The position numbers and the translations under genes are program-made. Of a stretch of DNA of 64,000 nucleotides, positions 1 through 64,000 are shown one piece after another. Under the pieces are notes generated by a model that saw only the letters and a program-made list of their open reading frames with translations, ran no database searches and had not been told where the DNA came from. Source of the DNA: Empedobacter tilapiae. GTDB lineage: Bacteria; Bacteroidota; Bacteroidia; Flavobacteriales; Weeksellaceae. Positions within the stretch are counted from its first letter, which is position 1, and each line of letters begins with the position of its first letter. The stretch is taken from the NCBI RefSeq assembly GCF_004785645.1, contig NZ_SRPE01000004.1, positions 124,001 through 188,000 of the forward strand, written 5' to 3'.

Positions 1-2003
1 ATCCGCTTAATAAAACTACTGAAAAAACTAAAGCTACTACTGCTAGATATAATGTTTTTAAACTTCCTGTAGAGGCACCAAATTTTGGGAATAGAAGTAT
101 TGTAAATGAACCTTTTAATGATACTTATGCTCCTCTTGGATGGCACGATACAAATCATCCAGATTTTGAAGGTTTTAAAGATTATTCCATTGGAAATAAT
201 GTAGCTGCTTATACTGATGAAAATAATAGAAATGCCCTTGATGATTTATCTCAAGCCGCATATGGAGGGCCTTCTAAAAACTTTGATTTTCCTCTGGATA
301 TAAATTCTTCAGTTGATACTTATCGTGAAGCGGCTATTACAAACCTTTTCTATATGAATAATGTAATGCATGATATTTCTTATCAATTTGGTTTTACAGA
401 AACAGCTAAAAATTTTCAATATAGTAATCTAAATAGAGGTGGGGAAGAAGCAGATTTCGTAATGGCAGAAGCCAGAGATGGTGGAGGTTATGATAATGCT
501 AATTTTCAAGTTTTAGAAGATGGAAGACCAGCTGTAATGCAAATGTACCTTTGGTCTCCAAAATATATAAATGGAATAAAAGTTAACTCACCTTCTGAAT
601 TAAAAGATTTTTCTACAAATACTAAATATCCTGCGGATGTTTTGACATTTCCAGAAGAAGGAATAACTGGAAATATAGCGATTGCATTGCCAGAGAATGG
701 TTGTTCTGAATTTACTAATCCTGAAAGTGTAGTCGATAAAATAGTACTTATAAAAAGGGGAGAATGCTCATTTCAAGATAAATATATAAACGCAGCGAAT
801 GCAAATGCAAAAGCAATTATTTATTATAATGCAAATGACGAGCAAGTATTAGGGGCTTATAATTCAGGTGTTTTAGTAGAAGGTTTAGCATTTTATTCAA
901 TCTTAGTTGATCATAAAGCTGGCGAAATATTAAAAGAAGGTTTAAAAAATCATGGTCAGCTTAATTTAACAATTAATAAAGATTTATCATCAGTTCCTCA
1001 GCCAGATGGTAGCTTAGATAATGGTATCATTGCACATGAATATACTCATGGTATTTCAAACCGTTTAACTGGTTTAGGTGATGGATTATGTTTATTAGCA
1101 CCAGAATCTAATGAACAAATGGGAGAAGGATGGTCTGATTATTTGGCATTAATGTTAACATTAAAACCGACAGATAATGAAACAATACCAAGAGGTATAG
1201 GAACTTATTCTCAGAATCAAGATATTAATGGATTAGGAATTCGTCCTGCTCAATATTCTCCTGATTTTAGTGTCAATAATTATACGTATGGTAGGACAAA
1301 CGGAATGGAATATCCAGCAAGTATTTTTGGAATTGTAGTAGGAACTATGCCTGATGTTCATAGTATAGGCTTTGTTTGGAATACTATGTTATGGGATTTG
1401 ACTTGGAAATATGTAGAAAAATATGGTTATAATCATGACGTAACAGCTGATAAAAAAAGTGGGACGGCAAGAGCTTTACAGCTTGTAATGGATGGAATGA
1501 AATTACAAAAATGTAATCCTTCGTTTGTTGATGGTCGCGATGCTATTTTAGCAGCCGATAAGGCTCAGACAGGCGGTGAAAATAAATGTTTAATATGGAA
1601 TTCTTTTGCAAAACGAGGGTTAGGAATTAATGCTTCTCCAGGAGGTGTTAATGGAACTTGGTATAATACGGATGGTCAACCAAACCCAGATCTTTATGAT
1701 CAAGTAGAAGATTTTAATGTACCTAAAGAGTGTGAACTTTCAACTTCTGACATTAATACAACTAAACAAATTATCATTTCACCAAATCCAGCTAAAAATG
1801 AAGTGTTTATTAATAGTAAAAGTTTAAATGGAAATTATAATATAAAAATTTATAGTATGACAGGTTCTGTAGTAAAAGAAGATAACTATAGTGCTTTAAA
1901 TCAGATATCTATAAATGTTTCAAATCTGCCAAATGGAGTTTATATTATGAAAGTTGAAGGAGATAAGATTAATCACTCTCAAAAATTAATAATAAAAAAA
2001 TAG
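1..2003 (+). CDS. Secreted M36 (fungalysin) zinc metalloprotease with T9SS sorting domain, 5' end cut by window
   Basis: The reading frame is open from base 3, well upstream of the first ATG at 354, so this is the C-terminal 666 residues of a larger extracellular protease. The M36 signature NLFYMNNVMHD lies around 340-365. The zinc site HEYTH starts at base 1035 and the third ligand sits in GEGWSD near 1122. Between them and the N-terminal part, roughly bases 600-960, is a protease-associated (PA) insert. The last ~75 residues (from ISPNPAKNEV to the Lys-rich end) are a type A C-terminal sorting domain, so export by the type IX secretion system to the cell surface or medium is expected. The propeptide and signal peptide lie outside the window. 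Family assignment is firm; the substrate is unknown. Confidence 0.93.
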   Translation, partial: PLNKTTEKTKATTARYNVFKLPVEAPNFGNRSIVNEPFNDTYAPLGWHDTNHPDFEGFKDYSIGNNVAAYTDENNRNALDDLSQAAYGGPSKNFDFPLDINSSVDTYREAAITNLFYMNNVMHDISYQFGFTETAKNFQYSNLNRGGEEADFVMAEARDGGGYDNANFQVLEDGRPAVMQMYLWSPKYINGIKVNSPSELKDFSTNTKYPADVLTFPEEGITGNIAIALPENGCSEFTNPESVVDKIVLIKRGECSFQDKYINAANANAKAIIYYNANDEQVLGAYNSGVLVEGLAFYSILVDHKAGEILKEGLKNHGQLNLTINKDLSSVPQPDGSLDNGIIAHEYTHGISNRLTGLGDGLCLLAPESNEQMGEGWSDYLALMLTLKPTDNETIPRGIGTYSQNQDINGLGIRPAQYSPDFSVNNYTYGRTNGMEYPASIFGIVVGTMPDVHSIGFVWNTMLWDLTWKYVEKYGYNHDVTADKKSGTARALQLVMDGMKLQKCNPSFVDGRDAILAADKAQTGGENKCLIWNSFAKRGLGINASPGGVNGTWYNTDGQPNPDLYDQVEDFNVPKECELSTSDINTTKQIIISPNPAKNEVFINSKSLNGNYNIKIYSMTGSVVKEDNYSALNQISINVSNLPNGVYIMKVEGDKINHSQKLIIKK

Positions 2004-2019
2004 ATTATATAATTACAAA

Positions 2020-2054
2020 AAAATCAGCTTAGAAAATATTTCTAGGCTGATTTT
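2020..2054. terminator. Bidirectional intrinsic terminator
   Basis: A 16-bp stem with one G-T pair (2020-2035 / 2039-2054) and a 3-nt loop, A-rich on one side and T-rich on the other. It lies between the convergent M36 and BtuF-like genes and can serve both. Confidence 0.85.
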
Positions 2055-2069
2055 AATTTTAAGAATTTA

Positions 2070-2876
2070 TTAATCAAAATAATATTGACAACTATTAATG
2101 ATTATTTCTGCAATTTTATCTAAACCTTCTGTTAAAGCTGCAGGACCTGGTTGTAAAATCAATTCAGATTTTATTTCATACAATTGATTTTGTTGTATAG
2201 CTTTTATATTCTCGAAACCGATTCGTTGTTTTACTTTCTCAGGTTTAAACATTTTACCACACCAAGAACCAATAATTATTTCAGGATTTCGAGCAATAAC
2301 TTGTTCATTCAATAAAATTCTATCTTTTGCTAAAGCTTTATTTTTGAGCTCAGGGAAGGCTAATTTTCCACCAGCGATTTCAATCAAATCATTTACCCAA
2401 GCACTTCCTGAAATGATAGGATCATCCCATTCTTCAAAAAAAACAGTTGGATGATAAGAAAGGAGAGAAGCTTGTTGTTTTATTCCTTCGAGTTTTTTTT
2501 CGTAAGATTCCACTAATTTTAATCCTTTTTCTTGACAACCAATTAATGAAGTAAATTGAATAATCATATTTAAAATTTCTTCAACTGTTCGATGGTTAAA
2601 TATAAAGACATTGATTCCTCTTTTTATTAACTCTGAAGCAATATTAGCTTGTAAATCTGAATATCCGACTACTAAATCTGGTTTTAAATCAATAATATCT
2701 TCAAACTTTGCATCTAGAAAAGTAGAAACTTTTGGTTTTTCTTTTCTAGCTTCTGGAGGGCGATAAGTAAAACCACTAATTCCAACCAATCGATGCTGTT
2801 CGTTGATATTATATAAAATTTCAGTCCCTTCTTCAGTTAAACAAATAATACGTTGAGGAAAACGATTTAATAACAT
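2070..2876 (-). CDS. BtuF/FecB-like helical-backbone metal or cobalamin binding protein
   Basis: 268 residues with the class III periplasmic-binding fold: an N-terminal lobe starting RIICLTEEGTEILY, the DLVVGYSD segment near residue 70, a long connecting helix around 105-130, and a C-terminal lobe with SGSAWVNDLIEIAGG. The family binds cobalamin or ferric chelates for ABC importers. No signal peptide is seen at the start chosen, and no ABC permease or ATPase is adjacent. Solo, apparently cytosolic members like this are common in Bacteroidota and their ligand is not known. It is a single gene, flanked by terminators on both sides. Confidence 0.75.
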   Translation of the reverse strand: MLLNRFPQRIICLTEEGTEILYNINEQHRLVGISGFTYRPPEARKEKPKVSTFLDAKFEDIIDLKPDLVVGYSDLQANIASELIKRGINVFIFNHRTVEEILNMIIQFTSLIGCQEKGLKLVESYEKKLEGIKQQASLLSYHPTVFFEEWDDPIISGSAWVNDLIEIAGGKLAFPELKNKALAKDRILLNEQVIARNPEIIIGSWCGKMFKPEKVKQRIGFENIKAIQQNQLYEIKSELILQPGPAALTEGLDKIAEIIINSCQYYFD

Positions 2877-2947
2877 TAATTTTATTTTAAATATAGATTA
2901 ACTAATCCAATTTGAAAAGTTGATTATAAAAAAGTGAAACTAAAAAT

Positions 2948-2977
2948 AAAGCTATCAATTTTATAATTGATAGCTTT
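2948..2977 (-). terminator. Terminator of the 193-residue barrel gene
   Basis: A perfect 13-bp stem (2948-2960 / 2965-2977) with a 4-nt loop, 25 bp downstream of the stop codon of the minus-strand gene ending at 3002. Confidence 0.75.
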
Positions 2978-3001
2978 AAATAATTTAAGAGAATTTTATA
3001 A

Positions 3002-3583
3002 TTATTTATGTCCTAAATATATTTGAAAACCTACGGCTAAACCTAATCCATTTTGAGCCTGAGCATTTGCTAAATCAGATTTTGAATAGTTATAACCAAC
3101 CATTCCTTCTAAAGCTACATTTCTTGAGACAAAGTGTGCGTATCCTGCATTTATTCCAAAGGCAAAAGACGTTTGTGAATTTTGCTCAGCTGTTGCTCCA
3201 GTTCCTGAAATACCAATATCACCTTGACCAAAAAAACGTCCTGTAGAGCTTGCACCTTCAGGAAAATAGTAACGTACAAATGGAGCTACTTTATAATTCC
3301 AAATATTTTTACCTTCTTTCACTGTTTGTAAACCAGCTCCAACACCTAAACCGACAGCTATACCATCTGATATAAAATAACCAGCTTGCGGATTAATATT
3401 AATATTGAATTTTTCTCCCTCAAATGAATAACCTAATGACCCGATAGAACCTCCAATTAACCAATTTCCTTGTTTGATTGGAGTGGAACCTACATCTGCT
3501 GAAGTTTGTGGAGTTGTTAAATCTTGAGAAAACGCAGTTGTTGCAGTTGCTGCGAATACTAATGTTAAAAATAAATTTTTCAT
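3002..3583 (-). CDS. Small outer-membrane beta-barrel protein
   Basis: 193 residues. A clear Sec signal peptide (MKNLFLTLVFAATATTAFSQ) is followed by about eight amphipathic strands alternating with turns (for example GNWLIGGSIGSLGYSF, and GLAVGFQIYLGH at the end). The aromatic-containing C-terminal strand and length match the OmpW/OmpA-like eight-stranded barrel families common in flavobacteria. No catalytic motif is visible; a structural or porin-like role in the outer membrane is inferred. Transcribed alone, with its own terminator at 2948-2977. Confidence 0.75.
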   Translation of the reverse strand: MKNLFLTLVFAATATTAFSQDLTTPQTSADVGSTPIKQGNWLIGGSIGSLGYSFEGEKFNININPQAGYFISDGIAVGLGVGAGLQTVKEGKNIWNYKVAPFVRYYFPEGASSTGRFFGQGDIGISGTGATAEQNSQTSFAFGINAGYAHFVSRNVALEGMVGYNYSKSDLANAQAQNGLGLAVGFQIYLGHK

Positions 3584-3631
3584 AATTTGTTGATTTTAAA
3601 AGAAGTCTGCATACATCGTACCAAAAAAATG

Positions 3632-3666
3632 TTAATTCTATTTTTTTTGTAAAAAAATAGAATTAA
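3632..3666. repeat. Perfect 16-bp AT-rich inverted repeat
   Basis: Arms 3632-3647 and 3651-3666 with a 3-nt loop. It sits between two divergent 5' ends (3583 minus, 3770 plus), so it ends neither gene. It could be a cruciform, an operator, or a terminator of an unseen short transcript. Confidence 0.5.
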
Positions 3667-3769
3667 TAAAAAATTGTAGATATAAGGATTCCTTATTTAA
3701 TAAAAAATCACGTATTATTACATTTTGAATATAATTTATTAAACATAACTACAAAATTAACCACAAAAT

Positions 3770-5002
3770 ATGAAAAGATTTTTTATTACAATTTCCACTT
3801 TATTTATCGTTGGAATATCACAAGTTAATGCACAATATGCATCAGAATATGATGGAGGATTAGTTGTTAAACTGAACCCAGAAGGAAGTAAATATGTCCG
3901 ATTTATATTATGGGGACAGACTTGGTTTCAAGATTATGAAGGAAAGCATGCAAATGATGGATTTTCAATAAAAAGAGCTCGTGTTTTAGCTTATTCACAA
4001 ATTAATGATAGATTTATGATTTTAACTCATTTTGGAGCTAATGGAATTTATGATAATAATCTCTCTCCAATGGGAAAAAGTTCAGATGTTTCGTTCTTTT
4101 TGCATGAAATGTTTTTGCAGTATAAAGTTACAAATAACTTAGCAATAGGAGCAGGAGTTCATAATTTTGGAGGGATTTCACGTGGAAATGGGCAAGGGTC
4201 TATTAATATGTTGATGTTAGACAATAATCGAGCGGATTGGTCTACACTTGGTTTATCTGATCAGTTTTCAAATCATTTAGGGATTTTTGCTAAAGGGAGA
4301 ATAGGAAAATTAAATTATCGTTTGGCACTAAGTGATGCAATAACAAATACGTTAGATGGAAATTCAAGTACTATATTAGAAAATGGTCAAGAAAAATATT
4401 TAGGAAAAGCTTTACTTGGAGAAGGTAAATATGCTATTTCAGGATATTTTGATTATCAATTTCTTGATCAAGAATCTAACGCTTTACCATATCGTGTAGG
4501 AACTTATTTAGGTACTAAAAAAGTTTTTAATCTTGGAGCTGGGTTTTTTAATCAAAGTAAAGCCATTGTTAAAAAAGAGGATGATAATTTAATAGGAGAG
4601 AATGTTACTCATTTTGCTGTTGATGCTTTTTATGACGCACCAATAGGTAAGACTTCATCTATTACAGCTTATGCAAAATATCAAAATTCTGATATGGGTG
4701 AGAATTATCTTCAAGGAAATGTTGTAGGGAATGGTAATCAATTTTCTGGACATATAGGCTATCTTTTGCCTAAGAATCTTAAAGAAGGAGAGGGGAAATT
4801 TCGTAATAGAATACAACCGTATGTAGGATATTCTTATAGAGATTTTAAAAGTTTAGTAAAGCCTGCAAATGAATTGAAAGTTGGTGGAAATTGGTATATA
4901 GATGGACAAAATGCAAAAATATCAATAGAATATCAAAAATCATTTGATCAGCCAAAAAATATGGATGATATGATTACAATTCAAGCAATGATTTTGTTAT
5001 AA
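3770..5002 (+). CDS. Phosphate-selective porin (OprO/OprP-like) family outer-membrane protein
   Basis: 410 residues with a Sec signal peptide ending around NAQ (residue 21). The mature part carries repeated amphipathic strands typical of a 16-strand porin: RFILWGQTWFQDY near residue 45, FSIKRARVLAYSQINDRF near 65 and a C-terminal strand MITIQAMILL ending in hydrophobic residues. The Flavobacteriia members are annotated as porins. Anion selectivity is suggested only by family name; no phosphate-regulon genes are adjacent. It is monocistronic, bounded by the hairpin-containing intergenic region upstream and the 5013-5045 terminator downstream. Confidence 0.75.
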   Translation: MKRFFITISTLFIVGISQVNAQYASEYDGGLVVKLNPEGSKYVRFILWGQTWFQDYEGKHANDGFSIKRARVLAYSQINDRFMILTHFGANGIYDNNLSPMGKSSDVSFFLHEMFLQYKVTNNLAIGAGVHNFGGISRGNGQGSINMLMLDNNRADWSTLGLSDQFSNHLGIFAKGRIGKLNYRLALSDAITNTLDGNSSTILENGQEKYLGKALLGEGKYAISGYFDYQFLDQESNALPYRVGTYLGTKKVFNLGAGFFNQSKAIVKKEDDNLIGENVTHFAVDAFYDAPIGKTSSITAYAKYQNSDMGENYLQGNVVGNGNQFSGHIGYLLPKNLKEGEGKFRNRIQPYVGYSYRDFKSLVKPANELKVGGNWYIDGQNAKISIEYQKSFDQPKNMDDMITIQAMILL

Positions 5003-5012
5003 TAGTTAAATA

Positions 5013-5045
5013 AAATAAATGGAGTTCCATCAACTCCATTTATTT
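5013..5045. terminator. Bidirectional intrinsic terminator
   Basis: A perfect 14-bp stem (5013-5026 / 5032-5045). The arm runs two bases into the stop codon of the convergent MBL gene, a compact arrangement that recurs elsewhere in this window. Confidence 0.85.
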
Positions 5046-5778
5046 AAAATTGTTTTACATCAGTTCTTTTTCCATGATAAAAGAGAATCTTCCAATGTTC
5101 TTCTTTTGCTTGAATTTCCCATTGTAAACGATCCTCCATAGCTTTAATTCCATCAACATCATTTTTGAAAGCTGCATGATATCTAAAATAATTAAGTTGA
5201 GGCAAATTATCCGCACCATAGAAAACAATATCTTCATCATTTTTGATCCAAAAAACTTGTTGGAACGGAACGTGTCCTCCTACCACTTCAAATTGGATAT
5301 TCTCTGAAATAGAACCCGAATTTTCATCATTCATCCAAACAATATTTTTGAATGATTTTAATTTTTCTAAACGTTCGTAATTATATGAATTATTTGATTG
5401 AGCAACCGCATAATCGTATTCACGTTGTTGAATATAGATTTTTGCATCAGGAAAATTACATACAAATTGTTCTCCAATCCATGTTCCAATTCCATTAATA
5501 TGATCTTTATGTAAGTGGGAAATCAATACTTTCGTGATTTGATTTGGCGTAATATTATGTTCACGTAGTTTTTTTAGAATAATTGGTTCACATTCAATTT
5601 CACTACCATATCCAGTATCAATTAAAATATTTTCTTCTCCAACTTGTACCAAAAATGAACGTACAATAAGATTGTAACCATCTATTGGACGTTTTACATC
5701 TACATCATCACTCAAATAATGAAACTCTTTTTTTGCATCAACATGAAAAATACCTTCTAATAGAGGAATAACTTTCAT
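5044..5778 (-). CDS. Metallo-beta-lactamase fold hydrolase
   Basis: 244 residues. The metal-binding HxHxDH motif is visible as SHLHKDHINGIG near residue 86, followed by GGHVPFQQ near residue 167 and YGADNLPQ near residue 193, which supply the third His and bridging Asp. The order and spacing resemble the lactonase/AttM-like and general Bacteroidota MBL hydrolases. No signal peptide, so cytosolic. The substrate cannot be read from sequence; an ester, lactone or phosphodiester is possible. A TACCTTTG -7 box lies 17 bp upstream of the ATG (5795-5802, minus). Confidence 0.85.
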   Translation of the reverse strand: MKVIPLLEGIFHVDAKKEFHYLSDDVDVKRPIDGYNLIVRSFLVQVGEENILIDTGYGSEIECEPIILKKLREHNITPNQITKVLISHLHKDHINGIGTWIGEQFVCNFPDAKIYIQQREYDYAVAQSNNSYNYERLEKLKSFKNIVWMNDENSGSISENIQFEVVGGHVPFQQVFWIKNDEDIVFYGADNLPQLNYFRYHAAFKNDVDGIKAMEDRLQWEIQAKEEHWKILFYHGKRTDVKQF

Positions 5779-5794
5779 TTACTTTTATTTTTTA

Positions 5795-5802
5795 CAAAGG
5801 TA
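5795..5802 (-). promoter_or_regulatory. -7 box of the MBL hydrolase promoter
   Basis: TACCTTTG on the minus strand, an exact match to the Bacteroidota TAnnTTTG -7 element, just upstream of the ATG at 5778. No convincing -33 TTG is seen. Confidence 0.55.
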
Positions 5803-5883
5803 ATTCGTTTCTTGTTTAATCTATTGGAAAAACTTTTATCGTATAGTGTTTTATGTTTTAAATGTGTGTTTTAGAAAAATTAC

Positions 5884-7122
5884 TTATAACTTTTCAAAAT
5901 AAGAAGATAAACTTATAATTCGCTCATAATTACTTGGATTGATATATTTCAGAAACATATGTTCACTACTATGACCTGTAGCCTCTATTAACAAAGGAGT
6001 TGGAATTTTTCCATAGAAGTTTGTCGCAAAACTTCTTCTTCCAATATGACTTGATAGCATTTCCCATTTATTAACCAGCATAGTCTTGGAACGAAAACCT
6101 AAACGTTTTCGAGCTTTTATAGTTTCATCAATATGTGCTATTTTAGCAATTTTTTTAATGCTTATATTATATTGTTGAATATCCATTTGTTTTGGAAACT
6201 GGTTTTTATTTCTTCTCAAAATATCTAAAACAATAGGATGCAAGGGTAAAATAATTTCCTTTTTTGTCTTCTGTTGGGTAAATTTAATACAAGATTTATC
6301 ACCAATTTTTATCAATTGATCGGAACTGAAATTCATAAAATCTGAAAATCGTTGCCCTACAAAACAACTGATTAATAACCAGTTTTTTGCGTCTTTTAAG
6401 TCTTTTGAAACTCTAGTCGATTTTATTTTTTTAATTTCTTTGTCATTTAAGGTAACCATTTCTCGCGATTGTTTTCCTCGGCGTATTTTAAGTTCTCTAA
6501 CATTTGTTCTGAAACCTTTTATTTCTGCAAAGTTTAGAATAGTTTTCACAAAGCAAATGGTACGATAAATTGTACTTTCACTATATTTTTCATCTTTTCC
6601 GAAAATCATAAAATCTCTCATGAAATCTGCATTAACTTGATTAATATACAGCCGTTTACAAGTAAAACCTTCAAAACGTTCTAACAATTTAAAAAAAACT
6701 TGATAGCGTTTATATGTTGAATGACAGATGCTCTCTTTTTTTAAAAAAATATAATTTTCCATCAATAACATCAATGAATTATCAGGAATTTTTGTGATTT
6801 TTTCTTTACAAATTAGTTTGATTTCTTTAGATAAAACACGCTGTTGAATATTTTTTTTAGTTGCGAGTTTTTCCTGAACATGTTCAGTGACTTGTAGTTT
6901 AATTTTATCCAACAAATTATTTATTTTCTTAAATCTCTTTAGGTAAATATTAATTGGACGTTGTTTTTCTTTGTCCCAATCATCCTCAGAAATCTGTAAT
7001 TGTGTACGAAATGTATAGGTCGTATTTTGTACAGGGTCAATTAATGAAAGATGAATGTTTTTTAGATTTCCATAATTAGGTAAGAAAAAATTAAGCATCA
7101 TTTTTGTGTTTTTAAAGCACAA
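5884..7122 (-). CDS. Tyrosine recombinase (site-specific integrase), probable DNA invertase
   Basis: 412 residues. An N-terminal Arm-type DNA-binding domain (about 10-100) and a SAM-like core-binding domain (about 115-205) precede the catalytic domain. The catalytic set is complete: Arg258 (GQRFSDF), Lys285, His359-x-x-Arg362 (SHIGRR), His384 (GHSSEH) and the nucleophile Tyr393 (LKYI). The ATG lies 14 bp from one arm of a perfect 20-bp inverted repeat (7136-7155) whose partner is at 7309-7328, the arrangement of Bacteroidota invertases that flip an adjacent promoter. No phage or conjugation genes accompany it, which argues against a simple integrated element. Inversion activity is inferred. 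Confidence 0.9.
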   Translation of the reverse strand: MCFKNTKMMLNFFLPNYGNLKNIHLSLIDPVQNTTYTFRTQLQISEDDWDKEKQRPINIYLKRFKKINNLLDKIKLQVTEHVQEKLATKKNIQQRVLSKEIKLICKEKITKIPDNSLMLLMENYIFLKKESICHSTYKRYQVFFKLLERFEGFTCKRLYINQVNADFMRDFMIFGKDEKYSESTIYRTICFVKTILNFAEIKGFRTNVRELKIRRGKQSREMVTLNDKEIKKIKSTRVSKDLKDAKNWLLISCFVGQRFSDFMNFSSDQLIKIGDKSCIKFTQQKTKKEIILPLHPIVLDILRRNKNQFPKQMDIQQYNISIKKIAKIAHIDETIKARKRLGFRSKTMLVNKWEMLSSHIGRRSFATNFYGKIPTPLLIEATGHSSEHMFLKYINPSNYERIISLSSYFEKL

Positions 7123-7135
7123 ATCTAATAAAAAA

Positions 7136-7155
7136 AGTAGTCCTATATAGACTAT
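7136..7155 (+). repeat. Left 20-bp arm of the invertible segment
   Basis: The exact reverse complement of 7309-7328. It contains a smaller dyad, TAGTC-CTATATA-GACTA, that is 5-bp arms around a 7-bp spacer, the usual layout of a tyrosine recombinase core site. Confidence 0.9.
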
Positions 7156-7189
7156 AATGAATAAAACAAATGATTGATAAATAGTGATT

Positions 7190-7197
7190 TAAGTTTG
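7190..7197 (+). promoter_or_regulatory. Possible -7 box inside the invertible segment
   Basis: TAAGTTTG matches TAnnTTTG and points toward the gene at 7358. No TTG lies at the proper -33 spacing, so the promoter call is tentative. Confidence 0.4.
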
Positions 7198-7308
7198 TTT
7201 TCAGGAAGTAATTATTGAATTGATTTTTTTTAATATTCGTTTATTAAATGAATATTTTACTATAAATCAATTTATACATTATTATATTTTAAATAAATAA
7301 AATTATAA

Positions 7309-7328
7309 ATAGTCTATATAGGACTACT
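7309..7328 (-). repeat. Right 20-bp arm of the invertible segment
   Basis: The exact reverse complement of 7136-7155, ending 29 bp before the ATG at 7358. Matching stops immediately on both sides, so the repeat is exactly 20 bp. Confidence 0.9.
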
Positions 7329-7357
7329 ATTACCAAACCATTTAAAATATCTAACCT

Positions 7358-8055
7358 ATGTTACTACATAAAATTAAAGCGTATCTCTATGATAACGTAT
7401 TAACAAAAGACAATCCCAACGATTTTATCGCGCGTACTGTGAGCGAGCGATCATTGAATGTGAAGCAGATTTGTGAAGCCGCTGTAATACGAGGTGGAGC
7501 TGATGTTTCGGCAACTGCGATGGAGCATGCAACTGAACTTTTTCTGAAAGAAATGGCATATCAATTATGCGATGGCTTTTCTGTAAATACAGGATATTTT
7601 ACTGCGGGACAGAAACTTTTAATAATCAAAAACATAATATTTTATTTCAGTTTAATCAAGGTGAGAAATTAAGAAGCCTAATCTCCACAATAGAAATTTC
7701 TATTTTAGGTGTAGCAGAAATAGGATCTGCAATTCTCCAAGTAAAAGATATAAAAAGTGGTACAATAAACGATGTTCTTACTCCAAATCGTAATCTGATA
7801 ATTAGTGGGAATAAAATAAAAATTGCAGGTAACAATCCTTCAATTGGCATTTACTTCATCAATACTGAAACTGAAGACCGAATAGTAGTAGATACGAATG
7901 ATATTGTTATCAATAACCCGTCAGAACTGATCGTGGTCATTCCAAATTTACTACCTGCTACTTATACCATAGAGGTTGTTACACAATATGCCGTAGGCAC
8001 TTTACTAAAGGAGCCTCGCACTGCAAGTTTCGACAAAATATTGAGTATTTTATAG
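7358..8055 (+). pseudogene. HU-like DNA-binding protein with DUF4469-like C-terminal domain, frameshifted
   Basis: Two overlapping frames together make one protein of the usual ~230 residues. The first (7358 to about 7606) is the HU/IHF-like half, MLLHKIKAYLYDNVL through GGADVSATAMEHATELFLKEM to GYFTAG. The second, from about 7609, continues TETFNNQKHNILFQFNQG and then VLTPNRNLIISGNKIKI to EPRTASFDKILSIL, the C-terminal Ig-like half. The switch falls at a GGG run near 7606-7608; one extra G would restore a single frame. It may be inactivated, a sequencing error, or a slipping homopolymer. It is the first gene after the invertible segment; nucleoid-type proteins of this family are widespread in Bacteroidota and of unclear role. 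Confidence 0.8.
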
Positions 8056-8057
8056 CC

Positions 8058-8091
8058 AAAAGACATTTGTCCGAACAGATAAAGGTCTTTT
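8058..8091 (+). terminator. Imperfect hairpin after the HU-like gene
   Basis: A 14-bp imperfect stem (8058-8071 / 8078-8091) just past the stop, ending in a short T run. It may end or attenuate transcription before the surface-protein genes. Confidence 0.45.
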
Positions 8092-8226
8092 ATCAATATT
8101 AACAAAGAATATTTGTCAACGTAGATAAAATATGTTTATTCGTTCTATACAAATGAATATTTTGGGTCTTGTACTTCAGATTTTTATTTAAACCAATTTA
8201 TTATTTATTATACCTAACTAACCTCC

Positions 8227-8874
8227 ATGATCAAGTGGATAAAAAAACTAAAACATGTAGGGGAAGGGAAAATTTATTTTCTCTTCCTATACTTATGTTC
8301 GCTTAATTTATCTGCACAGGTTTATGTAAAAGAAAATACTATTTTATATGGTTTTGGAGATACTATTGTTTCTAAAAATGAGATAATTCAACAAAAAAAA
8401 GAAGCCGAAAAAACACAGATTTTTATAACAAAGGGAACTACGATTGTTAATTTAGAAAAAATCTCTCATGCAGAAATCGTTTCAATTGATAATACAACAA
8501 AAGATAAAACGAAATCTTATTCAGAGGTAAAAAGAAAAATCAGTCAAAAAACATCAACAAAAGAAATTAAAACACTGAAAGTTATACAGTGGAAAAAACT
8601 TTTGTATTCGAGAAATCTAATACAAACTCTTTTTTTGGGAACTGATTCTTTACACAAAGCCTTTTTAGTTGTTAATTCCCATTGGCATACAACTATTTTA
8701 CCTTTGCTCCTAATACTTTTAATCTTCATTTTCTTGGCGAAAAAGAATTGTTTTTTATACAAGAATACTTACAACTATATTTTATTTCATTCAAAACATT
8801 CACGTGGACCACCAGAAAAAACGAAACATTTCTCTAATGTTTTAAACTTAATAATAATGCTAAACGGAGTCTAG
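8227..8874 (+). CDS. Small secreted/membrane protein of the phase-variable locus, unknown function
   Basis: 215 residues that I do not recognise as a named family. An N-terminal hydrophobic segment (about 16-30, ending LSAQ) looks like a signal peptide, giving a mature start VYVKENTILYGFGDT. A Lys/Thr-rich, coil-like middle follows, and a strong transmembrane segment (about 158-175, TTILPLLLILLIFIF) leaves a basic tail of about 35 residues containing HSRGPPEKTKH. It lies between the HU-like gene and the giant surface protein in the same direction, 86 bp before the latter, and may assist its export or anchoring. The latter is inference from position only. Confidence 0.65.
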   Translation: MIKWIKKLKHVGEGKIYFLFLYLCSLNLSAQVYVKENTILYGFGDTIVSKNEIIQQKKEAEKTQIFITKGTTIVNLEKISHAEIVSIDNTTKDKTKSYSEVKRKISQKTSTKEIKTLKVIQWKKLLYSRNLIQTLFLGTDSLHKAFLVVNSHWHTTILPLLLILLIFIFLAKKNCFLYKNTYNYILFHSKHSRGPPEKTKHFSNVLNLIIMLNGV

Positions 8875-8960
8875 TAAACTTCGTTCAGTTACAAAAAACA
8901 ATACAGATCTTAGAAAAATGAAATTTCTGAGTATGTAAATAATAACCAATAATTAAAAGA

Positions 8961-11900
8961 ATGAAAAAAATCTTTAACCTATTAGCTATATCGTTGTTAG
9001 GTATCAGTTCTTTTGCACAAACAAAGCCTGGGAACACCACCCTTGACGTAGAAGTTTGGCTAAAAGCAGATGACATTACAGTAGCAGATAAAGCAAATAT
9101 TTCTACTTGGACTGATAATTCAGGCAAAGGAAGAAACTATGTACAAAACGGATCCAATGCGGTACCTCTTTTTGACAAACAGAACTTAATGAACTTCCAA
9201 CCTTCATTGAGTTTTCCTGCATCTCCAACTAATCGAAAGTTGATATTGAATACTCCTTTTATAACAAATACGAAATCTTATTTTGTTTTCTACGTATCAA
9301 AAGTTATTAATAATACCTCAAGATCTGTCACTTATTCAATAGATGGAGATCTTGATGGTAGTGTTGGATGGAGATATCAAGACCCATTCGTTTATAGTAC
9401 AGCAACTAGTAATACTAATACTATGCGTCGTATGTATGGAATAAACACTGCTATTTTTAAGAATAAGACAGGAACAACTAATCGAAATTTAATATACCAT
9501 AATGGGGTGCCTAGTACACTTCTTAATGGAACTGCTGTTGAAGGAACTGCTAATGTTTTTGCTGGTAGTGATTTGACTCGTGCATCAGTTATAGGAAACT
9601 CTAATATAACGACTGCTTACCCTTTCGTAGGAAATATTCAGGAAATTATAGTGTTGTCATCAAATGTTACTGGTGATATGATTCATCCAGATGAATTGAG
9701 AAAGGTATCTTCCTATCTTGCTTTGAAATATGGTATTTCATTAGATAAGGAAGCTCAAAAAAACTATGTTAATTCTGATAATACGGTTGTTTGGAATGGA
9801 ACAGAAGATGTTACGTATAACAACCATAGATTTGGTATAGGGCGTGATAACGCTAGTGGTTTGTACCAAAAGCAATCTACTAGTTTTGATAAAAGTTTTG
9901 CAACTGTATTTTTAGGAGATTTAGCAATAACGAATAACGAAAATACTGATACATCACTTAATAGTGGAGATTATCTTATTTTTGGTTCTAACGGAATGAC
10001 AGGAGGAACTGTTTACGAATATAGTGAAGGTACTTCTTTTCCATTAGGAGGTACATTTACAAAAGATGTAAATAGGAGAACGCGTACAATACTGAAAGCG
10101 CAAGCGACAAAAGCATTTACTGTAAACATCCGCCCAGAGGTACGTGCAACACATGTATTAGTATCTAATGACGCTACTTTTTCTCAAGTAAATACAAAGA
10201 TATATCCGCTTGATGCTAATAATATTGCAAAAAATGTAGCGATAAACAATGGAAATTATATTAGCTATGCTTATTTCTTAACTGCTCCAGGAGGTGTTAC
10301 TGACGGGATGAGAGTATGGCTAAATGCTGATGAAACGAACTTAGATTTAGTAAACGGGAACGAAGTAAATGTATGGAATGATTTGTCTCTTTATGGAAAT
10401 GATTACTCGTACGCTGCATTAGCAGGTTCAGGAAGATTACGTCCTACTTATATTTCTTGTGATCCTTTAATGAATTTTAATCCATCTGTTAATTTTGGTA
10501 TCAATGATTATTTAGCAATTGCAAACGGACCAATGAGTACTGATGCTCCTAATGCGTTTACCTCTTTTACTGTTTATAGCGCAACAGCGTATGCAGATAG
10601 AGATAGACTTTATACTCATGGTTTTGGAGGAACTAATCCTACAACTAGTGCCACAAGATATCCTGCTATGGGATTTGCACCAGATGATCAAGTAGGTCGA
10701 TTAAGAAATGATGGTACTGGACAAACTAACAATGATGGAAATGCTAAAGGATTTAAAATAAACACTACAGCACTACAAATGATTAGCACAAAAAAAGCCA
10801 ATGGTGTTAGCGGTGCAGGTTATACTATACATGATTTTGGAGGATGGCAAGATCATGTTAATGCTACTGGAAATTTTGGAGATGGGTTTCGTATGGCACA
10901 AGGAGGTACAATTGGAGGTGCAAGTTTAAGTAATGCTTCTTTTCAAGGAAGAATGTCAGAAGTTTTCTTCTATGAGAGAGAGCTTACACTAGTCGAACAA
11001 AATGCTATTCGTTCTTATCTAGGAATGAAATATGCTATCACATTAGATGCCGATGGAGCAAGTACAACAGTAAATTACGATTATATTTTATCAGATAATC
11101 TAACCAAAGTATGGGCAGGTAATAGTGTACCAAACAATAAATACCATAACAATGTAGCTGGATTGGTACGAGACGATGTTCAGAATCTGAATATTCGCCG
11201 AGCAAAATCTACAGCTAAGGGAGCTTCAATTACTTTACTTACCAAAGGAACAGAAACATGTGGTGTAAATGGTGAAGAATTTGACAATCGAAATGGGATT
11301 TTTGTAGGACATAATAACGGAAGTGTAGATTATAAAGAGAAAGCTGCTGCTGAAAGTTCTTGCGGTTCAATAGAGCATTCTTTGACAATGACAAATGGTG
11401 GAGAAGGTCGTATTTGGTTAGCACAAAACTCGTCAGAGGGAAATGTAATACCAACTTCTAAAAGCATTACTATAAGAGCTGGAGGAGAGATCTTTCCATT
11501 TGATGGTGCTAGTTTTGAAGTGTATCTTATGATATCGAATAATGAAGCTGATTTGAAAAATAGTAATTGGGAGAACATCCAAACAGTACCTATGACATAT
11601 GTAGACGGAGAACATGAAGTAAACTATATATTTACGAAAGAGTATACATATTTTACGTTTGGAGCGAAATCGGTTATGGGAGATTGTGATAGATGTGAAT
11701 TTGGAGGTATCAAAACATTAGATTTCCCAAGAAATAATTGGGATAGAGGTCAAAAAGAGCGAACTTTCGATCTTGATGATAATTTCTTTGTAGATGTAAA
11801 AGTGGAGGATTATAACCTAATGTCTAGAAATTATCCAAGACCCTATGTTCAAAAAACTTTACGAGAAAGAAGAAAAGGAACAGATAATGTTACAACAACT

Positions 11901-13544
11901 TTTAACTTCTATAATAATGTAGTAACAGAAGGCCCAAATGATACTGAAATAATTGAGAAATCTCCAATAAGCTCAACGGTTAATTTTCAACTTTATCATG
12001 TAGACAGGCAACATTATAATTATAAACAGCTTCAAGTAGTTGGTTATTGTGACGGAGCAAGAGTGTATCCTAAGATGACTTATATAGAAGAACGTCGCCC
12101 AGAGAGAAGTAAATATAACATCATAGGTCAAGGTAAAGCATATGCCAAAAAGAGAGGAGAAAGATACAGTGGTTCTACTGGTTATACAAACAAATATGGA
12201 CGAGTTTTCGTAGAATTTGAATCACCTGTTTCAAAAATTGAGATTATCAATACAATAGAAAAGGATGTTTCAGACCCACTTAGTCATATAACAGATTTTG
12301 GTATTGGACCAATGGAGTTTTATTGTCCAGCACCACTCCCAGCACCAAATGAAGAAGGATTGATTTTCGTAAAACAAGGAACACCAGAAGTGTTACTTTG
12401 TGAGGAAGTAGATTATTCATTCCGTATCATCAATACAAATTGTGATGAAAAAGAAATGACATTCACAGATGAACTACCTATGGGAATGATATGGGTGAAT
12501 AATTCTGTAGGTACAGAATTAGAATCTGGATCAATTAATGGCTACGGTACTCGCAAATTAACAATTGATAACTTGAAAGTTCCTGGAGGTGGAGCAACAC
12601 ATGTTATTCGTGCAAAAGCTATTTTTGAACAGAATGCTACAGCTGGAGCGTACACCAATAGAGCTAATATAGTATACACAAATAGAATAACGGGAGCTAC
12701 TGAAAGTTTATATAGTACAGATCGCTTAACAGGTGAGGAAGAAACTATTACAAATGCGCTTAACTCTGATCGCCCAGAACAAATTATAGCAACTATCGAA
12801 ACAGATAAAAGCTGTTATAATGTAAATGGTGAAATTGAAGTTAAAGTAATTCTTTCCAACCCTAATGGAGATATAATTAATAGCGCTTATTTAAACTTGG
12901 ATTTTGATGTTGATATCTTTAAACTGAAATACGGTAAAGACAAAAATTATGGTATCGAGACAAATATCCCCGGTTTATTAGATAAGCTTATAGACGATGT
13001 AAATGATCCTGATTATGAACCAATAAATGAAACTGGAAGTATCGAATTTGAAGGTTTTACACTAAAAAATGATCAAGAGTATTGGATAACATATACTGTA
13101 AAATCATCTGACAATGAAGCAGATTATAACAATATAGATCCTAATACGTTCGCGCCAGAAGATGTGTCGTTTGGTTTTGACTTCTTTATTGATTCAGATG
13201 ATGTTTGTACAGCTTCTTCTGCAGCCAATGCAAGTGGAACTATAGATTTATCTTTCTGTACTTTCTGTACAGAATTACCTACAGGAGGAAAACCTACTCC
13301 ATCAAATGTTGGTATTTCTGCATTTAAAGATCAAATAGAAGGATGGCCACAAAACGTAGCAAACGGTTACTTGGTACTTGAATCAGGTAAAAAAGGAATG
13401 ATTCTATCTAGAACTACACCAGAAGCTATTGGTGAAGCAAACTGGAAAGAAGGTATGATTATATACAATACAGACCTTAAGTGTATCAATATCTATGACG
13501 GTACGGAATGGAAATGTATCCAACGTTCTTGTAACAAAAATTAG
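8961..13544 (+). CDS. Giant secreted surface protein with LamG-like, DUF8202-like and DUF11-like modules
   Basis: 1527 residues. A signal peptide (ending SSFAQ, about residue 19) precedes two tandem units, each a LamG/concanavalin-like domain starting with EVWLKADD (about 30) or GMRVWLNADET (about 450), followed by a segment with LALKYGISLD or LGMKYAITLD, as in DUF8202. A Cys- and charge-rich region (about 905-1130) follows, then a DUF11-like repeat (about 1140-1275) and an Ig/cohesin-like domain (about 1280-1430). The C-terminus, GMIIYNTDLKCINIYDGTEW, is a motif common at the end of flavobacterial surface proteins and is not a canonical T9SS domain. A probable adhesin whose expression would be switched by the invertible promoter 1.6 kb upstream. 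Confidence 0.85.
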   Translation: MKKIFNLLAISLLGISSFAQTKPGNTTLDVEVWLKADDITVADKANISTWTDNSGKGRNYVQNGSNAVPLFDKQNLMNFQPSLSFPASPTNRKLILNTPFITNTKSYFVFYVSKVINNTSRSVTYSIDGDLDGSVGWRYQDPFVYSTATSNTNTMRRMYGINTAIFKNKTGTTNRNLIYHNGVPSTLLNGTAVEGTANVFAGSDLTRASVIGNSNITTAYPFVGNIQEIIVLSSNVTGDMIHPDELRKVSSYLALKYGISLDKEAQKNYVNSDNTVVWNGTEDVTYNNHRFGIGRDNASGLYQKQSTSFDKSFATVFLGDLAITNNENTDTSLNSGDYLIFGSNGMTGGTVYEYSEGTSFPLGGTFTKDVNRRTRTILKAQATKAFTVNIRPEVRATHVLVSNDATFSQVNTKIYPLDANNIAKNVAINNGNYISYAYFLTAPGGVTDGMRVWLNADETNLDLVNGNEVNVWNDLSLYGNDYSYAALAGSGRLRPTYISCDPLMNFNPSVNFGINDYLAIANGPMSTDAPNAFTSFTVYSATAYADRDRLYTHGFGGTNPTTSATRYPAMGFAPDDQVGRLRNDGTGQTNNDGNAKGFKINTTALQMISTKKANGVSGAGYTIHDFGGWQDHVNATGNFGDGFRMAQGGTIGGASLSNASFQGRMSEVFFYERELTLVEQNAIRSYLGMKYAITLDADGASTTVNYDYILSDNLTKVWAGNSVPNNKYHNNVAGLVRDDVQNLNIRRAKSTAKGASITLLTKGTETCGVNGEEFDNRNGIFVGHNNGSVDYKEKAAAESSCGSIEHSLTMTNGGEGRIWLAQNSSEGNVIPTSKSITIRAGGEIFPFDGASFEVYLMISNNEADLKNSNWENIQTVPMTYVDGEHEVNYIFTKEYTYFTFGAKSVMGDCDRCEFGGIKTLDFPRNNWDRGQKERTFDLDDNFFVDVKVEDYNLMSRNYPRPYVQKTLRERRKGTDNVTTTFNFYNNVVTEGPNDTEIIEKSPISSTVNFQLYHVDRQHYNYKQLQVVGYCDGARVYPKMTYIEERRPERSKYNIIGQGKAYAKKRGERYSGSTGYTNKYGRVFVEFESPVSKIEIINTIEKDVSDPLSHITDFGIGPMEFYCPAPLPAPNEEGLIFVKQGTPEVLLCEEVDYSFRIINTNCDEKEMTFTDELPMGMIWVNNSVGTELESGSINGYGTRKLTIDNLKVPGGGATHVIRAKAIFEQNATAGAYTNRANIVYTNRITGATESLYSTDRLTGEEETITNALNSDRPEQIIATIETDKSCYNVNGEIEVKVILSNPNGDIINSAYLNLDFDVDIFKLKYGKDKNYGIETNIPGLLDKLIDDVNDPDYEPINETGSIEFEGFTLKNDQEYWITYTVKSSDNEADYNNIDPNTFAPEDVSFGFDFFIDSDDVCTASSAANASGTIDLSFCTFCTELPTGGKPTPSNVGISAFKDQIEGWPQNVANGYLVLESGKKGMILSRTTPEAIGEANWKEGMIIYNTDLKCINIYDGTEWKCIQRSCNKN

Positions 13545-13560
13545 AAGAACAAAAAGTTAA

Positions 13561-13585
13561 ACTTACCAGAGTAATTCTGGTAGGT
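13561..13585 (+). terminator. Intercistronic hairpin (terminator or attenuator)
   Basis: A 10-bp stem with one wobble (13561-13570 / 13576-13585) followed by a short T run, between the giant surface gene and the 194-residue partner. It overlaps the spacer before the upstream in-frame ATG at 13591, a further reason to prefer the start at 13615. Confidence 0.5.
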
Positions 13586-13614
13586 TTTATATGTCACACA
13601 AAAACAGTAACAAT

Positions 13615-14199
13615 ATGAAAAAAATAATCATAACATTTATTTTGCTTATTTCATCACAAGCTTTTTCTCAAGTCTCTATTGGTAAAAGCGAGGTTGAAAA
13701 AGGTGGATTATTGGATTTCGGGAATGATAATCTCGGAATTATTCTTCCCGCAGTAAAAGAATTACCAAAAAATCCAACGAGTGGAACCTTTCTTTTTGAT
13801 ACCGAAGACAAGAAGGTGAAAGTATATTATGAATATACTAATCAAAATAATGAAGAAAAAGAAGAATGGTTAGAGCTAAGTGATGAAGGTTCTTTGGAGA
13901 TACAACAAGGAAAAAATGGAGCAGGAGAAAACATTGACGTAACGACTAAAAGAGTTTTAAATACAACTGTTGAAGAAGGAGACGGTGTAATCATTGGCGA
14001 TATCGATGCAAATGGCAACGCTCCATCAGGAGCAACTGGAATCTTGGTATTAGAAGCTATAGATAAAGCATTGATCTTACCAAAAATAGAAGATCCACAT
14101 CTGACTATAAAATCACCAACAGCTGGTACAATGGTTTTCGATACAAAAAGCAAATCTTTAGCTGTATTTGATGGAAAAGTTTGGAATTATTGGAAATAA
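13615..14199 (+). CDS. Secreted partner of the surface protein, unknown function
   Basis: 194 residues from the ATG at 13615, chosen because the signal peptide begins there (MKKIIITFILLISSQAFSQ); an in-frame ATG at 13591 would add eight polar residues in front. The mature protein has two copies of a short module, PTSGTFLFDTEDKKVKVYY (about 65) and PTAGTMVFDTKSKSLAVFDG (near the C-terminus), each after a LPAVKELP- or LPKIEDP-like stretch. The same module closes the adjacent 1527-residue protein. This suggests a shared surface-assembly or fibre-type fold. No enzyme motif is visible; a function with the large protein is inferred from sequence echo and adjacency. Confidence 0.7.
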   Translation: MKKIIITFILLISSQAFSQVSIGKSEVEKGGLLDFGNDNLGIILPAVKELPKNPTSGTFLFDTEDKKVKVYYEYTNQNNEEKEEWLELSDEGSLEIQQGKNGAGENIDVTTKRVLNTTVEEGDGVIIGDIDANGNAPSGATGILVLEAIDKALILPKIEDPHLTIKSPTAGTMVFDTKSKSLAVFDGKVWNYWK

Positions 14200-14253
14200 T
14201 ATTATAACGTTAGTTTTCTAAAAAAATATTAAAAATCTTAATTAATCAACCTG

Positions 14254-14289
14254 TTACAAAAGCGGGATAGAAATATCCCGTATTTGTAA
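14254..14289 (+). other. Stable hairpin with GAAA loop upstream of HTH gene
   Basis: A 16-bp stem with two mismatches (14254-14269 / 14274-14289) closed by a GAAA tetraloop, 25 bp before the ATG at 14314. No T run follows, so it looks more like a leader structure or mRNA-processing/stability element than a terminator. Confidence 0.5.
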
Positions 14290-14313
14290 TAAACTAGATC
14301 TAACCTAAATATT

Positions 14314-14748
14314 ATGAATTTCAAAAAAATCCATATTGGAACATTAATTAAACAATTGATTACAGAAAAAGAAATTGATAATCTTAGAATTTGTAATTTC
14401 TTAAAATGTACAGAAAAAGAAATTGATAAAATGTATCAAATGAAAAGTTTAGATGCAGAAATTTTATTAAAATGGAGTAAACTTTTGGAGTACGACTTTT
14501 TTCGTCTCTATTCGCAGCATTTGATTCTCTATGCTCCACTAAGTAGTAATAATTATAATGTAAAGAACGAGAATACTAACCAATCGTTACTACCGCGTTT
14601 TCGTAAAAATATATATACGAGAGAAGTGATTGATTATATTCTGAATAAAATTGAGAAAGGAGAGATGAAAAAATCAGAAGTAATAGAACGATATAAAATC
14701 CCTAAAACAACCTTATACAAGTGGATTAGTAAATATAAAACGAAATAA
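14314..14748 (+). CDS. Helix-turn-helix protein, putative regulator
   Basis: 144 residues. The N-terminal ~75 residues (IGTLIKQLITEKEIDNLRICNF and a second helix pair) resemble a degenerate XRE-like domain. A basic linker (LLPRFRKN) leads to a C-terminal HTH of the Tnp/Psq type at about 105-144, SEVIERYKIPKTTLYKWISK. It has no transposase catalytic domain. It is followed 30 bp later by a second, shorter HTH gene with a similar C-terminal helix pair. Its place at the end of the surface-protein cluster suggests a regulator of the locus; target sites are unknown. Confidence 0.6.
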   Translation: MNFKKIHIGTLIKQLITEKEIDNLRICNFLKCTEKEIDKMYQMKSLDAEILLKWSKLLEYDFFRLYSQHLILYAPLSSNNYNVKNENTNQSLLPRFRKNIYTREVIDYILNKIEKGEMKKSEVIERYKIPKTTLYKWISKYKTK

Positions 14749-14778
14749 ACAATAGCTACTGATTAAAACTAAAATTAA

Positions 14779-15099
14779 ATGATACAAAAAATAGATTATA
14801 AAACACTTTACACAGATATTTTGATCGAATTATATCCTGAAAGACTACCGTTTTGCCAAGAAATAATGAATAAGAAGATATTGTCTGTTCTAGATATACT
14901 TGAATTGAACAGATTAGTTTTTGGTGAACAACATTATAAAAATAAAGCACTTAATCAGAAATTTAAATCTTATTCAGAACAAGATATTCTACTTATTTTG
15001 GATTATCAAAAAAAGCATAAATTAAATGATTCTCAATTAGCGAATCATTTTAAATTAAGTCGAAATACGGTAGCAAAATGGAAAAAAATATATTTATAA
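14779..15099 (+). CDS. Small helix-turn-helix protein, putative regulator
   Basis: 106 residues. The C-terminal HTH is LNDSQLANHFKLSRNTVAKW (about 84-103). The front half (ERLPFCQEIMNKKILSVLDILELNRLV) is predicted helical and may mediate dimerisation. It echoes the preceding gene (SEVIERYKIPKTTLYKW against NDSQLANHFKLSRNTVAKW), so the two may be distant paralogues. Probably co-transcribed with it (30 bp spacing), and the last gene before the bidirectional terminator that closes the accessory locus. Confidence 0.6.
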   Translation: MIQKIDYKTLYTDILIELYPERLPFCQEIMNKKILSVLDILELNRLVFGEQHYKNKALNQKFKSYSEQDILLILDYQKKHKLNDSQLANHFKLSRNTVAKWKKIYL

Positions 15100-15142
15100 A
15101 AAAAGAGCCTTATATATTATTGAGATATGTAAGGCTCTTTTT
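15100..15142. terminator. Bidirectional terminator closing the accessory locus
   Basis: A 13-bp stem (15100-15112 / 15130-15142) flanked by A and T runs, starting directly after the stop codon at 15099 and facing the convergent S46 gene. Confidence 0.8.
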
Positions 15143-15161
15143 ATATTGCTAAAAACTTTTA

Positions 15162-17324
15162 TTAACGAACTATTGTCATTTCATCAACGATGTGTTTTGC
15201 TCCAGCAAATTTATCAACAACCCATAAAACATAACGAATATCTACAGATATCGTACGTTGTAATTTAGGATCGAAGATTACATCACCAGCCATTGCTTCA
15301 ATGTTTCCGTCAAATGCAATACCGATTAATTCACCTTTACCATTCATTACTGGAGAACCTGAGTTACCACCTGTAATGTCATTATTTGATAAGAAATTTA
15401 CGTGTAAATATCCATCTTTATCTCCATATTGTCCATAATCTTTTGCTTTCGCTAAATCTAATAAACGTTGTGGATTTTCGAACTCTTCGTCACCTGCGAT
15501 GTGTTTTGCAACTGTACCTTCTAATGTTGTGAAATAATTAGAAGCAACATCTGGTTGACGTTTTGGATTTGTACTTTTTGGTAAATTTTGGATAGATCCG
15601 TAAGTTAAACGTAATGTAGAGTTTGCATCTGGATATAAGATATTTCCGATTTTAGACTCACGTAAACCTTTTACTAATAAACGGAAGTTTTTAGAATAAA
15701 CATCATTCAAATTAGCTTGCTCATCAGTTTGTTTAGAAGCTCTTTCTACTAAAGCATTTGATAAAACGTATAAAGGATCTTTTTTCAATACTTCTACATC
15801 TGGAGAAATTAAGAAATTTTCAACTTGTTTTTGATCAGCGAAGAAACTTCTTTCAACTGCATCATTTACAAAAGAAGTAAAGTTCTTATTATTTTGCTTC
15901 GCTAAATCAGCAACATAAGGTGCTAAACCAGCTTCGTTCGCTTTAGAAGCATAAAGATTTAACTGAGCAGCCAATAAATCTTTTTCTAAAGGCAAATACA
16001 TTTTTTCGTAGTATGCATTGATTGCATTCTGAATTCTCGGACGCATTTCATCACGTTTTGCATCATTTGCAGCTGCATAATTTTCTAATGCTTTTCCGAT
16101 AGAATAAGGTGCACTTGCTAAAGTAGAGTAACGTAATAAAATATTGATGTAATTGTTATGACGAGCATCTAAATTTGTTTTCGCATAATAATTATTCAAG
16201 CTAGAAACAACATCACCATATTCAGCTTTGTTAGCTCCTTTTTGAGCCCATTTATTGAATTTTTCTTCTTCTTTTGTTTTCTTAGCAACAGTTCCATGAA
16301 GTTTTAACGCTTCAATCATTCCATCGCGATTTTTCCAATAGTTCGCAACTCCAGCATATTTAGAAGCATAATCAATATTTACTTTTTGATTTTGATCCAT
16401 ATACTTTTTCATTTGATCCATTGTCACTTTAGAAGCTTCAACCCATGCAGGATAAGCGTACTCTACATTTTGAGCAACTCCTTGTGCTGGCATCCAACGG
16501 TTTGTACGACCTGGGTAACCCAAAATCATAGCAAAATCATTTGGTTGGTATCCTTTTAAAGAAACTGGTAAATGATGTTTTGGTTGTAACGGAACATTGC
16601 TTGTAGAATAAGCCGCAGGATTTCCATCTTTGTCACCATAAACACGAAACATTGAGAAATCTCCAGTATGACGTGGCCATTCCCAGTTATCAGTATCTCC
16701 ACCATATTTCCCGATAGAACTTGGAGGTGTTCCTACTAAACGTACATCTTCATAATCTTGGTAAACGAAGTAATAATATTCATTTCCTTGGAAGAATGAA
16801 CGAACAGAAACTACATATTTTCCGTTTTCACTGTTTTCTTTTTCAATTTTTGCAATCTCTTGGTTAATCGCTTTCTCACGATCTAACTCAGACATTTTAT
16901 CATTTACAACACCTAAAATACGTTTAGAAACGTCATCCATACGAACGAAGAAACGTACTTTTAAGCTTTTTGGTTTTAATTCGGCAGCTTTATCTTTTGC
17001 CCAAAAACCGTCTTTTAAATAATCATGTTCTGGAGCAGATAATTCAGCAATTGCACCATAACCACAGTGGTGATTTGTCAAAACTAAACCTTGACCAGAA
17101 ACCATTTCAGCAGTACATCCACCACCAAATTGTACAATAGCATCTTTTAAAGAGTTATTGTTGATACTATAAATTTCTTCTGAAGTTAATTGTAAACCTT
17201 GTTTTTGCATATCACGGTGATTCAGACGTTCGATGAACATCAAAAACCACATTCCTTCGTCAGCTTTCACTTTAAAAGGAAAAAGCATAACCACTAAAAG
17301 AGTGGATAATAAAATTCTTTTCAT
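15162..17324 (-). CDS. S46 family dipeptidyl-peptidase, DPP7-type
   Basis: 720 residues, the normal family length. A signal peptide (MKRILLSTLLVVMLFPFKVKA) directs it to the periplasm. The catalytic His lies in TNHHCGYG (residues 83-90) and the catalytic Ser655 in GGNSGSPV. Residue 673 is Gly (FDGN), matching by count the position that separates DPP7 (Gly, hydrophobic P1) from DPP11 (Arg, acidic P1). It should release dipeptides from oligopeptides in the periplasm, feeding amino-acid catabolism alongside the neighbouring PepD and M28 peptidases. Transcribed alone; the ATG starts the signal peptide. Confidence 0.93.
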   Translation of the reverse strand: MKRILLSTLLVVMLFPFKVKADEGMWFLMFIERLNHRDMQKQGLQLTSEEIYSINNNSLKDAIVQFGGGCTAEMVSGQGLVLTNHHCGYGAIAELSAPEHDYLKDGFWAKDKAAELKPKSLKVRFFVRMDDVSKRILGVVNDKMSELDREKAINQEIAKIEKENSENGKYVVSVRSFFQGNEYYYFVYQDYEDVRLVGTPPSSIGKYGGDTDNWEWPRHTGDFSMFRVYGDKDGNPAAYSTSNVPLQPKHHLPVSLKGYQPNDFAMILGYPGRTNRWMPAQGVAQNVEYAYPAWVEASKVTMDQMKKYMDQNQKVNIDYASKYAGVANYWKNRDGMIEALKLHGTVAKKTKEEEKFNKWAQKGANKAEYGDVVSSLNNYYAKTNLDARHNNYINILLRYSTLASAPYSIGKALENYAAANDAKRDEMRPRIQNAINAYYEKMYLPLEKDLLAAQLNLYASKANEAGLAPYVADLAKQNNKNFTSFVNDAVERSFFADQKQVENFLISPDVEVLKKDPLYVLSNALVERASKQTDEQANLNDVYSKNFRLLVKGLRESKIGNILYPDANSTLRLTYGSIQNLPKSTNPKRQPDVASNYFTTLEGTVAKHIAGDEEFENPQRLLDLAKAKDYGQYGDKDGYLHVNFLSNNDITGGNSGSPVMNGKGELIGIAFDGNIEAMAGDVIFDPKLQRTISVDIRYVLWVVDKFAGAKHIVDEMTIVR

Positions 17325-17490
17325 TTTTGTTTGTCTTCAATTTTACGAAATGCTAAAATAATTGATTCTTTGAAGTTCTCCTAATTATTAGGTATTTAAT
17401 AAAGTATTATTGTGTTTTTTTGAATAAATATCAATAGAATTAATGACTAAGAAAATATTAGCTTGAGATTTATATTTGTTATTTTAATAA

Positions 17491-17518
17491 AAAAGACCAC
17501 TTACAAAAGTGGTCTTTT
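17491..17518 (-). terminator. Terminator of pepD
   Basis: A perfect 12-bp stem (17491-17502 / 17507-17518), with a T run on the minus strand, 20 bp past the pepD stop codon. Confidence 0.8.
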
Positions 17519-17538
17519 AATTAAGTTTTTAGCTTAAA

Positions 17539-19029
17539 TTATATATTTTTAGAATTTGCACAGCTATAATCAACTGGACCATCGTTTGGAATATCTTTTA
17601 AAATATCTAGTAAATAATCCCAGAATTTTTGAACTGAAGCAATTTCTACTTTTTCGTCAGGAGAGTGAGCGCCAGAGATATTAGGACCGAAAGAAATCAT
17701 ATCTAAACCAGGATAATTTGTTCCAATGATTCCACATTCTAAACCTGCGTGACATGCTACAACTTTTGGTTCTTGTCCGAATTTTGAAACATAAATACCT
17801 TTCATCAATTCTAAAATTTCTGAATGTGTATTTGCTTTCCAACCAGGGTAAGAACCAGAGAATTTAACCTCAAAACCACCTAATTCAAATCCTGATTTTA
17901 ATGTTTGTGCCAACGCTTCTTTACCCGATTCTATAGAAGAGCGTGTCAAACATAAAACACGAGCGTTACCGTTGATAACTTCTACGCGCGCTACATTATT
18001 AGACGTTTCTACTAAACCTTCAACATCTGGACTCATTCTGTAAACACCATTGAAAGCAGCCATTATAGTTTGAATAAAAACTTTAGAGTCTTGTGCTGAT
18101 ATTGCAGAAGTTACTTCGGCAACCTCTAAAGTAATCACCATTTTAGGTTCTTTCGTTTCGTATTCTTCAATAATTTCTGAACGTAGAGTTTCGTAAGTAG
18201 CTTTGAAAGCATCCACTTTGTCTGTAGGAATCACAATTGTAGCCCAAGATTCGCGAGGAATTGCATTACGCAAACTTCCACCTTCCATATGAGCGATTTG
18301 CAAACCAAACTCATTTCCAGCGTTTAACAAACGAGCGATTAATTTATTCGAATTTCCTAAACCTTCGTGAATTTGTACTCCAGAGTGACCTCCGTTTAGG
18401 CCTTTTAATGTTAAAGTAAAAGCCGTTCCGTTTGTATTTTCAGGAGTATAAGTTTTAGTAGCAGTAACATCAACACCACCGGCACAACCAATATCTAATT
18501 CATCATCTTCTTCTGTATCTAAATTTAACAAGATTTTCCCAGATAAGAATCCAGCTTTCAAACCTAAAGCACCAGTCATTCCAGTTTCTTCGTCAATCGT
18601 AAAGAAAGCTTCGATAGCAGGATGAGGAATGTCTTTCGATTCTAAAATAGACATAATTGTCGCAACTCCAATTCCGTTGTCAGCACCTAAAGTTGTTCCA
18701 TTTGCAGTTACAAATTTATCATCTTCAATGTACATTTCAATTCCTTGAGTATCAAAATCGAATTCTACATCATTATTTTTTTGACAAACCATATCCAAAT
18801 GTGATTGCATCACTATTTTTTTACGGTCTTCCATTCCTGGATAAGCTGCTTTTTTGATCAAAACATTTCCTACTTCGTCCGTTTCGACAGGCAAACCTAA
18901 GTCTTCACCAAATTTGATGATAAATTGACGAACTTTTTCTTCTTTTTTAGAAGGTCTTGGAACTGAGTTTAATGCTGAAAAATTTTTCCAGATTGCTTTT
19001 GGTTCCAAATTAAGAATATCGTTATTCAT
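17539..19029 (-). CDS. pepD: Aminoacyl-histidine dipeptidase (beta-alanyl-/Xaa-His, M20C)
   Basis: 496 residues from the ATG at 19029. The M20 metal ligands are visible in QSHLDMVCQ, GADNGIG and DEETGMTGA, and in the C-terminal CHAGLECG and GPNISGAHSPDE segments; a dimerisation domain lies between. The enzyme cleaves cytosolic dipeptides such as carnosine-like Xaa-His and Cys-Gly. Start choice: in-frame TTG and ATG codons at 19053 and 19050 overlap or abut a TAACTTTG -7 box (19051-19058), so transcription should begin downstream of them and the next ATG (MNNDILNLEPKAIW) is the likely start. Homologues begin at the same point. Confidence 0.92.
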   Translation of the reverse strand: MNNDILNLEPKAIWKNFSALNSVPRPSKKEEKVRQFIIKFGEDLGLPVETDEVGNVLIKKAAYPGMEDRKKIVMQSHLDMVCQKNNDVEFDFDTQGIEMYIEDDKFVTANGTTLGADNGIGVATIMSILESKDIPHPAIEAFFTIDEETGMTGALGLKAGFLSGKILLNLDTEEDDELDIGCAGGVDVTATKTYTPENTNGTAFTLTLKGLNGGHSGVQIHEGLGNSNKLIARLLNAGNEFGLQIAHMEGGSLRNAIPRESWATIVIPTDKVDAFKATYETLRSEIIEEYETKEPKMVITLEVAEVTSAISAQDSKVFIQTIMAAFNGVYRMSPDVEGLVETSNNVARVEVINGNARVLCLTRSSIESGKEALAQTLKSGFELGGFEVKFSGSYPGWKANTHSEILELMKGIYVSKFGQEPKVVACHAGLECGIIGTNYPGLDMISFGPNISGAHSPDEKVEIASVQKFWDYLLDILKDIPNDGPVDYSCANSKNI

Positions 19030-19050
19030 TGTTTGTTTTTTATTGTTCAT

Positions 19051-19058
19051 CAAAGTTA
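19051..19058 (-). promoter_or_regulatory. -7 box of pepD
   Basis: TAACTTTG on the minus strand fits TAnnTTTG. It overlaps the longest possible pepD start, which decides for the internal ATG at 19029. Confidence 0.55.
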
Positions 19059-19268
19059 CGGAATTGCTCGGAATAGTTAAAAGAAAGAGATTTTAAATTT
19101 ACCTTATTAAGTTGTATTAATATCTAATCATTCTTTTATACTATTTATTTATGGTAATTAAAACTTATTATGAAAATTTAGAACAGTATAAATAAAATGA
19201 AAGAAAAGTAGAAGTATACTGCCGAGAGAGCAGAGGAATATAAGAAGTATAATCTTGTTATAAAATAA

Positions 19269-19344
19269 GAAGCTTCTCGTTATATAACGGGAAGCTTCCT
19301 TTTGAGTAATTAGAAGCTTTTTATTGGTAGATGAGAAGCTTCTA
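19269..19344. terminator. Two adjacent hairpins sharing the GAAGCTT repeat
   Basis: The pepD-M28 intergenic stretch (about 310 bp) holds a 14-bp stem with one wobble at 19269-19298 and a second stem, TAGAAGCTT / AAGCTTCTA, at 19311-19344 followed by a T run on the plus strand. GAAGCTT occurs four times in 70 bp. They probably end the minus-strand M28 transcript, but the better T run is on the plus strand. I saw no gene in the rest of this stretch. Confidence 0.5.
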
Positions 19345-19367
19345 GTTTTTTATTTGTAATTAGATAT

Positions 19368-20393
19368 TTATCTTGTGGAAGGCATTGGAGATTCTTTGTC
19401 TACAACGGGTCTATTTTCAGCGTTTGCTAAAATCCAAATAGTATTGAAAGCTAATTTTGTACGACGTGTTAACAAATCATATTCAATTTTATCTGGTGTA
19501 TCTCCTGGTTGGTGATAATCATCGTGTACACCATTAAAGAAGAAAACAGAAGGAATGTTATGTTTTGCAAAGTTGTAGTGATCAGAACGATAATAAAAAC
19601 GATTAGGATCATCAGGCGTATTATAACGCATATCCAAATTAATGCCCAAACCATCATTTGCTGCTAAGACAGCTTTATGTAAATCAGAGGATAACATTTC
19701 TGAACCAATTACATACACAAAATCTCTTGTTTTTTCATTATGTTCATAATCTACACGTCCAATCATATCAATATTAACATTTGCAATTGTACTTTCTAAT
19801 GGGAAAACGGGATGTTCTGAATAATATTTAGAACCTAATAATCCTTTTTCTTCACCAGAAACATGCAGTAATAAAACAGATCGTTTTGGACTAATTCCTT
19901 TCTTTTCAGCTTCTCGTAAAATGCGGCCTATTTCCATAACAGCAACAGTTCCAGATCCGTCATCATCTGCTCCTGCATAAAGTTTACCATTTTTTATTCC
20001 TTCGTGATCATAATGAGCAGAAATGACCACAATTTCTTCAGGTTTTTCAGAACCTTTGATAAATCCCATAACATTACGCATCTGACCTTTTACACGGTTA
20101 AAAGTACTTGCAGGAATAATTTGAAAATAATTATTATTAGGTCCATTTATTCCTAATTCTTTATAATAATTAGATATATAATTACCCGCTTTTACTTCAC
20201 CTTCGCTTCCTGCATTTCTACCTTCCATTTCTGTTCCAGCAATGATGTAAAGCTGTTTTTTTAATTCAGCTTCAGAAATTTTATCTGTATATTTTACAAG
20301 ACTTTTTTGATATTTCTCTTGAGAAATTGGTTTTGTAGAATTACAACTTACTAAAGTAGCAGCTAAAGCAATTGCAAATAAAAATTGTTTCAT
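19368..20393 (-). CDS. M28 family zinc aminopeptidase, lipoprotein
   Basis: 341 residues. A lipobox LVSC places the lipidated Cys at position 17, so the enzyme is membrane-anchored outside the cytoplasm. The M28 zinc ligands appear in order: HYDHEG, GADDDGSG, SGEEKGLLG, an Asp in VNIDMIGR, and HDDYHQPGDTPD. The family removes N-terminal amino acids. It shares direction with pepD and the S46 peptidase but has its own start region. The specificity (Leu-type, general) cannot be read from sequence. Confidence 0.9.
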   Translation of the reverse strand: MKQFLFAIALAATLVSCNSTKPISQEKYQKSLVKYTDKISEAELKKQLYIIAGTEMEGRNAGSEGEVKAGNYISNYYKELGINGPNNNYFQIIPASTFNRVKGQMRNVMGFIKGSEKPEEIVVISAHYDHEGIKNGKLYAGADDDGSGTVAVMEIGRILREAEKKGISPKRSVLLLHVSGEEKGLLGSKYYSEHPVFPLESTIANVNIDMIGRVDYEHNEKTRDFVYVIGSEMLSSDLHKAVLAANDGLGINLDMRYNTPDDPNRFYYRSDHYNFAKHNIPSVFFFNGVHDDYHQPGDTPDKIEYDLLTRRTKLAFNTIWILANAENRPVVDKESPMPSTR

Positions 20394-20507
20394 GTAAATT
20401 TTTTAATTTAAATTTAAAATTAATCTAACCCAGCAAAAGAAAAAAGAAATTTTGTATAAAAAACCAATATTTATGCGAAATCTATCCATTTTTGGAATTG
20501 ACTTTTT

Positions 20508-20515
20508 TATATTTG
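20508..20515 (+). promoter_or_regulatory. -7 box of the amino acid permease
   Basis: TATATTTG, an exact TAnnTTTG match, 18 bp before the ATG at 20534. A TTTG lies upstream but closer than the usual -33 spacing. Confidence 0.5.
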
Positions 20516-20533
20516 CCCGTTTTTAAATAAATT

Positions 20534-22441
20534 ATGTCACAATTATTCAGAAAAAAATCTGTTGAGTCTATTTTAGCAGAATCAGCTAAAAATACGACTA
20601 CAATGAAAAGAACTTTAGGCGTTCGAGATTTAACAGGTTTTGGTATCGCCGCGATTGTTGGAGCTGGTATTTTTAGTACTATTGGTCGAGCAAGTTTTGA
20701 AGGTGGACCTGCAGTTATCTTCTTATTTATATTTACAGCAATAGCCTGTGGTTTTACAGCTTTTGCATATGCCGAATTTGCTTCATTAGTACCTGTTTCG
20801 GGAAGTGCGTATACCTATAGTTATGTTGCGTTTGGAGAATTATTTGCTTGGGTAATTGGTTGGGCATTGATAATGGAATATGCAATAGGGAATATTGTAC
20901 TTGCTATTTCGTGGAGTGATTATTTTACCACTTTACTCTCCGGAATGGGGCTTCATCTGCCAGAATGGATGACTATGGATTATTTCACTGCGAGAGAAGG
21001 TTTTGAGTTTGTTTCAAATGAATTAGCGAAAGGTAAAACATTAGAAGGAATTGCAAATTCGCCTTATGCACAAGAGATTCCAAAATATTTAGCCTTTAAA
21101 GATGCGCCATATCTAGGATTTAATTTAGTTGTAGATATTCCAGCTTTAATTATTACCTTTTTGATTACAGCGCTGGTTTATCGTGGAATTAATGAATCGA
21201 GAAAAGCAAGTAATGCAATGGTTGTGTTAAAATTAGCTGTAGTGCTTTTAGTAATTGTTGTTGGTGCTTTTTATGTAAATCCTGATAATTGGAATCCTTT
21301 TGCTCCGAATGGAATAGGAGGTGTATTGGCTGGAGTTTCATCTGTTTTCTACGCTTATATTGGGTTTGATGCGATAAGTACAACTGCGGAGGAATGTAAA
21401 GATCCGAAACGCGATTTACCTCGTGGAATTTTTGCATCTATTATTATTTGTACTGTTTTATATGTGTTGATTGCTTTGGTGATAACAGGGATGGTACATT
21501 ATTCTGAATTGAATGTTGGAGATCCTTTAGCCTATGTTTTTGATAAAATAAAGGATTTAAAATGGTTGGCTGGAATTATTGCTTTTTCGGCTGTAGTTGC
21601 AATGGCGAGTGTATTTATAGTATTTCAGATTGGACAACCTCGTATTTGGATGACGATGTCTCGCGACGGTTTATTACCAAAGAAATTCTCTACAATTCAT
21701 CCAAAATTTAAAACACCATCTTTTGCTACTATATTTACTGGATTTGTAGTTGGTGTTCCTATTTTATTTACAGACTTGGAATTGGTTGTAGATGCTTGTT
21801 CTATCGGAACTCTATTTGCATTCGTTTTGGTTTGTGCTGCTGTTTTAAAGATGGATGCTGATCCAAATGCTAGAAGAGGAAATTTCAAGACACCTTTTAT
21901 TGATGCAAAATATATAATGCCAATTGTTACAGCTGTTATTGTATTTTTATGCGCAACAACATTTAAAGATGATTCGATTGATTTCTTTACAAATAAGCCA
22001 CAACCTATGCCAGTTGAACATTTTGTAAGTTCATTAACACCAAAAGAATTAAAAGATTCTTATACAACAATTAATGAATTAACGGGATCTGAAATCGAAT
22101 TTTTAGATGATTATTTGACGCAATTAACACCTGAACAATATAAATCTACATTGAACAAATTGCCAGTTTACGAGGATAAGAAAATGGAAAAAGGTTGGGA
22201 TGTTTTCAAACACAAAATTCCAATGATTCTATTTTTAATGATTTATGTTTTTATGGTTGTCAGAACTTTTTTCAAAAGAACTTCTATTATTCCATTAGCA
22301 GGAATGTTGTGTTGTTTTTATATGATGGCACAATTAGGACTTAAAAACTGGATGATTTTCTTAATTTGGATAGCAATTGGTTTGACAATTTATTTTACTT
22401 ACGGTTATAAACATAGTAAACTGAGAAATCAAAATTCATAA
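20534..22441 (+). CDS. APC-family amino acid permease
   Basis: 635 residues with about 14 hydrophobic segments. The N-terminal substrate-binding signature LTGFGIAAIVGAGIFSTIG (about 34-52) is the unwound-helix motif of APC/CAT-type transporters; FYAYIGFDAISTTAEE (about 272-287) is a second conserved block. A polar stretch of some 65 residues (about 485-555) separates the last two or three membrane segments and is longer than in typical family members. It imports amino acids into the cytoplasm, in line with the surrounding peptidases. The substrate is not determinable here. Single gene with its own terminator. Confidence 0.88.
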   Translation: MSQLFRKKSVESILAESAKNTTTMKRTLGVRDLTGFGIAAIVGAGIFSTIGRASFEGGPAVIFLFIFTAIACGFTAFAYAEFASLVPVSGSAYTYSYVAFGELFAWVIGWALIMEYAIGNIVLAISWSDYFTTLLSGMGLHLPEWMTMDYFTAREGFEFVSNELAKGKTLEGIANSPYAQEIPKYLAFKDAPYLGFNLVVDIPALIITFLITALVYRGINESRKASNAMVVLKLAVVLLVIVVGAFYVNPDNWNPFAPNGIGGVLAGVSSVFYAYIGFDAISTTAEECKDPKRDLPRGIFASIIICTVLYVLIALVITGMVHYSELNVGDPLAYVFDKIKDLKWLAGIIAFSAVVAMASVFIVFQIGQPRIWMTMSRDGLLPKKFSTIHPKFKTPSFATIFTGFVVGVPILFTDLELVVDACSIGTLFAFVLVCAAVLKMDADPNARRGNFKTPFIDAKYIMPIVTAVIVFLCATTFKDDSIDFFTNKPQPMPVEHFVSSLTPKELKDSYTTINELTGSEIEFLDDYLTQLTPEQYKSTLNKLPVYEDKKMEKGWDVFKHKIPMILFLMIYVFMVVRTFFKRTSIIPLAGMLCCFYMMAQLGLKNWMIFLIWIAIGLTIYFTYGYKHSKLRNQNS

Positions 22442-22448
22442 TAGTTCT

Positions 22449-22476
22449 AAAAGCGATTCAATTTTGAATCGCTTTT
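22449..22476 (+). terminator. Intrinsic terminator of the permease gene
   Basis: A perfect 13-bp stem (22449-22461 / 22464-22476) followed by T residues, 8 bp past the stop codon. Confidence 0.85.
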
Positions 22477-22534
22477 TTATTGAAATTATTTTCTCAAAAA
22501 AGTTATATAACTTCTTTATTTCACATCAAAACTT

Positions 22535-22542
22535 TACCTTTG
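22535..22542 (+). promoter_or_regulatory. -7 box of aspS
   Basis: TACCTTTG, an exact TAnnTTTG match, 20 bp before the ATG of aspS, implying a very short leader. Confidence 0.55.
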
Positions 22543-22562
22543 CTCAATAAATTTGACGACAA

Positions 22563-24320
22563 ATGTTTAGAACTCATACTTGTGGTGAATTAACACAAGC
22601 CAACATTAATGAAAAAGTAACGTTAAGCGGTTGGGTATCAACGCTACGTGACAAAGGTTTTATGATGTGGATCGATTTACGTGACCGTTACGGAATCACA
22701 CAAATCATCTTAGATGAAGAACGTTCTTCAAAAGAATTATTTGAAACTGCTCGTCATTTAGGACGTGAGTTCGTAATTCAAGTTACAGGTACTGTAATAG
22801 AAAGAGCTTCAAAAAATCCAAACATTCCAACAGGAGATATCGAAATCTTAGCAGAAAATATTAAAATTCTTAATGAATCTGCTTTACCACCTTTCACTAT
22901 TGAAGATAATACAGATGGAGGAGAAGATATCCGTATGAAATATCGCTATTTAGATATTCGTCGTAATCCAGTAAAAGAAAAATTAATCTTCCGTTCTAAA
23001 GTAGCTCAGGAAGTTCGTAAATATTTAGATGCACAAGAATTCGTAGAAGTTGAAACTCCTGTTTTGATTAAATCTACACCAGAAGGTGCGCGTGATTTTG
23101 TGGTTCCATCTCGTATGAATCCAGGAGAATTTTACGCATTACCACAATCACCACAAACATTCAAACAATTATTAATGGTGGGAGGTTTAGACCGTTACTT
23201 CCAAATTGTAAAATGTTTCCGTGATGAGGATTTACGTGCAGACCGTCAACCAGAGTTTACGCAAATTGACTGTGAAATGTCGTTTGTTGAACAAGAAGAT
23301 ATCATGAATGTTTTCGAAGGTTTGGCAAAACATTTATTACATACCTTCAAAGGTTTAGAGTTTGGAGATTTTCCTCGTATGACATTTGCTGAAGCAATGC
23401 GTCGTTACGGAAATGATAAACCAGATATTCGTTTTGGAATGGAATTCGGTGAAATTACAGACTTAGCGAAAGGAAAAGATTTTAAAATATTTGATGAGCA
23501 AGAATTAATCGTCGGTATTGTTGCTGAAGGATGTAATTCTTACACGCGCAAAGACATTGATAAATTAATTGAATGGGTTCAACGTCCACAAATTGGTGCG
23601 ACTGGTTTAGTTTGGGCTCGTTATAACGAAGACGGAACGTTCAAATCATCTGTAGATAAATTCTATTCTCAAGAAGATTTAGCAGCTTGGGCAGAACGTA
23701 TGAATGCAAAACCAGGAGATTTGATGCTGGTGATGTCTGGGAACACAAACAAAGTACGTGCGCAATTATCTGCGTTACGTATGGAAATTGCCGAACGTTT
23801 AGGCTTACGTAATCCTGAAGTTTTCGCACCGTTATGGGTTGTAGATTTTCCATTATTAGAATGGGACGAAGAATCTGAAAGATATCACGCAATGCATCAC
23901 CCATTTACTTCTCCAAAACCAGAGGACATGGAATTAATTTCTACAAATCCAGGTGAAGTTCGTGCAAATGCATATGATTTAGTTTTAAACGGTAATGAAA
24001 TCGGTGGAGGTTCTATTCGTATTTACGATAAAGATGTTCAAGCAAGAATGTTCGAATTATTAGGATTTACACCAGAGCAAGCAGAAGCACAATTTGGTTT
24101 CTTAATGAATGCTTTTAAATATGGAGCACCACCTCATGGAGGTTTAGCATTCGGATTTGACCGTTTTGTATCTATTTTAGACGGTTCTGAAACAATTCGT
24201 GATTACATTGCATTTCCTAAAAACAATTCAGGTCGTGATGTAATGATTGATGCTCCATCTCCAATTGATCAAACTCAGATGGAAGAGCTAAATATCACAT
24301 CTACTTTCAAAGAAAAATAA
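22563..24320 (+). CDS. aspS: Aspartyl-tRNA synthetase
   Basis: 585 residues, the bacterial-type length. An N-terminal OB-fold anticodon-binding domain (about 1-105) precedes the class II core. Motif 2 is [18 protein letters not shown] (about 219-236), the bacterial GAD insert lies around 280-410, and motif 3 is [10 protein letters not shown] (about 527-536). It charges tRNA-Asp with aspartate in the cytoplasm. Monocistronic between two clear terminators. Whether it is discriminating or also charges tRNA-Asn cannot be decided from this window. Confidence 0.97.
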
Positions 24321-24338
24321 ATAGAATTTTAATTATAG

Positions 24339-24375
24339 AAAAAGGTCTAAGATGTAAATCATCTTAGACCTTTTT
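24339..24375. terminator. Intrinsic terminator of aspS
   Basis: A perfect 16-bp stem (24339-24354 / 24360-24375) with flanking A and T runs, so it can also end transcripts arriving from the minus strand. Confidence 0.88.
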
Positions 24376-24395
24376 TCATTGAATTCAAAATATAA

Positions 24396-24527
24396 TTAGT
24401 TCATATTTATGATAAAGTCCTCATGTAATATCGTTGATTTTATGAATCTAACTGATTTTGAAAAAAATAATATTTTATCGATTGTATATTGTTGTGGTTG
24501 TAAATCTTCTGAGTAGAATTCTATCAT
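24396..24527 (-). CDS. Tiny ORF (43 residues), paralogue of the ORF at 25397-25525
   Basis: ATG at 24527 and TAA at 24396. The core YTIDKILFFSKS and the end FIINMN match the layout of the second tiny ORF on the far side of the sigma factor gene (STVDKLLAFSKS and LNINLN at its end). It lies 45 bp downstream of the sigma factor stop, same strand, and ends just before the aspS terminator. Short proteins of this DxLxxYSKS type are, from memory, frequent in flavobacteria, with no known function. Coding status is inferred from the resemblance. Confidence 0.55.
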   Translation of the reverse strand: MIEFYSEDLQPQQYTIDKILFFSKSVRFIKSTILHEDFIINMN

Positions 24528-24572
24528 CTTAAACTTATTTATTGTAAAACGCTAAATACATAAGTTTATTTT

Positions 24573-25166
24573 TTAATCGATTGTTAAAATAATGTTATTA
24601 TTTTCTATAACTTTTCTTAGATTAATAATTGCATAACGCATCCTTCCTAATGCAGTGTTTATACTCACATCCGTTTCTTCTGCAATTTCTTTAAAACTTA
24701 ATTCTTTAAAAATTCTTAATTCTAAGACTTCTCTTTGATCTTCAGGTAATTGAGTTACTAAGTTTCTTAAATCATGCTCAATTTGAGTTTTAATAAGTTT
24801 AGTTTCTGAACATTCGTCGCAAATTCCAATAAAATCAAAAATGTTAAAATCATCACTGTAGCCAACTGTTTCACTTACAGTGGGCATTCTTTTATTTGAT
24901 CGAAAATAATCGATAGTCAAATTATGAGCAATACGCATAACCCAAGGTAAAAATTTTCCTTCTTCGTTATATCGTCCTCCTTTTAAAGTAAGGATAACTT
25001 TGATAAAGGTATCTTGAAAGATATCTTCAGTTACATCTTTATCTAAGACTTTAGAGTATATAAAACTATAGATTCTTCCTTTGTATTTCTCTATTAATGT
25101 TTCTAAAGCATTTTCATTACCTCTTAAATAATCTTGAATTATTAGAGAGTCATCTTCATAGTTCAT
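24573..25166 (-). CDS. ECF-type RNA polymerase sigma factor
   Basis: 197 residues from the ATG at 25166. Region 2 contains the DVTEDIFQDTFIKV core-binding helix and the following YNEEGKFLPWVMRIAHNLTIDYFR; region 4 ends with LRIFKELSFKEIAEETDVSINTALGRMRYAI. The ORF is open to 25229, but a TATATTTG -7 box (25227-25234) overlaps that extension, so the shorter start is preferred. No anti-sigma gene with membrane segments is adjacent; the neighbours are two tiny related ORFs, one on each side. The target regulon is unknown. Confidence 0.9.
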   Translation of the reverse strand: MNYEDDSLIIQDYLRGNENALETLIEKYKGRIYSFIYSKVLDKDVTEDIFQDTFIKVILTLKGGRYNEEGKFLPWVMRIAHNLTIDYFRSNKRMPTVSETVGYSDDFNIFDFIGICDECSETKLIKTQIEHDLRNLVTQLPEDQREVLELRIFKELSFKEIAEETDVSINTALGRMRYAIINLRKVIENNNIILTID

Positions 25167-25226
25167 AGTAGCAATTGTTAATAATAAAGTAGAATTTAAT
25201 CTATAGGCTGTATTTTTTTGTTTATC

Positions 25227-25256
25227 CAAATATAGTTAAACAAAATTTTGTTACAA
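25227..25256 (-). promoter_or_regulatory. Promoter of the ECF sigma factor gene
   Basis: Minus strand: TTG at 25256-25254, a 19-bp spacer, then TATATTTG at 25234-25227, a good fit to the Bacteroidota TTG/TAnnTTTG pair. It gives a leader of about 50 nt to the ATG at 25166. Confidence 0.65.
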
Positions 25257-25396
25257 GTATTTTAACATAAAAAATCTAAATTTTTTTTAAAAAGTTCTTA
25301 AAAAAATAAATAAATGTTAATTTTTGTAAATTTTATTAATTTAAAATTTACATTATTGTGGATTTTATAAAGTGATAGTAGTTAGTAAAATAAGAG

Positions 25397-25525
25397 TTAG
25401 TTTAAATTAATATTTAGTTGAGATCCCAATTTTTTTACTTTAACACTTGATAAGGATTTAGAAAAAGCTAATAATTTATCTACAGTTGATTTTTTAGGGC
25501 CAACATTTTGTAATTCTTTTCTCAT
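25397..25525 (-). CDS. Tiny ORF (42 residues), paralogue of the ORF at 24396-24527
   Basis: ATG at 25525, TAA at 25397. It shares STVDKLLAFSKS, a Lys pair and the terminal LNINLN with the ORF downstream of the sigma factor gene, and has a similar length. It lies 230 bp upstream of the sigma start on the same strand, with the sigma promoter in between. Except for this ORF the 405-bp gap between the sigma and gapA genes holds only the sigma promoter and the gapA terminator. Confidence 0.6.
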   Translation of the reverse strand: MRKELQNVGPKKSTVDKLLAFSKSLSSVKVKKLGSQLNINLN

Positions 25526-25587
25526 TTTATATTATTTGTTAAACTAAAATCAAATATTAGTCCATAAAATATTAAGAAAATATTAAA

Positions 25588-25619
25588 AAAAAGTCTTTCC
25601 AATTTTGGAAAGACTTTTT
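25588..25619 (-). terminator. Terminator of the pfkA-gapA unit
   Basis: A perfect 15-bp stem (25588-25602 / 25605-25619), 15 bp past the gapA stop, with a T run on the minus strand. Confidence 0.85.
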
Positions 25620-25634
25620 AATGTGTGTTATTAC

Positions 25635-26660
<1,026 letters not shown>

Positions 26661-27644
26661 TTAAATTGCTAATATATTGGCAACTTTTATTAATTCTGAA
26701 TCAATTTCATTATGTTTTTTTATAGCTTCATCAATAGGAGTAAAAACTACTTTATTAGAACGAATACCAGCCATTAAGTTAGTTTGACCATTTAATAAAC
26801 CTTCTACAGCTGCAATACCTAAACGACTTGCTAAAACACGATCGTGACAAGATGGAGAACCTCCACGCTGAATATGCCCTAAAACTGTGACACGGATATC
26901 ATATTCTGGATGACGATTTTGAACTTGTTTTGCTAATTCGAAAACACCTCCTAGTTTTTCTCCTTCTGCAACTACAACAATGCTTGATTTTTTTCCAGAC
27001 TTCTCAGAACGTTCTAAAGAAGAACATAAATCCTCAACACTATCACGCTCTTCAGGTATTAAGATATCTTGTGCTCCAGAAGCAATACCACTATTTAAAG
27101 CGATGAAACCCGCATCTCGACCCATCACTTCAACAAAAAATACACGATCATGTGAAGTTGCAGTATCTCTTAACTTATCAATAGCATCAATTACAGTATT
27201 TAAAGCAGTATCATATCCGATTGTGAAATCTGTTCCAAATATATCATTATCAATAGTACCTGGAATTCCTATAAAAGGAATGTTAAATTCTTTATGGAAT
27301 ATGTTTGCACCTGTAAAAGAACCATCTCCTCCAATAACAACTAATGCATCAATATTATTTTGTTTAAGATGATTATACGCTTTTTGACGACCTTCTATAG
27401 TTTTAAATTCAGCTGATCGAGCTGTTTTTAGAATTGTTCCACCTTGGTTGATGATGTTTTTTACAGAACGCGGACCTAATTCAATCATGTCATTATTAAT
27501 CAAACCTTCATAACCTTGGCGGATACCAACAGATTTGATGTCATAATATTTACATGCTCTTACAACAGCACGTAGAGCTGCATTCATTCCAGGTGCATCT
27601 CCTCCAGATGTTAATACACCTATTTTTTTTATATTATTTTCCAC
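26661..27644 (-). CDS. pfkA: ATP-dependent 6-phosphofructokinase
   Basis: 327 residues. ATP-site glycines are in LTSGGDAPGMNAALRAVVR; the catalytic GTIDNDIFGTD motif (Asp base) lies around residue 129; MGRDAGFIA and HIQRGGSPSCHDR form the sugar and effector sites. GGDGSFTGA carries the Gly characteristic of ATP rather than pyrophosphate use. First gene of the pfkA-gapA pair, with a TATATTTG -7 box 19 bp upstream. Confidence 0.97.
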   Translation of the reverse strand: MENNIKKIGVLTSGGDAPGMNAALRAVVRACKYYDIKSVGIRQGYEGLINNDMIELGPRSVKNIINQGGTILKTARSAEFKTIEGRQKAYNHLKQNNIDALVVIGGDGSFTGANIFHKEFNIPFIGIPGTIDNDIFGTDFTIGYDTALNTVIDAIDKLRDTATSHDRVFFVEVMGRDAGFIALNSGIASGAQDILIPEERDSVEDLCSSLERSEKSGKKSSIVVVAEGEKLGGVFELAKQVQNRHPEYDIRVTVLGHIQRGGSPSCHDRVLASRLGIAAVEGLLNGQTNLMAGIRSNKVVFTPIDEAIKKHNEIDSELIKVANILAI

Positions 27645-27662
27645 TTATCCTTTATATTAAAT

Positions 27663-27670
27663 CAAATATA
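27663..27670 (-). promoter_or_regulatory. -7 box of pfkA-gapA
   Basis: TATATTTG on the minus strand, an exact TAnnTTTG match, 19 bp before the pfkA ATG. No clear -33 element. Confidence 0.55.
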
Positions 27671-27715
27671 AAAAAAAAACAGAATATTATTATTATAGGT
27701 AATATTAAAGATAGA

Positions 27716-28369
27716 TTAATCTTCGTCTATAGGTTTTAAGATCCCATCTGCAAAATCGCGTTGAAGAATTACCGCAATATACAAATCTTCACGAGTTCTT
27801 TTAGGATCAAAAGTTTGTTTTAAGTCTATATTAAATGCACCACTAGCTGCTTGATATAGAAAAGCATTTAATCCTCCTCTTAATTCCTTGATAATATCGT
27901 ATGATGTTTTATCAGTTTCTTTATAAATTAGTTTTGTTAAAATTTGCCCTCGAGAACTTGACATGTTTTTTAATTGATTCTCAAATTGATCTGCTAGATC
28001 TTTTTGACGAGATTTAATAAAACGTTTTTTTTCACGTCTTTTATCCATTGTTTGAATGGTGTCCGAAACATAATTGTACTCTCTAACAGCAGTTCTTACG
28101 TATGGCCAGACATCACGCACACGTTTTCTTAACCATAAATAGTATTTTTTTTCTAAATCAGTTTTTAAATGTACAGAATAAAAATTTGATTCGTTCAAAT
28201 GAATTGTGTCAAAAGGACTAAAAGATAAATCATCAATATTAATCGAATCATTTTTAATTTCTTGAGAAGGATTTTTCCCACCTAAATCTAATCCGAAAAT
28301 TTGAGCTTTAAGATTATTAAAACCAAATAATGAGAGTATTAAAGTTATATGATAGATGTAAAATTTCAT
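27716..28369 (-). CDS. DUF4294 domain protein, exported
   Basis: 217 residues. A signal peptide of about 22 residues (ending NNLKA) precedes a helical, strongly basic domain: KKYYLWLRKRVRDVWPYV near 85-102, KRREKKRFIKSRQKDLADQFE near 122, and GQILTKLIYKETDKTSYDIIKELRGG near 150. This is the DUF4294 pattern restricted to Bacteroidota. The function is unknown. It lies 71 bp upstream of pfkA, which has its own promoter, and divergent from the M42 peptidase gene, a common flavobacterial arrangement as far as I recall. Confidence 0.85.
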   Translation of the reverse strand: MKFYIYHITLILSLFGFNNLKAQIFGLDLGGKNPSQEIKNDSINIDDLSFSPFDTIHLNESNFYSVHLKTDLEKKYYLWLRKRVRDVWPYVRTAVREYNYVSDTIQTMDKRREKKRFIKSRQKDLADQFENQLKNMSSSRGQILTKLIYKETDKTSYDIIKELRGGLNAFLYQAASGAFNIDLKQTFDPKRTREDLYIAVILQRDFADGILKPIDED

Positions 28370-28404
28370 ATTAGAATTTGTTCAAAAATTGTTCCTAAAA
28401 TTAG

Positions 28405-28412
28405 TACATTTG
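28405..28412 (+). promoter_or_regulatory. -7 box of the M42 peptidase
   Basis: TACATTTG, an exact TAnnTTTG match, 18 bp before the ATG at 28431. A TTTG at 28377-28380 could be the -33 element at a slightly long 24-bp spacing. Confidence 0.5.
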
Positions 28413-28430
28413 TTAGATAAATAAACTAAA

Positions 28431-29522
28431 ATGAGTACAAATAATTTGTTTGATCAACAATCAATAGACTTTTTGACTAAATATTTAAATACAGCTTCTC
28501 CAACTGGTTTTGAAAGCGAAGGACAAAAAGTTTGGATGAATTATGTTAAACCATATGTAGACGAAGTAAAAACAGATAATTATGGATCTGCCTACGGAAT
28601 TATTAATCCAGAAGCAAAATATAAAGTTGTAATAGAAGCTCACGCAGATGAGATTTCGTGGTTTGTAAATTATATTTCGGAAGATGGTTTGATTTATGTT
28701 ATTCGAAATGGAGGTTCTGATCATATGATTGCTCCTTCTAAAGTAGTAAACATTCATACAAAAAAAGGAATTGTAAAAGGAGTTTTTGGTTGGCCAGCGA
28801 TTCACTTACGTCAAGCAGGAAAAGATGAGGCTCCAACTCCAGATAAAATTTGGATTGATACAGGTTGTACATCGAAAGAAGAAGTTTTAGAATTAGGAAT
28901 TCATGTAGGTTGCGTGATAACATATCCTGATGAATTTTTTACATTGAATGATCGTTATTTCGTTTGTCGTGCTATTGATAATAGAATGGGAGGGTTTATG
29001 ATTGCCGAGGTTGCGCGTAAATTGTCTGAAAATAAAGATAAACTAGATTTTGGCTTATACATTGTAAATGCAGTTCAGGAAGAAGTTGGATTACGAGGAG
29101 CAGAAATGATTACACAAACAATTAAACCAAATGTAGCTATTATAACAGATGTAACACATGATACAACAACTCCTATGATTACAAAGTCAAAAGAAGGAGA
29201 ACAAAAGTGCGGGGATGGGCCAGTTGTTTATTATGCACCAGCAGTACAAAATAATGTACGTGAATTGATAATTGATACTGCAGAAAAAAATAATATACCT
29301 TTTCAAAGAGCTGCTAGTTCTCGTGTTACTGGAACTGATACAGATGCTTTTGCTTATAGTAATGGTGGAGTTCCATCTGCCTTAATTTCTTTACCACTTC
29401 GTTATATGCACACAACTGTAGAGATGGTTCATCAATCGGATGTAAAGAATGTGATTGAATTGATATATGAATCGGTGAAATCAATAAAAAATGAACAAAG
29501 TTTTAAATATCATAATGTTTAA
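28431..29522 (+). CDS. M42 family cobalt/zinc aminopeptidase
   Basis: 363 residues. The metal ligands and catalytic acids sit in EAHADEISW (about 67), RAIDNRMGG (about 182), QEEVGLRGAE (about 214, catalytic Glu) and DVTHDT (about 240); the last His is in RYMHTTVE near 328. M42 enzymes form tetrahedral cytosolic aminopeptidases that trim peptides; some are annotated as glutamyl aminopeptidase or endoglucanase. No signal peptide. Single gene with a strong terminator. Confidence 0.93.
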   Translation: MSTNNLFDQQSIDFLTKYLNTASPTGFESEGQKVWMNYVKPYVDEVKTDNYGSAYGIINPEAKYKVVIEAHADEISWFVNYISEDGLIYVIRNGGSDHMIAPSKVVNIHTKKGIVKGVFGWPAIHLRQAGKDEAPTPDKIWIDTGCTSKEEVLELGIHVGCVITYPDEFFTLNDRYFVCRAIDNRMGGFMIAEVARKLSENKDKLDFGLYIVNAVQEEVGLRGAEMITQTIKPNVAIITDVTHDTTTPMITKSKEGEQKCGDGPVVYYAPAVQNNVRELIIDTAEKNNIPFQRAASSRVTGTDTDAFAYSNGGVPSALISLPLRYMHTTVEMVHQSDVKNVIELIYESVKSIKNEQSFKYHNV

Positions 29523-29539
29523 AATATAAGATTGATAAT

Positions 29540-29578
29540 AAAAAAGCCGATTAGAAACTTTTTCTAATCGGCTTTTTT
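29540..29578 (+). terminator. Strong intrinsic terminator after the M42 gene
   Basis: An 18-bp perfect stem (29540-29557 / 29561-29578), 3-nt loop and flanking T run. Confidence 0.9.
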
Positions 29579-29651
29579 TAGCTAATAAAGAATTATGTGT
29601 ACTAAAAAATCGCTGAGAGAACTTGAATAATATCAGTTTATTAATAATTAG

Positions 29652-29692
29652 TCTAAATAAATTGTTAATTATTTAGAATAATTCTATCTTCG
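29652..29692 (+). promoter_or_regulatory. Promoter of the TonB receptor operon with overlapping palindromic operator
   Basis: A TTG (29662-29664), 20-bp spacer and TATCTTCG (29685-29692, one mismatch to TAnnTTTG) form a promoter 21 bp before the ATG. Two dyads overlap it: TCTAAATAA / TTATTTAGA (29652-29660 / 29669-29677), and TAGAAT-A-ATTCTA (29674-29686), which runs into the -7 box. The position suits a repressor; the 6-1-6 AT-rich palindrome resembles Fur-family operators, but the regulator's identity is inference. Confidence 0.6.
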
Positions 29693-29712
29693 CAATCTAA
29701 TTTGAGAAGCGA

Positions 29713-32487
29713 ATGTTTGGTAATTTAATGGGGAAATTTAGAGGTGTACTTGTAATTATGGTTTTTAGTTCAAGTGTAAATGCTCAGAATATCAATCAAC
29801 AATTAAAATTACATGTAATAGATAGTGATAGTATAGCATTACAAGATGTAAACATCATTATTAATAATAGTAAATCTATTCAAACGGATAATAGAGGATT
29901 TGCCGAAATAACTTTACCAATTGGTAATTATAGTTTAAATATTTCTCATTTAGGATATGAAAACAAAAACGTTAATATAAGTCTTACTAAAAATAGGACA
30001 TTAACATATGTACTCATATCTAAAGAAATTGCTTTGCAAGAAGTTGTTTTTACTGCAAAAGAAGATAAAGGATTGACATCTAAATCTGTAATAGATAGAA
30101 AAGCTATGGAACATCTACAACCATCTAGTTTTTCTGATTTGATGGAACTTTTACCTGGTGGATTAGCCAAACAACCTAACCTTACAACGACCAATGTTGC
30201 TCTGATTAGAGAAAGTTCGGGAAGACCAATAGAAGGTGGTTATAATACATCATCTCTAGGTGTACAATTTATGGTAGATGATAATATTATTAATTCTAAT
30301 TCGGATATGCAACGTTCATTAAATCAACTGGCTTTTTCTTCAGCTCCAAAGAGTAGAAATACAATATCTACAGGGATTGATATGCGAAGCATTTCAACGA
30401 ATGATATAGAAAAAGTAGAGATAATAAGAGGAATTCCTTCTGCTGCTTATGGTGATTTGACTTCTGGATTAATTAAAATAGAACGAAAAATAGGTGTAAC
30501 TCCTTTACAAGCACGTGTTAAAGTAGATGGTTATAGTAAACAATATTATGTAGGAAAAGGTTTTAGTTTACGTGATAATTGGAAGTTGAATACTTCTTTC
30601 GATTTTTTAGACGCAAAGATGGATCCAAGTGATGATCAGCAAAATTATCAACGTATAACAGCTTCATTACGATCTGAATTAAAACTTAAATTATGGAACA
30701 ATCCGTTGAAATTGAGATCTAATTTAGACTTTTCAGGAACATTGGATAATGTTAGTATTGATCCTGATAATGCTTATGCACCAACTGATAGATATAAATC
30801 TTATACAAGAAAATTTACGGTTACAAATAATTTTATATATGAACTTCCTAAAAAATCATTTTTTGATTTAGTAACTCTAAATACGTCTATTAGACAAGGT
30901 TTTGATCGTATTGAACAAAGACAATTTATACAATATTCGGGACCAAGAGCTTTACCATTGTCAACAGAAGAAGGAGAAAGTGTAGGGATTTTTGCAGCTA
31001 CTAGCTTTGTGTCTGAATATATGACTGATGGTAAACCTTTGGATTTGAATGCTCAATTACAAACAACAGGTAAGAAGAGTTTTTTAGGATTTACAAATAC
31101 TTACGAACTTGGGATAGATTGGCGCTACAGTAAAAATAATGGTAGAGGAGATGTATATGATGTTACACAGCCTCCATCTCCTAGTATGTCTATTCGCCCT
31201 AGAGCATTTCGAGATATTCCTGCAACACAAAATATTGCTGCTTTTATAGGAGATCGTATCAATTATAAATTAAATAAACACTCTTTTACTCTATATGGAG
31301 GTTTACGTATGAGTAAATTGTTGGGTGTAGATAATTCATATAAAATAAGTAATAAAATTTTTGTAGAACCACGTCTTAATTTTCAGTACGGATTACCACA
31401 ATTCATGATTGCAGGAAAACCACTTCAAATTGATTTGACACTAGGATATGGATTGTTCTATAAGCAACCAACGACTTATTATTTATATCCTAATAAGCAG
31501 TTTACAGACTATGTTCAGTTAAATTATTATCATGATGATGCGCGTTATCGCTATATAAATTATATGACTTATGTGCAATCATTAGAAAATAAAAATATTA
31601 CAGCTGCAAAAAATATAAAGAAAGAAGTTAGAGTAGATTTTTCTTACAATAAGCATAACTTCTCGATTACCTATTACAAAGAAGATATGAATAATGGTTT
31701 TCGACCATTTAATAATTTCAGAGTTAATTCATATAAAAAATATGACGCTACGAAAGTAGATCTTAACAATTGGACAGCAAACGGACCAGATTTAACAAAT
31801 GTGCCATATACTATTGTAAGAGAACATGCAGCTTTTACAACCACAGAAAACGGAAGCGTTACGGATAAAGAAGGAATAGAATTTCAGTATAGTACACCAC
31901 GTTTCAAAGGTGTTAATACACGATTTACGTTAAGTGGTGCTTGGTTTAAAACCAAATATTACAATGATATTCCTGTTTATGAAAAACCAACTATATCTAT
32001 AGGAGGAGTTATAGGTTCTTTTCCGTATATAGGAATTTATGAAAATGATGATGCTTATACAAGGTCTAATCTAAATTATAATATGATGATGGATACATAT
32101 ATTCCAAGTTTAGATTTAACATTTTCGGCGTCTGTACAAGGTTCTATTTTTAACCATTACATTCGAGAGAAAATTATCGCATTTCCAACATCTTACATTG
32201 ATTTGGATGGACAGATAAAACCATATACAGAAGTAGATAAAACGGATATATATAAACAACATTTAGAAAGAAACGTTGCAAGATCAGAACCATTATCTGA
32301 AAAGAAAAGTTATACAATTAATGTCAATTTTAAGGTAACAAAAAGTATTTACAAAGCATTACGAGCATCTATGTTTGTGAATCAACTGTATAATTATACC
32401 AATCCCTATTATTTCAATAATATAAAAGTAGAAATGGTAAATAAAAGTACACCATATTTTGGTGTTGAAATGAATTATAATTTTTAA
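29713..32487 (+). CDS. TonB-dependent outer-membrane receptor
   Basis: 924 residues. A signal peptide (about 1-24, ending NAQ) is followed by a carboxypeptidase-like regulatory domain (about 30-110), a plug domain (about 115-250, with DIEKVEIIRGIPSAAYGDLTSG, the typical end of the plug) and a 22-strand barrel ending in Phe (NYNF). It imports a large ligand, usually a metal chelate, with energy from TonB. First gene of a four-gene operon (gaps 21, 15 and 5 bp) with a DUF4876 lipoprotein, a DUF6850 barrel and a di-heme peroxidase, and preceded by a palindrome-rich promoter; this points to a metal or metallophore. No SusD partner is present, which argues against glycan uptake. Confidence 0.93.
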   Translation: MFGNLMGKFRGVLVIMVFSSSVNAQNINQQLKLHVIDSDSIALQDVNIIINNSKSIQTDNRGFAEITLPIGNYSLNISHLGYENKNVNISLTKNRTLTYVLISKEIALQEVVFTAKEDKGLTSKSVIDRKAMEHLQPSSFSDLMELLPGGLAKQPNLTTTNVALIRESSGRPIEGGYNTSSLGVQFMVDDNIINSNSDMQRSLNQLAFSSAPKSRNTISTGIDMRSISTNDIEKVEIIRGIPSAAYGDLTSGLIKIERKIGVTPLQARVKVDGYSKQYYVGKGFSLRDNWKLNTSFDFLDAKMDPSDDQQNYQRITASLRSELKLKLWNNPLKLRSNLDFSGTLDNVSIDPDNAYAPTDRYKSYTRKFTVTNNFIYELPKKSFFDLVTLNTSIRQGFDRIEQRQFIQYSGPRALPLSTEEGESVGIFAATSFVSEYMTDGKPLDLNAQLQTTGKKSFLGFTNTYELGIDWRYSKNNGRGDVYDVTQPPSPSMSIRPRAFRDIPATQNIAAFIGDRINYKLNKHSFTLYGGLRMSKLLGVDNSYKISNKIFVEPRLNFQYGLPQFMIAGKPLQIDLTLGYGLFYKQPTTYYLYPNKQFTDYVQLNYYHDDARYRYINYMTYVQSLENKNITAAKNIKKEVRVDFSYNKHNFSITYYKEDMNNGFRPFNNFRVNSYKKYDATKVDLNNWTANGPDLTNVPYTIVREHAAFTTTENGSVTDKEGIEFQYSTPRFKGVNTRFTLSGAWFKTKYYNDIPVYEKPTISIGGVIGSFPYIGIYENDDAYTRSNLNYNMMMDTYIPSLDLTFSASVQGSIFNHYIREKIIAFPTSYIDLDGQIKPYTEVDKTDIYKQHLERNVARSEPLSEKKSYTINVNFKVTKSIYKALRASMFVNQLYNYTNPYYFNNIKVEMVNKSTPYFGVEMNYNF

Positions 32488-32508
32488 AATATATTTAAAT
32501 AGAATCAT

Positions 32509-33735
32509 ATGAAACAAAGATTTTTATTACTAAGTTTTTTAGCACTCACAACTTCTTATACATTAGTATCATGTTCTAATGATGATGATTTTGGAACTGA
32601 AATTGTTCAAAATAGTACATTAACTTTATCTTTTAATGGAGAAAATATTTCAACATATAAGACTTTAGAAATAGAGGTAAAAGAATTAAATACAGGAGCA
32701 ACAACAACTAAAACGATAGAAGGAGCCAATGCATATACACTTGAATTATTAAAAGGATCATACAAGATTTCTGTAAATGGTACAGTTATTACAACAACTA
32801 ATGAAGAAGTAAAAGTAGGAGGTACATCAACAATAGATGTTAAGAGTACAGCAGAAAATTTAACTGTAGAATTGTTTGTTAAGCAATTTAATGATGATTT
32901 TATTATAGAGGAAGCTTTTTATACAGGAGTTAAAACACCAGAAGGAAAAAACTATAATTCAAGTCGTTATTTTAAAATAACAAATAATACAGATAAAGTA
33001 TTATATGCAGATAAATTAATTTTAGCACAATCAGAATTCTTAACGCAAGTAGATAATAAAGTAACACCTTATCATCCAAATACAGCTTTTGCGGTAAAAG
33101 GAGTGATGGTATTACCTGGAAATGGAACTGATTACCCTGTACAACCAGGAGATTTCATTGTAATTGCTGATAATGCAGTAAATCATAATTCAGTAACTAG
33201 TACAGCTTTTGATTTGAGCAAAGCAGATTTTGAGTTTCCATCAGAAAACCCTGCTTTAGGACAAGTAGATAATCCTAACGTACCAAATGTAAATATTATT
33301 TATTCACAAATGAATTATAATATGTTTTTCTTACATAGCAGCGGTGTAGAATCTTATGTTATTGCTCGTTTTCCTGCAGGAGAAAGTACAACAACTTTCT
33401 TAGAAAAATATAAATATAGTTACGAATACGTAAATTCGGCTGGAAATATTACAAAGAAAAATACATACGAAATTCCAAATACATGGATAGTAGATGGAAT
33501 GAATAATAGCGTTCCGGATAAATTTTTACATATCTTGACATCACCTACAATTGATGCAGGCTGGACAGGAGTTGGTGAATTTTGGAATGATGCCAGTCGT
33601 TTAGGAAAATCTGTACGTAGAAATGTTTTAGGAAAAATGGAAAACGGAAAAAATGTTTATAAAGACACTAACAATTCTACGGTAGATTTTATAAAAAATT
33701 CTGAACCAAGTTTAAAAAATGGTATTGTTCATTAA
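32509..33735 (+). CDS. DUF4876 lipoprotein
   Basis: 408 residues. Lipobox LVSC with Cys22 and an acidic run after it (SNDDD). The N-terminal ~100 residues form an Ig/carboxypeptidase-like beta domain (LTLSFNGENISTYKTLEIEV), followed by the DUF4876 body (FIIEEAFYTGVKTPEGKNYN onward, about 125-405). Probably the surface-exposed or periplasmic partner of the TonB receptor 21 bp upstream. The role in ligand capture is inferred; the family has no characterised member that I know of. Confidence 0.85.
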   Translation: MKQRFLLLSFLALTTSYTLVSCSNDDDFGTEIVQNSTLTLSFNGENISTYKTLEIEVKELNTGATTTKTIEGANAYTLELLKGSYKISVNGTVITTTNEEVKVGGTSTIDVKSTAENLTVELFVKQFNDDFIIEEAFYTGVKTPEGKNYNSSRYFKITNNTDKVLYADKLILAQSEFLTQVDNKVTPYHPNTAFAVKGVMVLPGNGTDYPVQPGDFIVIADNAVNHNSVTSTAFDLSKADFEFPSENPALGQVDNPNVPNVNIIYSQMNYNMFFLHSSGVESYVIARFPAGESTTTFLEKYKYSYEYVNSAGNITKKNTYEIPNTWIVDGMNNSVPDKFLHILTSPTIDAGWTGVGEFWNDASRLGKSVRRNVLGKMENGKNVYKDTNNSTVDFIKNSEPSLKNGIVH

Positions 33736-33750
33736 TTAAAATAATTTATT

Positions 33751-35277
33751 TTGAAAATTTTAAATAGCTTTCGTTTTTTATTGATAGTATTGTTTACTTA
33801 TAATTTTGTAAGTGCACAAGACAGTCTTTCACTTTTTCAAAATTTGAAGAATCAATATGATTCTGAAAGAGATTTTAAAATAAAAGCTTTCTATAATCCA
33901 GCAAATATGTTGGATTATAGTTCTTTTTCTTCATCAGAACTATATGTAGATTATTTTAATCAAAAAGATAAAGTATATCGACAACAAAAAGGTTCAGAAA
34001 AACAAGGATTTGGAGTGAAAACAAATTCTTATCAAAAGCTCAAAAACGATAAAGCGCTTTGGGGTAGTGCTTCTTATCAAAATCTAAAAACAAAACGTAT
34101 AAAATATAATGAGAATTTAGATTTTGATCGAGTAGCTCCGTATATTTCATCTGATACAGTTGGAGGTGATTTAGAAATTGAAAAATACCAGTTTTTAGGT
34201 GGTTATGCTCAAAAATTTAATAAAGTAACCTTAGGAGCTCAAGCTAGTTATAATGCTCAATTGGGGTCAAGAGCTAGAGATCCAAGAATAAATAATACTA
34301 CTTCAGAATTAAATCTGAAAGTAGGTATTAATTACGCTTTTTACAAAAAATTTGATGTTTCATTATTTGCTGAAGGTGAACGATATTTACAAAATAGCAA
34401 GATTAGATTTGCAAGTAAAATTGGGCAACCACTTGTTTATCAAATGACAGGATTGGGACTTTATAATAATCTTTTTAGTGGAGGAACATCTTCACTAGAA
34501 ACAATTCATGAAGAGTTTGGATATAAAATTGGAGGAGAAATTAATCATAATAAAGGAAAAGATTTTTATATTTTGGCTCAAATAGGGCAATCTAGTATGC
34601 TAAAAAGTTATAGAGGGTCTACAAATAGATATTATGATCTAGCTGATCTAGAAAAAGATTATTTAGAATTAGAAGGAGTAAAATTTTTTCAAATTAATAA
34701 TCATAGAGTTGGGATAAAGCTAAATTATTTGTCAAATAAAATAAAAGGAAAAGAATATGGTTATACGAATAATACTCAATTGTTAGAGCAAATTTATAAA
34801 CGTTTATCGTATAAAAGAGATGAAACTTTAACTAGTTTTTCGTTATTTTACTCTTTAAATAAGGAAAAGGTAAGTTTTTCTGTAATACCATATTATCGTT
34901 TGAATGAAATCAAAGAACAACGAATTAATCCATATAGTGGTCAAAAATTTGAGTATTCTATTGTTGGATTAATAATGGATTATAAACAACAATTAAGTAA
35001 TAATCAAATAATAACTTTTCGACCATTTTTTGATATCAAATCAGTTTCCTCATCTAAAAATATTTTAGCAACAAATAGTCTGCCTAGTATAAACAATTGG
35101 ATCAATCAAGATTATAATTATTTAGCTAGTGAAATAAAAACAATAGGGGCAAGTTTGCGTTATGATTTTAAATTAGAGAAAATACCTGCAGTATATATAG
35201 AAGCAGGAGTTTCTCAAGCTAAAATTCAATCAAAAAATAATAATTTTTCTACTATTTTAGTAGGAATTACATTCTAA
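33751..35277 (+). CDS. DUF6850-type outer-membrane protein
   Basis: 508 residues starting at TTG (33751). No ATG precedes the signal peptide, and the TTG opens a good one (MKILNSFRFLLIVLF to SAQ, about 23 residues), so the rare start is credible. The mature chain alternates aromatic amphipathic strands and ends with STILVGITF, as in beta-barrels. It resembles the DUF6850 family found in the same operon context. Possibly forms or assists the outer-membrane complex of the receptor system; the function is not known. Confidence 0.78.
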   Translation: MKILNSFRFLLIVLFTYNFVSAQDSLSLFQNLKNQYDSERDFKIKAFYNPANMLDYSSFSSSELYVDYFNQKDKVYRQQKGSEKQGFGVKTNSYQKLKNDKALWGSASYQNLKTKRIKYNENLDFDRVAPYISSDTVGGDLEIEKYQFLGGYAQKFNKVTLGAQASYNAQLGSRARDPRINNTTSELNLKVGINYAFYKKFDVSLFAEGERYLQNSKIRFASKIGQPLVYQMTGLGLYNNLFSGGTSSLETIHEEFGYKIGGEINHNKGKDFYILAQIGQSSMLKSYRGSTNRYYDLADLEKDYLELEGVKFFQINNHRVGIKLNYLSNKIKGKEYGYTNNTQLLEQIYKRLSYKRDETLTSFSLFYSLNKEKVSFSVIPYYRLNEIKEQRINPYSGQKFEYSIVGLIMDYKQQLSNNQIITFRPFFDIKSVSSSKNILATNSLPSINNWINQDYNYLASEIKTIGASLRYDFKLEKIPAVYIEAGVSQAKIQSKNNNFSTILVGITF

Positions 35278-35282
35278 ATAAA

Positions 35283-36434
35283 ATGAAACTAAAAGTATTT
35301 ATTACCTTCTTAATTCTATGTTCTTATTTCTTGGTAAGTTTTGCACCTGCTGTAAAAAATGATTTAAATTACCTTCAAGATCCAACGATTCAAGACATTG
35401 TAGAAAGTTATAAAAAGAATATCAGTATTTGGCCTAAACCAGTTATTGATAAAGGTGTTGAATGGAAAGAGTTTAGTTCTATTCAAAGAGATACAGCATA
35501 TTTTAAAACACAAGAAAAACCAATTGTTATATTAGGGAAAATGTTATTTTTTGATCCTAAATTATCTGGTTCAAATCAAGTTTCATGTAGTTCTTGTCAT
35601 GATCCTGAAATGGGTTGGACAGATCGTAGAAAAGTATCATTAGGAAATAATCATTTAGCAGGAACAAGAAATACTCAGTCTTTATATAATATAGGGGAAA
35701 GAACGTCTTTTTTTTGGGATGGGCGTGCTAGCACACTAGAAGATCAGGCGATTGGACCATTGTCAGCATTTCATGAAATGGATATGGATTTAACTAAATT
35801 ATCAGAAAAAATAAATCAATATAAAGGTTATAAAAAGCTTTTTAAAGATGCTTTTGAAGACGAAACTATCACAAATGAAAAAATTGCAAAAGCTCTGGCA
35901 AGTTTTCAGAAAACGATAAAAAGTCAACCAAGTCGTTTTGATCGTTTTATAGATGGAGATTATAAAGCTTTATCAGATCAGGAGATTTATGGAATGCATT
36001 TGTTTCGAACAAAAGCACGTTGTATGAATTGTCATAATGGAAAATATTTGACAGACGAATCTTTTCATAATATAGGATTGACTTATTACAAACGAAAGTT
36101 TCAAGATTTAGGACGTTACGAAATTACAAAAAATGCAGACGATGTTGGAAAATTCAAAACACCATCATTACGTGATTTATTAAATACAAGACCGTGGATG
36201 CATAATGGCTTTTTTGATGATTTAGACGGACTTATTAATTTATACAATAGTGGAATGCATATGATAGATCCTACACCTGAAAAAAAGGCTGCTGATGCTT
36301 TATACCCTTATACAGATCCATTATTGCAACCTTTGAATTTAACGAAAGAAGAGAGAGCTGCATTGAAATCTTTTTTAGAAGCCTTAAGTGGATCCAAGTT
36401 TAAAATGGATCGACCAACATTTCCTGTAGAATAA
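35283..36434 (+). CDS. Di-heme cytochrome c peroxidase / MauG-MbnH family protein
   Basis: 383 residues with a signal peptide (about 1-22) and two CxxCH heme sites, CSSCHDPEMGW (about 106) and CMNCHNGKYL (about 250). Conserved FFWDGRASTLEDQAIGPL and the C-terminal FKTPSLRDL and MHNGFF blocks match the family. Classic members reduce peroxide; MauG and MbnH relatives oxidise protein residues. It is translationally close to the upstream barrel gene (5-bp gap) and ends the receptor operon. A role in oxidising the lipoprotein or the imported metal ligand, as in the mbnT-mbnP-mbnH set, is my inference. Confidence 0.9.
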   Translation: MKLKVFITFLILCSYFLVSFAPAVKNDLNYLQDPTIQDIVESYKKNISIWPKPVIDKGVEWKEFSSIQRDTAYFKTQEKPIVILGKMLFFDPKLSGSNQVSCSSCHDPEMGWTDRRKVSLGNNHLAGTRNTQSLYNIGERTSFFWDGRASTLEDQAIGPLSAFHEMDMDLTKLSEKINQYKGYKKLFKDAFEDETITNEKIAKALASFQKTIKSQPSRFDRFIDGDYKALSDQEIYGMHLFRTKARCMNCHNGKYLTDESFHNIGLTYYKRKFQDLGRYEITKNADDVGKFKTPSLRDLLNTRPWMHNGFFDDLDGLINLYNSGMHMIDPTPEKKAADALYPYTDPLLQPLNLTKEERAALKSFLEALSGSKFKMDRPTFPVE

Positions 36435-36456
36435 ATAATAAATAAAAACAATAAAT

Positions 36457-36484
36457 AAAGGTGAGTTCTTTTGGACTCACCTTT
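36457..36484. terminator. Terminator of the receptor operon
   Basis: A 12-bp stem with one wobble (36457-36468 / 36473-36484) followed by eight T residues. Confidence 0.85.
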
Positions 36485-36573
36485 TTTTTAAATTAGTATT
36501 CTGAATCATTATATAATTAGCTCATTTATATAACATTTGAAAACTATTTATCTTTATAACAGATTTACGTGTT

Positions 36574-37131
36574 TTATTTCCATTTTACCTCCAAATTTTC
36601 AAAAACAGCTTGTTGAGGTCGGTTTGTTAAATCTTTAGAAAAAATTGATAGTTTTAATTCTCTAATAATAGGAATATTTGTTTCAATTTCTCTAAATGTA
36701 ATAGTTGCTTTAGTTGGAATATTAGGGTTAATATTCTCAGCTCGAATTCCATTATTAAAAGAAACAATAACCTCATATGTTTGTGATTGATTTCCTTGTA
36801 AATCTACGAAGTAAGCTTGTTCACATTGAAAAAAATTTCGAATTTCAGTTTCTATATTTTTATAAATAAATGTAATAGTAATGGTTTTATCAATCTTAGA
36901 TCCAATAACACTTGTTATGTCAAGTTGTAAATCATCTATTTTAACAGACTGAATAGGTTTTATTAAATTTAATGTTTCTTTATAATAATTATTTTGAATA
37001 ATTAATTCTTCATTTTTAATCTTACAATTTTTCAAATCATTTTCTAATGTTAAGCAAGCATTTTTCTGAGCAATTAAATATGAGTAAAAGAATAAATTTA
37101 AAGAAATGAATGTTAATAGTTTAATTTTCAT
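36574..37131 (-). CDS. Exported protein of unknown function
   Basis: 185 residues, not recognised. A signal peptide (about 1-21, ending LIAQ) is followed by a short heptad-like coil (LENDLKNCKIKNEELIIQNNY region) and a beta-rich domain (about 65-185) with KTITITFIYKNIETEIRNFF and KATITFREIE, like an Ig-type accessory fold. The coding region is very AT-rich, as is the broken gene upstream on the same strand. No partner suggests a role. Confidence 0.6.
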   Translation of the reverse strand: MKIKLLTFISLNLFFYSYLIAQKNACLTLENDLKNCKIKNEELIIQNNYYKETLNLIKPIQSVKIDDLQLDITSVIGSKIDKTITITFIYKNIETEIRNFFQCEQAYFVDLQGNQSQTYEVIVSFNNGIRAENINPNIPTKATITFREIETNIPIIRELKLSIFSKDLTNRPQQAVFENLEVKWK

Positions 37132-37161
37132 ATTTTATATAAGTTTTAGTAGTTAACTTGT

Positions 37162-37686
37162 CTAAATTACAATAAAACCTTTAGGTAATTTTGTAATATC
37201 TAAGTCTTTAGGGTTTGCTCCTTGAATCAATGAAATGATAATTTCATCCTTTTTTAATTCTTCAAATTCATCATAACCTAAATTAAATAATGCTTGTAAA
37301 TTTATGTTCAATAATTTCTCTTTGTCATTTACATAATTATCAGAATAAATTCGAATGAATTCTTTTTTAAGAATTTCACTTACTTCAAAACTCTTATACT
37401 TCATAAAATCACCTTCTTTAATACTGAATATTTTTTTCAAAAAAGTAAAATCTTGAAGTTCAATTTCAGTAATTATTCCGTCAGATAAAATAAAATTAGC
37501 GTAAGAGATTAACCAATCAATCGCTTCTAATTGAATATCTTGAATGTTATCCTTTATTATAGATTTAAATAAATGATAATCAAACTGTTGTTAGAAAGAA
37601 TTTATAACCTTTGTAAAAAACTCAGATTGATCTTCGTTTTTGTTCAATTCAATAAATTCAGTAAAAGATGGTGAAAAGTTATACAT
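37162..37686 (-). pseudogene. TerB-like gene interrupted by a single in-frame stop codon
   Basis: Reading on the minus strand from the ATG at 37686, one continuous frame of 174 codons runs to the stop at 37162, broken only by TAA at 37593-37591 (codon 32). The remaining protein has the acidic helical look of a TerB/DUF533-type domain: EAIDWLISYANFILSDG, then EIELQDFTFLKKIF and a C-terminal LPKGFIVI. Translation might restart inside (for example ATG at 37404). A simple C-to-T change at a CAA codon would explain the stop. The TerB resemblance is weak. Confidence 0.65.
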
Positions 37687-38000
37687 TGTACTATATTTTT
37701 TATAAGTTTCTTAAATATACAACTATACTAAATAGAATAGTTTAATTCTTACCTTTGCGTTATTCTTCAAATTTCGATAAATAAATTTATATCATTTTAT
37801 GGTTTATCGTAAAAGAGATAAAGATTCTCATTCTTGAAGTGTTTGTTTTTACTGATAAAGTGATTCAAAATTTGTTTTCATTAAAAATAAAATAGAGTTA
37901 CTTTGAATATCGAAACGAAGGTTGCTTTGGCATATTTTATGAAATACTAAAGTTATATTTCTACTATTATATATTTATAAAAAAAACCTAAAACTTATAT
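37687..38000 (+). promoter_or_regulatory. Intergenic region with a -7 box (37750-37757)
   Basis: A 314-bp stretch between divergent genes. TACCTTTG at 37750-37757 fits TAnnTTTG on the plus strand and would give the 38001 gene a leader of about 240 nt. A 12-codon ORF starting at 37799 (MVYRKRDKDSHS) lies within that leader. I see no stable hairpin or larger ORF. Confidence 0.4.
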
Positions 38001-39464
38001 ATGAAAAAGACTCTTTACTTTTTTATGGTATTACTCTGTTCTGTAATTTCTGCTCAAAAATCTGAATATATTTATGAAAAACTGCGAACAGAATTAACTA
38101 CTTCTCCTAATGAATTCTTTAAAAATATTGAAAAAGAAAAATTAAATGCATTAGCCTCTCAAGATTTAAAATTAGTAACAAAGCTAGATTATTTGAAAGG
38201 TTTTGGTTATTATTTGAATAATAATGCCGATTCATGTGTCTTCTACGCGAATGAAGCTATAAATAGAGCAAATAATATTTCTTATATAGAAGGAGAAGCA
38301 ATGGGATTGCGTCTTCTGGGGACTCAGTATGCGAAAATGGGGTTGTTAAGTGAATCTGATTCTGCTTTGGATAAAGGTTTGGTATTAATAAAACATCTAG
38401 ATAATGAGGAAGCAAATGATTTAAGAGGAAGTTTGTTTGCTTCAAAACTTGTTTTAATGGATGATACTGTAAATCTAGAAGAAAAACTAAATGTTGCTAA
38501 AAAATCAATCCATTCTTATGAACGTTTAAAGTCATTAAAGAGGAAAAAAGAAGTTTTGCCATCTGCTTATACAAATGTAAGTTATATGTATACAAAATTG
38601 GAAAAGTACGATTCAGCATATAATTACTCAAAAAAAGCTATATCTATAGTAGATCCTTCTGATAAGTATATGAATGCAGCTATATATCATGATTTAGGTC
38701 TGATTTTTTTGAGAAAACATGAGTATAATAAAGCTATAAATTACTTAGAAAAAGCATTGGATTATTGTAAATCAACAGACTTTTTAAGTAAGAAACAAGA
38801 AATCCTAAAAAGATTAGTTGAAGCTTATACTGGTTTAGGAGATTATAAGAAGGCAAATGAAGTGAATGAAGAGTTTATGGAATTGACTCATGAAATAGAT
38901 AAGTCAGCAAAATCTGCTGTAAGTTCAGTTGTTCAACAAAAAAATTCTAAAATAAATAGTTTGACAAAGTATGAAAAACTGTTTTATGTTGGTTTAATCT
39001 CCTTTCTACTTATAACTGTTTCAACAATAATTTGGTTTTATACTAAAAGAAGTACTAAAATTTCAGGTGATAATTCTATTGATTTAACAGAAAAAGAAGA
39101 TTCGTTTTCGATTAATGATTCAACAAAAAATAAAATTATTGAAGAATTGAAGAAATTCGAAATAGAAGAAGGCTTTATCGATCAACATATTACTTTATAT
39201 CATTTGTCTAATAAAATAGGATGTAATACAAAATATCTTTCACGTACAATTAAAGAAGAATATGGAAAGAGTTTCTCAAACTATATTAATGAACTTAGAA
39301 TTGAATATTTACTCGAAAAGTTGAAAAATGAAGAATCTTTTCTAAATTATAAAATAAGTCATTTGTCTAAGTTAGCTGGTTTTTCATCTGATCCTACTTT
39401 TATAAAGGCATTTCAAAAGAAAACAGGAATGAATCCTTCCGAATATTTAAAATTGAATAAATAG
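38001..39464 (+). CDS. Membrane-anchored TPR-AraC transcriptional regulator
   Basis: 487 residues. A signal peptide (about 1-19, ending ISAQ) precedes a periplasmic TPR array (about 45-300, for example YNYSKKAISIVDPSDKYMNAA and YNKAINYLEKALDYC). A transmembrane helix follows (about 326-346, LFYVGLISFLLITVSTIIWFY), then a cytoplasmic AraC-type double HTH at the C-terminus (about 380-487, ITLYHLSNKIGCNTKYLSRTI and SDPTFIKAFQKKTGMNPSEY). This Bacteroidota-specific layout senses a periplasmic state and acts on DNA at the membrane. The three secreted paralogues 160 bp downstream are the obvious candidate targets. Confidence 0.9.
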   Translation: MKKTLYFFMVLLCSVISAQKSEYIYEKLRTELTTSPNEFFKNIEKEKLNALASQDLKLVTKLDYLKGFGYYLNNNADSCVFYANEAINRANNISYIEGEAMGLRLLGTQYAKMGLLSESDSALDKGLVLIKHLDNEEANDLRGSLFASKLVLMDDTVNLEEKLNVAKKSIHSYERLKSLKRKKEVLPSAYTNVSYMYTKLEKYDSAYNYSKKAISIVDPSDKYMNAAIYHDLGLIFLRKHEYNKAINYLEKALDYCKSTDFLSKKQEILKRLVEAYTGLGDYKKANEVNEEFMELTHEIDKSAKSAVSSVVQQKNSKINSLTKYEKLFYVGLISFLLITVSTIIWFYTKRSTKISGDNSIDLTEKEDSFSINDSTKNKIIEELKKFEIEEGFIDQHITLYHLSNKIGCNTKYLSRTIKEEYGKSFSNYINELRIEYLLEKLKNEESFLNYKISHLSKLAGFSSDPTFIKAFQKKTGMNPSEYLKLNK

Positions 39465-39589
39465 TTAGAGTGTTTATTTGTAGTTGTTTAGGTTTTTGAA
39501 AATAAGAATATTTAATTTAAATATTGAAAGAATTCTGAATTTTTAAAATATGTGAAATGAGAAAAAGATTATATTAATTAACCATATTA

Positions 39590-39597
39590 TAATTTTG
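39590..39597 (+). promoter_or_regulatory. -7 box of the three-gene paralogue operon
   Basis: TAATTTTG fits TAnnTTTG, 29 bp before the ATG at 39627. No -33 TTG is seen at the right distance, as may be expected for an activator-dependent promoter. Confidence 0.5.
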
Positions 39598-39626
39598 TAG
39601 TATCAATTTAAAAACCAAATCAACCA

Positions 39627-40493
39627 ATGATAAAAGACCTTGAAAAAAAGATTACTTCTTTTATTCTTTTGGGTACTACTTTCAGTTTATTTGCTCAGGT
39701 AGGAATTAATACAAAAGATGTAAAAGGAGCATTTCATGTAGATGGAAAGATAGACAATCTTAGTACACCTACTAATGAACAAGCCGATAATGATTTTATA
39801 GTAACAACTAATGGAAATGTGGGAGTCGGTACGATAACACCTATTACAAAACTTGATCTTAGATCAACTTCTAACTCTAATAATGCTTTAGGTATTGGTT
39901 TTACATCTAGAACAGCAGAATCAGTAGGAGCAGGAGTTATTCGCTATATCAATACTTCTGGAGGAAAGTTACAAATTTCTGATGGTATTCAATGGATGGA
40001 TATTTATTCTGTACCAAAGAAATCGTTTGTAGTGGCAAGAATTAGGACTGCAGATAAAGCAATTAAGTTTATTTATAATACTGCAACTACAGTTGCTGGT
40101 TGGGAGGTTACTAATGATATTTCTAATAATTTTAATGCTGTAACTGGAGAGTTTGTTGCTCCGAGAGATGGCGTTTATACTTTTAGTTTTGCTTATGATT
40201 TTGTTCATGAAGGAAATACATTCTTGGCAAATAGTTCAGTTGAGAGTCAGTTTGTGAAAAACACGAATGTAATTGAAGTAAAATGTTTAAAAACATATGG
40301 TAAATCAACAAGGGGAGCTCAAGCTGGAGGAAGCTGTGTAAGTAGTATGAAATTAAATCAAAATGATAAGGTAGTTGTAAAATTGCTTCAAAGGATTGAT
40401 AACTCTACGAGTGGAGGGAGAGGTCTTCGCTCAGATGTTGTAGTAAATACTCCTAATTTTGGATTCAATAATTTGACAATTGTAGAGCAGTAA
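39627..40493 (+). CDS. Secreted C1q/TNF-like surface protein, first of three tandem paralogues
   Basis: 288 residues. Signal peptide ends LFAQ (about residue 24). The mature N-terminus VGINTKDVKGAFHVDG and VGVGTITPITKLDLRS resemble the collar motifs of flavobacterial fibre-like proteins. A middle linker ISDGIQWMDI leads to a C-terminal jelly-roll-like domain (about 135-288) opened by FVAPRDGVYTFSFAY, the typical C1q-like GVY motif, with two Cys (VKCLKT and GSCVSS). It probably forms a trimeric surface or secreted structure. The following gene starts 10 bp later. Confidence 0.7.
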   Translation: MIKDLEKKITSFILLGTTFSLFAQVGINTKDVKGAFHVDGKIDNLSTPTNEQADNDFIVTTNGNVGVGTITPITKLDLRSTSNSNNALGIGFTSRTAESVGAGVIRYINTSGGKLQISDGIQWMDIYSVPKKSFVVARIRTADKAIKFIYNTATTVAGWEVTNDISNNFNAVTGEFVAPRDGVYTFSFAYDFVHEGNTFLANSSVESQFVKNTNVIEVKCLKTYGKSTRGAQAGGSCVSSMKLNQNDKVVVKLLQRIDNSTSGGRGLRSDVVVNTPNFGFNNLTIVEQ

Positions 40494-40503
40494 AATAAGG
40501 TAT

Positions 40504-41307
40504 ATGAAAAATATTTATTTAATTTTTAGTTTTCTGATTACAACAACTCTTTTCGCGCAAGTGGGAGTGGGAACAACTAATCCTCAGCAAGTTTTACATG
40601 TAGATGCTGCAAAAAATAATAATAGTTCTACTCAAAATATTTACGAAGATGATGTAGTTATAACTTCAGAAGGTAAATTAGGTATTGGAACTATAAATCC
40701 TATAACAAAAGTTGATTTAAGAAGTAAGACGTTAACAGATAATGTGATAGCTATAGGTTCTACTACACAAACGGCTACTCAAGCCAAAGAAGGTGCTTTG
40801 CAATACAATGATAATTTAAAACTGTCTGATGGTGCAAATTGGATAAATCTTCCTGGTAAATCATTAAATGCTTTGGTTTACGCTAATAATTCTTCTAATC
40901 AATCTTTAGCAAATAATACACAAGTTTTAATTAAAAGTTGGACAAAACAAGAAGATGTAACTAATAGTTTAGATGTTGTAACTGGAATTTTTACAGCTCC
41001 TAAAGATGGAGTTTATGTAGTAAGTTTTAATGCTGCTTTGTCATCTGCTGCTATTCCTAATAATAGTTATATCGAAATACATTTAAAATCTAATGCAAGT
41101 CAAGGGGTTCCAGAGTATAGATGTTTAAACTCTTATCCAGGATTTTCAACAGGGAATGCAACTAATATTAGTTCAATAAACTGTACTGGTATTTTTTATC
41201 TGAAAAAAAATGAAACATTATCACCTAACATTTTCCATACTTTTGGTGGTAGTCGAAACTTAATTAATGATGCGAGTTATAATACCTTAACAATTTACGG
41301 CTTATGA
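40504..41307 (+). CDS. Secreted C1q/TNF-like surface protein, second paralogue
   Basis: 267 residues with the same plan: signal peptide ending LFAQ, VGVGTTNPQQVLHVDAAKN, LGIGTINPITKVDLRS, LQYNDNLKLSDGANW, then FTAPKDGVYVVSFNAAL and two Cys (YRCLNS, NCTGIF) before the closing NTLTIYGL. The shared skeleton and spacing with its neighbours indicates tandem duplication followed by strong divergence of the C-terminal loops. Its stop codon overlaps the next start in an ATGA, so translation is coupled. Confidence 0.7.
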   Translation: MKNIYLIFSFLITTTLFAQVGVGTTNPQQVLHVDAAKNNNSSTQNIYEDDVVITSEGKLGIGTINPITKVDLRSKTLTDNVIAIGSTTQTATQAKEGALQYNDNLKLSDGANWINLPGKSLNALVYANNSSNQSLANNTQVLIKSWTKQEDVTNSLDVVTGIFTAPKDGVYVVSFNAALSSAAIPNNSYIEIHLKSNASQGVPEYRCLNSYPGFSTGNATNISSINCTGIFYLKKNETLSPNIFHTFGGSRNLINDASYNTLTIYGL

Positions 41308-42245
41308 AAAATATGATTATATTTTTAACATTTTCTTTTTTCTTTCTTTATATGGATGCGAATGCACAAATAGGAGTAGGAATAGAACAACCAAAAGGAA
41401 TCTTACATATTGATCCTTTAAAAAATACAATTAACACAATTTCAAGTGCAACAGATGATTTTTTAGTAGAAAATACAACAGGAAACATAGCGATAGGAAA
41501 TAATTCGCCTAAGGTTAAATTGGATGTCAGAGGAGCTACAGAAAGTGCTATAGGATTAGGAAATACAAGTCAAACAGCAATAGAAGCAGAAGAAGGGGCA
41601 ATTCGATACAATGAGACATCTAAAAAAATACAGTATTCTAATGGAATTGAATGGAATGATGTTATTATTAACCCAATTGAGAAATCAGTATTTATTGCTA
41701 CTAAAAATTCGCAAGAAGTCGTGTGTTATACACAAGGAGGAGTAAGCCCAGGAACTTATAACGGTATGCCACATCGTACACCTTGTTATATAACATCATG
41801 GACTCAGAAGTATAATAATTCTAACGATGGAGGTATATTTAATCCTACTAATGGAGAGTTTACAGCAAAAAGAGATGGCGTTTTTACAGCAACTTTCACA
41901 TTTGCTTTAGCATCAGGTATGATTAGAGCTTTACCTAATGCTAGTGATAATAACCAAATTGAAGCTATTTGGAGATTAAAAGATTCAAATGGAATAGAAA
42001 TAAATGCAGTCAAATGTGCTAATAATTTTCCTAGTAACAGTAGAAATAATACAAATGATGCAGGTAGTGCACCAGCTGCGTCTAATTGTACAGCAAGTTT
42101 TTATATGTTAGCAGGACAAAAAATTAGACCTGAAGCTTGGATTGATTTAGATCCAAGTCAACAAAAGTTGTTTAACTCTACTTCATCTGGAAGTGGAGCC
42201 ACTTTAACCTCTTTTTATAATAATTTGACAATTATAGAACACTAA
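41304..42245 (+). CDS. Secreted C1q/TNF-like surface protein, third paralogue
   Basis: 313 residues. Signal peptide ends ANAQ (about 22). IGVGIEQPKGILHIDPLKN, IAIGNNSPKVKLDVRG and IRYNETSKKIQYSNGIEW repeat the pattern of the two upstream paralogues. The C-terminal domain (about 130-313), with FTAKRDGVFTATFTFAL, is longer and has extra loops with Cys pairs (VVCYTQ, TPCYIT, VKCANN, SNCTAS). It overlaps the previous gene by 4 bp and is followed by the operon terminator. Confidence 0.7.
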   Translation: MKNMIIFLTFSFFFLYMDANAQIGVGIEQPKGILHIDPLKNTINTISSATDDFLVENTTGNIAIGNNSPKVKLDVRGATESAIGLGNTSQTAIEAEEGAIRYNETSKKIQYSNGIEWNDVIINPIEKSVFIATKNSQEVVCYTQGGVSPGTYNGMPHRTPCYITSWTQKYNNSNDGGIFNPTNGEFTAKRDGVFTATFTFALASGMIRALPNASDNNQIEAIWRLKDSNGIEINAVKCANNFPSNSRNNTNDAGSAPAASNCTASFYMLAGQKIRPEAWIDLDPSQQKLFNSTSSGSGATLTSFYNNLTIIEH

Positions 42246-42272
42246 GTTTTTTTAATAGTATAAATGAGATTG

Positions 42273-42318
42273 AAAACGTCTAAGTCAAAATGTAATATAT
42301 CTTTGATTTAGACGTTTT
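42273..42318 (+). terminator. Terminator of the paralogue operon
   Basis: A 17-bp stem with one wobble (42273-42289 / 42302-42318) and a following T run. Confidence 0.85.
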
Positions 42319-42465
42319 TTAGTTTTTGTTAAAATATATTTTTCTTTATAATGCTTATTAATCACTTTTATATTCAAATAAAGAGTGATTTTTATATATT
42401 GTTTAAGCTTCTGTATTAATCAAAACCAAAGTGACAAAATCTAAATTACCAAATATAAGATTCTA

Positions 42466-42497
42466 TTGTATACTTCTGTGCAGATAAATTACCTTTG
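42466..42497 (+). promoter_or_regulatory. Promoter of the MFS transporter gene
   Basis: TTG at 42466-42468, a 21-bp spacer and TACCTTTG at 42490-42497. It lies inside the longest possible reading frame (TTG start at 42466), so translation must begin downstream, at the ATG at 42511. Confidence 0.65.
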
Positions 42498-42510
42498 CAA
42501 AAAATCCGTT

Positions 42511-43701
42511 ATGTTTTCTGCTATCAAGAAAAAATTAAATTCAGATCCTGTTTATAATCTTCATTTTATTTTAATGTGTTTGAGTTCGTTGTTGTTTTCA
42601 GCGAGTTTTAATATGATGATTCCCGAATTACCTGCTTATTTAAGTAGTATGGGAGGAGCAGAATACAAAGGGTTTATTATTGCATTGTTTACCTTGACAG
42701 CGGGAATTTCGAGACCTTTTAGTGGAAAATTAACTGATAAAGTAGGGCGGGTTCCCATTATGGCAGTCGGTTCTATTGTCTGCTTTGTGTGCGGAATTTT
42801 ATATCCTGTTTTAACAACCGTTTCAGGTTTTTTATTTTTGAGATTGGTACACGGCTTTTCGACAGGTTTTAAACCCACTGCAACAGCTGCCTATATTGCG
42901 GATATTATTCCGCGCGAACGTTGGGGCGAAGCATTAGGATTACACGGGATTTGTTTCAGTATTGGAATGGCGATTGGACCTGCGTTAGGAAGTACAATTA
43001 CATTATATTCATCGATTAATGTGATGTTTTTTACGTCTTCCTTTTTTGCATTATTATCAATTTTGATTTTATTCAATATGAAAGAAACCTTGCAAAATAA
43101 ACAAAAATTTTCGTTTGGATTACTAAAGATTTCGAAGCAAGATGTTTTTGCAAAAGAAGCTTTACCAGCGGCATTGATTACGTTTCTTTCGTATGTGGCT
43201 TATGGTTCTATATTGACCTTGATTCCAGATTGGACTGAACATTTAGGTTTTCAAAACAAAGGCGTTTTCTTTATTGTATTTACAATATCATCAATGATGG
43301 TTCGTTTCTTTGCAGGTAAGATATCTGATCAAAAAGGACGTGTATTAGTGATAAAATTAGGATTGGTTTTATTGATTGTGGCTTTGGTACTTTTAGCTTC
43401 TATTGATGCAAAAATAGGCTTGATTTTAGGTGGTTTGATGTATGGAATTTCAACTGGAATTCTTTCACCTGCACTAAATGCTTGGACAATAGATTTTAGC
43501 AAACCTGATGAACGTGGAAAAGCTATGGCAACTATGTATATCGCGATGGAAGCGGGTATAGGACTTGGAGCATTGTGTGCAGGTTGGTATTTTCAGGATT
43601 ATTTGGATCGAATTCCGATGGTGATTTATGTTTCGGCATTTATTTGTCTTTTGGGAACCATTTATATGCTGAAATTTAAGAATAAGCCGCAAACGATTTA
43701 A
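42511..43701 (+). CDS. Major facilitator superfamily transporter
   Basis: 396 residues from the ATG at 42511 (upstream TTG rejected because the promoter occupies it). About 12 transmembrane helices. The loop 2-3 motif GKLTDKVGRVPIM (about 65-77) is the MFS motif A, and a second copy GKISDQKGRVLVI follows the central loop. The pattern suggests a drug/proton antiporter-like exporter or a sugar/metabolite permease; the substrate is unknown. The next gene begins within 10 bp of its stop, so the pair may share a transcript. Confidence 0.88.
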   Translation: MFSAIKKKLNSDPVYNLHFILMCLSSLLFSASFNMMIPELPAYLSSMGGAEYKGFIIALFTLTAGISRPFSGKLTDKVGRVPIMAVGSIVCFVCGILYPVLTTVSGFLFLRLVHGFSTGFKPTATAAYIADIIPRERWGEALGLHGICFSIGMAIGPALGSTITLYSSINVMFFTSSFFALLSILILFNMKETLQNKQKFSFGLLKISKQDVFAKEALPAALITFLSYVAYGSILTLIPDWTEHLGFQNKGVFFIVFTISSMMVRFFAGKISDQKGRVLVIKLGLVLLIVALVLLASIDAKIGLILGGLMYGISTGILSPALNAWTIDFSKPDERGKAMATMYIAMEAGIGLGALCAGWYFQDYLDRIPMVIYVSAFICLLGTIYMLKFKNKPQTI

Positions 43702-43710
43702 TTGAAAGAA

Positions 43711-44112
43711 ATGAAAGCAGAATTATATCAATTTATAGTACAACAAATTAAAGATAAGATTAAGTATTTGAATGGTTTGATTGACGATTTACGTGCTTCT
43801 AACAACGATACTAAAAGTAGTATGGGTGATAAGTATGAAACGTCGCGCGAAATGATGCAACAGGAAATTACTCGAATTCAAAATCAATTGAATGAAGCCT
43901 TGATTCAGCAAGAAATCTTTTCTAAAATTAAAATTGCGGAAAATAAAACAATTGGTTTAGGGTGTTATGTTGAAACTACGATGGGGAATTTTTGTATGGC
44001 GTGCAGTTTTGGTGAAATTATTTTCGAGAATAAAAAGATATTTGTCCTATCAACTCAAACCCCTTTGGCTAAAATTTTAATTGGAAAGTCGAAAAAGATA
44101 CTTTCGAAATGA
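43711..44112 (+). CDS. GreA-like coiled-coil protein, 3' end probably frameshifted
   Basis: 133 residues from ATG 43711. The N-terminal helical hairpin (KDKIKYLNGLIDDLRASNND... EMMQQEITRIQNQLNEAL) and the C-terminal small beta domain (GLGCYVETTMGNFCMACS, FVLSTQTPLAKILIGK) look like the GreA/GreB-type proteins that are often mislabelled as 3-oxoacyl-ACP synthase in Bacteroidota. The encoded end, SKKILSK, is unusual. Shifting by -1 at the AAAAAG run (44092-44097) yields DTFEMNEKSFQITKVD, a normal-looking family C-terminus ending at 44147. A missing A or a slippery site would explain this. It may modulate RNA polymerase; that is inference. Confidence 0.7.
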   Translation: MKAELYQFIVQQIKDKIKYLNGLIDDLRASNNDTKSSMGDKYETSREMMQQEITRIQNQLNEALIQQEIFSKIKIAENKTIGLGCYVETTMGNFCMACSFGEIIFENKKIFVLSTQTPLAKILIGKSKKILSK

Positions 44113-44130
44113 ATGAAAAGTCGTTTCAGA

Positions 44131-44562
44131 TTACGAAAGTTGATTAGAAAATTTTACTTTAATAAATCTTAAAGTGATAAAAAATATAAGTTGTATTACT
44201 AATGTTATACCTATAAAAAATAGAAATGATTTAATATAATCCTCTTTTAATAAATACTTTGAGATTGTGTGTTGAAGAATAAATAATGGCGTTATTGTAT
44301 AAAATAATATTGAGCGCGTAAAATTGAATTTATTTTCAATAATAAGATTGTTAAAAGAAAATTTATACAGATAAATAAAGACAAAAATAAATCCAAATAT
44401 CACTGGAAAAATAAAATCAATAATAAATAAATCAAAATTATCAAGGAAGATGCTTTTTAAAAAGGTAAAGCATAATGTAAAACCAATAGTAAAAACGCAT
44501 GAACTAATTAACCATGGTTTGTAAATAAATTTAATTTTCTCTTTTGTAGATAACATGTTCAA
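44131..44562 (-). CDS. Small integral membrane protein of unknown function
   Basis: 143 residues, no recognised family. Four hydrophobic segments (about 18-34, 43-62, 85-105 and 112-132) separated by short loops; basic residues at both ends (STKEKIKFIYK, LRFIKVKFSNQ). It faces the GreA-like gene tail to tail; the restored frame of that gene would overlap its end by 17 bp. Upstream lies the aceA terminator, so it is probably expressed alone. Confidence 0.6.
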   Translation of the reverse strand: MNMLSTKEKIKFIYKPWLISSCVFTIGFTLCFTFLKSIFLDNFDLFIIDFIFPVIFGFIFVFIYLYKFSFNNLIIENKFNFTRSILFYTITPLFILQHTISKYLLKEDYIKSFLFFIGITLVIQLIFFITLRFIKVKFSNQLS

Positions 44563-44577
44563 ATATACATAAAATGA

Positions 44578-44608
44578 AAAAAGGACGTAGTTGCGGTACG
44601 TCCTTTTT
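44578..44608 (-). terminator. Terminator of the aceB-aceA operon
   Basis: A perfect 12-bp stem (44578-44589 / 44597-44608), 16 bp past the aceA stop. Confidence 0.85.
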
Positions 44609-44624
44609 AATTGAAAAGTATGTA

Positions 44625-45902
44625 TTAGAATTGTGCGGCTTCCGTACTTTCAGCCATGGCTGTAGTAGATGAAATGCCTTGTTGCACTGTGTTTTGTACG
44701 TAATCGAAATATTGTGTTCCTACAAAAGATTGGTGTTTTACAGCTGCAAAACCTTTTTCTTGTAACGCAAATTCTCTTTCTTGTAATTCGGAATATCCTG
44801 CCATTCCTTTAGCTTTATATGCTCTTGATAACTCGAACATAGAGGTGTTCATCGCATGGAAGCCAGCTAAAGTGATGAATTGGAATTTGTATCCCATTTC
44901 AGCTAAATCTTCGCGGAATGTTTCCATTTGTGCTTCTGTTAAATGTTTTGCCCAGTTAAATGATGGTGAACAATTGTATGCTAACATCTGATTTGGGTAT
45001 TTTTCTCTAATGGCTTGTGCAAATTCTCTTGCCATTCCTAAATCTGGATTAGATGTTTCCATCCATATTAAATCAGCATAAGGTGCATAACTTAATCCAC
45101 GATCAATTCCTTGTTCCAAACCATTTTTAACATTGTAAAATCCTTCAGAAGTTCTACTTCCAGGAATAATAAAACGCAAATCTCTTTCGTCAATATCCGA
45201 TGTAATTAAATTTGCGGCTTCTGCATCTGTACGTGCAACTAATAGCGTAGGAGTCCCACAAACATCTGCTGCCAAACGTGCTGCTACTAATTTATTAATC
45301 GCTTCCTGTGTTGGAACTAAAACTTTACCGCCAAGATGACCACATTTTTTAGCTGATGACAATTGATCTTCGAAATGAACGCCTGCAGCACCAGCTTCTA
45401 TCATTTGTTTCATCAATTCATAGGCATTTAAATTTCCTCCAAATCCAGCTTCTGCGTCAGCAACAATCGGTACCATATAATCAATATTCCCTTGTTCAGT
45501 AACTGATTGTATTTCATCTCGACGACGCAATGCATTGTTGATACGTTTTACAACCATAGGTACAGAATTAGCTGGATAAAGAGATTGATCAGGGTACATT
45601 TCTGCAGAAAGATTTGCGTCAGCAGCAACTTGCCATCCTGAAAGATAAATTGCATCTAAGCCAGCTTGAACTTCTTGAATTGCTTGGTTTCCGTTTAAAG
45701 CACCAAGTCCAGCCATAAATGGTTTAGAATTTAATCCTTCCCATAATTTTTTAGCACCTAAAGTCGCTAAAGTGTAATCGATGTCCAAAGAACCTCTTAG
45801 GCGAATTACCTCTTCTGCTGAATAAGGACGAGTTACATCTGTCCAGCGTGGATTAGTTTTCCAATCCTGCTGAATTTTTTGAATTCTTTCTTGATTGCTC
45901 AT
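44625..45902 (-). CDS. aceA: Isocitrate lyase
   Basis: 425 residues, bacterial-type length. The catalytic KKCGHLGGK loop lies near residue 185, with the metal-binding [10 protein letters not shown] near 150 and YNCSPSFNW near 310. It splits isocitrate into succinate and glyoxylate, the first step of the glyoxylate shunt, allowing growth on acetate, fatty acids or ketogenic amino acids. It follows aceB by 62 bp in the same direction; the ScfR-type regulator is encoded divergently beyond aceB. Confidence 0.97.
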
Positions 45903-45964
45903 AATTGTGTTTTTGTGTTTTGTTTATGAAAGTGTGTTGTGTGTTTCTTGGTTATAATGTGCTT

Positions 45965-47548
45965 TTAAATATACTTATAGGCTTCTAATGTTAAAAATTC
46001 TGTAAACTTGTGAGATAAAACCAATTCATCAAAAATTTGGATAGCTAATTCAAATTTTCCTTTCGAATAGCTTTTTTCTCCGACTAATTCTTTTATTTTT
46101 TGAACCTCTTCGGCTCTTAATTTTTTATATTTATCGATGTTAAATTCACATCCATCTTCTAATTTTATATGTTGATGTAGCCATTGCCAAACTTGAGTAC
46201 GAGAAATTTCTGCAGTAGCAGCGTCTTCCATCAAGTTATAAAGAGCTGCTGCACCACGACCAGCTAACCAACTTTCTATATATAAAATTCCAATATTTAT
46301 GTTTTCTCTTATACCTTGTTCGGTTACAGTTCCTTTTGGGAGTTCTAATAAAGATTCTGCTGTTGTTGTAACATCTTCACGTTTATTAGAAATTTGATTT
46401 GCTTGAGGCATATATTCATCAAAAACATTTGAAGCAATTTCAACTAATGCAGGATGTGCAACCCAAGTTCCATCGTGTCCATTTTTTACTTCGCGAAGTT
46501 TGTCATTCTTCACTTTTTCAAAAGCAATTGCATTAGCTACGTTATCATTTTTAATTGGAATTTGAGCAGCCATTCCTCCAATTGCATGGATATTTCTTCT
46601 ATGACAACGTTGAATAACAGCTTGTGAATAAGCAGCCATAAAAGGAGAAGTCATTGTAACTTGTGAACGATCTGGAACAATAAAATTCGGGTGTTTTTTG
46701 AATTTTTTGATGTAAGAAAATATATAATCCCAACGACCACAATTTAATCCTGCTATATGTTCTTTAAGTTCATAAATAATTTCATCTAATTGAAAAGAAG
46801 CGGTAATTGTTTCAATTAAAACAGTAGCTTTAATTGTTGCTTGTGGTAAGCCGATATAGTTTTGCGCAAATACAAAAACATCGTTCCACCAGCGCGCTTC
46901 TAGGTGATGTTCTAATTTAGGAAGATAGAAATAAGGCCCACTTTGCTTGGAAAGTAACGTGTGTGCATTATGGAAAAAATATAAACCAAAGTCAAATAGT
47001 GAGCCTGATATTTCTTGTTTATTTATTATGATATGTTTTTCATTCAAATGTAATCCTCTCGGTCTTACCATTAAGACAGCAGTTTTTTCATTTAATTGGT
47101 AATATTTTCCATTATTTTCAAAGGAAATTACACCATTTACTGCATCTTTTAAATTTTGTTGACCTTGTAGATTATTATCCCATGTAGGAGAGTTACTATC
47201 TTCAAAATCGGCCATAAATGTTTTTGCACCAGAATTCAATGCATTGATAACCATTTTACGGTCAACAGGTCCTGTTATTTCAACGCGTCTGTCTTGTAAA
47301 TCATCTGGAATAGGAGCAACTATCCAATCGCTATTTCTGATGTCTTTTGTTTCTGAAAGAAAAGAAGGGAAATTTCCTAAATCAAAAAAGATTTGTCTTT
47401 CTTTTCTTTCGGCTAAAAGCTCCAAACGTCTATCGTTGAAATTTTTATGTAAAGCAGTTAAAAAATCAACAGCTTCTTTTGTCAAAATGTCTGGATAACT
47501 ATCCAGCTCTTTCTGCGATAATTTTAAATCAGTTGTAATAGAATCCAT
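45965..47548 (-). CDS. aceB: Malate synthase A
   Basis: 527 residues, the A-isoform length. Conserved MADFEDSNSPTW (about 113), MVRPRGLHLNEKH (about 160) and LIETITASFQLDEIIYEL (about 245) carry the catalytic Arg, Glu and metal ligands; GMAAQIPIKND and a C-terminal Asp/Arg block follow. It condenses glyoxylate with acetyl-CoA to malate. First gene of aceB-aceA; the upstream region shared with the divergent regulator contains the perfect palindrome at 47607-47620. Confidence 0.97.
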   Translation of the reverse strand: MDSITTDLKLSQKELDSYPDILTKEAVDFLTALHKNFNDRRLELLAERKERQIFFDLGNFPSFLSETKDIRNSDWIVAPIPDDLQDRRVEITGPVDRKMVINALNSGAKTFMADFEDSNSPTWDNNLQGQQNLKDAVNGVISFENNGKYYQLNEKTAVLMVRPRGLHLNEKHIIINKQEISGSLFDFGLYFFHNAHTLLSKQSGPYFYLPKLEHHLEARWWNDVFVFAQNYIGLPQATIKATVLIETITASFQLDEIIYELKEHIAGLNCGRWDYIFSYIKKFKKHPNFIVPDRSQVTMTSPFMAAYSQAVIQRCHRRNIHAIGGMAAQIPIKNDNVANAIAFEKVKNDKLREVKNGHDGTWVAHPALVEIASNVFDEYMPQANQISNKREDVTTTAESLLELPKGTVTEQGIRENINIGILYIESWLAGRGAAALYNLMEDAATAEISRTQVWQWLHQHIKLEDGCEFNIDKYKKLRAEEVQKIKELVGEKSYSKGKFELAIQIFDELVLSHKFTEFLTLEAYKYI

Positions 47549-47606
47549 TCTTTGTGTTTTTTGTTGTAATTTTGGGTTTAGTTATCTTAAGCGGAAATTT
47601 ACTTCC

Positions 47607-47620
47607 AGCGAACGTTCGCT
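47607..47620. promoter_or_regulatory. Perfect 14-bp palindrome, candidate operator of the glyoxylate regulator
   Basis: AGCGAACGTTCGCT is fully self-complementary and GC-rich for this genome. It lies in the 119 bp between aceB and the divergent ScfR-type regulator gene, and overlaps the region 20 bp before a TACATTTA (-7-like, 47639-47646). It recalls the GCGAA/TTCGC-type sites of the RamB/PrpR family, to which the regulator belongs. Confidence 0.65.
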
Positions 47621-47667
47621 AAATTATAAAAATTCGTTTACATTTACCAAATATTTTTAAAAAAATT

Positions 47668-49155
47668 ATGCAGGAAGAATATATTAAATTAATTTTTGGA
47701 TTAAAATTAAAACAAATAAGATCGTCTAAAGATTTGTCTTTGTTTAAGTTGTCTAAATTGACAGGGCTTTCAAAATCTTATTTAAATGAGATTGAAAAAG
47801 GAAAGAAATATCCAAAAACTGATAAAATTGTTGCTCTTGCTGAAGCATTAGAAGTTCCTTATGATGAGTTAGTTTCGTTGAAATTAGATAAAAATTTAGC
47901 TCCAGTTGCAGAAATCCTTCAGTCAAATTTGTTACAGGAGATTCCATTAGAATTGTTTGGAATTGAAGAGAGGGATTTAATCGAAATTATTTCGAATGCG
48001 CCAATGAAAGTAAATGCTTTTATCTCTACTTTGATTGAAATTGGAAATAATTATAATCTTACTCGTGAAAGTTTTTTCTTAGCATCGTTGCGTTCTTTTC
48101 AAGAAGCTAATGATAATTATTTTCCTGAAATAGAAAATTCAGCAAAAAACTTCTTAAGAGAATATTTAGTTGATTCAGATGATTTTGTATCGAATGAAGT
48201 AATGGAGGAAATTCTTAAAGAAGAATATAATTACACAATAGTTTATAAAGATTTTAGTCTTTTTGGAGCAAAAGATTTAGCTAAGCTACGTTCAATCTTT
48301 ATAAAAGAAAAAAAACTACTTTATATTAATTTAATTTCTGATAACGATCAAAAAAGATTTATCTTGGCGAAAGAATTAGGATATAATTATCTTGATTTAA
48401 AGGAGCGTTTATATACTTTTTCGTGGGCAAGTTTCGAAACTTTTGACCAACTGTTAAATAATTTCTATGCTTCATATTTTGCAGGCGCATTATTGTTACC
48501 GGAAGCCAAATTATTGAAAGATATGCAGGATTTGTTTGCTGTAGAACATCATGATTTGTCTAAATTTCAAGAGATTTTAGGTAAGTATACTGAGTCTCCT
48601 GAAACGGTTTATCAACGTATGACGAATTTGTTGCCAAAACATTTTAATATTCGTGATTTATTTTTCTTAAGATTATCTACAAAAGTTGGATCGAATTCAT
48701 TTAAATTAACGAAAGAGTTGCATCTTAATCAGCAACAATCACCTCAGGCAAATGAAACAGATGAACATTATTGTAGACGTTGGGTTTCTTTAAATGTATT
48801 AAAAGGATTAGAAAAACATCAAGATGATCATCATGAAATTTCAGCTCAGATATCGTTGTATCCATTTAATAATAATCAAAAATATTATGTAATTTCTTCA
48901 GCAACAAAAGATCCTTTTAATCCTAATTATCTACGTAGCGTGACAATTGGAGTATTATATAAGTCGGCTCAACGTAAAATAAAATTTATGAATGACCCAT
49001 CAATTCCTGTAAGGGAGGTTGCGGTTACATGCGAAAATTGTGGAATGAAAGATTGTGTAGAGAGAGCTGCAGATCCAATTCGTTTTGAAAAAGATATTCG
49101 TAATAAACGATTAAATGTTACAATAAATGATTTTATAAAAGAACAAAGTAAATAA
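47668..49155 (+). CDS. XRE-family regulator with ScfR (short-chain fatty acid) domain
   Basis: 495 residues. The N-terminal HTH (about 10-65, LSLFKLSKLTGLSKSYLNEIEKG) is followed by an IrrE/M78-like domain (about 190-290) that lacks the HExxH zinc site (ILAKELGYNY in its place). A C-terminal ScfR/DUF2083 domain carries the Cys cluster TCENCGMKDCVERA (about 452-465). Relatives (RamB, PrpR, MccR) sense acyl-CoA or short-chain acids and control acetate, glyoxylate and propionate genes. The divergent position next to aceB and the palindrome between them support control of the shunt, probably with autoregulation. Confidence 0.88.
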   Translation: MQEEYIKLIFGLKLKQIRSSKDLSLFKLSKLTGLSKSYLNEIEKGKKYPKTDKIVALAEALEVPYDELVSLKLDKNLAPVAEILQSNLLQEIPLELFGIEERDLIEIISNAPMKVNAFISTLIEIGNNYNLTRESFFLASLRSFQEANDNYFPEIENSAKNFLREYLVDSDDFVSNEVMEEILKEEYNYTIVYKDFSLFGAKDLAKLRSIFIKEKKLLYINLISDNDQKRFILAKELGYNYLDLKERLYTFSWASFETFDQLLNNFYASYFAGALLLPEAKLLKDMQDLFAVEHHDLSKFQEILGKYTESPETVYQRMTNLLPKHFNIRDLFFLRLSTKVGSNSFKLTKELHLNQQQSPQANETDEHYCRRWVSLNVLKGLEKHQDDHHEISAQISLYPFNNNQKYYVISSATKDPFNPNYLRSVTIGVLYKSAQRKIKFMNDPSIPVREVAVTCENCGMKDCVERAADPIRFEKDIRNKRLNVTINDFIKEQSK

Positions 49156-49197
49156 TAAAAACTTCAACTCAATTTTTGAGTTGAAGTTTTTATTATT
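49151..49197. terminator. Bidirectional terminator
   Basis: A perfect 22-bp stem (49151-49172 / 49176-49197), the longest in the window, overlapping the regulator's stop codon and facing the convergent rsmE gene. Confidence 0.9.
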
Positions 49198-49200
49198 AAA

Positions 49201-49908
49201 TTATTTCAATCCCCAATCAACCGCAAAAACAGCTTGTAAAGCAGCAGTTTCAGTACGAAAACGTTGATGCCCAAGACTAATTTCTGTGAAATTATGATCT
49301 TCTGCAGCGAAAATTTCATCTCTTGAAAAATCACCTTCAGGACCAATCATAATTAAAATTTTCTGCGGATTATTTTCCAGAACTGTTCGTAAAGGAGTGC
49401 GTTCAATATCTGCTTCGCAATGCGCAATACACTTCGTAAAACCTTCAAAATCCTGTTTGATAAATTCATTGAATTTTGTCAAATCATTCACTTTTGGCAA
49501 ATACGCTTTTAACGATTGTTTTGTTGCAGACTGAACAATTTTTTCGATTCGCTCGATTTTAATATTTTTTCGTTCCGAATGAAAAGTTTGCAGAAAAGTA
49601 ATTTCATCTATACCAATTTCAGTTGCTTTTTCCAAGAAAAACTCCAAACGTTCCATTGTTTTTGTTGGTGCAATTGCAACATGTAAATAGTAATTTTTCT
49701 GCTCGAAACTTGTTTTTAAATCAATAACTTTTCCTTCAACTGCTTTCTTAGAAATCGACGTGATTTCTACTTCCGCCAAATTTCCTTTTCCATCTGTCAC
49801 ATGAACCAAATCGCCTTCATTTCCGCGCAAAACTTTCGCAAAATGATGACTTTCTTCTTCGTTCAGAATAGCTGTTTCTTGATGAATTTTTCCAAAAAAT
49901 AATTTCAT
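49201..49908 (-). CDS. rsmE: 16S rRNA (uracil1498-N3)-methyltransferase
   Basis: 235 residues. An N-terminal PUA-like domain (about 1-70, EESHHFAKVLRGNEGDLVHV) and a C-terminal SPOUT knot: KILIMIGPEGDFSRDEI (about 184-200) and ISLGHQRFRTETAA (about 212-225) bind SAM. It methylates U1498 in the decoding region of 16S rRNA. Its start codon shares one base with the tsaD stop (TAATG), so the two are translationally coupled. Confidence 0.95.
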   Translation of the reverse strand: MKLFFGKIHQETAILNEEESHHFAKVLRGNEGDLVHVTDGKGNLAEVEITSISKKAVEGKVIDLKTSFEQKNYYLHVAIAPTKTMERLEFFLEKATEIGIDEITFLQTFHSERKNIKIERIEKIVQSATKQSLKAYLPKVNDLTKFNEFIKQDFEGFTKCIAHCEADIERTPLRTVLENNPQKILIMIGPEGDFSRDEIFAAEDHNFTEISLGHQRFRTETAALQAVFAVDWGLK

Positions 49909-50927
49909 TAAATATGGTATTTAGCCACAGATTTCGCTGTGTTTTCTGTAAATAACTCTTGATCAAATTTTAAACTTCCAACCATTGCAATCATCGCTGC
50001 ATTATCTGTTGTATAAGCAAATTTTGGAATAAAAGTTTTCCAACCAAATTCAGTTTCTCCGTCTTTTAATCGTTGACGAATTTCAGAATTTGCCGAAACT
50101 CCACCTGCAATCGCAATTTGCTTAATTCCAGTTTCGTCCGATGCTTTTTTTAGTTTTTCCATTAAAATATTAACGATAGAATGCTGAATAGAAGCGCATA
50201 AATCATCAATATTTTCTTCGATAAAATTAGGATTCGCTTTGACTTCTTTCTGAATAAAATATAAAATTGACGTTTTGAAACCGCTAAAACTAAAGTTTAA
50301 ACCTTCAATTTTTGGTTTTGCAAATTTGAATTTTGTAGGATTTCCAATCTTAGATTTTTTGTCAATTATTGGACCTGCAGGATAAGGTAAATTTAAAATT
50401 TTACCCGCTTTATCAAACGCTTCACCAGCCGCATCATCAATTGTTTCACCTAAAATTTCCATCTCAAAATAATTATTGATTTTTACAATTTGAGTATGTC
50501 CTCCAGAAACTGTCAAACATAAAAATGGAAAAGTTGGTTTTTCGTCGTTGGCATCTTCTATAAAATTAGCTAAAATATGTGCTTGCATATGATTGACCTC
50601 AATCAACGGAATATCCAATGATTGACTGAAAGATTTTGCAAAACTTCCGCCAACCAAAAGTGAACCCATCAATCCTGGGCCACGCGTATACGCAATTGCT
50701 TTAAGTTCTTCTTTGTTAATATTAGCCTGTTTTAAGGCTTGATCTACGACGGGAACAATATTTTGTTGATGTGCTCTCGAAGCTAATTCTGGTACTACGC
50801 CACCATATATTTCGTGAATTTTTTGGCTTGCGACAACATTAGAAATAATTTTATTTCCGTCAATAATTGCTGCGCCTGTATCATCACAAGAAGATTCTAT
50901 GGCTAAAATGTAGTTTTTATCGCTCAT
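49908..50927 (-). CDS. tsaD: tRNA N6-adenosine threonylcarbamoyltransferase
   Basis: 339 residues. The N-terminal ESSCDDTGAAI opens the ASKHA fold; metal ligands lie in NHMQAHILAN (about 110-119); the GGHTQIV and AGEAFDKAGKIL blocks and the C-terminal AIAGGVSANSEIR and FAYTTDNAAMIAM are all present. It makes the t6A modification at position 37 of ANN-decoding tRNAs with TsaB, TsaC and TsaE. First gene of the tsaD-rsmE pair, divergent from tamB, a conserved neighbourhood in flavobacteria as far as I know. Confidence 0.97.
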   Translation of the reverse strand: MSDKNYILAIESSCDDTGAAIIDGNKIISNVVASQKIHEIYGGVVPELASRAHQQNIVPVVDQALKQANINKEELKAIAYTRGPGLMGSLLVGGSFAKSFSQSLDIPLIEVNHMQAHILANFIEDANDEKPTFPFLCLTVSGGHTQIVKINNYFEMEILGETIDDAAGEAFDKAGKILNLPYPAGPIIDKKSKIGNPTKFKFAKPKIEGLNFSFSGFKTSILYFIQKEVKANPNFIEENIDDLCASIQHSIVNILMEKLKKASDETGIKQIAIAGGVSANSEIRQRLKDGETEFGWKTFIPKFAYTTDNAAMIAMVGSLKFDQELFTENTAKSVAKYHI

Positions 50928-50990
50928 AATTCCTTGTAGAATAAAATTTATAACTTATTTTTACCCTGCAAATATCGTAAATTTAAACCA

Positions 50991-53900
50991 TTGAAAATAG
51001 TCAGACGAATAGGAAGATTTTTATTGTCATTGATTATACTCGTTTTAACCCTTGTTTTAACAGTAGCAATCGCAATACAAATCCCTGCGGTACAGACAAA
51101 AATAGCTCACTTTGCGTTAGAAAAATTAAATAAGTCTCTAAATACTCAAATGTATGTGGATTCGGTGGATATTGATTTTTTTGGACGAATATATTTCCAT
51201 GGGGTTAAGATAAAAGACGATCATAAATATGATTTTATGAAGTCGAAAACCTTAGAAACAACAATTAATCTTTGGACACTTCTGCCAGGAATTAAAAAAG
51301 ATCACATTAATTTAAGTGAGGTAAAATTGATTCAGCCGGAAATTCGTGTGATAACATACAAAGGTGATTCGATTTCCAATTTTATCAAATTTGTGAACGG
51401 TTTTAGTTCTGATAAACCAAAAGATCCGAAAAAGATTTTCAAATTGGATGGAGATTTTATTTTGGAAGATGGTAAAGTTTCAATTGTTAATCAAAATTCT
51501 GGAAATGTTTGGTTGGATTCGAAACAATTGAACATGACTGTAAAAAAGTTTCGATTAGTTGATTCTGATATTACGGCTGATTTAGAAAACTTCTGCTTTA
51601 TTGCAACTAAAAATAAAGAAACGTATAACGTACAAAATTTTACAGGAAAAGTTCATTATTCGAAAAAAGAAATTCGAGTTGGGAATTTGAATTTGAGAAC
51701 GGATACATCTGTTTTGATTGGGAATTTGTTATTGAGTTACGACGAACCTTCGGATATGAGTGACTTTGAAAATAAAGTTCGTTGGGATGTTTTCTTTGAT
51801 CGAGGTTCTAAAATTAACTTTAAAGAAATTCGTTATTTTACTCCTTTATTTGATAAAAATTCGTCTGTAGATTTATATGGAAAAGTAAACGGAACGCTGA
51901 ATAATTTGACTTTTTCTGATTTCGAATTGAAAGGAGAAGATAATTATGTTGGAGCTTCGCGTTTGCAATTACAAGATGTTTTACATGGTTCGTTATTGAA
52001 TTTTTCGACAAGAAATCTAAAAGTCAATACATCATATCAGAAAATTACAAAATTACTTCCGACATTTGTTTCGAAGAAAATTCCGAATTTGTTGACGCGT
52101 TTTGGGAATTTAAATTATCGTGGAGATATTTCATTAAATCCAAATGAAATTCATGCGAATGGTTACGCAGTTTCTGGACTTGGAGATGCAGATATTAAAG
52201 CGCAAATCAAGAATTATAAAAATGTAAAAGCTTTAATTTATAAAGGAACTTTAGATGCGAAAAATTTAAATCTTCGTCAATTGACAAATGCAAAAGATTT
52301 GGGTTATGTAAGCGGAAAATTTAGATTTGATGGACGAGGAACAGACTTGAAAAATATCAATTTAGATGTAGACGGAACACTTCGTTATATGGATTTGATG
52401 GGTAAACGTTATCAAAATATTACGGTTGATGGTTTGGTCAAAAATTATCAATTCAATGGTTTGTTTGATATCAAAGATCCTAATCTAAATGCGCAATTGA
52501 AAGGTAGAATTAACTTTAGCGGAAAACCTTATGATTTTGATTTTACTTCGAATATTCGTCAGATTAATTTAGATTTTCTTGGGCTTACAAAAAATCTAAA
52601 CGCAGTTGTACGTGGTGATGTTGCAGGAAATTTTAAATTAACAAATATTAATGATTTTAGAGGAAATATTGATGTCAAAAATCTTTATTTCCGTTCCAAA
52701 AAAGATACATTAGAATTGTCACATGTTATCTTGAATTCAGAAATTAATGGGTCGCATAAAATCATGACTTTGGATGTTCCTAATTATATGCGCGCTACAG
52801 TAGATGGTCGCTATAATATTACGGAAGTTGCAAATGTCATCAATAATTCGCTTGTAGATTTAATTCCATCTTTCCGTCATAAAAAAGTTTCACCAAATCA
52901 AGCATTTTCATTTGATGTTTATGTGCAAGAAAACTTATTGAAATATATTGATCCATCGATTTCTATTGAACCTAATACACATGTAAAAGGTTATATTGAT
53001 GGAACTGAAAATCAATTAGAAGCTACACTCGAAACACCAGGGATAAAATATGCTGGAATACAATTGTTTCAGTCCAATGTTAATCTAAACACAATTGCAG
53101 AATTACCAACCTTAAATGCAAAGATTGATAGTTTAAAAGTAAGTGGTGTAACGATTAATGCGATTAATGTAAATTCAATTCCGAAGAATGATACAATGAT
53201 TGTCAAAACAGATTTTAATATAGGTCGCAAAAATCCAATTTTATTTAATCTGAATCTTTTTCATACAGTTCAGAATAATAATGATTTGATTTTTGGATTT
53301 TCCCCTTCGACGATACAAATAGATTCGACACAATGGACAATTAATCATTTGAATGATGCAAATTCGAATCGTGTAATTTTTAATCGAATCAATAAATCAT
53401 TGAAAGTTGAAGATTTATCATTAGAATCGGAAGAGCAATATTTAAAAGTAAGTGGTTTGTTTAATAACAATGTAGATTATAATTTCAATGCTGATTTTAA
53501 AGATTTGCATTTAGAAAAGATCATTCCTAAAACATTGTTGAATAACTTAAAAATAGTTGGTATAGCAAATGGTAAAGTAGATATTATTAGGACAAAAGAA
53601 AAGTTAGAACCAACGCTTGAAGCTAAAATTGATAAGTTAGGTTTAAATGATTTTGAGCTTGGTAATTTGACTTTACAAGGAGGTTATAATGTAGCAGATA
53701 AACAATTTAATTTTGAAACGAGCTTGCAGAAAGAGCAAATTCAATCGTTGGTTGCTTATGGTAATATTATTAATAAACCAACAGGTCCTGAAGTTGATGT
53801 AGATGCCAATTTTGATGAATTTCATATAGATTTCTTAGAAGGATTCTTGAAATCAGTTTTTTCTAATATGCGTGGAACATTGTCTGGTGATTTAAAAATT

Positions 53901-55586
53901 ACTGGACCAGTTGATCTACCAAATCTTAGTGGAAATATGATTGCAAAAGACCTTGGATTAAAAGTTAATTTCTTAGGAACAGATTATTTATTTGAAGGAG
54001 AAAACGAATTGCTTGTTTCGAAACAAGGAAAAGGGCAAGGGATTATTATGTTAAATGATATTGCTTTTAGAGATACGGCTTATAATACAAAAGGAAAGGT
54101 AGATGGAGCAATACTTTTTAGAAATTTAAGTAAATGGGGTCTCAATTTAGATTTTGATACCGAAAATTTATTGGTAATGAATACAACAATCAAAGATAAT
54201 GAATTGTTTTATGGAAAAGTCTTTGCGAAAGGAAATGTTACCATGTTTGGTGCGGTTGAAGAGTTAGAAATTGCAGGTGATGCAACTGTAGTTGGGAATT
54301 CAGAATTGACAATTAATACTGGTAGTACAACTATTGAATCTGAAAATAACTTGGTTCGTTTTGTTCCAAATCAACATTTGGATGAGAAAGCTAAAAATAA
54401 TCAAGTTAATGCGCCAAAAGGAATGTCTATTGATGTTAATATTAATGCGTACCCAAATGCGATGGTAAATTTAATTTTTGATGCAACCACAAATGATAAA
54501 GCAACTGCACGTGGAACAGCTGAGAATCTTCGTTTTTTAATGAACAAAGCGGGATTAAATATTACGGGAGTATATAATATAGAAAGCGGAACATATGAGT
54601 TTAGACAATTTCCACTGATTCCGAAAGATTTTAAAATCAAAAAAGGATCTTCTGTGCAATTTGCAGGAAATCCACTTGATGCAACACTTAATATTACAGC
54701 AGAATATCAGCGTTCAGTTTCAAATGTTGGAGATTACTTAGGAGTTGGACATTCGCAGATTCATGATGCTCTTTTATCAATTAATATTTCTGAAACATTG
54801 AAAAAACCGATTATCGATTTTGGATTAACAATTCCAAATGCTGGATCAGATATTAATTCGCAATTACAATCAAAATTCCGTTCTAATACTGAAGAGCAGA
54901 TGCTTCAGTTTAGTTATATTTTATTAACAGGGAAGTTTGGTGACGCCTCAGCTGTTCAATCTGGAGTTACAAGTACAGCGGCTGACATTGGTTTATCAAC
55001 GATTGCAGGAATGTTGTCTTCTATAGCGAATAATGTAGATATACAAATGGAGTATGTAGGAGGAAGTGCACAATCTGATACAAATGATAAAATTAGAACA
55101 TCTGTTTCCTATCGTGTTAATAATCGATTAAGTTTGAGAGGATCATATGGAATTGCTGTAACAAATAACCGAAGTGTACAAGAAAATTTTGATGGAAACT
55201 TCGATGTTACATACGATATTTCTAAACTAAATAATGGTTCTTTATTATTAAGAGCATTTACAAAACCAACAACTTTCGGGTTATTACCAGGAATGGAAAA
55301 TAACTTAAATCAAAGTTTTGGAGTTGGTATTCAGTATAATAAAAGTTTCGATACATTTAGAGGTTTTATAGGTTTAGATGAAAATAAAAAGAAATCTAAA
55401 GCGAAAAATATTGAAAAAAAGCAAGAGAAATTTGATTCGATTGTATTTCCGAAACAGATTAAAACTGAAGAAAAAAGAATAGATTCTACACATCAAAATA
55501 ATAAAGATTCTATCAAGGTGACTTATCAAAAAAATACTCAGCCCAAGGTTCAGCAAAAACGCCGTGGATTAGTCAAAATCAAATAA
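50991..55586 (+). CDS. tamB: TamB-like translocation and assembly module protein
   Basis: 1531 residues from a TTG start at 50991; no ATG precedes the hydrophobic anchor (about 8-32, FLLSLIILVLTLVLTVAIAI) and the basic residues before it fit a membrane anchor. The long middle is a repetitive beta-taco/AsmA-like body. The C-terminal DUF490 domain occupies about 1000-1480, including MNKAGLNITGVYNIESGTYEF and EEQMLQFSYILLTGKF. A Lys-rich tail follows. It spans the periplasm and helps outer-membrane protein or lipid transport. Divergent from tsaD with a 63-bp gap that must hold both promoters. Confidence 0.92.
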   Translation: MKIVRRIGRFLLSLIILVLTLVLTVAIAIQIPAVQTKIAHFALEKLNKSLNTQMYVDSVDIDFFGRIYFHGVKIKDDHKYDFMKSKTLETTINLWTLLPGIKKDHINLSEVKLIQPEIRVITYKGDSISNFIKFVNGFSSDKPKDPKKIFKLDGDFILEDGKVSIVNQNSGNVWLDSKQLNMTVKKFRLVDSDITADLENFCFIATKNKETYNVQNFTGKVHYSKKEIRVGNLNLRTDTSVLIGNLLLSYDEPSDMSDFENKVRWDVFFDRGSKINFKEIRYFTPLFDKNSSVDLYGKVNGTLNNLTFSDFELKGEDNYVGASRLQLQDVLHGSLLNFSTRNLKVNTSYQKITKLLPTFVSKKIPNLLTRFGNLNYRGDISLNPNEIHANGYAVSGLGDADIKAQIKNYKNVKALIYKGTLDAKNLNLRQLTNAKDLGYVSGKFRFDGRGTDLKNINLDVDGTLRYMDLMGKRYQNITVDGLVKNYQFNGLFDIKDPNLNAQLKGRINFSGKPYDFDFTSNIRQINLDFLGLTKNLNAVVRGDVAGNFKLTNINDFRGNIDVKNLYFRSKKDTLELSHVILNSEINGSHKIMTLDVPNYMRATVDGRYNITEVANVINNSLVDLIPSFRHKKVSPNQAFSFDVYVQENLLKYIDPSISIEPNTHVKGYIDGTENQLEATLETPGIKYAGIQLFQSNVNLNTIAELPTLNAKIDSLKVSGVTINAINVNSIPKNDTMIVKTDFNIGRKNPILFNLNLFHTVQNNNDLIFGFSPSTIQIDSTQWTINHLNDANSNRVIFNRINKSLKVEDLSLESEEQYLKVSGLFNNNVDYNFNADFKDLHLEKIIPKTLLNNLKIVGIANGKVDIIRTKEKLEPTLEAKIDKLGLNDFELGNLTLQGGYNVADKQFNFETSLQKEQIQSLVAYGNIINKPTGPEVDVDANFDEFHIDFLEGFLKSVFSNMRGTLSGDLKITGPVDLPNLSGNMIAKDLGLKVNFLGTDYLFEGENELLVSKQGKGQGIIMLNDIAFRDTAYNTKGKVDGAILFRNLSKWGLNLDFDTENLLVMNTTIKDNELFYGKVFAKGNVTMFGAVEELEIAGDATVVGNSELTINTGSTTIESENNLVRFVPNQHLDEKAKNNQVNAPKGMSIDVNINAYPNAMVNLIFDATTNDKATARGTAENLRFLMNKAGLNITGVYNIESGTYEFRQFPLIPKDFKIKKGSSVQFAGNPLDATLNITAEYQRSVSNVGDYLGVGHSQIHDALLSINISETLKKPIIDFGLTIPNAGSDINSQLQSKFRSNTEEQMLQFSYILLTGKFGDASAVQSGVTSTAADIGLSTIAGMLSSIANNVDIQMEYVGGSAQSDTNDKIRTSVSYRVNNRLSLRGSYGIAVTNNRSVQENFDGNFDVTYDISKLNNGSLLLRAFTKPTTFGLLPGMENNLNQSFGVGIQYNKSFDTFRGFIGLDENKKKSKAKNIEKKQEKFDSIVFPKQIKTEEKRIDSTHQNNKDSIKVTYQKNTQPKVQQKRRGLVKIK

Positions 55587-55668
55587 AAAAAAAAGAGTTT
55601 ATTGTGGTTAGACAATAAACTCGCGCAAACAAACAAAAGTGATTAGTTCTTTCTTTTTTGAACTATTA
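55585..55668 (-). ncRNA. Putative small RNA antisense-side of the tamB-lrp gap
   Basis: On the minus strand a TACTTTTG -7 box (55675-55682) is followed by a region with a 6-bp hairpin (TAGTTC / GAACTA, near 55642-55663) and, about 45 nt later, a perfect 11-bp hairpin (55595-55605 / 55612-55622) ending in ten T residues (55594-55585). That is a complete promoter-to-terminator unit of about 80 nt. The T run exists only on the minus strand, so the hairpin is not a good terminator for tamB. No ORF of use is inside. Expression is not shown. Confidence 0.5.
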
Positions 55669-55674
55669 TTGTAG

Positions 55675-55682
55675 CAAAAGTA
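55675..55682 (-). promoter_or_regulatory. -7 box of the putative small RNA
   Basis: TACTTTTG on the minus strand matches TAnnTTTG; there is no minus-strand gene downstream other than the putative RNA. A -33 TTG is not seen. Confidence 0.4.
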
Positions 55683-55798
55683 AAATATTAAATAAATCAT
55701 TAAAAAATATTTTGATGTTTGTTTGTTTTATTTATAATTTTGCTAAAAATTAATTCGATTTTTTATTAAAATAACAATAATAATCAAAAATTAGGAAA

Positions 55799-56269
55799 AT
55801 GAATTATATAATTGATGATGTAGATAAGAAAATTTTGATGTATTTGATTGATAATACAAGAATGCCATTTACAGAAATAGCTAAAAAAATGAATGTTTCT
55901 GCAGGGACTATTCATGTACGTGTCAAAAAATTAGAGGAAGCCGGAATCATCAAAGGAACAACACTAATTACGGATTATGATAAAATGGGTTATCAGTTTG
56001 TTGCTTACGTAGGTTTATTACTTACAAAAACAAATAAAACTCAGAAAGTAATAGATGAGTTATATAAAATTCCTAACGTAACAGTAGTACATGTAGTATC
56101 AGGAAAATACAATATTTTCTGTAAAATCCGTGCTAAAGATACTGCAGATGCTAAAGATGTTATCTATAAAATAGATCAAATAGATGATGTTTTGAGAACA
56201 GAATCTATGATTTCGTTGGAAGAATCTTTTAATGATAAAAATAGATTGATGCATTCAATTTTTCATTAA
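55799..56269 (+). CDS. Lrp/AsnC family transcriptional regulator
   Basis: 156 residues. N-terminal HTH (about 5-55): VDKKILMYLIDNTRMPFTEIAKKMNVSAGTIHVRV. C-terminal RAM/ACT-like effector domain (about 65-145) with YVGLLLTKTNKTQKVIDEL and VVSGKYNIFCKI. Family members bind amino acids and adjust amino-acid metabolism genes; this one sits 1.4 kb upstream of the serine dehydratase gene. It leads a run of three close genes (gaps 30 and 12 bp). Confidence 0.93.
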   Translation: MNYIIDDVDKKILMYLIDNTRMPFTEIAKKMNVSAGTIHVRVKKLEEAGIIKGTTLITDYDKMGYQFVAYVGLLLTKTNKTQKVIDELYKIPNVTVVHVVSGKYNIFCKIRAKDTADAKDVIYKIDQIDDVLRTESMISLEESFNDKNRLMHSIFH

Positions 56270-56299
56270 GAAGTTTAATTTTTTTAATCATCCCACAAA

Positions 56300-57001
56300 A
56301 TGACAGACGAAGAAAAAGAAAAATATTTTCAGGTCGCTCTATGTTCAAGTCTCGTACTTTTCGGGTTTGATGGTGAAGATCTTAAAATATTAGTCTATAA
56401 AAAACTAAACGAACCTTTTAAAGGAGCTCTGGTTTTACCAGGAAAATATATTGCACCAACGGTAAGTAATGATCAAGCAATTCATGAATTACTTATCGAA
56501 AAAATAGCTTACGATGAGCATCAAACATACATAGAACAGTTAAAAGCTTTTACTAAAGTATTTAGAAATCCATTGGGACGTGTAGTAAATGTAGCATATT
56601 ATGCATTGGTGAAATTAACTCCACAAATAGAGGCGAAAGTAAAAGCTCAAGGAGGGGTGTGGTTTCCATATGATCGAGTTCCTGATTTAGCTTTTGATCA
56701 TAATGAGATTGTAAAATATGCAAAAGAACGTGTAAAACGTCGTGTAAAGCGTCGTCCAGTTGGATTTAATCTTTTGGGAGACGAGTTTACTATTGCTCAG
56801 TTACAAAGTTTATATGAAAAAGCATTGAATAGAGAATTAGATAAACGTAACTTTAGAAAGAAAATATTTAATTCAAATTTGATTATTGAAACTGGAAATA
56901 CTACAGATCCAAAACAACATCGTAAAGTTTCTAAATTATATCGTTTCGATGAAGAAAAATATGAAAAATTAAGTTTGAAAGGATATGATTTCTTATTTTA
57001 A
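56300..57001 (+). CDS. Nudix-like regulator (NrtR-type) with winged-helix C-terminus, degenerate Nudix box
   Basis: 233 residues. The first ~150 residues have the Nudix fold (VLFGFDGEDLKILVYKKLN, then ALVLPGKYI), but the box that should read GxxxxxExxxxxxxREUxEE is GKYIAPTVSNDQAIHELLIE, without the REUxEE acids, so hydrolysis is unlikely. A basic linker (RVKRRVKRRPVGFN) joins a winged-helix domain (about 160-233, FTIAQLQSLYEKALNRELD... FRKKIFNSNLI). This is the layout of NrtR/AraR-type repressors whose Nudix domain only senses a ligand. The ligand is unknown; sugars or ADP-ribose are family precedents. Confidence 0.82.
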   Translation: MTDEEKEKYFQVALCSSLVLFGFDGEDLKILVYKKLNEPFKGALVLPGKYIAPTVSNDQAIHELLIEKIAYDEHQTYIEQLKAFTKVFRNPLGRVVNVAYYALVKLTPQIEAKVKAQGGVWFPYDRVPDLAFDHNEIVKYAKERVKRRVKRRPVGFNLLGDEFTIAQLQSLYEKALNRELDKRNFRKKIFNSNLIIETGNTTDPKQHRKVSKLYRFDEEKYEKLSLKGYDFLF

Positions 57002-57013
57002 AAATTAAAAGTT

Positions 57014-57490
57014 ATGACAAATACAACGCAAGATAAAGAAAGAGATGATATTTTTGATACAGATGTTTTGATGCAAAAAGGCAACAATTCAAACCCTATC
57101 AAACATGAAGGAAATAAAAAATCATTTTTATTTAAATCAATGATTCTTATAATGGTCTTCTTAATTTTAAGCATTCTTTATCGTGGTTTTCAATTGTTGA
57201 TTACAAATGATTATTTATTCCGACAAATGTTAAATGAAGATGCTCCAGAAATGCCAAAATGGTATCCTATTGTAACAATTGTTTTAGGTGTGTTAGCATT
57301 GATTGGAATATTTTTGGTTAACAATTATAAAAGAGTAGGAGTCTATATGGTTGTTATTTCTTTATTTGCATCAGCAGTTATACAACCAGAATTTATGGCA
57401 GATGGAACGCTATTTACAATGTTCTCATTATTTGTGTTTATAGGTTATGGCTTAGCTATTGTTTATCCTTATTGGTACAAATTCAAATAA
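57014..57490 (+). CDS. Small integral membrane protein of unknown function
   Basis: 158 residues. A polar N-terminus of about 38 residues is followed by four hydrophobic helices (about 41-62, 82-102, 106-126 and 132-153). The first loop, NDYLFRQMLNEDAPEMPKWY, contains the only acidic cluster. No family recognised. It follows the Nudix-like regulator by 12 bp, so it may be expressed with it, and is closed by a strong terminator. Confidence 0.65.
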   Translation: MTNTTQDKERDDIFDTDVLMQKGNNSNPIKHEGNKKSFLFKSMILIMVFLILSILYRGFQLLITNDYLFRQMLNEDAPEMPKWYPIVTIVLGVLALIGIFLVNNYKRVGVYMVVISLFASAVIQPEFMADGTLFTMFSLFVFIGYGLAIVYPYWYKFK

Positions 57491-57511
57491 ACAAAAAATT
57501 ATAAAGTCTAT

Positions 57512-57540
57512 AAAAGAGGTTACATTTTGTAACCTCTTTT
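57512..57540 (+). terminator. Intrinsic terminator after the lrp gene cluster
   Basis: A perfect 13-bp stem (57512-57524 / 57528-57540) with a 3-nt loop and T run. Confidence 0.88.
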
Positions 57541-57659
57541 TTTATGATGTTAAATAGCTTTTTTACTTAATATCATTCAATATGAATATTTTAAGCTTAA
57601 TAATTGTTTAACTTGATAAAAAAACTATGAAAATAAAGTGAATATGTGAATTTAACGGT

Positions 57660-57667
57660 TATATTTG
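57660..57667 (+). promoter_or_regulatory. -7 box of the serine dehydratase gene
   Basis: TATATTTG, an exact TAnnTTTG match, 33 bp before the ATG at 57701. Confidence 0.5.
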
Positions 57668-57700
57668 TCTCGTGTGGAAAAAATAAATTAAAGGTACAAA

Positions 57701-59116
57701 ATGGATTGTATTTCAGTATTTGATATGCTTAAAATTGGCGTTGGCCCGTCAAGCTCTCATACTTTAGGCCCATGGCGCGCAGCAGAAGCTTTTCTGAAAG
57801 AATTAGAAGCAGCGTCACTTTTTAATAAAATTACTCATGTTCGTGTTGATCTGTATGGATCTCTATCTCTAACAGGAAAAGGACATGCAACAGATTATGC
57901 AGTAATGTTAGGATTAAATGGGGCAGATCCTGAATATATTCCTATAGAAGACATTTCAACTATAATTAATACAATAAATAGCGATAAAAAATTAAATTTT
58001 GGTAATAAATTTTTAATCGATTTTGACCCTAAAACAGATATTGTTTTCAATCGAGAATTTTTAGATTTTCATGCAAATGGTATGATGTTTACAGCCTTTT
58101 ATGAAGACGAAGAATTTACCTCAACATTTTTTTCAATTGGAGGAGGTTTCATTACAAAAGAAAATGACGATTCTATAAATGAAGATGTAACTTGTTCTTT
58201 TCCATACTTATTTAATACATCTACAGAGTTATTAGAATTTTGTGATAGAGAGAATAAAATAATTTCAGAAATCATGTTCGAAAATGAAAAATCAATTCGA
58301 ACAGAAACTGAAATTCATGATGAATTAATGCGAGTTTGGAATACAATGTTAGAATGTATGTACATAGGTTGTCATACAGAAGGTGTATTACCCGGAGGAT
58401 TGAATGTTAAACGACGAGCTTATGATATGCATAAGAATTTGGTTGGAACAACTCCATATTCTAATCCACAAGAATGGATTTCATCTATCCGAAAAACTAA
58501 AGTATATTTTCGCCAAATTCTGAAATGGGTAAGTTGTTTTGCTTTAGCAGTAAATGAAGTAAATGCTTCATTAGGTAGAGTTGTAACAGCTCCAACAAAT
58601 GGAAGTGCAGGTGTGATTCCAGCAGTTTTGATGTATTATCTAGTTATCGAAAATCATAAAGCAGGTCAAAAAGAAATTGAACAGTTTTTGACAACAGCAG
58701 GAGTGATTGGTTCTATTTTTAAGAAAGGAGCAACTATATCAGCAGCGATGGGAGGTTGTCAAGCTGAAATTGGTGTGTCATCGGCAATGGCAGCTGCAGC
58801 TTTATGTGAATTAATGGGAGGAACCCCTGCTCAGGTGACAATTGCAGCTGAAATAGCTATGGAACATCACTTAGGATTAACTTGTGATCCAATAGCTGGA
58901 TTAGTCCAAATTCCATGTATTGAACGTAATACAATGGGAGCTATTAAAGCTATTAATGCAGCAGAATTAGCATTGGATACGGATCCTCTAAATGCAAAAG
59001 TTCCTTTAGATAAAGTAGTTAATACGATGTGGGAGACAGCAAAAGATATGAATAATAAATATAAAGAAACTTCCGAAGGAGGATTAGCAGTAGCAGTAAA
59101 TATTGCAGATTGCTAA
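57701..59116 (+). CDS. sdaA: L-serine ammonia-lyase (single-chain, iron-sulfur type)
   Basis: 471 residues. The beta domain opens with [20 protein letters not shown] (about 6-25). The alpha domain has the substrate motif [14 protein letters not shown] (about 296-309) and Cys residues for the 4Fe-4S cluster in [19 protein letters not shown] (about 349-367) and [18 protein letters not shown] (about 394-411). It turns L-serine into pyruvate and ammonia in the cytoplasm, which fits the peptide-based lifestyle suggested by the many peptidases. Single gene; an Lrp regulator is encoded just upstream. Confidence 0.95.
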
Positions 59117-59182
59117 GTAATGTATTTATAATCATATTGATACAATTATAATTGTGCGATTTGTAAGGATTGTGAAAGTGTG

Positions 59183-59213
59183 TTGTGTGTTTCAAAAAAA
59201 ATCCTTACATTTG
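59183..59213 (+). promoter_or_regulatory. Promoter of the DEAD-box helicase gene
   Basis: TTG at 59183-59185, a 20-bp spacer and TACATTTG at 59206-59213, a very good consensus pair. Transcription should start near 59219, giving a leader of about 165 nt. Confidence 0.72.
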
Positions 59214-59383
59214 CACAGCCTTTTAGAAATAAGGTACGGATGTTAAAGAATATTCATTTAGGGATTTTTTAGGCTGCTCAGCCATTTAATTTTATTCTTT
59301 CATATCTGTTGGTTAAATAATTTAAAATAAAAACCGTGATATGAAATATAAATGAATTTCATTATCTCGGTATCGTATCTAAC
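59214..59383 (+). other. Long structured leader with an 10-residue upstream ORF
   Basis: The leader holds a short ORF at 59240-59272 (MLKNIHLGIF, stop), followed at once by the dyad GGCTG-CT-CAGCC (59273-59284). An imperfect 14-bp hairpin (about 59334-59371) ends just before the ATG at 59384. Long structured leaders are typical of cold-induced helicase and csp mRNAs; leader-based control is inferred. Confidence 0.5.
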
Positions 59384-61264
59384 ATGATTACATTCAAAGA
59401 ATTAGGACTTCAAGAAGAAATCCTAACTGCAATTGAGAAGATGGGATTCGTTACCCCATCTCCAATCCAAGAAAAAGCTATTCCTCAAATCCTTTCATCA
59501 GAACAAGATGTTATTGCATTGGCGCAAACAGGAACAGGAAAGACTGCAGCATTTGGGCTTCCAATTTTAAATCAATTAGACAGTAATTCAAAATCAGTAC
59601 AGGCAATTATTTTATGTCCTACTCGTGAATTATGTTTACAAATTGCAAAAGAATTAGAATCTTTTTCTGCGGATATGCGTGGAGTACGTGTACAGGCAGT
59701 TTACGGTGGTGCTGACATCGTTAAACAAATTAGAGGATTAAAAGATAATCCACAAATAGTTGTAGGAACTCCAGGTCGTACAATGGACTTAATCAAACGT
59801 GGTGCATTAAAAATTAATGACATCACATGGACAGTTTTAGATGAGGCAGATGAGATGTTGAACATGGGATTCCGTGACGAAATCGATTCTATCTTAGAAA
59901 CTACTCCAGAAGAAAAACAAACTTTATTATTCTCAGCAACAATGCCTTCAGAGGTTCGTCGTATAGCTTCAGAGTATATGCACAATCCAGTTGAGATTGC
60001 TGTAAGTAAAGTAAATACTGCATCAAAAAATATCGAGCACCACGTTTATTTAGTGCGTTCTTCTGATCGTTACTTAGCTTTAAAACGTTTGGCCGATTAT
60101 TACCCAAATATTTATGGTATCGTTTTCTGTAGAACTCGTCGCGAAGCGAAAGATGTAGCAGATAAATTGATGCAAGATGGTTATAATGCGGACGCATTAC
60201 ATGGAGATTTATCACAGTCACAACGTGATCATGTAATGGATAAATTCCGTAACCAAAATATTCAAATTCTTGTTGCAACAGATGTTGCTGCTCGTGGTAT
60301 CGATGTTAATGAATTGACACATGTAATAAACTTCAATTTACCAGACGATCCAGAAGTTTATGTACACCGTTCAGGACGTACAGGACGTGCAGGGAATAAA
60401 GGGATTTCTATCATTATTTCAGGAGGACGCGAAGCTCGTAAAATTAGAGATTTAGAAAAATTAATCGCTTCTAAAATAGAGCCTAAAAATGTACCAACTG
60501 GAGCAGAAATCTGTGAAAAACGTTTAATATCTTTAATTGACAAAATCGAGAATATCGAAGTTGATGAAGAATTAATCGAACCTTACATGGAAACTGTAAA
60601 CGAAAAATTGGCAAACTTAGATCGTGACGATTTATTAAAACGTTTCATGACAGTTGAGTTCAATTCTTTCTTAGAATATTATAAAAACACGAAAGATATT
60701 ACATCTGAAGGTGATCGTGGGGATAGAGGAGATCGTTCTTCTAATCGTCGTGGGGGACGTGATTTCTCTCGTTTCTTTATCAATATAGGTCAAAAACACA
60801 ACTTACGTGTTCCAAACTTAATTGGTTTAATCAACGAGCAAACTCGTAACCGTAATATTGAAATCGGAAAAATTGAAATTTTACGTAATTTCTCTTTCTT
60901 CGAAGTTGATACACAATTTGAATCATTAGTGTTAGAATCTTTCAAAGATGCACAACGTGATGGTGTAGATTTAGATGTTCAAATTTCTAAACCAGAACCA
61001 AGACGTGGTGATGGTGAGCGTCGTGGTGGAGATCGTCGTCGTAATGACAGAGGAGATTCTCGTGGACGTGGTTTCAACAGCCGTCGTGATAATGACCGCG
61101 AAAGAAGTGGAGGTTATCGTGGTGGTGATCGTGACCGCGGAGGAGACAGAGGTGGATTCCGTGGCGGAGATCGTGATTCAAGAGATTCTAGAGGAGGAGA
61201 TCGTGGTGGTTACCGCGGAGGAGACCGTAATAGAACAGGAAACTCAAGAAGAGGTAGAGATTAA
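59384..61264 (+). CDS. DEAD-box ATP-dependent RNA helicase with RGG-rich tail (DeaD/CsdA-like)
   Basis: 626 residues. All helicase motifs are in order: Q motif (about 1-30), AQTGTGKT (47-54), PTRELCLQIAKE, GTPGR, DEAD (LDEADEML), SAT, then the second RecA domain with HGDLSQSQRD, ATDVAARGIDV and HRSGRTGRAG. A DbpA-type RNA-binding domain follows (about 465-535), and the last ~85 residues are Arg/Gly/Asp repeats (GGYRGGDRDRGG and similar) expected to bind RNA non-specifically. It acts in ribosome assembly and RNA turnover, especially in the cold. The repetitive tail may vary in length between strains. Confidence 0.95.
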   Translation: MITFKELGLQEEILTAIEKMGFVTPSPIQEKAIPQILSSEQDVIALAQTGTGKTAAFGLPILNQLDSNSKSVQAIILCPTRELCLQIAKELESFSADMRGVRVQAVYGGADIVKQIRGLKDNPQIVVGTPGRTMDLIKRGALKINDITWTVLDEADEMLNMGFRDEIDSILETTPEEKQTLLFSATMPSEVRRIASEYMHNPVEIAVSKVNTASKNIEHHVYLVRSSDRYLALKRLADYYPNIYGIVFCRTRREAKDVADKLMQDGYNADALHGDLSQSQRDHVMDKFRNQNIQILVATDVAARGIDVNELTHVINFNLPDDPEVYVHRSGRTGRAGNKGISIIISGGREARKIRDLEKLIASKIEPKNVPTGAEICEKRLISLIDKIENIEVDEELIEPYMETVNEKLANLDRDDLLKRFMTVEFNSFLEYYKNTKDITSEGDRGDRGDRSSNRRGGRDFSRFFINIGQKHNLRVPNLIGLINEQTRNRNIEIGKIEILRNFSFFEVDTQFESLVLESFKDAQRDGVDLDVQISKPEPRRGDGERRGGDRRRNDRGDSRGRGFNSRRDNDRERSGGYRGGDRDRGGDRGGFRGGDRDSRDSRGGDRGGYRGGDRNRTGNSRRGRD

Positions 61265-61286
61265 TATATTCTCAATAAATAATAAC

Positions 61287-61319
61287 AAAAAGGATGATTT
61301 TAATAAAATCATCCTTTTT
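61287..61319 (+). terminator. Intrinsic terminator of the helicase gene
   Basis: A perfect 15-bp stem (61287-61301 / 61305-61319) with a 3-nt loop and following T run. Confidence 0.9.
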
Positions 61320-61382
61320 TTATTCCTGAAAAGCCATGTTTGAATAAATAATTTTTCTATATTTATTCAAAACCACAAATAA

Positions 61383-63080
61383 ATGACAGTACAAGAATTA
61401 TTTAATTCTATTCGATTAACTATCGAAGAAGAAAATTATGCGCAATTAAAAGAGATTAAAATTTTTAAACCAGAAAAATTTAATTGGGTAAGAGATATTT
61501 TTGAACCTTATAATGTTAACCAACTTGGAAAACAAAAAGGATTAATTTGGAAGTATAATAATCAAAGAGAAGATTATACTTTTCAGGATTTGTTGAATAA
61601 ATACAATCAATTTTTAAATTATCTCCGAAATAAAGGAATTGTGCAAGGAGATAAAATGTTTTCTCAAGTTCCATTATTACCAGTTACTTGGATAGGCTAT
61701 TTAGCAGCTATTAAAGGAGGATTAATCATTATACCTGCAGCAACGACTTTAGAGGCTCGTGATTTAACTTTTAGATTTGAATCTTCTTTTCCCGAAGTAG
61801 CATTAGCAGATCAAGCGAATGCATCTAAAATAGATGAAGCGGAAGCTAAATTTGATAAAAGAATTAAAGTTAAATTAATCACTGAAGGAGAAAGAGAAGG
61901 TTGGATTAATATTGATGAGTTATGGAATGAATCTATTGCTTCTAAAGCCGCAGATACTAAAGCAGATGATGATTTGTTTTATTTTTTTACTTCTGGTACA
62001 ACAGGAATGCCAAAAGTTGTAGTACATACACATTATACTTATCCACTTGGAGGTTTTACAACTTCTTCTTGGGTTGGGATGAAAAAAGGTGATTTGCATT
62101 ATAATATTTCGCAGCCAGGTTGGGCAAAATTCTTTTGGAGTAGTTTCTTTGCCCCTTGGAATATGGGTGCAACAATTTTAGGTTATCATGCAGATAAATT
62201 TGTTCCAAAAGAACAATTACAAACGATTCAAGATTTAAGAGTAACAACTTTCTGTGCCCCACCAACAGCGCTACGTGTTCTGATTTTGGAAGATTTGAAA
62301 AGTTATGACTTCAAACTTCGTCAATGTGTTTCAGCAGGAGAGCCTCTTAATCCTGAAATTATTGATGTATGGAAAGAAGGAACTGGAATAGTAATTCGAG
62401 ATGGTTATGGTCAATCAGAATCAACTGCAATGATTGCAAATTTACCAAATGAAAAAATAAAATATGGTTCGATGGGAAAACCTGCTTTTTTATATGACAT
62501 TGTTATTGCTGATGAAAATGGAAATGTTGTACAAGATTGCGAAGAAGGGAATATTTGTGTTGTTTATAATAATAACACAATTAGTGGAATTTTTAAAACC
62601 TATTTGATTCAAAAAGACAAAATGTCGAAGGTTTTTAAACATGGTTTATACTATACTGGTGATAAGGCTTATAAAGATGAGGAAGGTTATGTATGGTTCG
62701 TAGGGAGAGACGACGATGTTATAAAAGCTTCGGATTTTAGAGTTGGTCCTTTTGAAGTAGAAAGTGCATTATTGGAACATGATGCAATAATGGAAGCTGC
62801 AGTTGTTGCAAGTCCTCATGAATTAAGAAGTAATGCTGTAAAAGCTTTTATTATTTTAGCTCCTGGATATGAAGCATCTGAAGAGTTAGCAAAGGACATT
62901 TTTAAATATACAGAAGAGCATTTAGCACGTTATAAGATACCTAGAATTATTCAATTTGTTGAGGCTTTACCAAAAACAATTTCAGGTAAAATTCGTCGAG
63001 TAGAATTACGTAGCCAAGAAGCTAAAGATAAACAAGCTAAAGCTAAAATTCTAAATGAATTCTTTCATGAAAAATATTAA
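61383..63080 (+). CDS. AMP-forming acyl-CoA synthetase
   Basis: 565 residues. Adenylation motifs: P-loop-like FYFFTSGTTGMPKVVVHTH (about 199-217), GYGQSESTAMIAN (about 342) and YTGDKAYKDEEGYVWFVGRDD (about 426). The catalytic Lys is in KTISGKIRRVELR near the C-terminus. The length and DGYGQSE motif resemble the medium-chain/propionyl and acetyl-CoA synthetase-like (MACS) group. It activates a carboxylic acid to its CoA thioester in the cytoplasm; chain length is not determinable. Its product could feed the glyoxylate shunt encoded at 44.6-47.5 kb. Confidence 0.92.
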   Translation: MTVQELFNSIRLTIEEENYAQLKEIKIFKPEKFNWVRDIFEPYNVNQLGKQKGLIWKYNNQREDYTFQDLLNKYNQFLNYLRNKGIVQGDKMFSQVPLLPVTWIGYLAAIKGGLIIIPAATTLEARDLTFRFESSFPEVALADQANASKIDEAEAKFDKRIKVKLITEGEREGWINIDELWNESIASKAADTKADDDLFYFFTSGTTGMPKVVVHTHYTYPLGGFTTSSWVGMKKGDLHYNISQPGWAKFFWSSFFAPWNMGATILGYHADKFVPKEQLQTIQDLRVTTFCAPPTALRVLILEDLKSYDFKLRQCVSAGEPLNPEIIDVWKEGTGIVIRDGYGQSESTAMIANLPNEKIKYGSMGKPAFLYDIVIADENGNVVQDCEEGNICVVYNNNTISGIFKTYLIQKDKMSKVFKHGLYYTGDKAYKDEEGYVWFVGRDDDVIKASDFRVGPFEVESALLEHDAIMEAAVVASPHELRSNAVKAFIILAPGYEASEELAKDIFKYTEEHLARYKIPRIIQFVEALPKTISGKIRRVELRSQEAKDKQAKAKILNEFFHEKY

Positions 63081-63090
63081 TGATTTTATA

Positions 63091-63124
63091 AAAAAAAACT
63101 CAGTTATTTAACTGAGTTTTTTTT
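63091..63124. terminator. Bidirectional intrinsic terminator
   Basis: A 16-bp stem (63091-63106 / 63109-63124) with a 2-nt loop and long A and T flanks, between the acyl-CoA synthetase gene and the PepSY remnant. Confidence 0.88.
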
Positions 63125-63383
63125 TGTGTTTACGCTTCTTATTTCGCCAAATAATGAAACCTGTAATTGGTAAACTTGCTACTATTATTGAAGACATAAA
63201 AGCTAATATTATTTCCAAATAAGCCCAATATTTGTCCTGTATGAATATCATACATTGAATTTGTAAACTTTTTTCCATTCGATAAATTATGATTCATCAA
63301 TTGAGAAACGTGAAACTGTTCTGAATCGGATTGGTATTCATCAACTGCATAATAACGCAAACTTTTTCCGAATATGGATTAAC
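63108..63383 (-). pseudogene. Remnant of a PepSY-associated membrane protein gene (C-terminal end only)
   Basis: Only about 90 codons of a family normally near 370 residues or more remain. Three frames must be joined: VNPYSEK (63383 to about 63362), then LRYYAVDEYQSDSEQ to NSMYDIHTGQILGLFG, then ILAFMSSIIVASLPITGFII plus a basic tail, ending at 63108. DIHTGQILG and the LP-x-TG-x-x-x-W helix are the diagnostic PepSY C-terminus. Breaks lie at a TTT run (about 63359-63362) and at an A-rich stretch (about 63210). The upstream part is gone and replaced by a 53-bp hairpin. Intact relatives often serve siderophore systems. Confidence 0.75.
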
Positions 63384-63436
63384 ATAACTAGTCGCTCCTT
63401 AATTTGATGTCATCTAATTAAGGAGCGACTAGTTAT
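63384..63436. repeat. Perfect 21-bp inverted repeat (53-bp hairpin) at the PepSY break point
   Basis: Arms 63384-63404 and 63416-63436 are exact reverse complements around an 11-bp spacer. It contains GGAGCGACTAGTTAT and its mirror, GC-richer than the surroundings. No T run follows. It abuts the truncated PepSY frame exactly, so it looks like an inserted or rearrangement-linked element rather than a terminator. Confidence 0.75.
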
Positions 63437-63453
63437 ACATTCTAAACAAATAC

Positions 63454-63477
63454 AAAGCGAATCAAACGATTCGCTTT
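63454..63477 (+). terminator. Intrinsic terminator on the plus strand with no plus-strand gene before it
   Basis: A perfect 10-bp stem (63454-63463 / 63468-63477) and a T run on the plus strand. It may be left over from deleted DNA, or serve the minus-strand TPR gene 49 bp away. Confidence 0.6.
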
Positions 63478-63525
63478 TTTTGTTATATTCTTGTAATGAT
63501 GATAAAAAAGATGATGATAAATTTT

Positions 63526-64000
63526 TTATAACTCCTTTAATTTGTCTTTAATTTCTGTGTCATAGATTTCTAAAAACCGTTCATCGTAAATGTCTTGATC
63601 TTTATAATTTTTTTTGATTAAATCTAAAGCTTTTTGATAATTGAATTTTGCAGAATCTTTTTGATTGGTAAGTCGATACGTTACAGCTTTGTAATAATAA
63701 GCTTCTGCAATATTTTTATCTAAAAAAATAGTCTTATTATAAAAATCTAAAGCTTTTTGATAATTTTTTCGATCAGCTTCAATTTTTCCGCGATAAGTGT
63801 ACATTCTTGGATAAATATTATCAGGATTTTTTTCGGACGCAATAAATTTATCATAATAAACAATAGCTAAATCATAATTGCCTAAACCTTGATAACAAAT
63901 TCCCATTTGAAAGTAAATATTTTCTCCCCAAGGATATTCCACAACGTTAGACAATTTATCCAATCGATGAAAATCTTTTAAGGCATTTTCGTAATCTTTT
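63526..64000 (-). CDS. TPR-repeat protein, 5' end beyond the window
   Basis: The frame is open to the window edge past the nominal TTG at 63963 (upstream codons read DYENALKDFHR), so the true start lies outside. At least 157 residues of tandem tetratricopeptide repeats are visible: DYENALKDFHRLDKL, IYFQMGICYQGLGNYDLAIVYYDKFI, YRGKIEADRKNYQKALDFYNKTI and YYYKAVTYRLTNQKDSAKFNYQKALDLI. The C-terminus is Lys-rich. TPR arrays mediate protein contacts; there is no catalytic domain in the visible part. It may be exported, which cannot be judged without the N-terminus. Confidence 0.75.
   Translation of the reverse strand, partial: KDYENALKDFHRLDKLSNVVEYPWGENIYFQMGICYQGLGNYDLAIVYYDKFIASEKNPDNIYPRMYTYRGKIEADRKNYQKALDFYNKTIFLDKNIAEAYYYKAVTYRLTNQKDSAKFNYQKALDLIKKNYKDQDIYDERFLEIYDTEIKDKLKEL

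Follow-up and report, generated by a model that had tools for sequence, protein, structure and literature searches.

Does the short inverted repeat beside a tyrosine recombinase gene of Empedobacter tilapiae enclose a promoter whose inversion switches the neighboring gene cluster on or off? This was the original prediction for the locus, which lies in the 64,000-nucleotide stretch of DNA analyzed here (hereafter, the window).

Gene content of the locus

The predicted perfect 20-bp inverted repeat around about 153 bp was recovered exactly, with arms at 7136–7155 and 7309–7328 and 153 bp between them; if one mismatch is allowed, the arms are 23 bp long. When the window was simulated 100 times with a first-order Markov model, the longest perfect inverted repeat within 500 bp was 17 bp, and none reached 20 bp. 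Near-identical inverted sites around a short intergenic segment, one of the features by which family membership was judged, are present at this locus. The recombinase gene is complete, as had been stated, and the cluster with a 1527-residue protein and HTH genes is also present. The distance between the recombinase gene start and the nearer arm is 34 bp, not 14 bp, as the conserved start is the ATG at 7101 and not the TTG at 7122. The first gene to the right of the repeat, a split HU/DUF4469 gene, had escaped the prediction. The features are as follows; the named loci are the recombinase loci sampled in the next section.

5884–7101, minus strand: tyrosine recombinase of 405 aa, intact, with a PF13102 match
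7103–7123, minus strand: inverted repeat in the recombinase leader (TTTGTG/CACAAA); its left arm shares bases with the −7-like box, and its right arm stops 1 nt away from the ATG
7120–7127, minus strand: TAGATTTG, a −7-like box that precedes the recombinase and lies outside the segment, with a counterpart 10–12 nt past the site in 33 of the 65 named loci
7136–7155, plus strand: putative left recombination site, a perfect repeat; 17-bp core TAGTC-CTATATA-GACTA at 7138–7154, the core pattern occurring in nine pairs in the genome
7156–7157, minus strand: approximate junction of an apparent 24-column deletion, placed by the sister alignment, where homologues hold a −7 box
7156–7308, no strand: the 153 bp enclosed by the 20-bp arms, presumed to be invertible; alignment, pairwise scores and promoter matrix show homology, in the common orientation, with sister segments, whose promoter it lacks
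7167–7170, minus strand: −33 element remnant, TTTG on the minus strand (CAAA on the plus strand), from the sister alignment and the sequence
7309–7328, minus strand: putative right recombination site, an inverted copy with core at 7310–7326 and an identical spacer
7358–8055, plus strand: HU-DNA_bdg/DUF4469 gene split by a frameshift (7358–7672 and 7567–8055), with PF14848 and PF14734 in two frames
8227–8874, plus strand: 215-aa protein with phmmer relatives in operons behind other switches (5 of the 65 named loci, plus C1, C9 and G004)
8961–13544, plus strand: 1527-aa protein with a signal-peptide-like N-terminus (by eye) and only weak, below-cut-off Ig-like matches
13591–14199, plus strand: 202-aa protein, secreted-looking by eye
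14314–14748, plus strand: 144-aa HTH-like protein with relatives in 25 of the 65 named loci
14779–15099, plus strand: 106-aa HTH-like protein with relatives in 23 of the 65 named loci, always alongside the 144-aa one

Six residues of the recombinase, R251, K278, H352, R355, H377 and Y386, are invariant in 26 aligned recombinase sequences; we take them to be the catalytic positions, and the R-K-H-R-H-Y set is complete. PDB sequence searches with the recombinase and with the 1527-residue protein gave no match. Among eight window proteins compared with NCBIfam, only the recombinase and a neighboring 244-residue protein matched, both below the cut-off: the former weakly to XerC/XerD and far below it, the latter with 15 weak matches, the best being YtnP lactonase. 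A search of plasmids for DNA similarity to 5884–7672 found no match.

In the operon, the first piece of the split gene is the only above-cut-off PF14848 match in the window genome. Signal-peptide-like N-termini, read by eye only, begin the proteins at 8227, 8961 and 13591, and domain searches of the operon proteins found no surface-anchor domain. Relatives of the 144-residue HTH-like protein are numerous, with 16 matches in the window genome and eight in congener G003, a genome without an exact site; the HTH-like pair (14314–15099) perhaps serves feedback or cross-locus control. On the evidence of gene order, positions from about 5810 to 15160 form an accessory island: five of 13 congeners (G003, G007, G009, G010 and G013) have the two flanking genes about 100 bp apart with nothing between them. 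In G002 (Empedobacter brevis), another gene lies between the two, and seven of the 13 congeners are uninformative in this comparison because the genes are not neighbors in the assembly or one was not clearly found. No target duplication was recognized by eye at the island.

Paired sites in the genus and beyond

With the spacer left free, the core TAGTC-N7-GACTA has 18 exact matches in the window genome (3.71 Mb, 27 contigs), against eight for a reversed-pattern control. These 18 matches form exactly nine inverted pairs, 158–199 bp from start to start, and in 9 of 9 the 7-bp spacer is identical between the two arms. The same free search in E. brevis gave 13 matches, forming six pairs, all six with identical spacers, and one lone site. 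Altogether, seven of 14 genomes of the genus, the window genome included, contain core matches (controls in those seven, 0 to 8). G009 has two matches that form one pair, and G004 has two that form one pair with unlike spacers; G005, G006 and G007, with one, three and one core matches, respectively, yielded no exact pair.

Four of the nine pairs in the window genome (C2b, C6, C15a and C15b) have no directly adjoining recombinase. Some spacers recur there: CTTCCTA is common to three pairs (contigs C2, C9 and C13) and CTAGTTA to three (C2, C6 and C15), and such common spacers could permit recombination between loci. Several contigs of this genome have recombinase genes cut by contig ends.

To cover other genera, loci were named from a recombinase-alignment scan with one genome per species, of which the best 80 of 240 loci were kept; only sites upstream of the recombinase were sought. 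Three loci with a missing gene start (L080, L099 and L104) were left out, leaving 77. A repeat pair lies upstream of the recombinase in 65 of these 77, a count reached both by a motif-free repeat finder and by the site rule. The 12 loci in which no pair was found are L124–L129, which are distant (33–41% identity), L088 and L109, which lie at contig ends with under 250 bp upstream, and L051, L113, L115 and L118. Together with 11 further pairs (nine from the window genome, one from G002 and one from G004), the 65 pairs of the named loci make a set of 76, drawn from related loci, so that counts across loci are not independent.

Within this set, the spacers are alike in both arms in 74 of the 76 pairs (the exceptions being L085 and G004), with 42 distinct spacers, and all 76 pairs have the same GTC and GAC in the far-side site. 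In the named loci, 64 of 65 pairs have matching spacers, compared with 3.06 on shuffling (maximum 9). Since these pairs were picked by arm matching and a site motif, spacer identity and the invariant GTC/GAC are partly built in, and the free searches (9 of 9 and 6 of 6) are the cleaner evidence. Strand exchange by tyrosine recombinases requires matching spacers between partners, and spacers that match within a pair and vary between loci fit this rule. From these comparisons, the repeat pair of the window is best read as a pair of recombination sites and truly belongs to a family of recombinase-linked segments that extends over many loci and several genera. The family spans Empedobacter, Chryseobacterium, Elizabethkingia, Sphingobacterium and relatives, and offers a defined, searchable recombination site with matched spacers together with its enzyme family. 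In the literature searched, no title or opening of an abstract describes a TAGTC-N7-GACTA site family; published repeat motifs sit in supplements, and we do not claim that the site sequence is new.

Promoter orientation and apparent promoter loss in the window copy

Many of the segments hold TTTG-N19-TAnnTTTG, which ends about 22–30 bp from one outer edge and corresponds to the Bacteroidota promoter consensus given in PMC6847099; the −7 box also appears in PMC9723704. A plain search in both directions placed TAnnTTTG 14–34 bp from an edge in 65 of the 76 segments, namely facing the recombinase side in 61 and the operon side in four, leaving 11 with neither; shuffled segments have the box at that place in 2.3% per direction. 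The 61 recombinase-facing boxes comprise 53 of the 65 named loci and eight of the 11 other pairs, five of the eight having no directly adjacent recombinase. A promoter matrix, which was trained on recombinase-facing sites and leans that way, by itself assigned 39 of the 65 named loci to the recombinase side and two to the operon side, with 24 undecided.

The four operon-facing boxes belong to Chryseobacterium luteum (L059), Mesonia hippocampi (L064), a Flavobacteriaceae MAG (L123) and G004. The C. luteum segment aligns better inverted than directly to L058 (66.4 vs. 30.1) and L065 (60.3 vs. 31.5), and its minus-strand BLAST matches, down to 1e-11, comprise two blocks with L058 and one with L065. 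When each segment was compared with 75 partners and differences of more than 10 points were counted, inverted alignment was better than direct in 17 against 3 for L059, 32 against 2 for L123, 17 against 4 for L064 and 5 against 1 for G004. The original prediction had proposed a comparison of orientation in related genomes: related segments occur in both orientations across species, which supports segment inversion, by comparison, at the family level only. In the G004 segment (L044, 8766–8904), the box points toward the operon and the spacers differ between the arms; this segment is possibly locked ON.

Flipping may be rare, because all 13 promoter-bearing pairs of the window genome and E. brevis face away from the operon, with no operon-facing promoter among them, and no flip was found among nine loci of Sphingobacterium that have a spacer in common (L089, L091, L092, L094, L096, L097, L100, L102 and L103).

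The window segment is one of the 11 without TAnnTTTG near an edge. In an alignment with seven sister segments, it has a gap of 24 columns immediately inward of the left site, where six of the seven carry their −7 box; in the remaining one, C13, about 40 are missing. With the matrix, the window segment scores at best 0.7 in the direction of the recombinase and −2.5 in that of the operon, with the 95th and 99th percentiles of shuffles at 8.5 and 12.3. Toward the recombinase side, nine of the ten other segments of the window genome and E. brevis score 12.0 to 26.3; seven other pairs of the window genome reach 12.0, 12.0, 13.9, 22.7, 24.0, 24.9 and 24.9, and C13 reaches −3.4. In the congeners, the corresponding values are 21.2 for G009, 9.9 for G005 and −6.2 for G004, the last with 5.1 toward the operon. 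The window segment aligns with its nearest sisters, C2a (51.6 vs. 27.4) and C13 (46.9 vs. 22.0), better in the common orientation than inverted; among 75 partners, 13 favored direct alignment by more than 10 points and seven favored inverted alignment.

Lacking a family-like promoter inside the segment, which is one of the defining features, the window copy is filed, on its sequence, as a member of the element family and not as a working switch. It seems to have lost its promoter, and a flip probably changes nothing now. The proposal of an invertible promoter therefore holds in part: an invertible element beside its own recombinase is borne out by the family and the sites, but the −7 box is absent from this copy. 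That a flip would turn the cluster on or off finds no support here, given the 24-column gap and the matrix scores. The C13 segment (L038, 9203–9855) is a second promoterless one, with a gap of about 40 bp at the corresponding position, an intact recombinase beside it and then an ORF with a broken beginning. Both of these recombinase-linked copies look retired with intact recombinase genes, because the promoter box is missing and the first ORF is broken in each.

We consider it likely that the repeats are crossover sites of a multi-copy tyrosine-recombinase switch and that the window copy flips silently after losing its promoter. In such a switch, each site would consist of two 5-bp arms (TAGTC and GACTA) flanking a locus-specific spacer of 7 bp, which has to be the same in the two partners, and an intact segment would carry a single Bacteroidota promoter some 25 bp from one of its edges. 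Inversion would aim this promoter either at the recombinase side, the usual state in the assemblies, with the surface operon OFF, or at the surface operon (ON). The window copy would have kept its recombinase and sites, lost the promoter −7 box and suffered a break in the first operon gene; its segment could probably still flip, silently, and the cluster would be off or driven by some other promoter. The recombinase, still intact, may serve other copies in trans. We infer all four of these steps: catalysis, inversion of the window segment, silence of the window copy and action in trans.

The promoter loss and the broken first gene would also suit a fossil segment that no longer inverts, in which selection keeps only the recombinase for its action in trans on sister copies. 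The similar state of C13 and the existence of four stand-alone site pairs fit this account, but the arms are still identical over 20 bp, which would be surprising in a switch that died long ago, and we regard this account as unlikely. It is distinctly improbable that the window switch is instead fully functional, with a non-canonical promoter driving the cluster in one direction. The recombinase and the 20-bp arms are intact, as this would require, and the sole TAnnTTTG in the segment, TAAGTTTG at 7190–7197, faces the operon; a hybrid promoter with its −7 box in the site is another candidate. However, no TTG was found 17–20 bp upstream of TAAGTTTG, sister segments have no similar box at that place, and the best matrix scores are the 0.7 and −2.5 reported above. 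Moreover, the Flavobacterium johnsoniae promoters described in PMC6847099 hardly ever have G at −10 or −9. Finally, an operator or transcription terminator, for which the intergenic place between divergent genes would be suitable, is scarcely credible in view of the same core in nine pairs, spacers that are alike within and different between loci, and related segments in both orientations.

The recombinase leader and comparison with known switches

The original prediction had also suggested that the segment might control the recombinase in the opposite sense. The direction of the box in 61 of the 76 segments agrees with this, but a −7-like box and a hairpin at the start codon both lie outside the segment, which suggests that the recombinase has its own promoter there. 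Such a TAnnTT[T/C]G box is found in 33 of the 65 named loci, in all of them at 10–12 nt although 45 nt were searched, in a comparison made without a shuffle control; it is absent from the other 32. Because of this box, the idea that the recombinase depends on the switch promoter alone was rejected.

An inverted repeat links the −7-like box to the start codon, and its arms vary between loci yet stay complementary. The mean complementarity score is 6.30, compared with 4.47 (SD 0.23, maximum 5.09) in 200 arm swaps, for the 54 of 68 leaders that measure 30–62 nt. Stems of at least 6 bp occur in 23 of these 54 (arm swaps average 11.8, maximum 20), with 20 distinct left arms, and are absent from 31, among them E. 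brevis (L050) and C13, for which the arm-swap test found no stem. Folding of 55 of 69 leaders, one of which (G002) repeats L050, gave a mean z of −1.4 against mononucleotide shuffles, with 26 below −1.5. A single conserved operator was rejected as an explanation of the repeat, as the arms differ among loci but remain complementary. In the 13 leaders that have both the box and a stem of at least 6 bp, the left arm ends −5 to +2 from the predicted transcription start, at or before it in eight, and in 12 of the 13, the right arm ends 0–2 nt from the ATG. Because the left arm ends near the predicted start, RNA from the private promoter would lack most of this arm, and transcripts that read through from the switch promoter would form a fold over the recombinase start. 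The covarying hairpin may thereby insulate the recombinase from the switch promoter.

Taken together, these features allow a broader picture, which we hold only tentatively and consider doubtful in its entirety: a module present across several Bacteroidota families, with a promoter that normally faces its own recombinase and with a private promoter and a hairpin formed fully only on read-through as insulation. Spacers would work as addresses, letting a small number of recombinases serve many cassettes in trans, and cassettes such as that of the window would be retired by deletion of the promoter beside the site with the enzyme gene kept.

By analogy, the element may work like the invertible promoters of Bacteroides. 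Tsr19 is a tyrosine recombinase near a local invertible promoter that also acts on a distant one; the local promoter is described as mostly OFF in culture (PMC4747536) and as OFF in three genome sequences (PMC3090145). The likeness, drawn from description and not from site alignment, lies in the recombinase beside a local switch and in the OFF bias; the downstream genes are different, and the window copy has no detectable promoter. Another comparison is with Mpi of Bacteroides fragilis, which is a serine recombinase. According to PMC4747536, this one enzyme inverts many capsule promoters, whereas the present family has a tyrosine recombinase and mostly locus-specific spacers. Inversion in Flavobacteriia is not new, since its signatures are reported in the reads of one of five samples in PMC5903667.

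The leader hairpin has parallels in transposable elements. The transposase genes of IS10 and IS50 are protected from impinging transcription. In IS200, a hairpin over the transposase start is described as shielding it from such transcription (PMC3196728). The likeness is a hairpin over the start of a recombination gene; the present gene differs in encoding a presumed invertase, and its hairpin is predicted.

The gut Bacteroidota invertons of PhaseFinder surveys, as described in PMC11892184, have short inverted repeats, a Bacteroidota promoter motif in the segment, surface genes and an invertase nearby; the present family shares the repeats, the motif and the nearby invertase, and its adjacent genes may likewise be of the surface type. 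The same source describes invertases near invertons as generally not regulatable by the inverton promoters. In contrast, the geometry here is the opposite, as in 53 of the 65 named loci the −7 box is directed at the recombinase. The family makes it testable how a recombinase beside its own invertible promoter escapes being switched along with it.
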